From: Polyangia bacterium
GTDB taxonomy: Bacteria; Myxococcota_A; Polyangia; Polyangiales; Sandaracinaceae
Assembly: GCA_030426845.1 (NCBI GenBank)
Contig: JAUHXR010000014.1
Span: 1-58,541, forward strand
Direction: 5' to 3'
Length of the DNA stretch: 58,541 bases
A model generated the notes under the pieces. That model was not told where the DNA came from and did not search any database. It saw only the letters and a program-made list of their open reading frames with translations. This document shows, piece by piece, positions 1 to 58,541 of this stretch. Each line of letters starts with the position of its first letter. The first letter of the stretch is position 1. The translations under genes and the position numbers were made by a program.

Positions 1-557
1 ACGGCGGAGGGCTCGGGCGGCGTGGGCGTGTCCTCGCCGGCCTCGAGCCCCTCGAGGTAGCCCTCGAGCAGGCGCGAGAAGAGCGCTTCGATCTCCGACT
101 CCCAGCCCAGCGCCTCGCACGCGAGGGTCACGGAGACGCCGAGGCGCGCGAGATCGAGCACCGCCGGCCCGGTGGTCGCGCCGTCGAAGTCGGTGAGCCC
201 GCGGCCGAGGTCGGTGACGGCGTACTGCTCGAGGTGTGCGTCGCCGTGGAGGTTCACCGGCGGCGCGTCGCGCATCGAGTCGCCCAGCTCCTCGCAGACC
301 TCGGTGGAGAACTCGCGGTGGATGAATCGGAAGTAGGAGTGCGGGCTCGAGCGCAGGCGCCGCAGCAGGTCGGGGTTGCGGGCGAAGTCGGTGTGGGTGA
401 TGTCGATCGCCAGGGGATCCGGCGGCGGCGGGGTCACCTCGGGCGGCGTCTCCGGAGGGGTGGGCGGCGCGGGCGCGCAGGTCTCGCAGCTCGCGAGCGT
501 CGCCGCGAGCGCCGCGAGGGCGAGCGTCAGGGCGCGGGAGCGTGCCGGTGTCGTCAC
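1..557 (-). CDS. DUF2252-family lipoprotein (C-terminus beyond window edge)
   Basis: Only the first 185 codons are present; the frame runs off the left edge. Translation from GTG gives a short signal peptide ending in a lipobox (LASC, lipidated Cys about residue 24), a Pro/Thr linker, then a domain with H-G-D-A-H-L-E (His about residue 104) and a downstream D-F-D-G-A...G-P...L-D-L-A-R-L block. These are hallmarks of DUF2252, a family with an aminoglycoside-phosphotransferase-like kinase fold. The position usually occupied by Asn after HGDxHLE is Gln here. The GTG lies 2 nt after the stop of the barrel gene, so it is the fourth gene of a leftward operon. DUF2252 function is not established; lipidation implies an extracytoplasmic location. 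GTG is chosen because the lipoprotein signal begins there. Confidence 0.8.
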   Translation of the reverse strand, partial: MTTPARSRALTLALAALAATLASCETCAPAPPTPPETPPEVTPPPPDPLAIDITHTDFARNPDLLRRLRSSPHSYFRFIHREFSTEVCEELGDSMRDAPPVNLHGDAHLEQYAVTDLGRGLTDFDGATTGPAVLDLARLGVSVTLACEALGWESEIEALFSRLLEGYLEGLEAGEDTPTPPEPSA

Positions 558-559
558 CT

Positions 560-3974
<3,415 letters not shown>

Positions 3975-3978
<4 letters not shown>

Positions 3979-5522
3979 GAGGAGGCTCCCGGCTCGTGGG
4001 TCGCGATGTCGGCGGTCGGGTCCTCGTTCACGCGGTCGCTCGCGCGGACGAGGAGAAACGTGAAGCCCAGCCAGAGCACGACGAGCACCAGGTTGACCGC
4101 CGCCATCGCCTGCAGGCCCATCTCGAGCGCGGTGCTCCCGACGATGAACAGGAGCGCGGCGAGGACGTCGCCGCTCCGGACGACGAAGGTGTCGACCGCC
4201 TGCTTGCCCGCGTACTTGGCCGCCTTGGTGGTCGGCAGCCAGACCATCGCCTTGCCCGTGTTCATGATGGAGTAGTCGGTCGAGTTCTCGGCCGTCTTGG
4301 CCCAGCGCAGCACCACGAGGCCGAGCCCGGCGGCGAACAGCGCGTAGGAGCCGAAGGCCACGAGAGGGAGCGCGAAGAGGACCGCGCGCAGGCCGAAGCG
4401 CTTGACGAGGCGCGAGACGACGAAGAGCTGGAGCAGCAGCGCGGCGACGTTCACGATCGAGAAGAAGCGCCCGTAGAAGCCGCCGATGAACGCGCCGCGG
4501 CTCGCCGCCTCGCCCGCCGCGACCGCCTGCGTCGCGGCCTCCGCCACGAGGTCGCTCAGCAGGAACTCGCCGAGCGTGTTGACGAGGTTGAGGGTGAGGA
4601 TGACGGCCGCGATGAGCCGAACGTAGGGGCTCCGCAGGATCAGCCCGAAGCCGTCGCGCGCGCCCTCCTTGGCGGGCTTCGAGCCCTCCTCGGAGCTGGC
4701 CTCTTCGTCGGCGCTGGCCGCCTCCGCGCCCGGGCTCGCCGGCTCGTAGCGGCGCGCGACCCACACCATCAGCGCGGTGAACAGGATGAGCAGCACGGCC
4801 GGCGCCTGCAGGAGCAGGAACGACGGGTCGAGGCCGTTCTCGGTGAGGAACTGGTTGAACGCGGGCGCGACGTAGTCGACGTCCTTGACCAGCTCGGGAG
4901 AGACCATCGCGTAGAACTGGCTCGCCGCCTCGGAGCCTACCGGCGCGCCCGCGGTGGCGCCGACGCCGATGATCGGGAACAGCCGCTTGCCCTGCTCCTC
5001 GGTGTAGATGTCGTTCCCGAACGACCAGAACTGGGCGATCATCGAGACGCTGAAGATCCCCACCCAGATGTAGAAGACGAACCCGAGCATCAGCGCCCCC
5101 GCGAGCTTGAGCGCGAAGAAGAGCTGGATGCAGAGAACGAAGAAGACCGACACGCCCACGATGAGGCGCACGCGCGAGATGCGGCTCGCGAGCCACGAGT
5201 AAGCGGGGACGTAGATCAGGAGCAGCAGCGCCTGGCAGCCCGCGGCGAACGCCTTGAGCTGCGGCCCGTCCTGCTCGATGAGGATGTTCTTGAGCCACAC
5301 CGGGATGTCGGCCTGGCTCACGACCCGCAGGTCCGCGGCGGCGGACGCGAGGACGAGCGGCTCGCGCACCGTCTTGAGCACGTAGTAGCAGACGAGCAGC
5401 AGGAAGATCGTCACCAGCAGCGTCAGCGCGGTCGAGCCCTCGCCGGGGCGCACGTCGCTGAAGAGCCGCAGGAAGCGGTCGAGGATCGAGCCTCGCGGGG
5501 CCTCTGGTCGTTCGCGGTTCAT
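3975..5522 (-). CDS. Npt/TLC-like nucleotide (ATP/ADP) transporter, MFS-type membrane protein
   Basis: A 515-residue polytopic inner-membrane protein with about 11-12 hydrophobic segments and a Ser/Glu-rich cytoplasmic loop in the middle. The first membrane segment carries V-L-K-T-V-R-E-P-L, and a later block has W-S-F-G-N-D-I-Y-T-E-E-Q-G-K-R-L-F-P-I-I-G. These patterns match bacterial proteins annotated as Npt1/Npt2 (TLC, ATP/ADP translocase-like) nucleotide transporters. Plastid and intracellular-parasite relatives exchange ATP and ADP; the substrate in free-living bacteria is not established. ATG at 5522 is preferred over upstream in-frame codons because those lead into an Arg-rich, unstructured extension inside the divergent promoter region. 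It is the first gene of the leftward operon. Confidence 0.75.
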
Positions 5523-5664
5523 CGCCGGAGATCGGGTCGGCCCAGGAAGGCCATCGGACGTTACTCGCTCCTGGCGCCGGCATGTAGGCGAATGGGAAGC
5601 CAGCCGCAAAGGGGCGCTTCGAATCCTCCGGCGCCGGCCTCCGGTGTGGCATGTTCGCGTCGCC
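5523..5664. promoter_or_regulatory. Divergent promoter region of the envelope locus
   Basis: 142 bp between the divergent transporter and barrel genes. It contains two copies of the palindrome-like octamer GGCGCCGG (5573-5580 and 5630-5637), 57 bp apart, which could be operator half-sites for co-regulation of the two operons. No clear -35/-10 pair is visible. Confidence 0.35.
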
Positions 5665-7041
5665 GTGTCCGCCCGCCTCACCGCCGCGCTCCTCGCGGCC
5701 GCGCTGCTCGCCGCGAGCCCCGCGCGCGCCGACGGCCCGAGCGAGAGCTCGCCCGAGAACCCGCCCGAGAACCCGCCCGCGCGCGAGGTCCCGGACTACG
5801 ACGGCCGGCCCGAGCCCGACGCCGACCCGGCGGACGCCGCGCTCTGGGTGCCGCGGATCCTGACGGGGCCCCTCTACCTGATCAGCGAGTACCTCCTGCG
5901 CGCCCCGCTCGGGTTCGTGGTGACGGAGCTCGAGCGCTCGCGGGTCTTCGAGTTCCTCTTCGACGTCTTCGTGTTCGGGCCCGACCGCAACATCGGTGTG
6001 CTGCCGACCGCGTTCTTCGACTTCGGGCTCGCCCCGTCCGCGGGGGTGTTCATGTTCTGGAACGGCTTCCTCGCGGACCAGAACCAGCTCACGCTCCACG
6101 CGGCGACGGGCGGGCTGGAGTTCCTGATGCTCACGGTCCGCGACCGCTGGCGCCCCTCCGAAGAGACCACGGTGGCGGCGCGCTTCCAGCTCCTGACGCG
6201 CCCCGACCAGCAGCTCGGTCGGATCGAGAGCCCGCTCCCCGCGGCCCAGCGACCGACCGCGCGCTACGGCGTCGAGCAGATCGAGGGCGGGATCGACGTG
6301 TCGTGGCGCCCCTGGGGCCGCAACCTCATCGGCGCCTCGGCCGGCTACCGCGGCGTCGCGTTCCTCGACCGGCGCTGGCGCGAGGAGGACCGCACGGTGC
6401 GCGAGATCTACGGCCCCGACGCGCTCCCCGACGCCTACGCGACCGGCTTCTCGTCGCTCGATCTCGGTGTCCGCTTCGTGATCGACAGCCGCCCCGAGAG
6501 CGAGCTGTCGCAGGGCGGCGTGCGGGTCGAGGGCCACGCGATCGAGCACATCGGCTTCGGCGGGGTCCCGGACTCGAGCTGGGTGAGCTGGGGCGCCTCG
6601 GCCGCGGCCGCCACCGACGTGCTCGGGCGGGGCCGCGTGTTCGGGCTCACCGCGACGGTGCGGGGCGTGAGCCCGGTCGGCGAGGCGATCGTGCCGTTCG
6701 TCGATCTGCCGGAGCTCGGCGGCGTGGACGGACCGCTCCCCGGGTTCCAGCCCGGGCTCGTGCGCGGGCGGAGCCTCGCCGCGCTGGTCTTCCACTACAC
6801 CTGGCCGCTCCACGCCTTCCTCGACAGCGTCCTGCACTACGGGCTCGGCAACGTGTTCGGCGACACCTTCACCGACTTCGACGTCGAGCTCGCGCGGATG
6901 TCCTTCGGCCTCTCGATCGCGCCGCGCTTCGAGGGCACCCACCTCTTCGAGCTCGGCCTCGCGTTCGGCACCCGGCCGTTCCGCGACGGCGCGAACATCG
7001 AGTCGGTCCGCTTCGTGGTCGGCGCGAGGAACGGCCTGTGA
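5665..7041 (+). CDS. Omp85/D15-like outer-membrane beta-barrel protein (paralogue)
   Basis: About 458 residues with a Sec signal peptide (cleavage after SPARA), a short Pro/Glu linker without the long DP/EP tract, then the same W-x-P-R-I-L-x-G-P-L-Y-L-x-S-E-Y block as the barrel at 560-2284 and a C-terminal barrel-like region. The two proteins also share the tail V-x-S-V-R-F-V-V-G. GTG 5665 gives the compact signal peptide; an in-frame GTG at 5644 would add seven residues. The stop overlaps the next start (GTGA). It is likely an outer-membrane protein that works with the co-encoded lipoprotein, mirroring the pair on the opposite strand. Confidence 0.8.
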   Translation: MSARLTAALLAAALLAASPARADGPSESSPENPPENPPAREVPDYDGRPEPDADPADAALWVPRILTGPLYLISEYLLRAPLGFVVTELERSRVFEFLFDVFVFGPDRNIGVLPTAFFDFGLAPSAGVFMFWNGFLADQNQLTLHAATGGLEFLMLTVRDRWRPSEETTVAARFQLLTRPDQQLGRIESPLPAAQRPTARYGVEQIEGGIDVSWRPWGRNLIGASAGYRGVAFLDRRWREEDRTVREIYGPDALPDAYATGFSSLDLGVRFVIDSRPESELSQGGVRVEGHAIEHIGFGGVPDSSWVSWGASAAAATDVLGRGRVFGLTATVRGVSPVGEAIVPFVDLPELGGVDGPLPGFQPGLVRGRSLAALVFHYTWPLHAFLDSVLHYGLGNVFGDTFTDFDVELARMSFGLSIAPRFEGTHLFELGLAFGTRPFRDGANIESVRFVVGARNGL

Positions 7042-8693
7042 CCCGCGGCTGGCCCGCCATCCTCTCGCTCGCGCTGCTCGCCGGTTGCGCGAGCGCCCCT
7101 GCGCGCTTCGCGCTCCGCGACGCGATGTGGGTGGACGACGACCGGCGCCCGTTCCCGCGCCGCCCGGGCGAGCTCTACAACCCGCCGCAGTGGGACCGGA
7201 TCGATCACACGCTCTTCCGGCCGCTCTCGGAGCTGTTCACCTACGAGCTCGACCGCGAGGCGATCAACGTCAACGCGCTCGACGAGGTCCCCGACTCGAG
7301 CTGGTTCACCAACCGCCTCGGCCGCGCGCCGATGAGCCCGCAGCGCCTCGCCCAGGGCGCGTGCCGGGATGCCGGCGAGCCGCCGCGGCCCTGGACGGTG
7401 GTGCGCGCCAAGCCCGCCGGGACGAGCCCGGGCCTGGTCGTCCGCGCGGCCGACGACCGCACGTTCCTCTTCAAGATCGACTTCGACCTCCCCGAGCGCG
7501 GGACCGCGGCGGACGCGATCGCGACCCGGCTGTTCTGGGCCGCCGGCTACCACACGCCGTGCAACCGCGTGGTGCGGTTCGCGCGCGACGACCTCGCGCT
7601 GGCGACCGAGCCGATCGACGGGCACGACCCGCCGGGCGAGGACGCGGTGCAGCGCCTCCTCGACGCGGCCGGACGCGCGCCCGACGGGCGCTACCGCGGC
7701 AGCCTCAGCGAGTACATCGAGGGGCAGCCCCTCGGCGGCTGGCGCTACAGCGGCACGCGCGACGACGATCCGAACGACGTGGTCCCCCACGAGCACCGGC
7801 GCGAGGTGCGCGGCATGGTCGTGCTGAGCGCCTGGCTCAACCACATCGACGCGCGCGCGGAGAACAACCAGGACGCGTGGATCGAGGGCGACGATGGGCA
7901 AGGATACTTGCGGCACTACGTGCTGGACGTCGGCGACTCCTTCGGCCAGCAGCTGCCCAGCTCGCCGCTGCTCAGCCAGAGCTTCGGGCACGCCTTCTAC
8001 GTGGACGTGCAGCACATCACCGAGAACTTCCTCTCGCTCGGGCTGGCCGAGCGGCCCTACTTCGACGCGCCGCGGGGTCCGGCGGGCGACGTGCTGGGCT
8101 TCTACGACATCGCGCGCTTCGACGCCGAGGGCTGGCACAACGGCTACCCGAACCCGGCGTTCGATCGGGCGACGGAGCGCGACCGCGCGTGGATGGCGCG
8201 CATCATCGCCCGGTTCACCGAGGCCCAGCTGCGCGCGGCGATCGCGGCCGGCGACCTGTCGCGGCCCGAGGTGAGCGAGGAGCTGCTGCGCATCCTGCTC
8301 GGGCGACGCGAGCGCATCTTGGAGCGCTACCTGACCCGCCTCTCGCCGCTGACCGAGCCGACGGTCCGCGGGGGGAGCCTCTGCCTCACCGACCTCGCGC
8401 TGCGCTCGGGCCTGCGGGCGGAGCGTCGCTACTACACCCGTGCGTTCGAGGGCCTCCCGGGCGAGCGCCGGCCGACCCGGGGGGCGCGCCGCTACGGCGA
8501 CCGCGCGTGCATGCCGCTGCCGGCCGCGGAGGCGAGCCCCGAGGCGCCGGCCTACTGGGTCGTCGACGTGGTCGCAGAGACGCCGGGGCGGGAGCGCACC
8601 GCGCCGGCTCGCGTCCACCTGTACCAGCTCGGACCGGGGGCGTACCGGGTGGTCGGCCTCGAGCGCCCCGACGGCTTCGACCCGCCTGGCTGA
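7038..8693 (+). CDS. Lipoprotein with kinase-like catalytic motifs (copy 2)
   Basis: A 551-residue paralogue of the product of 2281-3978, lipidated at Cys17 (LLAGC). Aligned key positions are Lys146 in F-L-F-K, then G-Y-H-T-P-C-N-R-V-V, then H269-I-D271-A-R-A-E275-N276, and D297-V-G-D300. H-x-D-x-x-x-E-N plus a later D-x-G matches the protein-kinase catalytic/metal loops in order and roughly in spacing. A Gly-rich ATP loop is not obvious, so if it is a kinase it is atypical. The region P-N-D-V-V-P-H-E-H-R-R is identical in both copies. GTG overlaps the barrel stop. Substrate and activity are unknown. Confidence 0.8.
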   Translation: MTRGWPAILSLALLAGCASAPARFALRDAMWVDDDRRPFPRRPGELYNPPQWDRIDHTLFRPLSELFTYELDREAINVNALDEVPDSSWFTNRLGRAPMSPQRLAQGACRDAGEPPRPWTVVRAKPAGTSPGLVVRAADDRTFLFKIDFDLPERGTAADAIATRLFWAAGYHTPCNRVVRFARDDLALATEPIDGHDPPGEDAVQRLLDAAGRAPDGRYRGSLSEYIEGQPLGGWRYSGTRDDDPNDVVPHEHRREVRGMVVLSAWLNHIDARAENNQDAWIEGDDGQGYLRHYVLDVGDSFGQQLPSSPLLSQSFGHAFYVDVQHITENFLSLGLAERPYFDAPRGPAGDVLGFYDIARFDAEGWHNGYPNPAFDRATERDRAWMARIIARFTEAQLRAAIAAGDLSRPEVSEELLRILLGRRERILERYLTRLSPLTEPTVRGGSLCLTDLALRSGLRAERRYYTRAFEGLPGERRPTRGARRYGDRACMPLPAAEASPEAPAYWVVDVVAETPGRERTAPARVHLYQLGPGAYRVVGLERPDGFDPPG

Positions 8694-8708
8694 GCCCCGC
8701 GGCGAGGC

Positions 8709-8765
8709 CAGGGCCTGAGCCCTGCACCCCGCGTGACGAGCGCGTGAGCCCCCCGAACCGGGGGC
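8709..8765 (+). terminator. Two small GC hairpins after the envelope operon
   Basis: CAGGGC/GCCCTG arms with a CTGA loop (8709-8724), followed by GCCCCC/GGGGGC arms with a 6-nt loop (8748-8765), lie between the lipoprotein stop and the next gene. No U-tract follows, so this is a weak terminator call. Confidence 0.35.
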
Positions 8766-8805
8766 GGTGAGGGGCCGCGCGGCGTGGTAAGCCTCGAAGG
8801 CAGCG

Positions 8806-9498
8806 ATGAAGGCGCCGAGACCCCGACCGTGGTGGAAGCGCGTGCCCCCGGAGCCGGCGGCCGCGCTGGCCGTGATGGCCGTCGTGCTGCTCTACGGGGT
8901 GTGGCACGCGTTGTCCGCCGCGCTCTCTTCCGAGCCCGACCTGCCCGACCTGCCCAACGTCGCCGAAGTGACGGACGTGCCGGCCGAGGTCTCCGCGGCG
9001 GACGAGGCGCCGCCGCTCGGAGAGGCGTCGCGCGCTCTGATCGGCGCGCCGCCCGTCCCGAACCCCACCGAGCTGGCCGCCGTAGGGGCCGAGCCAGCCC
9101 CGCCCGAGGGGGCCCCGGCGCTGGTGCCGATCGCGCCTGACCCGGCGACCGACGTCGCGCCGGTCGAGCCCGAGCTGCGAGGGGACGACCCCGCCGGCGA
9201 CCCCCCCGCGCTCCCCCCGAGCGCCCTGGCCCCGGCCGCCTCTACGCCGAGCCGGCCGGCCCCCGAGCAGCCGGCCGCTGTCGCGCCCACCCCGGTCGCT
9301 CCGTCGCCGGTCGCTCCGTCGCCGGTCGCGCCGCGCCCTGCGCCTCGGGCGCGTCGACCGGCCGCCGCGACGCCGCCGCCCGCGGAGCCTCCCTCGGAGC
9401 CGCCGCCGTCGGAGCCGCCGCCGTCGGAGCCGACGCCGGTCGCGCCCGTGCCGGTCCCCGAGACGAGCCCCGCCGTCCCGAGCAACCCGTTCCGCTGA
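8806..9498 (+). CDS. Single-pass membrane protein with long Pro/Ala-rich tail
   Basis: 230 residues: a basic N-terminus (K-A-P-R-P-R-P-W-W-K-R), one hydrophobic segment at about residues 19-40, then a low-complexity Pro/Ala/Glu/Ser extension containing V-A-P-S-P and E-P-P-P-S repeats. No domain is recognised. The shape (short cytosolic N-terminus, membrane anchor, extended periplasmic Pro-rich arm) resembles envelope-spanning linker proteins, but nothing specific supports a function. Other open frames here are less plausible because they consist mostly of Arg or Gly/Ser. Confidence 0.6.
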   Translation: MKAPRPRPWWKRVPPEPAAALAVMAVVLLYGVWHALSAALSSEPDLPDLPNVAEVTDVPAEVSAADEAPPLGEASRALIGAPPVPNPTELAAVGAEPAPPEGAPALVPIAPDPATDVAPVEPELRGDDPAGDPPALPPSALAPAASTPSRPAPEQPAAVAPTPVAPSPVAPSPVAPRPAPRARRPAAATPPPAEPPSEPPPSEPPPSEPTPVAPVPVPETSPAVPSNPFR

Positions 9499-9580
9499 CC
9501 CGGCCGAACAGACCCGGCCGAACAGACCCGGCCGATCAGGCCGGTCGATCAAGGGCCGGCCGATCAGCGCCGGCCGATCC
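9497..9580. repeat. 14-bp tandem repeat, about six units
   Basis: Units begin GACCCGGCCGAACA (two exact copies), then GACCCGGCCGATCA, and decay into three CCGG(C/T)CGATC variants, filling 84 bp. It occupies the whole space between two convergent genes (stops at 9498 and 9583). The CCGGCCGATC cores are partly self-complementary, so it may double as a bidirectional terminator. Confidence 0.85.
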
Positions 9581-9582
9581 AG

Positions 9583-11037
9583 TCAGTCGTCGAAGGACTC
9601 GTGCTGCACCCAGCGGCTGCGCGGGTGGCGCCGCCGGCGGTCGCAGCGGAGCCGCTCCGGCGGCCGGTCGGGGCGCGTCCACGGCACGTGGCGGATCGGG
9701 CTGAGGTGCCCGTCGCGGTGCCGCACGCCCGGGCGGAAGAGCTGCGCCGGGTCGCAGTTGTTGCCGTCGAACATCAGCTCGAAGTGCACGTGGGGCCCGC
9801 GGCTGATCCCGGTGCTGCCCACCTCGCCGAGGATCCCGCCGCGCGGGACGGTCTGGCCTGCGACCACGGAGTTTGCGCTGTTGTGCGCGTACATCGTCAC
9901 CCAGCCGCCCGGGTGAACCACCATCACGAGGTTGCCGTAGCCGGGGACCTCGTCGCCCGAGTAGCCCACCACGCCCGGCGCGGCCGCGCGCACGTTCCAG
10001 CCGATGCGCCCCATGATGTCGACCGCGAGGTGGTAGCCGCCCTCGCCCGAGCCATAGCCGCGCACGAACCAGCCGCCGGTCACCGGCCAGCGCAGGTGCC
10101 CGGGGAGCCGGTTGCGGTTGCCGCCGGCCGCGGCGATCCAGCGCGGCTCCACCTGACCGCGCAGCAGCCGGGTCGCGGTCGCCCGCGTCCCGAGGCCGAG
10201 CCGCTCGGCGCGCCGCATCGCGCGCTGCTGGTTCTGGGTGAGCTGCCGCCGCACGCGCCCGCCGGTGTCGCGCTCGACCCCGGGGATCCAGAGGCGCGCG
10301 CCCTCCTGCAATCCCTGCACGCCCGCCTCGTCCAGCCCGTTGGCGGCCATGATCTCGGAGACCGTGACCCCGAACATCCGCGCGAGGTCCCACATCGTCT
10401 CGCCGCGGCTCACCACGTGGCGGAATCCGCGGCTCGCGCGGTTCTGGGCGAGGCTCTGCTCGCGGTTCTCGGTCGCGCGCTCGACCTGCCGCTCGGTGAC
10501 CCCGGGGACGACGATGGAGCGCCCCGGGCGGAGCAGCCGCACCGAGTCGTCGTCGAGCTCGTTGCGGGCCATGAGGTCGTCCATCGGGACGTCGTAGAGG
10601 TGCGCGACGTCCCAGAGCGTCTCGCCGTCGATCAGCCGGTGGTACGCGCCGTCCTCGACCGGCGGCAGCTCCTCGGGCTCCGCGGCGTCCGTGATCGTGA
10701 CCACCTCCTCGGCGCCCGGGATCCGCAGGGTCTGGCCCGTCCGCAGCCGCCGCACGTCGCGCGGCCGCATCTCGTTCGCCTCCATGATGTCGTTGACCGA
10801 GACGTCGTAGGCGCGCGCGATCGCCCAGAGGGTCTGTCCCTCCTCGATCGTGTGATCGACGCCCGGCGGCGGGCCCTCCGGCTCCGGCTCCTCCTCGGGC
10901 GGCGCCGCCTCGGCGACCGGGGTCGGGTCCGCCGGCGCCGGGGCCGGCTCCTCGCCGCAGCCCGAGTACACCGCGCTGGCCAACGCCGCGCCGGCGAGCA
11001 GCGCGAGGGTCGGTCCGATCGAACGCGTCCACCGCAT
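9583..11037 (-). CDS. LysM-LysM-LysM-M23 peptidoglycan endopeptidase, lipoprotein
   Basis: A 484-residue lipoprotein (Y-S-G-C, Cys27) with a Pro/Glu linker, three LysM modules (about 62-107, 133-178, 205-254, each with G-x-T-L/M-W-x-x-A and a final I-P-G/V-P-G) and a C-terminal M23/LytM domain (about 315-440). The zinc and catalytic residues of active M23 enzymes are present: H336-x-x-x-D340, Y-A-H385 and H416-x-H418. It should therefore cleave peptide cross-links, unlike degenerate EnvC/NlpD activators. The tail after 440 is basic and Arg-rich. A -10-like TAGATC lies 9 nt before the ATG, in line with other genes in this window. Confidence 0.92.
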   Translation of the reverse strand: MRWTRSIGPTLALLAGAALASAVYSGCGEEPAPAPADPTPVAEAAPPEEEPEPEGPPPGVDHTIEEGQTLWAIARAYDVSVNDIMEANEMRPRDVRRLRTGQTLRIPGAEEVVTITDAAEPEELPPVEDGAYHRLIDGETLWDVAHLYDVPMDDLMARNELDDDSVRLLRPGRSIVVPGVTERQVERATENREQSLAQNRASRGFRHVVSRGETMWDLARMFGVTVSEIMAANGLDEAGVQGLQEGARLWIPGVERDTGGRVRRQLTQNQQRAMRRAERLGLGTRATATRLLRGQVEPRWIAAAGGNRNRLPGHLRWPVTGGWFVRGYGSGEGGYHLAVDIMGRIGWNVRAAAPGVVGYSGDEVPGYGNLVMVVHPGGWVTMYAHNSANSVVAGQTVPRGGILGEVGSTGISRGPHVHFELMFDGNNCDPAQLFRPGVRHRDGHLSPIRHVPWTRPDRPPERLRCDRRRRHPRSRWVQHESFDD

Positions 11038-11115
11038 GGACCCGGCGATCTACGATCTCCGAGCGCCTCCGGCAAAGGCGCGGCCCCTGAGGAGCTCCGC
11101 GGAGCTCCGCGGGGC

Positions 11116-12234
11116 TCAGCGGCGGCGCTGGCGCGGGGCCGGGAAGGGGACGAGCGCGCGGCTGGGCCCGTGCATCGCCCGGCGCACCATCCCGTAGGTC
11201 TGCCCGGGGTGCCAGAACAGGAAGCCGTTCGCCCCCGCGCGCCGCGCCGCACGGATCTGGTCGTGGATGAACGTCTCGTCGTAGTGGGTGCCCGCCCCCT
11301 GCGCGAAGGCCTGGAGGAACGGCCGGATGACCGGCTGGACGCCGATGCGGTTGCGGAGCCGGCGCGTGCCGCCGAACACCAGCCGGTAGGCCCGGTTGTC
11401 CTCGCCGAGCCGCCACGCCCGCATCGAGTTGACGTAGAGCATCGGCGTGTAGACCTCGACGTACTGGCTCCACGCGTCGAGGTCCTGCCCGAGGCCGCTC
11501 GGATCGCCGTCCCGGTAGGCCGCGAGGCCGAAGACGTCGACGCCGAGCGGGATGTGGATCGCCTCGTCGACCGACCGCAACAAGCGCAGGAGCACGTCCG
11601 TCCGGCTCTCCTGCGTCTCGCTCGGGTAGCGCGCGAACTGGGTGCCGTCGTCGACCGGGAAGCGCACGTAGTCGAGCTGGACCTCGTCGAAGCCGAGGGC
11701 CTCCGCCTCGCGGGCCAGCGCCACGACGAGGCGGTGGTTCTCCGCGTTGTGGGGATCGAGCCAGGTGCCGCCGGTGCCCCAGCTCACCCACAGCTCGCGC
11801 GCCCGGCGCACGTCCTGGATCGCGCGGCCCGGGACCCGCTCGGGCAGCGCGCGATCGGCGAAGCAGACGATCCGCGCGATCGCGTAGAGGTCGTTGTCGT
11901 GCAGCGAGCGGACGAGGGCCGCGGTGTCGCCGAGCCACCCGGTGCGCATCTCGCGCAGCTCCCCCACCTGGGTCGCGTGGTGGACCCGCCCCTCGGCGTC
12001 CTTCAGGTCGAGGACGACCGCGTTCATCCGTGCGTTGCGCGCCGAGCTGACGACCGCCTCGTGGCCGTGCCGCCGGACGAACGCCGCGCCGATGTAGAGG
12101 CCCCGCGCGGCGAGCCCGCGTTCGCTGACCGGGTCGACGAGCGCGTCGCCTTGCGCGCGGGCGCGGTGAGGGTGGACGAGGGAGCCGAGCGTGACGATCA
12201 GCGCGACGGCGGCGAGCGGAGCGGCGCGGAGCAC
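11116..12234 (-). CDS. Exported putative glycoside hydrolase (DUF4015-like TIM barrel)
   Basis: 372 residues with a signal peptide (cleavage near RARAQ). Sequence landmarks are G-L-Y-I-G near the start, V-V-L-D-L-K-D-A-E-G, A-R-I-V-C-F, G-F-D-E-V-Q-L-D-Y-V-R-F-P, and V-Y-T-P-M-L-Y. These are characteristic of the DUF4015 'putative glycoside hydrolase' TIM-barrel family; the D-E-V-Q-L-D-Y-V-R-F-P block contains the probable active-site acids. Substrate is unknown. The GTG at 12234 is used because upstream ATGs are out of frame. It is divergent from thiD and likely in the cell envelope. Confidence 0.8.
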   Translation of the reverse strand: MLRAAPLAAVALIVTLGSLVHPHRARAQGDALVDPVSERGLAARGLYIGAAFVRRHGHEAVVSSARNARMNAVVLDLKDAEGRVHHATQVGELREMRTGWLGDTAALVRSLHDNDLYAIARIVCFADRALPERVPGRAIQDVRRARELWVSWGTGGTWLDPHNAENHRLVVALAREAEALGFDEVQLDYVRFPVDDGTQFARYPSETQESRTDVLLRLLRSVDEAIHIPLGVDVFGLAAYRDGDPSGLGQDLDAWSQYVEVYTPMLYVNSMRAWRLGEDNRAYRLVFGGTRRLRNRIGVQPVIRPFLQAFAQGAGTHYDETFIHDQIRAARRAGANGFLFWHPGQTYGMVRRAMHGPSRALVPFPAPRQRRR

Positions 12235-12279
12235 GCGTTCATCATGCCGTCCCCGACGCCCGGCGCCGAGTTTGTGCGG

Positions 12280-12285
12280 TACGCT
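12280..12285 (+). promoter_or_regulatory. -10-like box TACGCT before thiD
   Basis: TACGCT ends 7 nt before the thiD ATG. The same placement recurs at other genes here. No convincing -35 is seen, and the call rests on recurrence. Confidence 0.35.
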
Positions 12286-12292
12286 GCGGGCG

Positions 12293-13111
12293 ATGACCGC
12301 GGTCGCGCTCACCATCGCTGGCTCCGATCCCTCCGGGGGCGCCGGCCTCCAGGCCGACCTGAAGACGTTCCATCAGCACCGTGTCTACGGCACCTCGGTG
12401 CTCACCCTCGTCACCGTCCAGAACACCCGCGGGGTGGAGCGCGTGGAGGTGCTCGACCCGCAGCTCGTCGTGCAGCAGCTCGCGGCGGTGGTCCAGGACA
12501 TCCCCCCGGGCGCGGCCAAGACGGGCGCGCTCGGCAGCGCGGAGGTCGTCGAGGCGATCGCGGCGTCGGCCGCCGAGCTCGACTGCCCGCTCGTCGTCGA
12601 TCCGGTGATGATCAGCAAGCACGGCGCGCCGCTCCTCGACGAGCCGGCCCGCGAGGCGCTGCGCCGCGCGCTCCTGCCGCGCGCGACCCTGGTCACGCCC
12701 AACGCCGACGAGGCGGCGTGGCTCAGCGGGCGCGACGTCACCTCGCGGCGAGGCGTGCTGGACGCCGCCAAGGCGATCGCGGACCTCGGCGCGTGGGCGG
12801 TGCTGATCAAGGGCGGCCATGTGCCGGGGCCCGAGGCGGTCGACCTGCTGTACGCCAACGGCCACGTCCACGAGCTGAGCGCCCCGCGGATCGACACGCC
12901 GCACACTCACGGGACGGGCTGCACCTACTCGGCCGCGATCACCGCGCGCCTCGCGCTCGGCGAGCCCCTGATGGCCGCGGTCTCGGAGGCCAAGGGCTGG
13001 CTCACCGAGGCGCTGCTCTCGCCCCCGCAGGTCGGCCGCGGCATCGGCCCGGTCAACCACCTGACGCGGGTCAGCCGCCAGAGCCAGCCGCCGCCGCCGC
13101 GCGAAGAGTGA
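12293..13111 (+). CDS. thiD: Hydroxymethylpyrimidine/phosphomethylpyrimidine kinase
   Basis: A 272-residue cytosolic ribokinase-fold enzyme of thiamine biosynthesis that phosphorylates HMP and HMP-phosphate. Visible motifs are G-S-D-P-S-G-G-A-G-L-Q-A-D near the N-terminus (substrate loop), D-P-V-M-I-S-K-H-G in the middle, T-P-N-A-D-E-A, and the anion-hole/catalytic G-T-G-C-T-Y-S-A-A-I near residue 210, where Cys replaces the usual Asp-region neighbour as is common in ThiD. Length is typical (about 265-275). ATG 12293 is chosen because the family begins A-L-T-I-A-G-S-D. No other thi gene is nearby. Confidence 0.93.
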   Translation: MTAVALTIAGSDPSGGAGLQADLKTFHQHRVYGTSVLTLVTVQNTRGVERVEVLDPQLVVQQLAAVVQDIPPGAAKTGALGSAEVVEAIAASAAELDCPLVVDPVMISKHGAPLLDEPAREALRRALLPRATLVTPNADEAAWLSGRDVTSRRGVLDAAKAIADLGAWAVLIKGGHVPGPEAVDLLYANGHVHELSAPRIDTPHTHGTGCTYSAAITARLALGEPLMAAVSEAKGWLTEALLSPPQVGRGIGPVNHLTRVSRQSQPPPPREE

Positions 13112-13142
13112 ACCGCCCTGGCGTGCCCCGCCTCCGGCCCGC

Positions 13143-13148
13143 TACGAT
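13143..13148 (+). promoter_or_regulatory. -10-like box TACGAT before the lamin-tail lipoprotein
   Basis: TACGAT overlaps an in-frame upstream ATG (13147) and ends 10 nt before ATG 13159, which favours 13159 as the true start. Confidence 0.35.
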
Positions 13149-13158
13149 GCGCCGACCC

Positions 13159-14259
13159 ATGCGGAGCCTCGCCCTCGTCCTCGCCTCTCCCCTCGTCGCC
13201 CTCGCCCTCGCCGGGTGCGCCGACGAGACCGCGATCCTGGTCGAGGTGAGCAGCGCCGGGGTCGAGGTGCCGACCGACGTCAACGTCCTGGCGTTCACCG
13301 TGGAGAGCGACGCGGGCACGCGCTTCTCGCAGGCCTACCCGATCACGGAGCTGCCGCAGAGCCTCACGCTGCTGCCGGCGTCGGACGCGGATCGCGACGT
13401 GACGATCACGGTCGAGGGGTTGCAGGGCGGCGCGCTCGCCCTGCGTCGCGTCGTGCGCTCGAGCTTCGTGCCGGGGTCGACCGTCCGGGTGTCGGTCACC
13501 CTCGACGGGGCGTGCCTCGGGGTGGCCTGCCCCGAGGGCGTGGACTGCGTCGCGGGGATGTGCGCCAGCCCGCTCCCCGACGGCGGCATGCCCGACGCCG
13601 GTCCTCCCGGCTTTGACGCGGGGCCCCGCCCCGACGGCGGGATGGACGCGGGGCGCATCGACGGCGGTGGGGTCGATGGAGGCCGCATGGACGGCGGGCG
13701 GCCCGACGCGGGTCGACCGGACGCTGGCCGCCCGGACGCGGGCGGAACGCCGGTTCTCCTGTTCAGCGAGTACGTCGAGGGCACGAGCAACAACAAGGCG
13801 CTCGAGATCACCAACGTGGGTGATGGCACCGCCGACCTCTCGACCTGCCTGCTCCGGCGCTACACGAACGGCGGCACGACGCCGACGAACATCACGCTGA
13901 GCGGCAGCCTCGCGCCCGGCGCGGAGCTCACCCTCTGCAACTCCTCCATCGTGGTCGGCTCGGGGCGGTGCGACATCCTCAACGGCGCGGTGAACCACAA
14001 CGGCGACGACGCCTACGAGCTCGAGTGCAGCGGCACGCTCGTCGACTCGTTCGGTCAGGTCGGGTTCGACCCGGGGACGGAGTGGACCGGCGGCGGCCTG
14101 GGGACCGCGGACTTCGTGCTGCGGCGCGCCTGCGCGGTGATGACCGGCGACCGGATGTCGATGGACGTGTTCGACCCGTCGGTCGGGTGGATGGGCATGG
14201 CCTACGCCGACCCGGCCGCGAGCCACGCGGGCCTCGGCAGCCGCGCCGAGTGCCCGTAG
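13159..14259 (+). CDS. Lipoprotein with DAG/PDG linker and lamin-tail domain
   Basis: 366 residues from ATG 13159 (ATG 13147 would add four). Signal and lipobox are LALAGC (Cys20). Residues about 21-130 look like a beta-sandwich module, followed by a C-x-x-V-A-C...C...C patch. Next comes a repetitive linker of Asp-Ala-Gly, Asp-Gly-Gly and R-P-D-A-G units (about 140-195), then a lamin-tail-type domain (V-L-L-F-S-E-Y-V-E-G-T-S-N-N-K-A-L-E-I and following) to the end. Lamin-tail domains in secreted bacterial proteins are Ig-like adhesive modules. Surface display is inferred. Confidence 0.8.
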   Translation: MRSLALVLASPLVALALAGCADETAILVEVSSAGVEVPTDVNVLAFTVESDAGTRFSQAYPITELPQSLTLLPASDADRDVTITVEGLQGGALALRRVVRSSFVPGSTVRVSVTLDGACLGVACPEGVDCVAGMCASPLPDGGMPDAGPPGFDAGPRPDGGMDAGRIDGGGVDGGRMDGGRPDAGRPDAGRPDAGGTPVLLFSEYVEGTSNNKALEITNVGDGTADLSTCLLRRYTNGGTTPTNITLSGSLAPGAELTLCNSSIVVGSGRCDILNGAVNHNGDDAYELECSGTLVDSFGQVGFDPGTEWTGGGLGTADFVLRRACAVMTGDRMSMDVFDPSVGWMGMAYADPAASHAGLGSRAECP

Positions 14260-14318
14260 CAGCCGCCGATCCGATCGCCGATCCGTGTCGCGAGGGTGAC
14301 CCGCGGGGGGGCGGACCG

Positions 14319-14324
14319 TATACT
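14319..14324 (+). promoter_or_regulatory. -10-like box TATACT
   Basis: TATACT ends 11 nt before ATG 14336. A weak -35-like GGTGAC lies 18 nt upstream (14295-14300). It is the best sigma70-like -10 of the short-leader series in this window. Confidence 0.4.
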
Positions 14325-14335
14325 GGCGCGACCGG

Positions 14336-14953
14336 ATGACGACCGTAACGGAGACGGCCAAGCGCCTCGGCGACGGGCTCGATCTGTCGGAGCTGGAGGA
14401 GGCGGACCTCGCCACGATCTGCGCCGACCCGCTGCTGGCGCAGCGCTTCGCCAACCTCGTGGTGAGGTCGGCGTCGAGCCAGCTGCCGGGTGGGCCGTGG
14501 AGCATCGAAGACCTGCGCGACATCCTGGACGCGGCGATCCGGGGCCGGCGCCGCGAGGGCGTGCGCATCGTCGAGGGCCGCTACTTCCGCAAGCGCGTCC
14601 GCGAGCAGTGCGCGCTCGCCGAGCGCTACGGCGACCCCTTCGCGGTCGTGGTGATCAGCCTCGAGCCGGAGCCGAGCCCCGGCGTCTACCAGAGCGTGCT
14701 CGACGCGGTGGTCGAGCGGCTGCGGAGCACGGACATGGTGTTCCTCTACCGCCGCCGCTACGCGCTCGTGCTGCCGCGGATGCGGGACGAGGCGCTCGAG
14801 CCGCTGATCGCGCGGGTGCGCGAGCTGATCGGCGTCGGGGCGGGGGAGGGCGTGATCGAGGACATCAGGACGCTGGTGTATCCCGACGCCTCGCATCAGG
14901 ATACGCAGTCGGTCCTGGACTGGGCGGAGGATCAGCTCCGCCCTTCGCCGTAG
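14336..14953 (+). CDS. Degenerate GGDEF-like signalling protein
   Basis: A 205-residue soluble protein. Residues about 82-170 follow the nucleotidyl-cyclase (GGDEF) fold: F-R-K-R-V-R-E-Q-C-A-L-A-E-R-Y-G-D-P-F-A-V-V-V-I-S-L, then a helix, then L-R-S-T-D-M-V-F and a hairpin where the active-site G-G-D/E-E-F should be. The residues there are Y-R-R-R-Y (about 138-142), followed by A-L-V-L-P. It therefore should not make c-di-GMP and may act as a binding or scaffold domain. The N-terminal 80 residues are helical without a recognised domain. It lies 12 nt upstream of the pseudokinase gene, likely co-transcribed. Confidence 0.75.
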   Translation: MTTVTETAKRLGDGLDLSELEEADLATICADPLLAQRFANLVVRSASSQLPGGPWSIEDLRDILDAAIRGRRREGVRIVEGRYFRKRVREQCALAERYGDPFAVVVISLEPEPSPGVYQSVLDAVVERLRSTDMVFLYRRRYALVLPRMRDEALEPLIARVRELIGVGAGEGVIEDIRTLVYPDASHQDTQSVLDWAEDQLRPSP

Positions 14954-14965
14954 CCGGGGAAGGGA

Positions 14966-16432
14966 ATGGGGGAGGCGATCTCGCTCGAGGGCACCTCGAT
15001 TGGCAAGTACCAGATCCTCGGCCGCCTCGGGGGGGACGCGCGTATCGCGAAGTTCCTCGCCGAGCACACGGGCATCGGGAAGACCGTCGAGCTGCACATG
15101 CTGGGTCCGGAGGAGCCCGCCAACGGCGAGGCGGCGGAGCAGCTCGTGCGGGCCGCGCGCGTCCTCGGGGCGGCGACCCAGCGGAACCTCCAGGGCGTGG
15201 TCGACTCCGGGCGTGACCCGGACGGGCGGCCGTACGTGGTCTACGAGGCGCTCCGCGGCGACGACCTCGCGAGCCTGATCGCGGCCCACCCGCGCGGAAT
15301 GGATCCGATGCGGGCCGCGCGCATCGTCGTGCAGATCCTCGAGGCGGTCCGCGCGCTCCACGACGCCGGGGTGGTGCTGCGCTCGTTCGGCCCGAGCGAC
15401 GTCCGGCTCGAGCCGGTCAGCGGGGCCGAGGAGCTGGTGAAGGTGCGGACGTCTCCCGCGGCGGCGCTCCTGATCGAGGGCGGCGCGAGTGAGCTCCGCA
15501 GCGGCAGCTACTCTCACCACCTCGCGCCCGAGCTGAAGCGCGGCGACCCGGGGCTCGATCCGCGCGTCGACTTCTACAGCGTCGGGGTGGTGCTCCGTCA
15601 GCTCCTCACCGGTCGCCCGCGCGGGGACGACCAGACGCTCTCGGACACCGCGCGGCGGGCGCTCGCGCGGGCGTGCGCGGAGGACCCCGACGAGCGCTTC
15701 GCGACCGCCGACGGATTCCTGCAGGCGGTCGCGCTGCTCCTGCCGGCCGACGACCGGCCGCCGCGCGAGCAGATCCCGGCGCCCGACGACGCGCTCTGCG
15801 CTGACCTCCAGTACCTGCACCTCCGACGCACCACCCGGCACGGGCCGCGGGGCGACGAGCGGGGGGACTCTCACCTCGAGCTGCTCCCTGTCCTGATCAC
15901 CATCGAGGCGGTCTATCGCCGCTTCGGCGAAGCGGTCTGGGGGACGCTCTGCGAGCGGGTGCGCGGCGTCGACGGCCTCCTGCCGGGGGCGGGCAACACC
16001 CCGGTCCACCTCCAGCGCGGCGTCCCGGTCCCGCTCTTCGCCGAGATCCTCGGCGTGGTCGACGAGCTCGCGGGCGAGGGCGACCTCCGGCTGGTGGCCG
16101 AGCTGGGTGAGGCGGTCGCGCAGCGCGGCCTGAGCACGATGTTCCCCGACCTCCCCTCGCCGCTCACGCCCGAGGCGCTGGTCAACGGCTTCCCGTACCT
16201 GTGGTCGCGCGTCGCCCGCGACGGCGAGGCGTCGGTCCGATCGCTCGGTCCTCGATCCGTGCGGCTCCAGGTGCGCGCGCAGTCGACGCCCAGCCTCGAG
16301 CTGGCCGGCTTCATCGCCGGGCTGCTCCGCGACGCGCTCCGGCAGGCCGGCGCCCACGACGTCGAGGTGACCCTCATCGCCTCCCAGGCCCTCGGCGACG
16401 GCGCAGACCGCTTCGGCGTCGAGTGGACCTGA
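14966..16432 (+). CDS. Ser/Thr pseudokinase with C-terminal sensor-like domain
   Basis: 488 residues; SD GGGGAAGGGA precedes the ATG. The first 270 residues follow a Hanks kinase (K-Y-Q-I-L-G-R-L-G-G start, A-P-E and D-F-Y-S-V-G-V-V-L in the C-lobe), but every catalytic element is lost. The VAxK lysine is His44, HRDLKPEN is replaced by L138-R-S-F-G-P-S-D145, and DFG is replaced by T-S-P (162-164). Residues about 300-488 form a separate domain ending G-D-G-A-D-R-F-G-V-E-W, resembling the DUF2378/V4R-like ligand-binding modules seen in myxobacteria (moderate confidence). It is likely an allosteric or scaffold partner for the active kinase just downstream. Confidence 0.85.
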   Translation: MGEAISLEGTSIGKYQILGRLGGDARIAKFLAEHTGIGKTVELHMLGPEEPANGEAAEQLVRAARVLGAATQRNLQGVVDSGRDPDGRPYVVYEALRGDDLASLIAAHPRGMDPMRAARIVVQILEAVRALHDAGVVLRSFGPSDVRLEPVSGAEELVKVRTSPAAALLIEGGASELRSGSYSHHLAPELKRGDPGLDPRVDFYSVGVVLRQLLTGRPRGDDQTLSDTARRALARACAEDPDERFATADGFLQAVALLLPADDRPPREQIPAPDDALCADLQYLHLRRTTRHGPRGDERGDSHLELLPVLITIEAVYRRFGEAVWGTLCERVRGVDGLLPGAGNTPVHLQRGVPVPLFAEILGVVDELAGEGDLRLVAELGEAVAQRGLSTMFPDLPSPLTPEALVNGFPYLWSRVARDGEASVRSLGPRSVRLQVRAQSTPSLELAGFIAGLLRDALRQAGAHDVEVTLIASQALGDGADRFGVEWT

Positions 16433-16528
16433 GCGGCTGACCCGAGCGGCTCGGCGCGCGCGCACCTGACCCGAACGGGGGAGGCGCGGCCGGCCCGGCT
16501 CGGCGATCCTCGGCCCGCGTGTCCCGAG

Positions 16529-16559
16529 TTGAACCTTTGGGCGCGAGATCGTTTAGGAT
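16529..16559 (+). promoter_or_regulatory. Sigma70-like promoter for the Ser/Thr kinase gene
   Basis: TTGAAC (16529-16534) and TAGGAT (16554-16559) are separated by 19 bp and lie 28 bp before the TTG start at 16588. The promoter would be inside the coding region if the longer GTG (16519) start were used. Confidence 0.5.
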
Positions 16560-16587
16560 CGCCGGGTTCGGGCGAGGGGGCCCTTCC

Positions 16588-18528
16588 TTGGATCTGACGG
16601 GTCAGACACTGCTCGGGAAGTACGAGATCGAGGGCCTGCTCGGCCAGGGCGGGATGGGCGCGGTGTGGCGCGCGCGGCACTCGATGACCGGGCGGAAGCT
16701 CGCGGTGAAGGTGCTCGACAAGGGCTACGTGAACAACGCCCAGGTGTCGGCCCGCTTCGGCCGCGAGGCCCGCGCGGCGAGCCTCATCCAGCATCCCGGC
16801 ATCGTGGAGGTCCTCGACCTCGACAAGACCGACGACGGCGTGCCGTTCATGGTCATGGAGTTCCTCGAGGGCGAGACCCTCGCGCGCCGTATCGAGCGGC
16901 GCGGACGGCTCGACCAGGCGGAGACCCTGCGGCTCGGCTCCATGCTGCTCGAGGCGCTCGACGCCGCTCACACCCACGGCGTCATCCACCGCGACCTCAA
17001 GCCGGAGAACATCTACGTCGTGCCGGCGGGGCGCCGTGGCGAGGCGGTGAAGATCCTCGACTTCGGGATCAGCCAGGTCCAGACCGCGCAGGAGCGCAAG
17101 CTCACCATGACCGGGTCGGTGCTCGGGACGCCCCACTACATGTCGCCCGAGCAGGCGATGGGCGAGAACCAGCTCGATCACCGCGCGGACATCTACGCGG
17201 CCGGGGTCGTGCTCTACGAGTGCGTGGTCGGCGACGTGCCGTACGACGCGCCCAACTACAACAAGCTGCTCCGCCTCATCCTCGACGAGGACCCGCCGCC
17301 GCCGCGCGAGCGGGGCGCGCAGATCAGCCCCGAGCTCGAGCGCGTGATCCTGTGGGCGATGGAGAAGGAGCGCGATCAGCGCGTGCCGAGCGCCAAGGAG
17401 ATGCTCGAGTGGCTGCGCCGCGCCGCCGAGGGCGAGTCGCCGCCTTACGCGGCGCACGGGGCGGTGGACGTGGAGCTCGACCTCCCGGACCTCGACATGT
17501 CCCCTCCGAAGCCGGCCGGGTCCTTGCCGAGCCACCCGTCGAGCGGCTCCTTCACGCTCGACGAGGGGTGGAGCGCGGCGTCGAGCCCGTCGCAGGGGCG
17601 CGTCTCGACGCCGCGGCCCGCCGCTCCTCGCACCCCTGCGCCCTCCGCGCCTCGGACCCCGGTGCCGGCCCGCGCCGCGCCCGCGACGCCTCAGCCCTCG
17701 CCGCCGGTGCCGGATGAGGAGAGCGGCTGGACGGTCTCGCCGACCCTCGCGTCGATGGCGGGCAAGCCGGTCAGCTCCGCGCCGCCGCCCAGCGGTCAGG
17801 TCGAGCTCGACATGGACATCGGCCTCGGCCTCGGGGCGGGCGGGCCGATGGACCTCGAGCTCGACGAGGAGGCCCTCGCCTCGACGCGGTCCTCGGCCGG
17901 GGCCACTCCCGCGGTCGGCGGGGCCGCGATCGGCACCGCGTCGTCGAGCGGCCGATTCCGCTCGATCTCGCCCTCGTCGACCGGCAACCACCCGGCCGTC
18001 GGCACGGCGAGCTCGGCCGGCGCGGTCGGCGCGCCCCGGCACGCCAGCGGTGTCCGCTCCCCGCCGCCCCTCACGAGCGGGCTCCACTCCGTCCCTCCGC
18101 GCCTCTCGGAGCTGTCGGATCGGCCCACGGCGGTCGAGCCCGACGAGGCGCCCGCCTGGCGCCGCTACGTGCTGATCGGCGCGATCGCGCTCGCGGTGTT
18201 CGCGGGCCTCGTGTTCGCGGTGCGCTGGACGCTCGAGCCGGGGCCGGGGCCCGAGCCTGATCCGGGTGCGCTGGTCGAGCCCCGGCCGCCCCCCGACGCG
18301 CCCCCGGACCCGCCGTCCGCCGCGAGCTGGGTGAGCATCCGGGTGGTGGGCTTGCCGCCCGGCGCGCGGATGAGCCTCGACGGCCTGCCCGCGCGGAGCC
18401 CCCTGCGGGTGCGCCGCGGAGGCCAGCCGACCCTCGTCATCGAGGCGCCCGGCTACCAGCGCCGGACGATCCGCCTCGAGACGGATCGGAACCGGACCGT
18501 CCACGCGCGCATGCAGCCCGCCAACTGA
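16588..18528 (+). CDS. Membrane-anchored Hanks-type Ser/Thr protein kinase with PEGA-like tail
   Basis: 646 residues from TTG 16588. The kinase domain (about 10-275) is complete: G-Q-G-G-M-G-A-V-W loop, Lys41 in A-V-K, H134-R-D136-L-K-P-E-N141, D158-F-G, and G-T-P-H-Y-M-S-P-E. A roughly 250-residue Pro/Ser linker follows, then one membrane segment (about 527-548) and an extracytoplasmic PEGA-like domain (S-I-R-V-V-G-L-P-P-G-A to the end). This is the PknB-type layout of myxobacteria. TTG is preferred over GTG 16519 because M-D-L-T-G-Q-T-L-L-G-K-Y is the normal family N-terminus and a promoter lies between the two. It likely partners with the upstream pseudokinase. Confidence 0.9.
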   Translation: MDLTGQTLLGKYEIEGLLGQGGMGAVWRARHSMTGRKLAVKVLDKGYVNNAQVSARFGREARAASLIQHPGIVEVLDLDKTDDGVPFMVMEFLEGETLARRIERRGRLDQAETLRLGSMLLEALDAAHTHGVIHRDLKPENIYVVPAGRRGEAVKILDFGISQVQTAQERKLTMTGSVLGTPHYMSPEQAMGENQLDHRADIYAAGVVLYECVVGDVPYDAPNYNKLLRLILDEDPPPPRERGAQISPELERVILWAMEKERDQRVPSAKEMLEWLRRAAEGESPPYAAHGAVDVELDLPDLDMSPPKPAGSLPSHPSSGSFTLDEGWSAASSPSQGRVSTPRPAAPRTPAPSAPRTPVPARAAPATPQPSPPVPDEESGWTVSPTLASMAGKPVSSAPPPSGQVELDMDIGLGLGAGGPMDLELDEEALASTRSSAGATPAVGGAAIGTASSSGRFRSISPSSTGNHPAVGTASSAGAVGAPRHASGVRSPPPLTSGLHSVPPRLSELSDRPTAVEPDEAPAWRRYVLIGAIALAVFAGLVFAVRWTLEPGPGPEPDPGALVEPRPPPDAPPDPPSAASWVSIRVVGLPPGARMSLDGLPARSPLRVRRGGQPTLVIEAPGYQRRTIRLETDRNRTVHARMQPAN

Positions 18529-18632
18529 CGGGACCCTCCCGACGGAGATCGCGATGGTTTCAGCGTGAGGCATCGGCTTCGAGGTTGGGGTCGCGACCGA
18601 CGAGGCGATGCCGCGTATCGTCGAGGAGGGCT

Positions 18633-18652
18633 CGGCGCCGAGATCGGCGCCG
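18633..18652 (+). promoter_or_regulatory. GC hairpin in the leuS leader
   Basis: Two copies of CGGCGCCG, each self-complementary, flank AGAT and form an 8-bp hairpin 97 nt before leuS. No U-run follows and no T-box-like conserved bases are recognised. It could be the terminator of the kinase gene or an attenuator. The rest of 18529-18748 shows only a TGCTAGGGC -10-like box (18731-18739) 9 nt before the leuS ATG. Confidence 0.4.
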
Positions 18653-18748
18653 AAGACCGCGATCAAACCGTCGCGCTCTCTGTCGGGAGGGTCTGCGGCG
18701 CGACCTCTCGTTCACTCGCGCGCCGGTCCGTGCTAGGGCGCCCCCACG

Positions 18749-21394
18749 ATGAGTGACCGCTACGACCCCGCCGTCATCGAGCCCAAGTGGCAGGCGTACT
18801 GGGAGCGCGACGAGACGTTCCTGACCGACGAGACCTCGGACGCGCCCACGAGCTACGTGCTCGACATGTTCCCGTACCCCTCCGGGGCCGGCCTCCACGT
18901 CGGCCACCCCGAGGGCTACACCGCGAGCGACATCGTCTCGCGCTACCTCAGGGCCAAGGGGCACGCGGTGCTGCACCCGATGGGCTTCGACGCGTTCGGG
19001 CTCCCGGCGGAGCAGCACGCGATCAAGACGGGGGCGCACCCGCGCGACACGACGGCGAAGAACGTCGCCACCTTCCGGCGCCAGCTCAAGCGGCTCGGCT
19101 TCAGCTACGACTGGCGCCGCGAGGTCGACACCACCGACCCGGCCTACGTGCGCTGGACGCAGTGGATCTTCCTGCGCCTCTTCCACCGCGGGCTCGCGTA
19201 CCAGGACGAGATCACCGTCAACTGGTGCCCGGCCCTCGGGACCGTGCTCGCCAACGAGGAGGTCGTCGGCGGCGTGTCCGAGCGCGGCGCGCACCCCGTC
19301 GAGCGTCGCCCGCTGCGGCAGTGGGTCCTCAAGATCACCGCCTACGCCGACCGCCTGCTCGCCGACCTGGACGGCCTCGACTGGCCGAACAGCACGATGA
19401 CGATGCAGCGCGAGTGGATCGGCCGCTCGGTCGGCGCGGAGGCGCGCTTCGACGTCGTCGATCAGGACGAGGCGATCGAGATCTTCACCACCCGTCCGGA
19501 CACCCTCTTCGGCGCGACCTTCATGGTCCTCGCCCCCGAGCACCCGCTCGTCGCGAAGGTCACGACCGACGCGCAGCGGGCCGAGGTCGAGGCCTACGTC
19601 GACGAGGCGGTGCACAAGTCCGACCTCGATCGGCAGACGCAGAAGGAGAAGACCGGCGTCTTCACCGGCGGCTACGCGATCAACCCGGTCAACGACGCGC
19701 GCGTCCCGATCTGGATCGCGGACTACGTGCTGATGGGCTACGGCACCGGCGCGATCATGGCCGTGCCCGGCCACGACGAGCGCGACTTCGAGTTCGCGAC
19801 GAAGTTCGACATCCCGATCGTCGAGGTGGTCAGCGAGGACGGAACGCCCTCGGACGGCCCGCTGACCGAGCCGCGGGTCGCGCCCGGGGTCGCGGTCAAC
19901 TCCGGCACCTACGACGGAATGACGACCACCGCGCTCAAGGCGAAGATCACCGAGGACCTCGCGGCGGCGGGCAAGGGCAAGCAGCGCGTCGAGTACAAGC
20001 TCCGCGACTGGGTCTTCTCGCGCCAGCGCTACTGGGGCGAGCCGATCCCGATCTACTTCCCGGTCGAGACGGACGGCGACCCGCGCAAGGGCGACCCGGC
20101 GACCATCGACTTCAGCCACCCCATCGCGGTCTCCGAGGACGAGCTGCCGGTGCGGCTGCCCGACCTCGACGACTACCAGCCGGGCGAGGACCCGGCCGGC
20201 GTCCTCGCGCGCGCGCTCGACTGGCGCTTCTTCCAGCGCGACGGCCGCTGGTTCGCGCGCGAGACCAACACGATGCCGCAGTGGGCCGGCTCGTGCTGGT
20301 ACTACCTGCGCTACTGCGACCCTCACAACGACGAGGCCGCGTGGAGCCGTGAGGCGGCCGACCGCTGGCTCCCCGTCGATCTCTACGTCGGTGGAGCCGA
20401 GCACGCGGTGTTGCACCTCTTGTACGCCCGGTTCTGGCACAAGGTGCTCTTCGACGAGGGCCTGATCGCAAGCCCCGAGCCGTTCACGCGGCTCGTCCAC
20501 CAGGGGATGATCCTCGGCGAGATCGAGCTGTCGACCTACAAGAAGGGCGACGAGCTCGTGAGCGCGGAGCACGTCGAGTCGCTCGACGGCGGCAAGCTGC
20601 GCGATCGGCGCGACGGCGCGGAGCTGACCCGCGAGCCGGTCGAGGCGGACCAGACCGTCAAGCGCGGCTCCCTCCTCGTGCTCGAGGCGCACCCGGAGAT
20701 CACCGTCACCTCGCGCGCCCCCAAGATGAGCAAGTCGCTCGGCAACGTGGTCAACCCCGACGACATCATCGACCGCTTCGGCGCCGACTCGCTGCGGATG
20801 TACGAGATGTTCATGGGGCCCCTCGAGGCGACGAAGCCCTGGAACACCGACTCGATCCAGGGTGTGCGCCGCTTCCTCGACCGGTTCTACGCGACCGCGA
20901 CCCGCGCGCTCTCGGACGACCCGCCGAGCGACGCGCTGCTCCGGCTCACCCACAAGACGATCAAGAAGGTCGGCGAGGACATCGAGGCGATGCGGTTCAA
21001 CACCGCGATCGCGGCCATGATGGTGCTCGGCAAGGAGCTCGCCGCGCTCGACGCCCCGCCGCGGAGCAGCGTGGAGGCGCTCTGTGTCCTGCTCCACCCC
21101 TTCGCGCCCCACGCGGCCGAGGAGCTGTGGGAACACCTCGGGCACCCGCCCTCGATCCAGCGCGCGCCCTGGCCGACGTTCGACCCCGCGCTCTGCGAGG
21201 ACGACGTCGTCGAGGTGCCGGTGCAGGTCAACGGCAAGGTCCGCGGCCGCGTCACCCTGGCCAAGGACGCGGACGAGGCGACCGCCTTCGCGGCCGCCGA
21301 GGGGCTCGAGGCGGTGGCGTCGCAGCTCGAGGGCAAGCGGGTGCTCAAGCGCATCTGGGTCCCCGGCCGCATCGTGACCCTGGTCGCGAAGTAG
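18749..21394 (+). CDS. leuS: Leucyl-tRNA synthetase
   Basis: An 881-residue cytosolic class I aminoacyl-tRNA synthetase charging tRNA-Leu. The HIGH motif is H50-V-G-H53 within P-Y-P-S-G-A-G-L-H-V-G-H. The CP1 editing domain has T-T-R-P-D-T-L-F-G and G-Y-G-T-G-A-I-M-A-V-P-G-H-D-E-R-D, including the conserved editing Asp. K659-M-S-K-S663 is the second ATP motif. The C-terminal anticodon and V-Q-V-N-G-K-V-R-G blocks are present. Length is normal for bacterial LeuRS (about 810-880). The ATG follows a TGCTAGGGC box with almost no leader. It appears monocistronic, with a hairpin after the stop. Confidence 0.98.
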   Translation: MSDRYDPAVIEPKWQAYWERDETFLTDETSDAPTSYVLDMFPYPSGAGLHVGHPEGYTASDIVSRYLRAKGHAVLHPMGFDAFGLPAEQHAIKTGAHPRDTTAKNVATFRRQLKRLGFSYDWRREVDTTDPAYVRWTQWIFLRLFHRGLAYQDEITVNWCPALGTVLANEEVVGGVSERGAHPVERRPLRQWVLKITAYADRLLADLDGLDWPNSTMTMQREWIGRSVGAEARFDVVDQDEAIEIFTTRPDTLFGATFMVLAPEHPLVAKVTTDAQRAEVEAYVDEAVHKSDLDRQTQKEKTGVFTGGYAINPVNDARVPIWIADYVLMGYGTGAIMAVPGHDERDFEFATKFDIPIVEVVSEDGTPSDGPLTEPRVAPGVAVNSGTYDGMTTTALKAKITEDLAAAGKGKQRVEYKLRDWVFSRQRYWGEPIPIYFPVETDGDPRKGDPATIDFSHPIAVSEDELPVRLPDLDDYQPGEDPAGVLARALDWRFFQRDGRWFARETNTMPQWAGSCWYYLRYCDPHNDEAAWSREAADRWLPVDLYVGGAEHAVLHLLYARFWHKVLFDEGLIASPEPFTRLVHQGMILGEIELSTYKKGDELVSAEHVESLDGGKLRDRRDGAELTREPVEADQTVKRGSLLVLEAHPEITVTSRAPKMSKSLGNVVNPDDIIDRFGADSLRMYEMFMGPLEATKPWNTDSIQGVRRFLDRFYATATRALSDDPPSDALLRLTHKTIKKVGEDIEAMRFNTAIAAMMVLGKELAALDAPPRSSVEALCVLLHPFAPHAAEELWEHLGHPPSIQRAPWPTFDPALCEDDVVEVPVQVNGKVRGRVTLAKDADEATAFAAAEGLEAVASQLEGKRVLKRIWVPGRIVTLVAK

Positions 21395-21415
21395 CGGCGC
21401 GCGATCGGGAGCCGA

Positions 21416-21443
21416 GCCGGTCCTGTACGTTTGCAGGGCCGGC
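21416..21443 (+). terminator. Hairpin downstream of leuS
   Basis: Arms GCCGGTCCTG and CAGGGCCGGC (one G-U wobble) with an 8-nt loop lie 22 nt after the leuS stop. No strong U-tract. Confidence 0.55.
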
Positions 21444-21487
21444 TTGCCTGGCCGAGGTCGAGCTGACAGGATGCCGACCCGAGCGGC

Positions 21488-22939
21488 GTGGGCAGGGACG
21501 AGAAGACCGATCGCTTTCGGCCCGTGTTCGAGCCGGAGGACATCTTCGATCGCTTCGTGAAGAACGCGAACGCGAGCACCGACGGCGTCCGCACGCGCGA
21601 GGACGAGCCGACCGGCCAGATCGCGGCAGGGCGCGGGGCCACGACCGCGCCGACCAAGCCGCCGTCGATCCGGGCGCCCGAGCTGCAGGCGCCGACGCCC
21701 GAGCGCCGCGGCGGCCCGCCGAGCTGGGACCACCAGATCACCGTGCTCGCGGACCCGGACCGCGAGGCCGCCGATCGCGCGCGGATCGCCGACGCGCCGA
21801 CCCCCATGCGCACCGTGGCCGAGGACGAGCGAGGCACGGTCCGCGTCCGCTCGCCCTACGGCGAGGATCCGAGCAAGACCGAGGCGCTGCCTGACCACGA
21901 GGTCGACGAGGACGCGGGCACCCGGGTCGCCCGGAGCCCGCTCACCACCCGGCCGCCGACCACCGGGCCCTCGACCCGGGCGCTCCCGCGCGCCGTCTCG
22001 GCGCGACCCCGCCGCCCGCTCGGGCTCACCGACAAGGTCACCGAGGTCCAGACGAGCCAGCTCCAGCGCGCGCTCGCCGGGCGCTCGCTCCAGCCCTCGG
22101 CCGAGCTCGTCGTCCCCGCGGACGAGCCGGCCTCCGCTCCCGCGCAGTCCCCGCCTGCGATGCCCCCGCGCGAGGGCACCCGGCCCGACGCGCCGATGCC
22201 GCTCGCGATGGCGCGCGCGTTCGACGACCCCCTGCTCGATCTGCCCGAGGCCGGCGAGGAGGAGGAGACCGACGACCTCACCGTGCCGCGGGCGAGCCCG
22301 CTCCTGGTCGATCCCGGGCCGGGGGACGCGTCGCTGACGGACTCGGGGCAACACATCTTGTTGCTCACCAAGCGCAAGCAGCCGACGATCGAGCTCGACC
22401 TGACGGGGCGACCGGTCGACGACGAGCCGGCCACGCCCGCGCTCGATCACGACATCCTCGCCGACCTCAGCTCGCAGAGCGTCAAGAGCGTGGTCGCCGC
22501 GCGCGGCCAGCACACCCAGCGCCTCGAGGCGATGCAGGTGATCCCCGACGTCGAGGCCGCGCGGCGCAAGAAGGAGGGCACCGCGGTCGTCGAGGGCGGC
22601 GAGGACGGGCAGATGCCGACCCGCCAGCTCGATCAGATCCTCGCCGACATGGCCGTCCTGCTCCGCTACGGGCACGCCGATCAGGTGCGCGAGCGCCTCG
22701 GCGACCTGCGCCGCACCTACCCGGAGGACCTCCTCCTGCTCCGCGCGATCGCCGAGTTCTTCGTCGAGAACGAGGTCAAGGACGCGGCGCTCGACACGCT
22801 CTTCGTGCTCGCGGGCGCGCTCTTCGAGCGGCGCAACCTCGAGGGCATGCGCCAGGCGCTCGAGCAGGTGCGGGTGCTCGACCCCGACAACGAGCGGGCC
22901 TACCGGCTCCTCGGGCTGCTCGAGCAGCGCAGCGGCTGA
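21488..22939 (+). CDS. TPR-like protein with long disordered N-terminus
   Basis: 483 residues without signal peptide or membrane segment. Residues 1-370 are charged and Pro/Arg/Thr-rich with no recognisable fold, apart from an opening F-E-P-E-D-I-F-D-R-F-V-K-N-A segment. The last 110 residues are helical and fit two to three tetratricopeptide-like repeats (L-L-R-Y-G-H-A-D-Q-V-R-E-R-L, Y-P-E-D-L-L-L-L-R-A-I-A, L-D-P-D-N-E-R-A-Y-R-L-L-G-L-L). It is likely a cytosolic protein-interaction factor of unknown role. GTG is the only reasonable start, preceding D-E-K-T-D-R-F. Confidence 0.75.
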   Translation: MGRDEKTDRFRPVFEPEDIFDRFVKNANASTDGVRTREDEPTGQIAAGRGATTAPTKPPSIRAPELQAPTPERRGGPPSWDHQITVLADPDREAADRARIADAPTPMRTVAEDERGTVRVRSPYGEDPSKTEALPDHEVDEDAGTRVARSPLTTRPPTTGPSTRALPRAVSARPRRPLGLTDKVTEVQTSQLQRALAGRSLQPSAELVVPADEPASAPAQSPPAMPPREGTRPDAPMPLAMARAFDDPLLDLPEAGEEEETDDLTVPRASPLLVDPGPGDASLTDSGQHILLLTKRKQPTIELDLTGRPVDDEPATPALDHDILADLSSQSVKSVVAARGQHTQRLEAMQVIPDVEAARRKKEGTAVVEGGEDGQMPTRQLDQILADMAVLLRYGHADQVRERLGDLRRTYPEDLLLLRAIAEFFVENEVKDAALDTLFVLAGALFERRNLEGMRQALEQVRVLDPDNERAYRLLGLLEQRSG

Positions 22940-23087
22940 GCCCCCGCGGGCCGACGGTGATCAACGGTGACGCCCCGGCGCGGGGCGGCTCGCGTCGGCG
23001 GCGCGCGCGCGATCCGTCGCGGAGGGCGCGCGCGGGCGGGTTGGGCACGGATTCGCGCGGATTTCTGCGATCTGGAGCCGCAGACCC

Positions 23088-23117
23088 TTGCCGGCGCCGC
23101 CCGGGCCCTGCTAGTCA
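23088..23117 (+). promoter_or_regulatory. Promoter upstream of the topoisomerase pair
   Basis: TTGCCG (23088-23093), 18 bp, then an extended -10 TG-C-TAGTCA (23109-23117). The predicted start leaves a leader of about 40 nt with a good SD (GAGGAGG, 23152-23158) before GTG 23168. Confidence 0.45.
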
Positions 23118-23167
23118 GCTTCGATCGCGAGCTGAACAAGGATCCAGGAGTGAGGAGGCGTTGAGAG

Positions 23168-25587
<2,420 letters not shown>

Positions 25588-25588
<1 letters not shown>

Positions 25589-27498
25589 TGGCCTACACCA
25601 GCCAGGAGATCACGGTCCTCGAGGGGCTCGAGCCGGTCCGGCAGCGCCCCGCGATGTACATCGGGGACACGAGCAAGCAGGGCTACCACCACCTGCTCTG
25701 GGAGATCGTCGATAACTCGGTCGACGAGGCGATCAACGGCCACGCGAACACCATCGAGGTCGAGCTCGACGACGACCTGCGGGGCGTGCGCGTGACCGAC
25801 AACGGCCGCGGCATCCCCGTCGACAAGCACAAGAAGCACAAGAAGGCCGCGCTCGAGCTCATCCTCACGACGCTGCACGCGGGCGGCAAGTTCGGCCACT
25901 CGAGCTACGAGGTCTCGGGCGGTCTCCACGGCGTGGGCAGCTCGGTCGTCAACGCGCTGAGCGAGGACATGGTCGCGGACGTCTACCGCGACAACCAGCA
26001 CTGGCAGCAGCGCTACCGCCGCGGCAAACCGACCGGGCCCATCAAGAAGGTCGGTGAGACGCGGGGCAAGCGCGGCACCTCGATCCACTTCCGGCCCGAT
26101 CCCGACATCTTCGGCAAGAAGATGACGTTCGACCTCCAGGTCATCCGGCGCCGGCTCGAGGCCAAGAGCTACCTGCACCGCGGCCTCAAGGTCGTCCTCA
26201 AGGACCCGACCCAGAAGAGCCGCGAGGAGTTTCACCACCCGGGCGGGCTCGAGGAGTACCTCGGCAAGCTCGTCGAGGAGCGGGGCAAGCGCGCGATCGG
26301 CGCCGAGCCGTTCCTGTTCGAGACCAACGAGATCCCCCGCATCGAGCTCGCGCTGACATGGACGGAGGCGCCCGAGGAGCGGCTCTTCACCTTCGCGAAC
26401 GGCATCCCGACGGGCTCGGGCGGCACGCACGAGGCGGGCCTCAAGAGCGCGCTCAACCGCGCGGTGCGCGCGTTCATGAGCGCCAAGAGCATCAACCCGA
26501 AGGGCGTGACGATCACCGCGGACGACATCCGCGAGGGCGCGGTCGCGGTGCTGAGCGTCTACGTGCGCGACCCGCAGTTCCAGGGGCAGACCAAGGACCG
26601 GCTCAACAACCCCGAGATCGCGGCGCCGGTGGAGACCGCGATCCGCAACGCGCTCGAGCACTGGCTGCTCGAGAACAGCTCGGTCGGCGAGGCGATCGTC
26701 GCGCGCATCGTGGTTGCGGCGCGGGCCCGCGAGGCGAGCCGCGCGGCGAGCGCGCAGGTCAAGCGCAAGACCGCGGTGAGCCACCGGCTCAACCTGCCGG
26801 GGAAGCTCAGTGACTGCTCGAGCACCGACCCGGCGGAGAGCGAGCTGTTCCTCGTCGAGGGTGACTCGGCCGGCGGCAGCGCGATCCGCGGTCGCGATCG
26901 CAAGACGCAGGCGATCCTCCCCCTCCGCGGCAAGGTGCTCAACGCGGAGCGCGCGAGCGCGCGTCAGGTGCTCGGCAACCGCGAGCTGAGCGACATCGTG
27001 AACGCGCTCGGCTGCGGCATCGGCAAGACGTTCGACATCAGCAAGCTGCGTTACGGGCGCGTGTTCCTGCTGATGGACGCGGACAGCGACGGTCACCACA
27101 TCGCGACGCTCCTGCTCACGTTCTTCTACCGGATGCTGCCGGAGCTGGTCCGCGCGGGACACGTGTTCCTCGCGCAGCCGCCGCTCTATCGGATCGACGC
27201 GGCCAAGGACACCTACTGGGCGCTCGACGACGACGACCGCGACCGGATCCTCGCGGAGCTGCCCGGGAACGTGAAGCCCAAGATCAGCCGCTTCAAGGGT
27301 CTCGGCGAGATGAACCCGGACGAGCTCAAGGAGACCACGCTCGACCCGAAGCGCCGCCGCGCGCTCCGGGTCACGATCGACGAAGAGCTCGCGACCGACC
27401 AGATCGTCAACGAGCTGATGGGCAAAGATCCCGCGCCGCGGTACGAGTTCATCATGGAGCACGCGCCGCGCGCCGCGGCCGACGAGCTCGACGTGTAG
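25588..27498 (+). CDS. parE: Type IIA DNA topoisomerase subunit B (ParE/GyrB-like)
   Basis: A 636-residue ATPase subunit. The GHKL ATP site is [19 protein letters not shown] and G-G-L-H-G-V-G. The TOPRIM metal site is E-G-D-S-A-G-G-S-A and D-A-D-S-D-G-H-H-I. The P-L-R-G-K-V-L-N block and C-terminal [10 protein letters not shown] also match the family. Length fits ParE or short GyrB (no large insert). The ATG shares an A with the TGA of the subunit A gene (TGATG), so the two are translated in coupled 1:1 fashion. Confidence 0.92.
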
Positions 27499-27937
27499 GT
27501 CGGCCGTCGCCTTGACGCGACGTCAGACGCGGAGGCAGCAGGGCGCGCCCCGCCCGGTGAGGTGGGGATCGGCGCCGCGCCGCGCGTGGAGACCTGCCCG
27601 TGCCCCGGGCGATCCGTCGAAGGACCGCCGAGGGCTCCGATCGCTCACGCCGCGAGCCCGACGCTCCGGGCGCTTCGGGGCACGGCGGCCGTCGCCTCTC
27701 GCGTGAAAGTTCTGTGAAAAATCGCGCGGTTCTCCGAACTTGAGTTCTCCGAGTGGAGAATCTCGACGCGCGGTCGCGCCGCCGCCATGGCTTGGACGGT
27801 GGCTGCATTCGTGCATGAAAAGAGGTAGCGTCGTCCGCTGCCGTAGGCGGACCCGGGCGAGGGCCCGTCGCGGCTAGAACACCGGTGCCGTGGGGTCACC
27901 GGGCGCTTGAACAGCGCAAAAATAAGGAAACGGACAG
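27499..27937. other. 439-bp intergenic region with a low-GC patch and an inverted repeat
   Basis: No credible gene. The first 200 bp are GC-rich. Around 27700-27770 the composition drops and contains TTCTCC-GAGT-GGAGAA (27745-27760) plus an overlapping GAAC-TTGA-GTTC and a direct repeat TTCTCCGA, an operator-like cluster. The end has an unusually A-rich leader with SD AAGGA (27924-27928) 9 nt before ATG 27938. It probably contains the promoter and regulatory sites of the surface-lipoprotein gene. Confidence 0.6.
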
Positions 27938-30766
<2,829 letters not shown>

Positions 30767-30791
30767 TCGAGAACGCTCGACCCGGCTAGAG

Positions 30792-30817
30792 GCCGCCATC
30801 CCGCGAGGGGTGGCGGC
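30792..30817 (+). terminator. GNRA hairpin after lipoprotein A
   Basis: Arms GCCGCCATCCC and GGGGTGGCGGC (11 bp, one G-U) enclose a GCGA tetraloop. The downstream sequence TTCGCCAATTCTGGGC is not a U-tract. The same element follows the second copy at 33978. Confidence 0.75.
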
Positions 30818-30995
30818 TTCGCCAATTCTGGGCTCGGAGCTCTCGATGCCGGGGGCGAGAAACCGGGCTGCGCGCAAGCTGTCGAGCGTGTACGGTGCCC
30901 CGCGCTGAGGGCCTCGGGACGAGGAACGTCAGCTTGACGGCGGCGCCGTGGGGGCCCTTGGTCGCTCCCGCTGGACCAAGCAAAGGAACGCATCG

Positions 30996-33956
30996 ATGAG
31001 AGAATTGAACGCGACGTGGCTCCTCCGGGCCCTCCTCGCGGCCGCGCTCGTGGTGAGCGGCTGCGACGACGGCGACGGCGGCTCCGACTCGGGCCCCGGC
31101 ACGGACGCCGGCCGGCCCATGACCGACGCCGGCCCGCGGGACGACGCGGGGCCGCCGGTGCCCACGTGCTCCGACGGCGTGATGAACCAGGACGAGACCG
31201 ACGTGGACTGCGGCGGCACCTGCGGCGCGACGTGCACGCCCGGTGAGATGTGCAGCGCGAACGGCGACTGCACGACGGCGATGTGCGAGGGCGGGACCTG
31301 TCAGGCCATGCCGAGCTGCTCGGATGGCGCGATGAACGGCACCGAGACCGACGTCGACTGCGGCGGCGCGATGTGCATGACCTGCGACGACGGCGACGCG
31401 TGCGCGATGGACAGCGACTGCACCAGCGGGTTCTGCAGCAGCCTGGTCTGCACCGCGACGGTCTGCGGCGACGGAACCGTTCAGGGCGCCGAAGACTGCG
31501 ACGACGGGACCGGCGGCACGCCGGCCGAGACGGCGACGTGCGACCTCGACTGCACGTCGGTGATGTGCGGCGACGGCACCGTGAACGCGACCGCGGGCGA
31601 GGCCTGCGACGGCGACGGCGCGGGGATGGGCGGCGAGACGGCCACCTGCGACACCGACTGCACCGCGGTGATGTGCGGCGACGGCGTCGTCAACGCGACC
31701 GCGGGCGAGGCCTGCGACGGCGACGGCGCGGGGACGGGCGGCGAGACGGCCACCTGCGACGCCGACTGCACGTCGGCGATGTGCGGCGACGGCGTGACCA
31801 ACTCCACCGCTGGCGAGCAGTGCGACGACGGCAACACCGACGACACCGACGCCTGCACCAACTCCTGCATGATCAACGGCGTCGCGATCGACGTCACCGC
31901 GGACACGACCTTCGACACCACCACCGGCCAGCTCGGCGGCGCGGCGGCGATGGGCTGGAACAGCGCGACCAACGAGTGGGATCTCGTGTCGCTCAACGTG
32001 CAGAGCGGCGTGACCCTCACCGTGACCGGCTCCAACCCCTTCATCGTGAACGCGGTGAGCATCGACGTCGCCGGCACGATCCTCGCCGCCGGCGGCGACG
32101 GCGGTGACGGGCTCGGCTGCAGCGTGGTCGGCCCCGGGGCCGGCGGCGCGGCCGGTCCGGGCGGCTTCGCGGGCGGCGCGGGCGGCGACGGGGGCGACCC
32201 GTCCACCATGCTCGACGGAACCGCGGGGATGGGCCCGGGCGGCGGCCTGCCCGGCACGGTCGACGCCTCGGGCGGCGGCGGCGCGGGCCACCTCACCGTG
32301 GGCGGCGACGGGTCCGGCCCGAACTTCGGCGCGGGCGGCCCCGCCTACGACGCGCGCTCGATGAGCGTCGGCGGCTCGGGCGGCGGCGGCGGCGCGGGTG
32401 ACGACGACGGCGGCATCGGCGACGACCCGGCGGGCGGCGGCGGCGGCGGCGGCGGCTACGTCTACCTGAACGCGGCCAACCTCGTCCGGGTGACGGGCAC
32501 GGTCGACGTGAGCGGCGGCGACGGCGGCGTGGCCAACTGCGCGCCGGCGGGCGGCGGCGGCGGCGGCGGCTCGGGCGGCCTGATCGTCATCAGCGACGCG
32601 ACCATGGTCGACGTCGCCTCGGGCACCCTCGACGTCACCGGTGGCCTCGGCGGGACCGAGGACGAGGACGGCGGCGACGGCTCGGCCGGTCTCGTCTGGC
32701 TCGAGGGCACCTGCATGGACGGCGTCGTCAACCAGGACGAGACGGACCTCGACTGCGGCGGCTCCGTCTGCTCGCCGTGCGCCGACGGGTTCCGTTGCCG
32801 CGCCGACGCGGACTGCACCAACAGCTGCGTCGGTGGGGCGTGCTACCCGAACACCTGCGCGAACGGGGTGATGGACGGGACCGAGACGGCCATCGACTGC
32901 GGCGGCCCGGCCTGCCCGGCCTGCTCGTGCGCCGACGGGATCCAGAACCAGGACGAGACCGACGTCGACTGCGGCGGGACCACCTGTGGCCTCGCCTGCG
33001 CCGACGGCCTGTCCTGCGTGGTGGGGAGCGACTGCATCTCGGGCGCGTGTGAGGCGGGCGCCTGCGTGTCGTGCTCCGACGGGGTCGTGAACCAGGACGA
33101 GACGGACGTCGACTGCGGCGGCTCGACCTGCGGTGGATGCTTCGACGGCGAGACCTGCGCCGTCGGCTCCGACTGCGACAGCGGCACCTGCGAGGCCAAC
33201 GTCTGCGTGTCGTGCTTCGACTTCACGCAGAACCAGGACGAGACGGACATCGACTGCGGCGGGGCGACCTGCGGCGGGTGCTTCGACGGCGACGCGTGCG
33301 TCACCGGCGCCGACTGCCAGAGCGGGACCTGCGACGCGAACGTCTGCGTCTCGTGCGGCGACGGTATCGTCAACGGCTCGGAGGTCTGTGACGGAGACGG
33401 CGCCGGCAACGGCGGGCTCACGGCGACCTGCGACAGCGACTGCACGGCGGTCGTCTGCGGTGACGGCCTCGCGAACGGCGCGGCGGGCGAGACCTGCGAC
33501 GACGGCAACACGACGGCCGGCGACGGCTGCGACGCGACCTGCAACATCGAGGCGGGCGGCATCCCGATCGCGGCCTCCGGCTCGTCGATCGGTCTCGGCG
33601 GCAGCATCGACGCGACCGACATGACGTGGGGCCGGCCGGACGCGTGCTTCGCGCTGACGACGCCCGCGGACCACTACTACGACTCGTTCGCGATCACGAA
33701 CACGACGGGCGTGGCCCAGACCGTGACCGTGACCGCGACCTGGCTCGGGGATGGCTACCTCCACGCCTTCTCCGATCCGCTCGACGTCGCGTCGGTCACA
33801 GGCTGCGTCGACGGCAACGACGACTTCAACGGGATCGGGATGAGCCAGATGGTCGCGGTGCCGATCGCGGCGGGGCAGACGATCCACATCGTCGCCTCGA
33901 CGTACTCCGGCATGGACCCGATCGGGGCCTACTCGATCACCGTCGCGACGAACTGA
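30996..33956 (+). CDS. Cys-rich/Gly-rich surface lipoprotein B (tandem copy 2)
   Basis: A 986-residue paralogue of the upstream gene with the same order: signal and Cys23, D-A-G linker, D-E-T-D-V-D-C-G-G modules, DUF4215 repeats, Gly-rich block (about 365-565), further Cys modules (five or six, two more than copy 1) and the same C-terminal domain (A-D-H-Y-Y-D-S-F-A-I-T-N). ATG 30996 is preferred because it aligns with copy 1 and has SD AAAGGA; an earlier in-frame start at 30948 adds 16 unmatched residues. The 5' repeat region has stretches almost identical in DNA to copy 1, whereas the rest has diverged. Confidence 0.85.
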   Translation: MRELNATWLLRALLAAALVVSGCDDGDGGSDSGPGTDAGRPMTDAGPRDDAGPPVPTCSDGVMNQDETDVDCGGTCGATCTPGEMCSANGDCTTAMCEGGTCQAMPSCSDGAMNGTETDVDCGGAMCMTCDDGDACAMDSDCTSGFCSSLVCTATVCGDGTVQGAEDCDDGTGGTPAETATCDLDCTSVMCGDGTVNATAGEACDGDGAGMGGETATCDTDCTAVMCGDGVVNATAGEACDGDGAGTGGETATCDADCTSAMCGDGVTNSTAGEQCDDGNTDDTDACTNSCMINGVAIDVTADTTFDTTTGQLGGAAAMGWNSATNEWDLVSLNVQSGVTLTVTGSNPFIVNAVSIDVAGTILAAGGDGGDGLGCSVVGPGAGGAAGPGGFAGGAGGDGGDPSTMLDGTAGMGPGGGLPGTVDASGGGGAGHLTVGGDGSGPNFGAGGPAYDARSMSVGGSGGGGGAGDDDGGIGDDPAGGGGGGGGYVYLNAANLVRVTGTVDVSGGDGGVANCAPAGGGGGGGSGGLIVISDATMVDVASGTLDVTGGLGGTEDEDGGDGSAGLVWLEGTCMDGVVNQDETDLDCGGSVCSPCADGFRCRADADCTNSCVGGACYPNTCANGVMDGTETAIDCGGPACPACSCADGIQNQDETDVDCGGTTCGLACADGLSCVVGSDCISGACEAGACVSCSDGVVNQDETDVDCGGSTCGGCFDGETCAVGSDCDSGTCEANVCVSCFDFTQNQDETDIDCGGATCGGCFDGDACVTGADCQSGTCDANVCVSCGDGIVNGSEVCDGDGAGNGGLTATCDSDCTAVVCGDGLANGAAGETCDDGNTTAGDGCDATCNIEAGGIPIAASGSSIGLGGSIDATDMTWGRPDACFALTTPADHYYDSFAITNTTGVAQTVTVTATWLGDGYLHAFSDPLDVASVTGCVDGNDDFNGIGMSQMVAVPIAAGQTIHIVASTYSGMDPIGAYSITVATN

Positions 33957-33977
33957 TCGAGATCGAACCGGCTCGAG

Positions 33978-34003
33978 GCCGCCATCCCGCGAGGGGTGGC
34001 GGC
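33978..34003 (+). terminator. GNRA hairpin after lipoprotein B
   Basis: Same arms, wobble and GCGA loop as the hairpin at 30792, and the same TTCGCCAATTCTGGGC flank. It belongs to the duplicated unit. Confidence 0.75.
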
Positions 34004-34023
34004 TTCGCCAATTCTGGGCCTAT

Positions 34024-34183
34024 CAGCCCGTTGAAGAACCTCTCCGCGCGCCTCACGGCCGGGAGCCCGCGCCTGCACGGCGCATCGCTCCTCGAGAATC
34101 CTCCGGGATTCCCTCGTCCCGCTGCGCCACGCAGGCGCGCCCTCGCAACCGCGATCCATCACGGTCGATTCTTCAACGGGCTG
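34024..34183. mobile_element. MITE-like palindromic element, 15-bp terminal inverted repeats
   Basis: CAGCCCGTTGAAGAA (34024-34038) is matched exactly by its reverse complement at 34169-34183. Inside, GCGCCTGCACGGCGCA (34068-34083) pairs imperfectly with TGCGCCACGCAGGCGC (about 34124-34139), so the whole 160 bp can fold into one cruciform. CTA occurs on both flanks, a possible short target duplication. No coding capacity. It resembles a non-autonomous transposon relic; the parent element is not in the window. Confidence 0.65.
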
Positions 34184-34184
34184 C

Positions 34185-34190
34185 TAGGGT
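34185..34190 (+). promoter_or_regulatory. -10-like TAGGGT abutting the palindromic element
   Basis: TGC-TAGGGT begins within the outer edge of the palindromic element and ends 8 nt before ATG 34199, so the element may supply part of the promoter of the downstream SDR gene. Confidence 0.35.
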
Positions 34191-34198
34191 CGGGCGCG

Positions 34199-35013
34199 AT
34201 GGACGACCACAGGCGGGTGGCGGTGGTGACGGGGGCGACCCGCGGCATCGGCAAGGGGGTGGCGCTCGCGCTCGCGGACGCGGGCTGGACGATCTACCTC
34301 ACGGGGCGGACCGAGGCGGGCGCGCTCAGCCTCGAGGCGACCGCGGCCGAGGTGGAGGCGCGGGGCGGCGCGGCGGTCCGCTGCGTCTGCGATCACGCGG
34401 ACGACGCGGCGACCCGCGCGGTGTTCGATCGGGTGCGCGCCGAGGCGGGGCGGCTCGACCTCCTCGTCAACAACGTGTTCGCCATCCCGAAGGAGCCGAT
34501 CTGGGGCAAGCCGTTCTGGGAGCAGCCGATCGCGCAGTGGGACCTCATGCACACGGTCGGCCTGCGCTCGCACTTCGTGGCGAGCGTGTGCGCGGCCCCG
34601 CTCCTGCTCGAGGCGCCGCGCGGGCTGATCGTCAACGTCTCGTCCTTCGCGGGCGGTGGCTACCAGCTCAACGTCGCGTACGGCGTCGGCAAGGCGGGGG
34701 TCGATCGGATGACCCGCGACATGGCGCACGAGCTACGCCCGCGCGGCGTGGCCGCGATCAGCCTGTGGCCCGGCATCGTGCGGACGGAGTGGGTGCTGTC
34801 GCAGCCGGAGCTGCCGTTCCCCACCGAGGTCACCGAGTCGCCCGAGTACACCGGGCGCGCGGTGGTCGCGCTCGCCGACGACCCGGACGTGATGGAGCGC
34901 TCCGGGACGGTCTGCGTCGTCGCGGAGCTCGCCGAGGCCTACGGCTTCGACGACGTGGACGGGACGCGTCCGCCCTCGTTGCGCCGACGGTCTGCCCGCG
35001 CCAAGGACGGGGT

Positions 35014-35017
<4 letters not shown>
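34199..35017 (+). CDS. SDR-family oxidoreductase (DHRS1-like)
   Basis: A 272-residue cytosolic NAD(P)-dependent short-chain dehydrogenase. It has the nucleotide loop T-G-A-T-R-G-I-G-K-G, N-N-V-F after the third strand, the catalytic Ser in N-V-S-S-F, and Y-G-V-G-K (Y-x-x-x-K). The P-G-I-V-R-T-E turn follows. The pattern N-N-V-F...W...W-D with an extended middle resembles DHRS1-type enzymes. Substrate unknown. The C-terminus is basic and disordered. Its stop overlaps the next start (ATGA), so it is translated with the acyl-CoA-dehydrogenase-like protein, suggesting a shared catabolic pathway. Confidence 0.88.
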
Positions 35018-37426
<2,409 letters not shown>

Positions 37427-37481
37427 CCGTCGCGGGGCGCGCCGCCTCAAGCTCGGCTCGCCTCGACCGTAATCGGGGGGA

Positions 37482-38870
37482 GTGGGACGCCCTTCCTCCA
37501 TCGAGCGGCTCGCCGGCCTCCTGGCCGTCGCGGCGATCCTCGCGCCGGACACGGCCCGGGCGGACGACCCGTGGCTGCTCGGCCTCGAGGCGGACGCGGC
37601 GATCCCCATGCTGTCGCCGACCTGGGACCGCTTCCAGCCCGGGGCGGCGGCCTCGGCCTCGCTGTTCTTCGCCCCGACCGACGCGCTCGCGTTCGGGGTG
37701 AGGCTCCGGGCCGGCTTCCTGACCGACGGCCCGGCCCCCGACGACGCGACCCTCGCCGACCCGGGCGTGGGCGACCTCTACACGGGCGGGCTCGCGCTGC
37801 GCCTGCGGCCGCTCGCCGGCGCGATGCCGACCGCCTCGCGGGGGACGGGCTGGATCGTCGAGCTCGGGGGGGCGGCGGCGCTCACCGGAGGCATCGTGCG
37901 GCCCGCGGCCGAGGCCGCGATGGGCTGGGGCTTCGAGGTCGGCGACGTCGATCTGACCCCGACCGTCCGGTGGCTGACCGTCTTCGAGGTCGACAACCAG
38001 CTCGAGGACCGACCGGCCCACGTCCTCATGGCGGGGCTCGAGGTGACCTTCTTCGACGCCCGCGAGGCGCCGCCCGAGCTGCCGCCGGCGCCCCCCGGCG
38101 ATCGCGACGGCGACGGGATCCTCGACCCGGTCGACGCCTGCACCGAGGTCCCGGAGGACTTCGACGACTTCCAGGACGACGACGGCTGCCCCGAGCCCGA
38201 CAACGACTCGGACGGCATCCTCGACGAGCCCGATCAGTGCCCGAACGAGCCCGAGGACTTCGACGGCTGGCTCGACGACGACGGCTGCCCCGATCCGGAC
38301 AACGACCACGACGGCATCCGCGACGTCAACGACGCGTGTCCGAACGAGGCCGAGGTGATCAACGGCGTGGACGACCAGGACGGCTGCCCCGACGAGGGCC
38401 TGATCGAGATGGTCGACGACCGCATCGTCCTCGAGGACCGCGTGTTCTTCGACTTCTCGCGCGCCCGCATCCGGGTCGCCGCCGTGCCGGTGCTCGAGGC
38501 GCTGGTCGAGCTCTTCCGGCAGCACCCGGAGTGGAGCCTCATCCGCATCGAGGGCCACGCGGACGTCCGCGGCTCGCGCGAGGGCAACCAGCGGCTCAGC
38601 GAGATGCGCTCGCAGCGCGTGCGGGACGCGCTGGTCGCGATGGGGCTCGAGTCGGTGCGGGTCGACGCGGTCGGCTACGGCGACCGCCGCCCGGTGAACG
38701 AAGGCCACTCGGAGGCGGCGCACCAGGCGAACCGTCGGGTCGAGTTCGTGGTCGTGGAGCAGCGGGACCTGACCCCGGCGGAGCAGGTCGAGCGCGACGC
38801 CCGGGCCGAGCGCGAGCTCGCGGCGCGGCAGGCCCGCGCGGCGGAGCTCGCGGAGGAGTCGTCACGATGA
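37482..38870 (+). CDS. OmpA-family outer-membrane protein with TSP3 calcium repeats
   Basis: 462 residues with a signal peptide (cleavage near T-A-R-A-D), an N-terminal barrel-like region (about 28-195), then thrombospondin-type-3 repeats (D-x-D-x-D-G-I-x-D and D-D-D-G-C-P, about 205-300) that bind calcium, then an OmpA C-terminal domain (E-G-H-A-D-x-R-G-S, N-Q-R-L-S-x-x-R-S-Q-R-V, about 310-430) that binds peptidoglycan, and a charged helical tail. GTG 37482 has SD GGGGGGAG. The stop overlaps the next start by ATGA. It is a structural link between outer membrane and wall. Confidence 0.92.
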   Translation: MGRPSSIERLAGLLAVAAILAPDTARADDPWLLGLEADAAIPMLSPTWDRFQPGAAASASLFFAPTDALAFGVRLRAGFLTDGPAPDDATLADPGVGDLYTGGLALRLRPLAGAMPTASRGTGWIVELGGAAALTGGIVRPAAEAAMGWGFEVGDVDLTPTVRWLTVFEVDNQLEDRPAHVLMAGLEVTFFDAREAPPELPPAPPGDRDGDGILDPVDACTEVPEDFDDFQDDDGCPEPDNDSDGILDEPDQCPNEPEDFDGWLDDDGCPDPDNDHDGIRDVNDACPNEAEVINGVDDQDGCPDEGLIEMVDDRIVLEDRVFFDFSRARIRVAAVPVLEALVELFRQHPEWSLIRIEGHADVRGSREGNQRLSEMRSQRVRDALVAMGLESVRVDAVGYGDRRPVNEGHSEAAHQANRRVEFVVVEQRDLTPAEQVERDARAERELAARQARAAELAEESSR

Positions 38871-40165
38871 GCAGGGTCCCCTTCCGCCTCGCGCCCAGCC
38901 GGGTGACCAGCCGGGCGACCAGCCGTGTACCCAGCCTCGTGGTGGGCCTCATCGTCGGCGCGGTCGCGCTCGGATCGCTCGGGTGTCAGAGCCCCATCCT
39001 CGGCGCGAGCTGCCGCATCGGGCTGACGGAGTGCGGCGGGGTCTGCGTCGACCTGATGAGCGACCCCGCGAGCTGCGGTGCCTGCGGCGTGCAGTGCGCC
39101 GACGACCAGGCGTGCCGCGTGGGCGCCTGCGTGGACCCGTGGGCGGACGCGGGCCCCGACGCCGGCGCGCGCCTGGACGGCTCCATCGACGGCTCGCTCG
39201 ACGCGGGGCCGCCGCGCGACGCCGGGCCCGCCGACGCCGGGCCTCGGCGCGACGCCGGCCCGCCGGCCGATGGCGGCCCGCCGCCTGGCTGCGACCTCGG
39301 GGAGCTGCGCTGCGGGCTCGAGTGCGTGCGCCCCGGCTCCGATCCCTCGAACTGCGGCGGGTGCGGCCGCGCGTGCGGCGTGGGCGAGGTCTGCGCCGAG
39401 GGCGCCTGCAGCGCGCGCTGCGAGGCGCCGCTCGGGGTGTGCGACGCCCTCTGCGTCAACCTGACGAACCACCCGGACAACTGCGGGGTCTGCGGCGAGA
39501 GCTGCCCGTCCGGCGTCTGCACGAGCGGGGTCTGCAGCGGCCCGACCGCCGGGCATGTCGTGGTCATCGGGCACAGCTACGAAGAGAGCCGCCCCCTCAT
39601 GAATCGGGTCGCCGGCAACGCGGTCTTCCTCGCGCGGACCAACCCGACGCGGGTGGTCGTGTTCGAGGGGTACGCCACCGCGGCCGCGGTGGTGGGGACC
39701 GACGCCGCGATCGCGCAGGTCGCGGCCGAGACGGGGCGCTCGTGGACGCGCATGGCGGCGGAGGAGGACACGGTCCCGCTGGCCCTCGCGAGCGCCGACG
39801 TGCTGGTCGTCTACGCGCAGGCGCTCGCCGACGACGAGCAGATCGTGGAGCTGGGCGAGGCCTGGGCCACCGCCCTCGGCACGTTCCTGTCGACCGGGGG
39901 GGTGCTGGTCGTGCTGGACGGCGCGGGTCGGAACGGCGGCACGCACCGGCTCCTCGAGCCGACCGGGCTGATGACCTCGACGGGCACCCGCGAGGTCACC
40001 GGGACGCTGGTCGACGTGGTCAACCCGGCCGACGCGGTGGCGCTCGGGGTGCCGCTTCGCTACCGCGCCGAGCGATCGTCGGTGCGCCTCGGGACGGCCG
40101 ACGGCTCCCCCGTCGTCTGGGCGGGCAGCGGCCCGGTGGTGGTCCATCGGGTCGTCACGCCCTGA
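38867..40165 (+). CDS. Cys-rich lipoprotein with C-terminal Rossmann-like domain
   Basis: 432 residues with a long basic N-terminus, lipobox G-S-L-G-C, then repeated C-G-x-C-G-x-x-C modules (L-M-S-D-P-A-S-C-G-A-C-G and N-H-P-D-N-C-G-V-C-G), an interposed D-A-G-P-x-x-D-A-G linker, and a C-terminal globular domain starting G-H-V-V-V-I-G-H-S-Y with alternating beta/alpha segments (V-V-V-F-E-G-Y, A-D-V-L-V-V-Y, G-G-V-L-V-V-L-D-G-A) reminiscent of ThuA/GATase-like folds. Function unknown. Translationally coupled to the OmpA-like protein, so it probably localises with it in the outer membrane. Confidence 0.78.
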   Translation: MSRVPFRLAPSRVTSRATSRVPSLVVGLIVGAVALGSLGCQSPILGASCRIGLTECGGVCVDLMSDPASCGACGVQCADDQACRVGACVDPWADAGPDAGARLDGSIDGSLDAGPPRDAGPADAGPRRDAGPPADGGPPPGCDLGELRCGLECVRPGSDPSNCGGCGRACGVGEVCAEGACSARCEAPLGVCDALCVNLTNHPDNCGVCGESCPSGVCTSGVCSGPTAGHVVVIGHSYEESRPLMNRVAGNAVFLARTNPTRVVVFEGYATAAAVVGTDAAIAQVAAETGRSWTRMAAEEDTVPLALASADVLVVYAQALADDEQIVELGEAWATALGTFLSTGGVLVVLDGAGRNGGTHRLLEPTGLMTSTGTREVTGTLVDVVNPADAVALGVPLRYRAERSSVRLGTADGSPVVWAGSGPVVVHRVVTP

Positions 40166-40197
40166 CGCGCCACGCCCGCGCGCCCGACGGAACGAGA

Positions 40198-40228
40198 GAG
40201 ACCGGCGAGCCGAGGGCCCGCCGGTCTC
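40198..40228. terminator. Bidirectional terminator between convergent genes
   Basis: Perfect 10-bp arms GAGACCGGCG and CGCCGGTCTC around an 11-nt loop, centred between the stops at 40165 (+) and 40253 (-). Confidence 0.7.
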
Positions 40229-40252
40229 CGAGGTGTGGTCCTGCGCGCGGCC

Positions 40253-43200
40253 TTACGGCGCGGTGCAGTTCGCGAGCGAGACGTCGTCGATCCAGGCGGT
40301 GTCCGCGCCGTCGGAGAAGATGTCGTCCTTGATGTACGCCCACTGGAGGGTGTGCGCGCCGGCCGGGATCGGGAACCGGACGGTGGCGGTGTCCGCGCCG
40401 GTCCACCCCGCGAGCGGGTCGATGAGCACCCCGTCGAGGAGGAGGACGAGGAAGTCGAACCCGTCCTCCGAGTCGACGCGGTACGTGAACTCCACGCCGC
40501 CGCGGCCCGCGCAGGTGACGCCGAGATCGAGCGTGCTCTGCTGGAGGTCGGTGATGGTCCCGGCCTGGGCCGAGTTGAGGCCCGCGATGGGCATCGTGGT
40601 GCTGACCGCGAACGGCGCGTCGCCGCCCGTCGTCCAGATGCCACTGAAGGTGGTGCTCGCCTCGAAGTCGTCGATGAGCGTGAAGGGCTGGCAGGCCCCG
40701 CCGACGCAGGTCGCGATCTCGCAGTCCGTGTCGACGGCGCAGCTCGCCGTGGGGGCGCAGCGCGCGGGGCACGCCGCGGTCCCGGTGGCCGGGCCGCCGC
40801 AGTCGACGTCGGTCTCCATGCCGTTGAGGATCCCGTCGCCGCAGGTCGGGGCGATCTCGACGATGCTGACGTTGAGCGGCTGCGACAGCGGCGCGTCCCC
40901 GCTCGCGGTGTCGACCACGTAGAAGAAGTAGGTCGTCCCCATCGTCACCGGGAAGGTGCCGCTGAGCGCGTCGAGGTTGAACTCCGACACGCAGCTCTCC
41001 TCGGGGGTGAGGGTGCCGCACGCGCCCGAGCTGACGAGGACGGCCCAGCGCTGGCCGACCGGCTTCTCGATCGCGTACTGGAGCGTCCCGCTCCCCACCG
41101 CGGTGTACGACATCACAACGTCGGGCCCGACCGCCGAGGTGAAGGTCGGGATGCACGACAGCATGGTGGAGAAGTCGTTGGACCGCGCCTCCCACGGGAC
41201 CACGTTGTCGCCCACGGTCAGCGCGAACGCGTTGCTGCAGTCGTCGCCGACGAAGTCGCAGGTGCCGGTGCCGAGGCACACGCCCGCGGTGCAGTCGGTG
41301 CCGGCCGCGCACATGCGACCGGCGGGGCAGGCCCCGCACTCGGTGCCGCCGCAGTCGACGTCGCTCTCCTCGTCGTTGAGGACGCCGTCGGCGCAGGACA
41401 CGCAGACCATGGCCTCGCAGCCCGAGCCCGCGCAGTCGGTGTCGGCCGCGCAGGCCAGGCCGTCGGCGCAGGGCGCGCAGTCCGGGCCGCCGCAGTCGAC
41501 GTCGGTCTCCATGCCGTTCTGCATCGCGTCACGGCACTGGGGGCTCACGCAGGTGCCCGCGGTGCAGGTCATGTCGACGCAGTCGGCGTCGACCCGGCAC
41601 CCGCCGCCGAGCGCGCAGGCGCCGCAGACGGTCCCGCCGCAGTCGACGCCGGACTCGTCCTGGTTGAGCACGCCGTCGCCGCAGGTCGGGGGCGCGCCCA
41701 CGTAGAGCTCGCCGTCCGCGCCGTCGCCGCCGGACGGACCGAACGCGCCGCCCGCGCCGCCGTCGACCTCGAGGGTCGCGCCGGTCACGTCGGGCGCGCC
41801 CGCCGAGGAGATGAGCACGATCGTGCCGCCCGAGCCGCCGCCGCCCGAGCCCGCGTTCGGGTCGCAGGCGCCGTCGCCGCCGTTGCCGCCGCGGGCGCGG
41901 ATCCGACCGGTGACGGTGATGGTGCCGCCCGCGAGGAACGCCACCGCGCCGCCGCCGCCGCCGCCGCCCGCGCCGCCGTCGTCGCCCGCGTCGAGCCCGA
42001 GCGGGGCGTCGTCATCGGCCGAGCCGCCGCCGCCGCCCGAGCCGCCCTCGAGGCTGACGAGGGCCGCGTAGATCGCGCCGCCCGTCCCCGGCATGCTCGT
42101 CGCCTGGTCGCCGACGCCGGGCAGGCCCGTCGTCACGTGGCCCGCGCCGCCGCCGCCCGCCTCGTCGACGCGTCCCGGCTGGCCGGCGCCCGAGCCCACG
42201 CCCGGCGATCCGTCGATGGTCGCCGGGGCCATGTCGCCGATGCGCCCGCCGTCGCCGCCCGCGCCGCCGCCCGGCCCGCCCGCGCCGCCCGCGCCGCCGT
42301 CCGCGTTGCACGCGCCGTCCGCGCCGTCCTCGCCGTCCGCGTCGATGCGGCCCGCGATGTCGACGTTGCCGGCCGACTCCACGCGGAACGCGTTGGAGCC
42401 GGTGAACGAGAGCGTCGCGCCCGAGGCCAGCGTGAAGTCGGAGACGAAGAGGGTCGCGGTCGACGCGTCCCAGCCGCGCGAGACCGTGCCGTCGAGCTCG
42501 CCGGTGTCGGTGTTGAAGACCGCGTCGGCGGTGATCATCACCGAGGGCCCGTTGATGGTGCAGCTGTTGGAGCAGAGGTCGGTGTCGACGGTGTTGCCGT
42601 CGTCGCACTGCTCGCCCGCCGCGCGGTTGACCACGAGGTCGCCGCACATCGGCGCGGTGCAGTCGGTGTCGCAGGTCGCGGTCTCGCCGCCGTTGCCCAT
42701 CCCGTCGCCGTCGCAGGCCTCGCCCGCGGTCGCGTTGGCCACGCCGTCGCCGCAGCGGGCGGCCGTGCAGTCGGTGTCGCAGGTCGCGGTCTCGCCGCCG
42801 GCGCCCATGCCGTCGCCGTCGCACTCCTCGCCCGCGGTCGAGTTGGCCGTGCCGTCGCCGCACATCACCGAGGTGCAGTCGAGGTCGCAGTCGACCGTCT
42901 CGACCGGGGTGCCGCCGGTGCCGGGATCGCAGTCCTCGGCGCCCTGGACCATCATGTCGCCGCAGACGGTGTCCTCGCAGGTGCCGCTCGGGCAGAACTC
43001 GCTGACGCAGTCCGAGCCCATCATGCACATCTCGCCCGTGTCGCACGGGTTGCACATCGTCCCGCCGCAGTCGACGTCGGTCTCGGTGCCGTTCAGCGCG
43101 CCGTCGTCGCAGGTCGGGAGCGGGTCACAGGTGCCCATCGTGCAGAGCGCGGTCGTGCAGTCGCCGGTGTCGGTGCACATCTCGCCCGGGGTGCAGGTGG

Positions 43201-43411
43201 CGCCGCAGACGCCGCCGCAGTCCACGTCGGACTCGTCCTGGTTCATCAGGCCGTCCGAGCAGGTCTCGGCCGGGGGGCCCGCGTCGCCGGGGCCCGCGTC
43301 GGTCATCGGGGGGCCGCTGTCGCCGCCTCCGTCGCCGTCGTCACATCCAACCAGCACCACGCCCGCGGTCGCGAGCGCGCATACCAAGCGCATCCATCGG
43401 TTCGTCATCAT
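40253..43411 (-). CDS. Cys-rich/Gly-rich surface lipoprotein C (diverged inverted relative)
   Basis: 1052 residues. It shares with the tandem pair at 27938-33956 the lipoprotein signal (Cys23 then D-D-G-D-G-G), D-A-G linker, D-E-S-D-V-D-C-G-G modules, DUF4215 repeats and a Gly-rich block (about 370-560), but its C-terminal 350 residues differ: a PPC-like beta-sandwich (W-E-A-R-S-N-D-F...Y-F-F-Y-V-V-D) and a final jelly-roll-like domain (I-D-D-F-E-A-S-T-T-F...W-I-D-D-V-S-L). SD GAGGGG precedes the tandem ATGs at 43411/43408. It appears to be the same scaffold with an exchanged end module. Confidence 0.85.
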   Translation of the reverse strand: MMTNRWMRLVCALATAGVVLVGCDDGDGGGDSGPPMTDAGPGDAGPPAETCSDGLMNQDESDVDCGGVCGATCTPGEMCTDTGDCTTALCTMGTCDPLPTCDDGALNGTETDVDCGGTMCNPCDTGEMCMMGSDCVSEFCPSGTCEDTVCGDMMVQGAEDCDPGTGGTPVETVDCDLDCTSVMCGDGTANSTAGEECDGDGMGAGGETATCDTDCTAARCGDGVANATAGEACDGDGMGNGGETATCDTDCTAPMCGDLVVNRAAGEQCDDGNTVDTDLCSNSCTINGPSVMITADAVFNTDTGELDGTVSRGWDASTATLFVSDFTLASGATLSFTGSNAFRVESAGNVDIAGRIDADGEDGADGACNADGGAGGAGGPGGGAGGDGGRIGDMAPATIDGSPGVGSGAGQPGRVDEAGGGGAGHVTTGLPGVGDQATSMPGTGGAIYAALVSLEGGSGGGGGSADDDAPLGLDAGDDGGAGGGGGGGAVAFLAGGTITVTGRIRARGGNGGDGACDPNAGSGGGGSGGTIVLISSAGAPDVTGATLEVDGGAGGAFGPSGGDGADGELYVGAPPTCGDGVLNQDESGVDCGGTVCGACALGGGCRVDADCVDMTCTAGTCVSPQCRDAMQNGMETDVDCGGPDCAPCADGLACAADTDCAGSGCEAMVCVSCADGVLNDEESDVDCGGTECGACPAGRMCAAGTDCTAGVCLGTGTCDFVGDDCSNAFALTVGDNVVPWEARSNDFSTMLSCIPTFTSAVGPDVVMSYTAVGSGTLQYAIEKPVGQRWAVLVSSGACGTLTPEESCVSEFNLDALSGTFPVTMGTTYFFYVVDTASGDAPLSQPLNVSIVEIAPTCGDGILNGMETDVDCGGPATGTAACPARCAPTASCAVDTDCEIATCVGGACQPFTLIDDFEASTTFSGIWTTGGDAPFAVSTTMPIAGLNSAQAGTITDLQQSTLDLGVTCAGRGGVEFTYRVDSEDGFDFLVLLLDGVLIDPLAGWTGADTATVRFPIPAGAHTLQWAYIKDDIFSDGADTAWIDDVSLANCTAP

Positions 43412-43523
43412 GGGTTCCCCTCGGCAGGCGCCCCCACGCGCCCGCGAATCGACACCACATACCACACCGCGCGGCCCGGTGCTCCCGACCCCCGGCCGAT
43501 CCGGCGCCTGTCCGATCTGCGGA

Positions 43524-44210
43524 TCAGACGGGGACGATGGCGCCGCGGGCCGTCGTGTTCTGGGGCGAGGCGAGGTGGGCGATCGTCTTGGCGATGTCGG
43601 CCGGCGCGCTCCACCCGGCGCGGCTCGCGTTGGGCATCGCGGCGCGGTTGGCCGGGGTGTCGATCGTCGACGGAGCGACCGCGTTGACCCAGATCCCCTC
43701 GGGGGCCAGCTCGGTCGCGAGGCCCCGGGTGAGCGCGGAGACGACCGCCTTCGACGCGCCGTAGGCGACCGTCTCGGGCGCAGGCGACTCCGCGGTCTGC
43801 GAGGTGACGTTGACGAGCCGCCCGCCGCCGCCGCTGCGGCGGATCGCCTTGACCGCCTCGCGGCACGCGAGGAAGCAGGTGACCGCGTTCAGGTTCATCA
43901 GCCGCAGGAGGTCGTCGAGCGCGACGTCGGCGATCGGCGCCATCGAGAAGCCGCCCGCGATCTGGATGGACGCCCACAGCGCGGGCAGCTCGCCGTAGAA
44001 GCGGGCCGCGGTCTCCTCGACGGTGAGGTCGAGCCCGAGGCGGACCTTGGTCCGCGCGTGGTCGCGGAACGGGAAGCGGTCGAGCTCCTTGGGCGCGAAC
44101 ACCGGGACGTGGAGGATCGCGCCGCGCGCGAGCAGCTCCTCGCAGACCGCCACCCCGAGGTAGCCGCTGCCCCCGGTCACCACCACGTGCTTGCCGTCGA
44201 AGTCGTTCAT
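43524..44210 (-). CDS. SDR-family oxidoreductase (short)
   Basis: A 228-residue short-chain dehydrogenase. It has the nucleotide loop V-V-T-G-G-S-G-Y-L-G, V-T-S-Q-T-A-E-S with the catalytic Ser, and Y-G-A-S-K (Y-x-x-x-K), then N-A-V-A-P-S-T-I-D-T-P. The usual N-N-A-G motif is Q-I-A-G-G-F here. Slightly short at both ends for the family but with all core elements. Located 53 nt downstream of the pectate-lyase-like gene on the same strand, possibly co-transcribed; no shared pathway is evident. Confidence 0.85.
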   Translation of the reverse strand: MNDFDGKHVVVTGGSGYLGVAVCEELLARGAILHVPVFAPKELDRFPFRDHARTKVRLGLDLTVEETAARFYGELPALWASIQIAGGFSMAPIADVALDDLLRLMNLNAVTCFLACREAVKAIRRSGGGGRLVNVTSQTAESPAPETVAYGASKAVVSALTRGLATELAPEGIWVNAVAPSTIDTPANRAAMPNASRAGWSAPADIAKTIAHLASPQNTTARGAIVPV

Positions 44211-44263
44211 CGCGCCACCGTAACCCGAGCGCCGACCGCGTGGGTCGATCCCGGGCCCGGCCG

Positions 44264-45937
44264 TCACCCGTCGACGCGGTTCAGGTACTCCTCGACGTTG
44301 GTGTAGCCGTCGCCGTCCGCGTCGCCCGGGCCGTCGCTCGGATCGGCCGGGTCGAGGCCCTGATCGCGCTCGTAGGCGTCGGGCATGCCGTCCCGGTCGG
44401 TGTCGAAGCCCGCGGGGCGGCTCGCCGGCGCGATCCGGGCCCACGGGACGCTGGCGCGGGGATCGTAGAAGGCGCCCGCGTAGCTGTCGGCGCGGACCAT
44501 CGCGAGGTCGGCGGCGTCCTTGTCGTCGTGGGCGCGGCTCACCGCGCCGCCTGCGTCGAGGGTGGCGTTGGCGCCGACGTCGCCGAGGACGGCCTCGTAG
44601 GTCTCGGCGGCGGTGAGGAGCGGGAACGGCGCGCCGACGAAGGGGAACGCGCTCGTGACGAAGTAGGCGTCGGGGACGGGCGAGTGCTCGGGGAGGTGCG
44701 ACGCGGCGAAGACGAGGAACATGTCGCGGTCGTCCGCCTGCGGGCTCGGGCGTTGCACCGGCAGCACCAGGCTCCCCGCGGCGAAGATGCGCGGCTCGTC
44801 GTCCGCCCGGGTCTGCACCCGGTGGAGCTGACGCGTGATGTCGCCGGTCGCGCCGAACCAGCCCGTGCTCCGCAGCCCGCCCGCGCTCGTTCGGTAGTGG
44901 TTGTTGACGATGTTGTAGGTGCCGCCGCCCGTGATCCGGACGAGCCGCTCGCGCCAGTTGTAGACGACGTTGTTCACGATGTCGTAGTGGCCCTCGCCCT
45001 TGGGGTTGGGGAACCGGTGCGAGACGTTGGTCCAGAGGTTGAGCGCGAGCGTGAAGTCGCCCGCGACGTCGTCGACGCCGACGATCATGCCGGTCTTGGA
45101 GTCCTGGAAGAACGAGCGCTGGACGGTCACGTCGCCGCTCGCGCCGACCGACGACGCGACGCTCGCTGCCTCGTCGCCGCCGTGGCTGAAGGTGCAGTGG
45201 TCGACCACCACGCGGCTGCAGCCCTGCAGCCAGAACGCGTCCTGGTTGAACCGCGGGTCCTGCCGGAAGCGGAGGTAGCGCACGACGACGTTGTCCACGT
45301 CCTCGAAGAGCAGCTCGGAGGTGCGGATCGTGATCCCACCCTCGGGCGCGCTCTGGCCGGCGATCGTCAGGTCGTCGAAGGCGTCGCCGCGGATCACGGG
45401 CACGTAGGGGCGCTCGGCCGTCGCGTCGATCTCGCCCGCCACGTCGAAGACGACGATGCGCGGGCCAGGGGTGGTCAGCGCCTCGCGGAGCCCGCCGGGC
45501 GCGGCCCAGTCGAGGGTGGTCACGTGGATGACCTGCCCGCCCCGACCGCCCGTCGCGTAGGCCCCAGCGCCGATCGCGGACGGGAACGCCTTGAGCTCCG
45601 GGGGTGGCCCGGCGTCGCCGTCGCCAGCGTCGGTGGCTCCACCGTCCTGCACGCCGCCGTCGCGCGGGCCGCCGTCGGTCGTGGCCCCGTCGCCCGCGTC
45701 GCGCGCCCCCGCGTCGGTGCCGTCGCACACGCACACCGACTCGCCCGTCGCGCCGCAGACCAGCGCGCCTTCGCAGGGCGCGCCCGAGGGGAGGGTGCTC
45801 GCGCAGCTCGCGCCCGCCTCGCAGGGCGCGTCGCCGCAGCCCCCGAGGAGCACGGCCCAGAGCAGCGAGGCACAGAAGAGCGAGGCACAGCGGAGCGAGG
45901 CACAGAAGGCGCGCACGAGGTGGCGTCCTGAGGTCAT
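44264..45937 (-). CDS. Pectate-lyase-like beta-helix lipoprotein
   Basis: 557 residues with an unusual Cys-rich signal (three tandem C-A-S-L units), lipobox L-G-G-C, a short Cys-rich module, a D-A-G/D-G-G linker, then a right-handed parallel beta-helix of the pectate-lyase type ([38 protein letters not shown]) and a C-terminal calcium-type D-x-D-x-D-G motif pair ([16 protein letters not shown]). Polysaccharide lyase activity is plausible; the canonical lyase Arg was not verified. The ATG follows a -10-like TATCCC by 6 nt. Confidence 0.85.
45864..45908 (-). repeat. Three 15-bp tandem repeats inside the signal-peptide codons
   Basis: AGCGAGGCACAGAAG, AGCGAGGCACAGCGG, AGCGAGGCACAGAAG on the + strand. 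On the minus strand they encode consecutive (F/R)-C-A-S-L units that make up most of the hydrophobic core of the lipoprotein signal peptide. Confidence 0.9.
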
Positions 45938-46102
45938 CTCCTCGGGATACGTCCCCGTGCGCGCGCGTCCAAGCCGGGGAATCGAGCAGCGTACGATTCC
46001 CGCGCGGGACCGCGGAGGGGACCGGGGGAGGGTCCGCGCGCTCGCAGGTTTTTTGACGCCACGATCCGGGTCGGGCATCGGTCGGGGACTCGGAGGGAAA
46101 CG

Positions 46103-47206
46103 TTGAGCGATCCGACATCGACGTGCTCGGTCTGCCAGGGAAGCTTCCTCGTGCGATTCCGCTACCAGCTCCGCGAGCGGGACGGGCGGTTCGAGCACTT
46201 CTGCTCGCAGCGCTGCCTGCAGCGCTCGCTCGAGCGGGGCGGCGGGGACGAGACGCCGTGCTGCGACGTCTGCGGCCGCGGCTTCGCGCTCGAGTTCCCT
46301 TACCAGGCGGAGGTCCGCGACGCGGGGACCGCGTTCTATTGCTCGACCCAGTGCCGCGCCGCGTCGCGGGCGGGGGTCTTCCGCCTGGGGCGGGCCGGTG
46401 GGCGCGCCTCGGAGGGCCCGCGTCGCATCGCGGTGTTCAACCACAAGGGCGGCACTGGCAAGACGACGACCGCGGTCAACCTCGCGGCCGGCCTCGCCGA
46501 GCGCGGCAACCGCGTGCTCCTCATCGACGCGGACGGACAGGGCAACGTCGGGGCGTCGCTCGGCATCCGCGGCGAGCGCACCCTCTACCACGTGCTCGTG
46601 ACGGGCACGCCCGCGGACGAGGCGGCGGTGCCGGTGCGCCACAACCTGGACGTGCTCACGAGCAACGAGCTGCTCGCCGCGGCCGAGCTCTACCTGGCCG
46701 AGCGCCAGGGGCGTCACCGTATCTTGCGTGAGCGACTCGCGGACAAGGTCACCGGCTATGACGTGGTGGTCCTGGACTGCGCGCCCGCGCTCTCGCTGAT
46801 GAATCAGAACGCGCTCGTCTACGCGGACAGCGTGCTCGTGCCCGTCGGCTGCGACTACCTGTCGCTGATCGGCGTGCGGCAGGTGCTGCGCACGCTCAAG
46901 AGCGTGCGCAAGCTGCTCAAGCACCCCGTCCACATGCTCGGCGTGCTGCCGACGTTCTACGACGTCCGCAACCGCATCAGCCGCGAGGCGCTCGACGCGC
47001 TCCGCGAGCACTTCAAGGAGCGCTGCCTCGCGCCGATCCGGGTCAACACCAAGCTGCGCGAGGCGCCGAGCGCCAAGAAGACGATCTTCGAGCACGCCCC
47101 GACCAGCCACGGGGCGCTCGACTACCTCGAGCTCGTTGATCACGTCGTCCGCCTCCGCGGCGACGCGAACCTGGTCGAGCAGGCGCCGGCGCGCGCCGCG
47201 GGGTGA
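46103..47206 (+). CDS. ParA-family ATPase with duplicated N-terminal zinc-finger modules
   Basis: 367 residues starting at TTG (SD GGAGGG). Two N-terminal modules have identical spacing C-x2-C-x22-C-x3-C (C8/C11/C34/C38 and C54/C57/C80/C84), predicted zinc fingers of MYM/TRASH-like type. A ParA/MinD ATPase follows with the deviant Walker A K115-G-G-T-G-K-T-T122, D-A-D-G-Q-G-N (switch/Walker A') and V-V-V-L-D-C-A-P (Walker B). ParA proteins position DNA or protein clusters through nucleoid binding. The fused fingers suggest a DNA or adaptor contact. Overlap/near-contact with the RHH gene implies a partition-like pair. No parS-like site was recognised. Confidence 0.88.
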
Positions 47207-47226
47207 GGCACGGAGAGGGGAGCGAG

Positions 47227-47553
47227 ATGGAAGCGGTGTTCGACGCGAGCGAAGTGCAGGAGGTCCTCGAGGACCGCTTCTATTCGGGCCCTCGGCCCGC
47301 CCAGCGCGAGGGCCGCGAGGCCTCGAAGCGCCCCGCGCCGCGCGGCGGGACGCGCAAGTGCGCCCCGGAGACCGAGGCCGAGGAGCTCTCCTACAAGGTG
47401 ATCTGCATCAGCCTCTACAAGGAGGACCTCGCCCGGCTCGACGCGATGGTCGCCGAGCTCAAGGCGAACGGGCACCGCAAGATGAGCCGGAGCGCGCTGA
47501 TCCGCTATGCGCTCGACACCGCCGACCTCGACGGCCTGCCGCGCGCGTACTGA
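47227..47553 (+). CDS. Ribbon-helix-helix (CopG/ParD-like) protein, ParA partner
   Basis: 108 residues. The first 55 are disordered and charged; the last 50 fit a ribbon-helix-helix DNA-binding domain (Y-K-V-I-C-I-S-L-Y-K-E-D-L-A-R-L-D-A-M-V and M-S-R-S-A-L-I-R-Y-A-L-D). ATG 47227 has a strong SD (GGAGAGGGGAG); a GTG at 47203 overlapping the ParA stop would add 8 residues. In known systems RHH proteins (ParG, Omega) act as centromere-binding partners and stimulators of ParA. The N-terminal tail could carry the ParA-stimulating Arg (several Arg present). This is inference by arrangement. Confidence 0.8.
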   Translation: MEAVFDASEVQEVLEDRFYSGPRPAQREGREASKRPAPRGGTRKCAPETEAEELSYKVICISLYKEDLARLDAMVAELKANGHRKMSRSALIRYALDTADLDGLPRAY

Positions 47554-47580
47554 CGCGCTGCTCGCGGCCGTGGAGCCGGC

Positions 47581-48501
47581 TCAGATGAGGTCGACCGGAG
47601 CGCAGGTCGAGACGCCCGCGCCGACAATCCGGAAGCCGGTGTCGTGGATGCGCTCGACGACGCTGCCGTCGCTCGGGTCGAGCTGCCAGACGTTCGTCGT
47701 CGCGTCGAGCTCGCCCTTGTAGAAGACGTAGAAGCGACCGCCCCAGAACGCGAAGGCCCACGCGCGGTCGCCGACGCCGGGGCCGCCGCCGATCTGCGCG
47801 ATCGGGTAGGTGGTCGAGGTGGCGCCGCTCGCGCGGTCGATGAGCCGGATCGAGGGCGGGCTCGTGTCGGGGAAGAAGCCCCAGAGCTCCGCGTCTCCCG
47901 TGCCGGTCAGCTCGGGCCAGCCGGGGAGGTCGCCGATCGGGGTGAGCGCGAGGGCCGGGTCGACGAACCCGAGGGTCGCGGTGCCGAGGCTGATGTCGAG
48001 GGTGGAGCCGCCGGCCACGAAGAGGGTCTCCGCCTCGCTGCCCGGCGCGTCGGAGACGAAGCCCATGCCGAAGACCTCGAAGCCCGACTGGTTCGGGGTG
48101 AAGCTCGTCGCGGCGCAGCTCACGTCGGAGGTCGACACCTGGTAGACGCGGCCGTCCTGGTAGAGCACCCAGGCCGTCGCGTTGCGGTCGACCGCCATCG
48201 AGAACGGGCTGCTCGTGGTGGGGCACGCGAGCCGGCCGAGGCTCGTCAGGGTGTTCGCCTCCGGGTCGTAGCGGAGGAGCACGTCGCTCGAGTCGACGAC
48301 GTAGAGGAACCGCGCGGCCGCGGTGAGGCAGTCCGGGTTGAACATGCCCGCGTCCGGTCGCGGCGCGCCGTCGGGGAGGGCGCCCGCGTCGCGGGTCGGG
48401 TCCTCACGGCCGTCGCACTCGCAACCGGACAGCGCGCTCGCGAGCAGGCACGCGCCGAGGAGCGCCACGCCGGCCCGGGACCGCGCGCCCCTGGCGCTCA
48501 C
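47581..48501 (-). CDS. Lipoprotein, beta-propeller-like, unknown function
   Basis: 306 residues with lipobox L-S-G-C, D-A-G linker and a repeated-strand body (F-L-Y-V-V-D-S-S-D-V-L-L-R-Y-D-P, W-V-L-Y-Q-D-G-R-V-Y-Q-V, F-Y-V-F-Y-K-G-E-L) consistent with a propeller of about 250 residues. GTG overlaps the stop of the preceding small gene (GTGA), placing it last in the hut operon. It has no evident link to histidine catabolism. Confidence 0.78.
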   Translation of the reverse strand: MSARGARSRAGVALLGACLLASALSGCECDGREDPTRDAGALPDGAPRPDAGMFNPDCLTAAARFLYVVDSSDVLLRYDPEANTLTSLGRLACPTTSSPFSMAVDRNATAWVLYQDGRVYQVSTSDVSCAATSFTPNQSGFEVFGMGFVSDAPGSEAETLFVAGGSTLDISLGTATLGFVDPALALTPIGDLPGWPELTGTGDAELWGFFPDTSPPSIRLIDRASGATSTTYPIAQIGGGPGVGDRAWAFAFWGGRFYVFYKGELDATTNVWQLDPSDGSVVERIHDTGFRIVGAGVSTCAPVDLI

Positions 48502-48830
48502 GGCGCCATCTCGGGGGCGGCTTCCTTGGGGTCCCCGATCTCGCCCCGGAACATCGAGTAGAGATCCGGCGCCTGCACCGCGACCCAGGCGGCGGCCTCC
48601 TCGAAGTCGTGCACCAGCGCGTCGCTGATCGTCGAGCCCCCGTCGAGCATGCGCTTGCAGGCCCCGTGGAGCTGGACGTACTTGTCGAGGTGACCGTCGA
48701 ACTCCTCGCGGTCGAGGCGCTTGATCATGTGCTTATTGAACTTCGCGTACGCCCCGATCGGCTTGGCGCCGAGGTGCTCCTCGTAGCGCGTGTTGTATTT
48801 GTCGAAGGCGGCGTCGTAGTCGATGTTCAC
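48498..48830 (-). CDS. Conserved-looking small hypothetical protein (110 aa)
   Basis: 110 residues from GTG 48830: a soluble, helical, charged protein (V-N-I-D-Y-D-A-A-F-D-K-Y-N start, H-D-F-E-E-A-A-A-W-V-A-V near the end). No domain recognised. It lies 26 nt after hutI and overlaps the lipoprotein gene by 4 nt. Codon choice includes more A/T-ending codons (AAT, AAA, TTT-rich patch) than its neighbours. Annotated because the frame is bounded by coupled genes and has protein-like composition; it could be missed as it is embedded in a longer opposite-context frame. Confidence 0.65.
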   Translation of the reverse strand: MNIDYDAAFDKYNTRYEEHLGAKPIGAYAKFNKHMIKRLDREEFDGHLDKYVQLHGACKRMLDGGSTISDALVHDFEEAAAWVAVQAPDLYSMFRGEIGDPKEAAPEMAP

Positions 48831-48856
48831 GGCGGACCTGTTCGAGAAGGAAGAAT

Positions 48857-50104
48857 CTACCAGAGCGGGGGAGCAAACGCCTGCTGCTCGACGACCCGAC
48901 CCGCGAGCACGACGAGCGGCGCGGGCGGCCCCCCGAGCGCGTAGGTGAGGCTGCGGGGATCGTCGTGGTCGAGCAAGGCGAGATCGCCGCGCGCCCCGAC
49001 CTCGAGACGCCCCGCGTCGCGCACCCCGGCCGCGCGCGCCGCCTCGGCGGTGATCGCGAGCAGGGCCTCCTCCATCGTGAGGCCCGCGTCCCGGACGGCG
49101 AGCGCGGCCATGAGGGGGAGGTCTACGCTCGGCGAGGTCCCCGGGTTGCAGTCGGTGCCCACCGCGACCCGGACCCCGAGCGCGCGCATCCGCGCGGCGT
49201 CCGGCGGCGTCTGCCGAAGGGTGCGCCACGCGCCGGGGAGCAGCACCGCGCGCACCCCCGCCGCGGCCATCGCGCGGAGGCCCGCGTCCGAGACCTCCTC
49301 GAGGTGGTCCGCGCTCAGGGCACCCAGCTCGGCCGCGAGCTCCGCGCCGCCGAGGTCCGCGAACTGACCGACGTGGGCGCGCACCGCGAGGCCCTTGGCC
49401 TTGGCCGCGCCGAGGATCCGCGCGGCCTCGTCCCGGGTGAACGCGCCGTCGTCCAGGTAGACGTCGCAGGCGTCGGCGAGGCCCTCGGCCACCGCCGCGT
49501 CGATCATCGAGGTCGCGACCTCCTCGACGTAGCCGGCGCGATCCCCCTGGCGCTCGGCCGGCACCGCGTGGGCGCCGAGGAGCGAGGTGGTGACGTGGAG
49601 CAGGCCCTCCGCGTCGAGGCGCCGGGCCGTCCGGAGCAGGCGCAGCTCGTCGTGCACCGTGAGCCCGTAGCCGCTCTTGACCTCCGCGGTGGTGACACCG
49701 CGCGCCCGGAGCGCCCGGGCTCGGGCCGCGGTCCCCTCGAAGAGCGCCTCGTCGCTCGCCTCCCGCACCGCGCGGACGGTCGCTTTGATCCCGCCGCCCG
49801 CGGCCGCGATGGCGCGGTAGTCCTCGCCCGCCATCCGGCGCGCCATCTCGTCGACCCGCTGGCCGGCGAACGCGAGGTGGGTGTGCGGATCGACGAGGCC
49901 GGGCAGCAGCGCGCGGCCCCCGGCGTCGATGACCCGGGCGGCGGCGGGCGCGTCCGCGGCCGGGCCGACGAAGCGGATCCGGCCGTCGCTGATCGCGACC
50001 GCGCCCCCCTCGATCGGCGCGAGGCGTGCGGCCGGCGGCGCGTCGTCCGGGCCCGCGCAGGTGAAGACGCGCGCGTTGGTGACGCACAGATCGGCGGCGG
50101 TCAT
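48857..50104 (-). CDS. hutI: Imidazolonepropionase
   Basis: A 415-residue amidohydrolase, third step of histidine breakdown (imidazolonepropionate to formiminoglutamate). The metal site is D-P-H-T-H-L-A-F. Substrate and metal residues occur in K-S-G-Y-G-L, L-L-G-A-H-A-V-P, A-H-V-G-Q-F and G-T-D-C-N-P-G-T-S. Family HutI usually has A-H-x-D-Q; here it is H-V-G-Q. Length is typical (about 405-420). 25 nt downstream of hutU, same operon. No hutH (histidine ammonia-lyase) in the window. Confidence 0.95.
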   Translation of the reverse strand: MTAADLCVTNARVFTCAGPDDAPPAARLAPIEGGAVAISDGRIRFVGPAADAPAAARVIDAGGRALLPGLVDPHTHLAFAGQRVDEMARRMAGEDYRAIAAAGGGIKATVRAVREASDEALFEGTAARARALRARGVTTAEVKSGYGLTVHDELRLLRTARRLDAEGLLHVTTSLLGAHAVPAERQGDRAGYVEEVATSMIDAAVAEGLADACDVYLDDGAFTRDEAARILGAAKAKGLAVRAHVGQFADLGGAELAAELGALSADHLEEVSDAGLRAMAAAGVRAVLLPGAWRTLRQTPPDAARMRALGVRVAVGTDCNPGTSPSVDLPLMAALAVRDAGLTMEEALLAITAEAARAAGVRDAGRLEVGARGDLALLDHDDPRSLTYALGGPPAPLVVLAGRVVEQQAFAPPLW

Positions 50105-50129
50105 CGCGCGAATGTAGCAGCGTCGCGGG

Positions 50130-51779
50130 CTACCGCTTGGGCAGGTGAACGCCCTTGGCCTCGGCGGTCTCCTTCGCGCGCTCGTAGCCGGCGTCGGCGT
50201 GTCGAATCACGCCCATCCCGGGGTCGCTCGTGAGCACGCGCTCGAGCCGGGCGTCGGCCTCCGCGGTTCCGTCGGCCACGATCACCATGCCGGCGTGGAT
50301 CGAGTAGCCGATCCCGACGCCGCCGCCGTGGTGGACGCTGACCCAGGTCGCGCCGCCCGAGGTGTTCACGAGCGCGTTGAGGATCGGCCAGTCCGCGATC
50401 GCGTCGGACCCGTCCTTCATCCCCTCCGTCTCGCGGTACGGGCTCGCGACCGAGCCGCAGTCGAGGTGGTCGCGGCCGATCACGATCGGGGCCTTGACCT
50501 TCCCCTCCCGGACGAGCTCGTTGAACTTGAGGCCCACCCGGTGCCGGTCGCCGTAGCCCAGCCAGCAGATCCGGCTCGGGAGGCCCTGGAACGCGACCCG
50601 CTCCGCCGCCATGTCCAGCCAGCGATGCAGGTGCGCGTCGTCGGGGACGACCTCCTTGACCGCCGCGTCGGTGACCGCGATGTCCTCCGGGTCGCCGCTC
50701 AACGCGACCCAGCGGAAGGGGCCCTTGCCGTCGCAGAACAGCGGGCGGACGTAGGCGGGGACGAAGCCCTCGATGTCGAACGCGTTCGCGACGCCGGCGA
50801 TCTTGGCCTGCTCGCGGATGTTGTTGCCGTAGTCGCAGGCGAACGCGCCGCGCTCCATCATCGTGAGCATCGCGCGCACCTCGGCCGCCATCCCCTCCCG
50901 GGCGCGGCGCACGTAGGCGTCGGGGTCGCGCGCGCGGAGCTCGTCCGCCGCCTCGAGGGTGAGGTCGGTCGGCACGTAGCCGACGAGGGGGTCGTGGGCC
51001 GCCGTCTGCTCGGTCACGAAGTCCGGGGTCACGCCGCGGCGGACCAGCTCCGGGTAGACCTCGGCCGCGTTGCCGACGAGGGCCACGCTCAGCGCCTCTT
51101 TGCGCGCGCGGGCCGCGTCGATCCAGCCGAGGGCCTCGTCGAGGTCGGAGGTCATCCGGTCGACGTAGCGGGTCTCGACCCGCCGCTGGGCGCGCGCGGG
51201 GTCGATCTCGACGCCGAGGAAGCTCGCGCCGCACATCGTGGCCGCGAGCGGTTGCGCGCCGCCCATCCCGCCGAGGCCCGCGCTGAGGATCCAGCGCCCC
51301 GACCAGTCGCCGCCGAAGTGCTTCTCGCCCGCGGCGACGAAGGTCTCGTAGGTGCCCTGCAAGATTCCTTGCGTGCCGATGTAGATCCACGAGCCGGCCG
51401 TCATCTGGCCGTACATCGTCAGCCCCTCGGCCTCGAGGCGACGGAACTCATCCCAGTTCGCCCACGCGGGGACGAGGAGGCTGTTGGCGATGAGGACCCG
51501 CGGGGCGCCCGGGTGGGTGCGGAAGCGTCCCACCGCGCGGCCGCTCTGGACCAGCAGCGTCTGGTCGGCTTCCAGCTCGCGGAGCTCACGCACGATCGCG
51601 TCGAAGTCCGCCCAGGACCGCGCGGCGCGCCCGGTGCCGCCGTAGACCACCAGATCCTCGGGCCGCTCGGCGACCTCGGGGTCGAGGTTGTTCATCAGCA
51701 TCCGCAGCGCGGCCTCCTGCAGCCACCCCTTGCAGCTCAGCTCGGTCCCTCGCGGGGCGCGGATCACTCGGTCCGTCAT
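50130..51779 (-). CDS. hutU: Urocanate hydratase (urocanase)
   Basis: A 549-residue NAD-dependent enzyme, second step of histidine breakdown. The family body is continuous: [20 protein letters not shown]-(R)-[36 protein letters not shown], and the active-site region [12 protein letters not shown], where Cys is the conserved catalytic residue, then [12 protein letters not shown] 51779 is used because SD GGGAGA precedes it; upstream codons code a Pro/Arg-rich extension overlapping the promoter. First gene of the leftward hut operon. Confidence 0.97.
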
Positions 51780-51996
51780 GCTCGTCTCTCCCGTGGACGG
51801 CCCCTCTGGCCATCCGTGCCGGCCCGCAAGGTCCGCCCCGGGCGCGCGCCCGTCAACGAGGGTTATCACGCCGGCCGCGAGGCCGCGTCGCTCCCCGCCG
51901 GCCCACACGCAGGCTCGAGTTGACACGGCGCGTCAACGGCGGTAACCAACGCTACGTTAGTCAGTTCGCCGGTTTGGCCGAAGAATATTAGGGATC
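51780..51996. promoter_or_regulatory. Divergent hutU / lrp-gltBD control region
   Basis: TTGACA (51920-51925), 17 bp, TAACCA (51943-51948) is a near-canonical rightward promoter. The palindrome GTTGAC...GTCAAC (51919-51937, 7-bp loop) overlaps its -35, and another GTCAAC sits at 51852-51857 near the leftward side. These are likely operators. A second -10-like TATTAG (51986-51991) lies 5 nt before GTG 51997. Confidence 0.6.
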
Positions 51997-52490
51997 GTGA
52001 CCCTGGACGACATCGACATGCGGCTGCTGGTCGCGCTGCAGCAGGACTGCAAGCAGCCCCTCGCGCGCCTCGGCGAGGGGGTCGGGCTCAGCGCCCCCTC
52101 GGTGCTCGAGCGGGTGCGCAAGCTCGAGCAGGCGGGGGTCATCCGCGGCTACCACGCGCTGCTCGACGGTCACGCGGTCGGCCTGGACGTGACCGCGTTC
52201 ATCGGGGTGGCGATCAACTACCCCAAGAACGTCGCCGCGATCGACGCGCAGGTCGCGGTGCTCCCCGAGGTGATGGAGTGTCACCACGTGACCGGCGGGC
52301 AGACCCTGTTGATGAAGGTGCGCGTCAAGAACACGCTCGCGCTCGAGGACCTGATCAGCCGCATCCGCGTGATCGACGGGGTCGAGCGCACCGAGACGAT
52401 GGTCGTGCTGTCGACCCTCACCGAGCACCCCCGCGTGCACCTCGAGATCCCGGCCCCCGCGGAGGGCGGCCGGCGCCGCCGGAGGCGCGC

Positions 52491-52494
<4 letters not shown>
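51997..52494 (+). CDS. Lrp/AsnC-family transcriptional regulator
   Basis: A 165-residue regulator with an N-terminal winged helix (D-D-I-D-M-R-L-L-V-A-L-Q-Q-D-C, L-S-A-P-S-V-L-E-R-V-R-K-L-E-Q-A-G-V-I-R-G-Y) and a C-terminal RAM ligand domain (F-I-G-V-A-I, H-V-T-G-G-Q-T-L-L-M-K-V). Lrp-type proteins sense amino acids and in E. coli activate gltBD. It is the first gene of the gltBD operon (GTGA overlap with gltB) and divergent from hutU, so it probably controls both. The C-terminus is Arg-rich. Confidence 0.93.
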
Positions 52495-57052
<4,558 letters not shown>

Positions 57053-57053
<1 letters not shown>

Positions 57054-58531
57054 TGGGCGACGTCCGTGGGTTCCTCGAGCACGCGCGCCGCGAGCGGCCG
57101 CACGTCGATCCGGCCAAGCGCCTCGAGGTCTGGACCGAGATCGAGCGGCCGATGCCCGAGGACGCGCTGCGCGCCCAGGCCTCGCGCTGCATGGATTGCG
57201 GGGTCCCGTTCTGCCAGTCGGACACGGGGTGCCCGGTCGACAACCTCATCCCCGTCTGGAACGACCTCGCCTACCGGGGCCGGTGGCGCGAGGCGCTCGA
57301 GCGGCTGCACGCGACCAACAACTTCCCCGAGTGGACGGGGCGCGTCTGCCCCGCGCCCTGCGAGGGCGCGTGCGTCCTCGGCATCCACGACGCGCCGGTG
57401 GCGATCAAGGCGATCGAGGTCGAGATCGTGGAGCGCGGCTTCGCCGAGGGGTGGATCGTGCCTCGGCCGCCCGCGGTCGAGACGGGGCGTCGCGTCGCGA
57501 TCGTGGGCTCGGGTCCGGCGGGGCTCGCCGCCGCGCAGCAGCTCCGGCGCGCGGGCCACGGGGTGACCGTCTTCGAGCGCGACGACCGGGTCGGCGGGCT
57601 GCTGACCTACGGCATCCCGAACATGAAGCTCGACAAGGCGGCGGTCGAGCGCCGGGTCCAGCAGCTCGCGGCCGAGGGCGTCCGCTTCGTCACCGGGGCC
57701 CACGTCGGCGTCGACGTGTCGGTCGAGGAGCTCCGGACTTCGCACGACGCGTTGCTCCTCGCGGTCGGCGCAACGACCCCCCGCGACCTGGCGATCCCGG
57801 GGCGGCGCGGGCTCCGCGGGATCCACTTCGCGATGGAGCTGCTCACCGAGGCGACGCGCCGCGCGCTCGGCGACGAGCCGGACCACGCGCGCCCCGACGC
57901 GGCCGGCAAGCGCGTGATCGTCATCGGCGGCGGCGACACCGGCACCGACTGCGTGGCGACCGCGCTCCGGCAGGGCTGCGCGTCGCTGACCAACCTCGAG
58001 CTGATGGCCCGGCCACCGGAGGTGCGCGGGCCGGGCAACCCGTGGCCCGAGTGGCCCGCGATCTTCCGGGTCGACTACGGGCACGAGGAGGCGGCGGCGC
58101 GCTTCGGCGCGGACCCGCGACGCTACGCCGCGCTCACCAAGCGCTTCCTCGGCGACGACGCCGGCCGGGTCTCCGGCGTGGAGACGGTCGACGTCGCGTG
58201 GGAGGGCGGCGCGCTCCGCGAGGTGCCGGGGAGCGCGCGCGTCCACGAGGCCGACCTGGTCCTCCTCGCGCTCGGGTTCACCGGGCCCGAGGAGGTCGGC
58301 GGGCTCGCGCTGACCCGGGGTCCGCGAGGCGCGTTCGCGGCCGGGCGCGGGCACGAGGCCGGCCACCCCACGGGGTACGAGACCGAGTACGAAGGGGTCT
58401 TCGTGGCCGGGGATTGCCGCCGCGGCCAGAGCCTCATCGTCTGGGCGATCGCGGAGGGCCGGGCGGCGGCCCGCGCGATCGACGAGCGGCTCATGGGCGA
58501 GAGCGCGCTCTCTGCGCCCTCGGCCCTCTGA
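57053..58531 (+). CDS. gltD: Glutamate synthase (NADPH) small subunit
   Basis: 492 residues, a FAD- and NADPH-binding electron supplier for GltB. The N-terminal Cys cluster region is C-M-D-C-G-V-P-F-C...G-C-P-V-D-N-L-I-P and R-V-C-P-A-P-C-E-G-A-C. The FAD loop is I-V-G-S-G-P-A-G-L-A-A-A, and the NADPH loop is V-I-G-G-G-D-T-G-T-D-C. The C-terminal F-V-A-G-D-C-R-R-G-Q-S-L-I-V-W-A-I-A-E-G block is typical. ATG is inside TGATG with gltB. The stop is 10 nt from the window end, so any downstream gene is unseen. Confidence 0.97.
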
Positions 58532-58541
58532 GCCGCCGACG

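What the first reader, a model, noticed from the sequence alone, without database searches (positions are those of the whole stretch)
1..8693. Possible extracytoplasmic phosphotransfer module: nucleotide transporter, kinase-like lipoproteins, DUF2252 lipoprotein and paired outer-membrane barrels
Two divergent, tightly coupled operons (4-, 4- and 2-nt junctions on one side, 4-nt on the other) bring together an ATP/ADP-translocase-like carrier, two paralogous lipoproteins with H-x-D-x-x-x-E-N and D-x-G-D motifs, a lipidated DUF2252 protein (a family with an aminoglycoside-phosphotransferase-like fold) and two paralogous D15-like barrels. The periplasm normally lacks ATP, so a nucleotide carrier beside kinase-like lipoproteins is a suggestive combination. 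The gene set and overlaps are seen; the kinase activity and ATP export are inference.
Basis: partly seen in the sequence, partly recalled or inferred. Interest (0 to 1): 0.8.

Follow-up and report, generated by a model that had tools for sequence, protein, structure and literature searches.

The report
Outer-membrane lipoprotein kinase with barrel partner
Many myxobacterial relatives carry an undescribed pair of envelope proteins, a lipid-anchored protein that looks like a working kinase and an outer-membrane barrel, often beside nucleotide-carrier genes; if active, it would phosphorylate targets outside the cytoplasm, where ATP is normally absent.

Summary
In detail: two divergent, tightly overlapping gene sets, at the stated coordinates. 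The two paralogous lipoproteins match no Pfam or NCBIfam family, yet the predicted structure (pLDDT 89, pTM 0.92) has an atypical kinase fold: the best solved matches are HipA-like CtkA (Z 15.2), Fam20C (13.9) and PI4KII-alpha (13.0). The Gly-rich loop, Lys, HxDxxxxN and DxG residues are almost invariant in 55 homologues and lost together in two degenerate lineages. Two co-varying cysteine pairs and a lipobox place it outside the cytoplasm. The core module is this lipoprotein plus a POTRA-less 16-strand Omp85-type barrel: 57 of 65 Myxococcota loci, and 27 of 29 such barrels seen from the other side. NTT/TLC-type carriers lie nearby in 25 loci, never beside degenerate copies; a PAP2 phosphatase lies nearby in 18. 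The DUF2252 linkage is not conserved. The carrier keeps only one of four charged residues characteristic of ATP/ADP exchangers, so ATP export is unproven. I found no published description of the family or module.

The parts
3..557 (-). DUF2252 lipoprotein, N-terminal part only (cut by contig end); APH-like motifs HGDxHxxQ and DFDG
   Evidence: PF10009 8.5e-11, APH 1.8e-7; GTG at 557 two bases after the stop of barrel A. Linkage not conserved elsewhere
560..2284 (-). Barrel A: signal peptide, (DP)n/(EP)n linker, two helices, 16-stranded Omp85-type barrel without POTRA
   Evidence: AF2 model of the last 434 aa, pLDDT 89.1, 16 strands; Foldseek BamA/Sam50/TamA E 8e-11 to 1e-8; Omp85 Pfam matches in 24 of 43 homologues
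2281..3978 (-). Lipoprotein A: lipobox LAGC, atypical kinase domain (mature residues about 94-425), C-terminal beta-rich domain (about 426-545)
   Evidence: AF2 pLDDT 89.4, pTM 0.92; VIA-align CtkA Z 15.2, Fam20C 13.9, PI4KII-alpha 13.0; K131, D262, N267, D288 conserved
3975..5522 (-). NTT/TLC-type carrier, clade A
   Evidence: PF03219 60 bits; profile of 18 homologues hits NTT structures 9j3n 5.5e-26 and 9j3j 1.7e-17
5644..7041 (+). Barrel B, paralogue of barrel A (GTG at 5644 or 5665)
   Evidence: 37% identical to barrel A; member of the same barrel family
7038..8693 (+). Lipoprotein B, paralogue of lipoprotein A with all kinase motif residues
   Evidence: 51% identical to A; KDND catalytic set

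Best explanation
The core is a two-gene envelope module: a lipid-anchored kinase of a new family in the HipA / PI4KII / Fam20-type superfamily, docked at a POTRA-less 16-strand Omp85-type barrel in the outer membrane. The lipoprotein is exported, lipidated and disulfide-bonded, and most copies keep a complete nucleotide-binding and catalytic site. It most likely transfers phosphate from a nucleoside triphosphate to an envelope target (an outer-membrane or surface protein, a lipid or a glycan) presented by the barrel or made near it. In many genomes NTT-family carriers beside the pair may bring the nucleotide across the inner membrane, and a neighbouring PAP2 phosphatase may act on the same phosphate pool. 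Shown by computation: lipobox, kinase fold, conserved catalytic residues, co-varying cysteines, barrel fold, conserved linkage. Inferred: phosphotransfer, physical contact with the barrel, target, and nucleotide supply by the carrier, which is the weakest step (about 0.3).
For: Fold: among the 50 listed VIA-align entries the first 34 are all kinases, Z 15.2 to 9.4; the only Foldseek hits with E under 1e-3 are Fam20C and Fam20A. Residues: in 55 non-redundant intact homologues K110, G113, G117, K131 and D262 are invariant, D288 54/55, N267 53/55. An independent profile alignment to HipA_2 proteins (E 3.5e-5) puts K, HxDxR..N and IDxG on the HipA-like motif. All 7 kinase-motif columns lie among the 14 conserved columns that the degenerate copies lose, while 23 structural columns stay (p 3e-4). 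Location: lipobox Cys in 71 of 73, Cys93/161 present or absent together in 72 of 73 and Cys443/488 in 73 of 73. Barrel: 16 strands, BamA-like. Linkage: barrel in 57 of 65 loci, usually overlapping or adjacent on the same strand; 27 of 29 family barrels in 38 relatives have the lipoprotein beside them. Carriers in 25 loci, with about 14 changes on the tree, none at the 10 degenerate copies although the same genomes can hold an intact copy with a carrier. PAP2 in 18 of 65 loci, against under 1 expected from about 0.75 per Mb.
Against: No activity data. A kinase fold does not prove phosphotransfer: some relatives catalyse AMPylation or polyglutamylation (established knowledge), and Fam20A binds ATP but is a pseudokinase (PMC5413348). 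The degenerate copies keep the barrel, so part of the role needs no catalysis. The carrier lacks three of four canonical NTT charged residues. It is absent from more than half of the intact loci, and clade A carriers occur in genomes without the lipoprotein. The degenerate copies represent only two evolutionary events, so the carrier correlation is not independent evidence.
Confidence: 0.55

Rival explanations
1. Structural complex: the kinase-fold lipoprotein is mainly a subunit or plug of the barrel (as BamCDE with BamA or LptE with LptD), serving outer-membrane assembly or surface display of a cargo, with nucleotide binding secondary.
For: The barrel is the constant partner, it has the BamA/TamA fold, and degenerate copies keep the barrel and 23 structural columns.
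Against: Strict conservation of the whole kinase site in 55 divergent copies is not expected of a scaffold.
Confidence: 0.2
2. A transferase with a kinase fold but another chemistry (AMPylation, glutamylation, or phosphotransfer from polyphosphate or a lipid diphosphate) that does not need ATP in the periplasm.
For: The carrier is missing at most loci and lacks canonical residues; kinase-fold enzymes with other chemistry are known (established knowledge); PAP2 neighbours suggest a lipid-phosphate or pyrophosphate context.
Against: The motif is the ordinary K/D/N/D set and no feature points to another donor.
Confidence: 0.15
3. The NTT carriers belong to a separate nucleotide- or cNMP-related unit (NTT-HEAT plus cyclic-nucleotide-binding protein) that merely shares genomic islands with the barrel-lipoprotein pair. 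This concerns the carrier step only and can hold together with the best explanation of the core pair.
For: Clade B carriers are HEAT fusions with an adjacent cNMP-binding protein, an architecture known from free-living bacteria (PMC5381601); clade A carriers occur without the lipoprotein; one barrel abuts an NTT-HEAT gene without a lipoprotein.
Against: Near-operonic junctions of the carrier with intact lipoproteins in several families (gaps of 5 to 36 nt or overlap), and the 4-nt overlap in this window.
Confidence: 0.3

Closest known systems
Fam20C / Fam20A secretory-pathway kinases
   Same: Extracytoplasmic atypical kinase fold (Z 12-14), disulfides likely, active and pseudokinase members
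   Different: Bacterial lipoprotein with an outer-membrane barrel partner; about 11% identity; no Pfam match
HipA-like kinases (HipA_2, HipT, CtkA)
   Same: Best structural match (CtkA Z 15.2) and profile alignment of the catalytic motif (E 3.5e-5)
   Different: Known ones are cytoplasmic or secreted proteins without lipobox or barrel (established knowledge); no Pfam score above cut-off
CotH spore-coat kinases
   Same: Also kinase-fold proteins acting outside the cytoplasm
   Different: No profile similarity found (hhalign E 0.34); none found in this genome
POTRA-less Omp85 subfamily ('noNterm', PMC4104836)
   Same: Omp85-type barrel without POTRA domains
   Different: Dedicated lipoprotein partner and conserved N-terminal helices; not compared directly with that set
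NTT nucleotide carriers (plastid, Chlamydia; also free-living bacteria, PMC5381601)
   Same: Homologous along nearly the whole length
   Different: Of K155, E245, E385 and K527 only E385 is retained

Membership tests
Atypical (HipA/PI4KII/Fam20-type) kinase superfamily | Two-lobed atypical kinase fold | tested here: met
   CtkA Z 15.2 over 239 residues, Fam20C 13.9, PI4KII-alpha 13.0
Atypical (HipA/PI4KII/Fam20-type) kinase superfamily | Nucleotide-binding Lys, catalytic Asp and Asn, metal-binding Asp | tested here: met
   K131, D262, N267, D288 conserved and aligned with HipA_2 motif residues
Atypical (HipA/PI4KII/Fam20-type) kinase superfamily | Kinase activity | not testable with these tools
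   Needs biochemistry
Pfam HipA_2, HipA_C, CotH as named families | Score above the family cut-off | tested here: not met
   No Pfam family for either lipoprotein; one of 28 homologues matches HipA_2 weakly at 0.04
NTT/TLC nucleotide carriers | PF03219 homology | tested here: met
   60.3 bits against cut-off 21; 5.5e-26 to 9j3n
NTT/TLC nucleotide carriers (ATP/ADP exchangers) | Charged residues K155, E245, E385, K527 (Arabidopsis numbering) | tested here: not met
   By the profile alignment: Ala (an invariant Lys four residues earlier), Gly, Glu, Asp; the single-sequence alignment puts Arg at the last site
NTT/TLC nucleotide carriers (ATP/ADP exchangers) | Nucleotide exchange | not testable with these tools
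   Needs transport assay
Omp85 superfamily | 16-stranded barrel of BamA type | tested here: met
Omp85 superfamily | Pfam Omp85 score | tested here: inconclusive
   Barrel A 21.3 bits (cut-off 24), barrel B none; 24 of 43 homologues match
BamA/TamA (POTRA-bearing Omp85) | POTRA domains | tested here: not met
   No POTRA match in Pfam; the N-terminal part of barrel A is signal peptide, acidic Pro-rich linker and helices
DUF2252 | PF10009 homology | tested here: met
   42 bits over the N-terminal part; gene cut by contig end

The most novel reading that the evidence does not exclude
A dedicated extracytoplasmic phosphorylation machine of Gram-negative bacteria: an NTT-type carrier supplies nucleotide to the periplasm, an outer-membrane lipoprotein kinase uses it, an Omp85-type barrel presents or receives the target, and a PAP2 phosphatase resets it.
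Probability: 0.25. Interest if true: 0.93.

Novelty: new variant of a known kind. Interest (0 to 1): 0.77.

Why it matters
It would be a new family of kinases working outside the cytoplasm, with a built-in outer-membrane partner, in a phylum of predatory and social bacteria. It makes an open question testable: can the Gram-negative periplasm be supplied with nucleotide for phosphorylation, and by what carrier? It also gives the NTT carriers of free-living bacteria, whose role is unknown (PMC5381601), a concrete genomic context.

Tried and rejected
Sequence searches alone failed to identify the lipoprotein: Pfam, NCBIfam, PHROGs, PADLOC and PDB sequences gave nothing useful. Hhalign against CotH and HipA_C gave no significant match, and barrel and carrier alignments served as negative controls. 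DUF2252 as a member was rejected. My first carrier test (intact against any substitution) was not significant (p 0.06); grouping by two or more lost residues gives 0 of 10 against 25 of about 55 loci, but the tree shows only two degeneration events, so I do not count it as proof. An apparent 18-locus neighbour cluster looks like common two-component regulators and wrong-frame shadow ORFs and was left out (by eye, no annotation run). Five intact loci without a detected barrel were read by eye; no overlooked barrel was seen. The genome-contig scan found relatives only in Myxococcota, but with single-sequence patterns it cannot exclude others.

Full report
1. Observation. The window is a whole contig (G000:C484). 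On the minus strand a TLC carrier (3975-5522), lipoprotein A (2281-3978), barrel A (560-2284) and a DUF2252 lipoprotein (from 557 to the contig end) follow one another with 4-nt and 4-nt overlaps and a 2-nt gap; divergently, barrel B (5644 or 5665 to 7041) overlaps lipoprotein B (7038-8693) by 4 nt. The lipoproteins are 51% identical and the barrels 37%.

2. The lipoprotein is an atypical kinase by fold. Neither protein matches a Pfam, NCBIfam, PHROGs or PADLOC family usefully. I collected homologues from Myxococcota: 12 of 38 relatives and 52 of 377 genomes of the phylum (this tally includes weak hits), up to six per genome. An AlphaFold2 model from 28 homologues has pLDDT 89.4 and pTM 0.92. 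Foldseek's only hits with E under 1e-3 are Fam20C and Fam20A. VIA-align gives H. pylori CtkA Z 15.2, Fam20C 13.9, PI4KII-alpha 13.0, then HipT, HipA, MavQ and actin-fragmin kinase; the first 34 entries are kinases. Model residues about 94-425 form the kinase domain; about 426-545 are a beta-rich domain.

3. The active site is conserved. In 55 non-redundant intact copies K110, G113, G117, K131 and D262 are invariant, D288 is 54/55 and N267 53/55 (mature numbering, Cys = 1). Ten copies have lost at least two of the four catalytic residues. They form one clade of nine plus one lone row, two events. Of 37 strongly conserved columns these copies lose 14, which include all seven kinase-motif columns (p 3e-4), while 23 structural columns remain. 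This is the pattern of kinases and pseudokinases; rows of one clade are not independent, so the p value is indicative.

4. It is extracytoplasmic. The lipobox Cys is present in 71 of 73 rows. Cys93/Cys161 are present or absent together in 72 of 73, Cys443/Cys488 in 73 of 73, as expected of two disulfides. No Asp follows the lipid Cys in the two window proteins, which by the E. coli rule (established knowledge) favours the outer membrane. Actual localisation is inference.

5. The barrel is its constant partner. The barrel A model has 16 strands and BamA/Sam50/TamA as best matches, with helices but no POTRA. A family barrel is found in 57 of 65 loci, usually overlapping or adjacent on the same strand; two of the eight exceptions are contig edges. 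From the other side, 27 of 29 strong barrel hits in 38 relatives have the lipoprotein beside them; of the two exceptions one abuts an NTT-HEAT gene.

6. Other neighbours. Two carrier clades recur. Clade A, with the window's carrier, is in about 20 loci; clade B, in about 15, is a carrier-HEAT fusion (three checked in Pfam), often with a cNMP-binding protein next to it (10 loci). The clade labels rest on short motifs; one search shows the tree. NTT-HEAT-cNBD architectures are known from free-living bacteria with unknown function (PMC5381601). PAP2 phosphatases, most with recognisable catalytic motifs, lie in 18 of 65 loci; 14 genomes carry 90 PAP2 hits in about 120 Mb, so under one would be expected. 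Carrier presence changes about 14 times on the lipoprotein tree: linkage is recurrent but labile. No degenerate copy has a carrier nearby (0 of 10, against 25 of about 55 other loci).

7. Limits of the ATP-export idea. The carrier is a genuine NTT homologue. But of the four charged residues required in Arabidopsis NTT1 (PMC3306366, PMC4256464), located here by one consistent numbering offset on the 9j3j sequence, only E385 is kept. About half of clade A carriers in the relatives lie away from any lipoprotein, some in genomes with none. The substrate is therefore open.

8. DUF2252. None of the DUF2252 places in 38 relatives lies near the lipoprotein places except in this window. It may be another lipidated kinase-like protein, but its linkage is local.

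9. Verdict. The kinase-fold lipoprotein and its Omp85-type partner are a real, undescribed, widespread module of Myxococcota. The literature searches available here found no description of it; the library is incomplete. Phosphotransfer is the most likely activity, not shown. Carrier-fed phosphorylation is an attractive but weak step.

Noticed in passing
L118-L122, L126, L131, L133, L135, L136: Degenerate (pseudokinase-like) lipoproteins that keep the barrel partner but have lost catalytic residues; two independent events.
   Followed up: yes
L061, L110, L114 and other loci: NTT-HEAT fusion beside a cNMP-binding protein next to the module: a candidate nucleotide-regulated unit.
   Followed up: partly
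L190 (G015:C163:8001-18000) 3024-8439: A family barrel convergent with an NTT-HEAT-type gene, with no kinase lipoprotein on the stretch.
   Followed up: partly
L045 (G000:C450) 7027-10956: Elsewhere in the window's own genome a carrier homologue and a PAP2-like gene lie side by side.
   Followed up: no
window 1955-2135: Barrel A carries a long Asp-Pro/Glu-Pro repeat between signal peptide and barrel; barrel B does not.
   Followed up: no
window 9583-12315: A LysM-M23 peptidase gene and a DUF4015 glycosyl-hydrolase-like gene adjoin on the minus strand: a likely cell-wall pair.
   Followed up: partly
lipoprotein A, mature residues 426-545: C-terminal beta-rich domain with a conserved cysteine pair; no clear known relative.
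   Followed up: no
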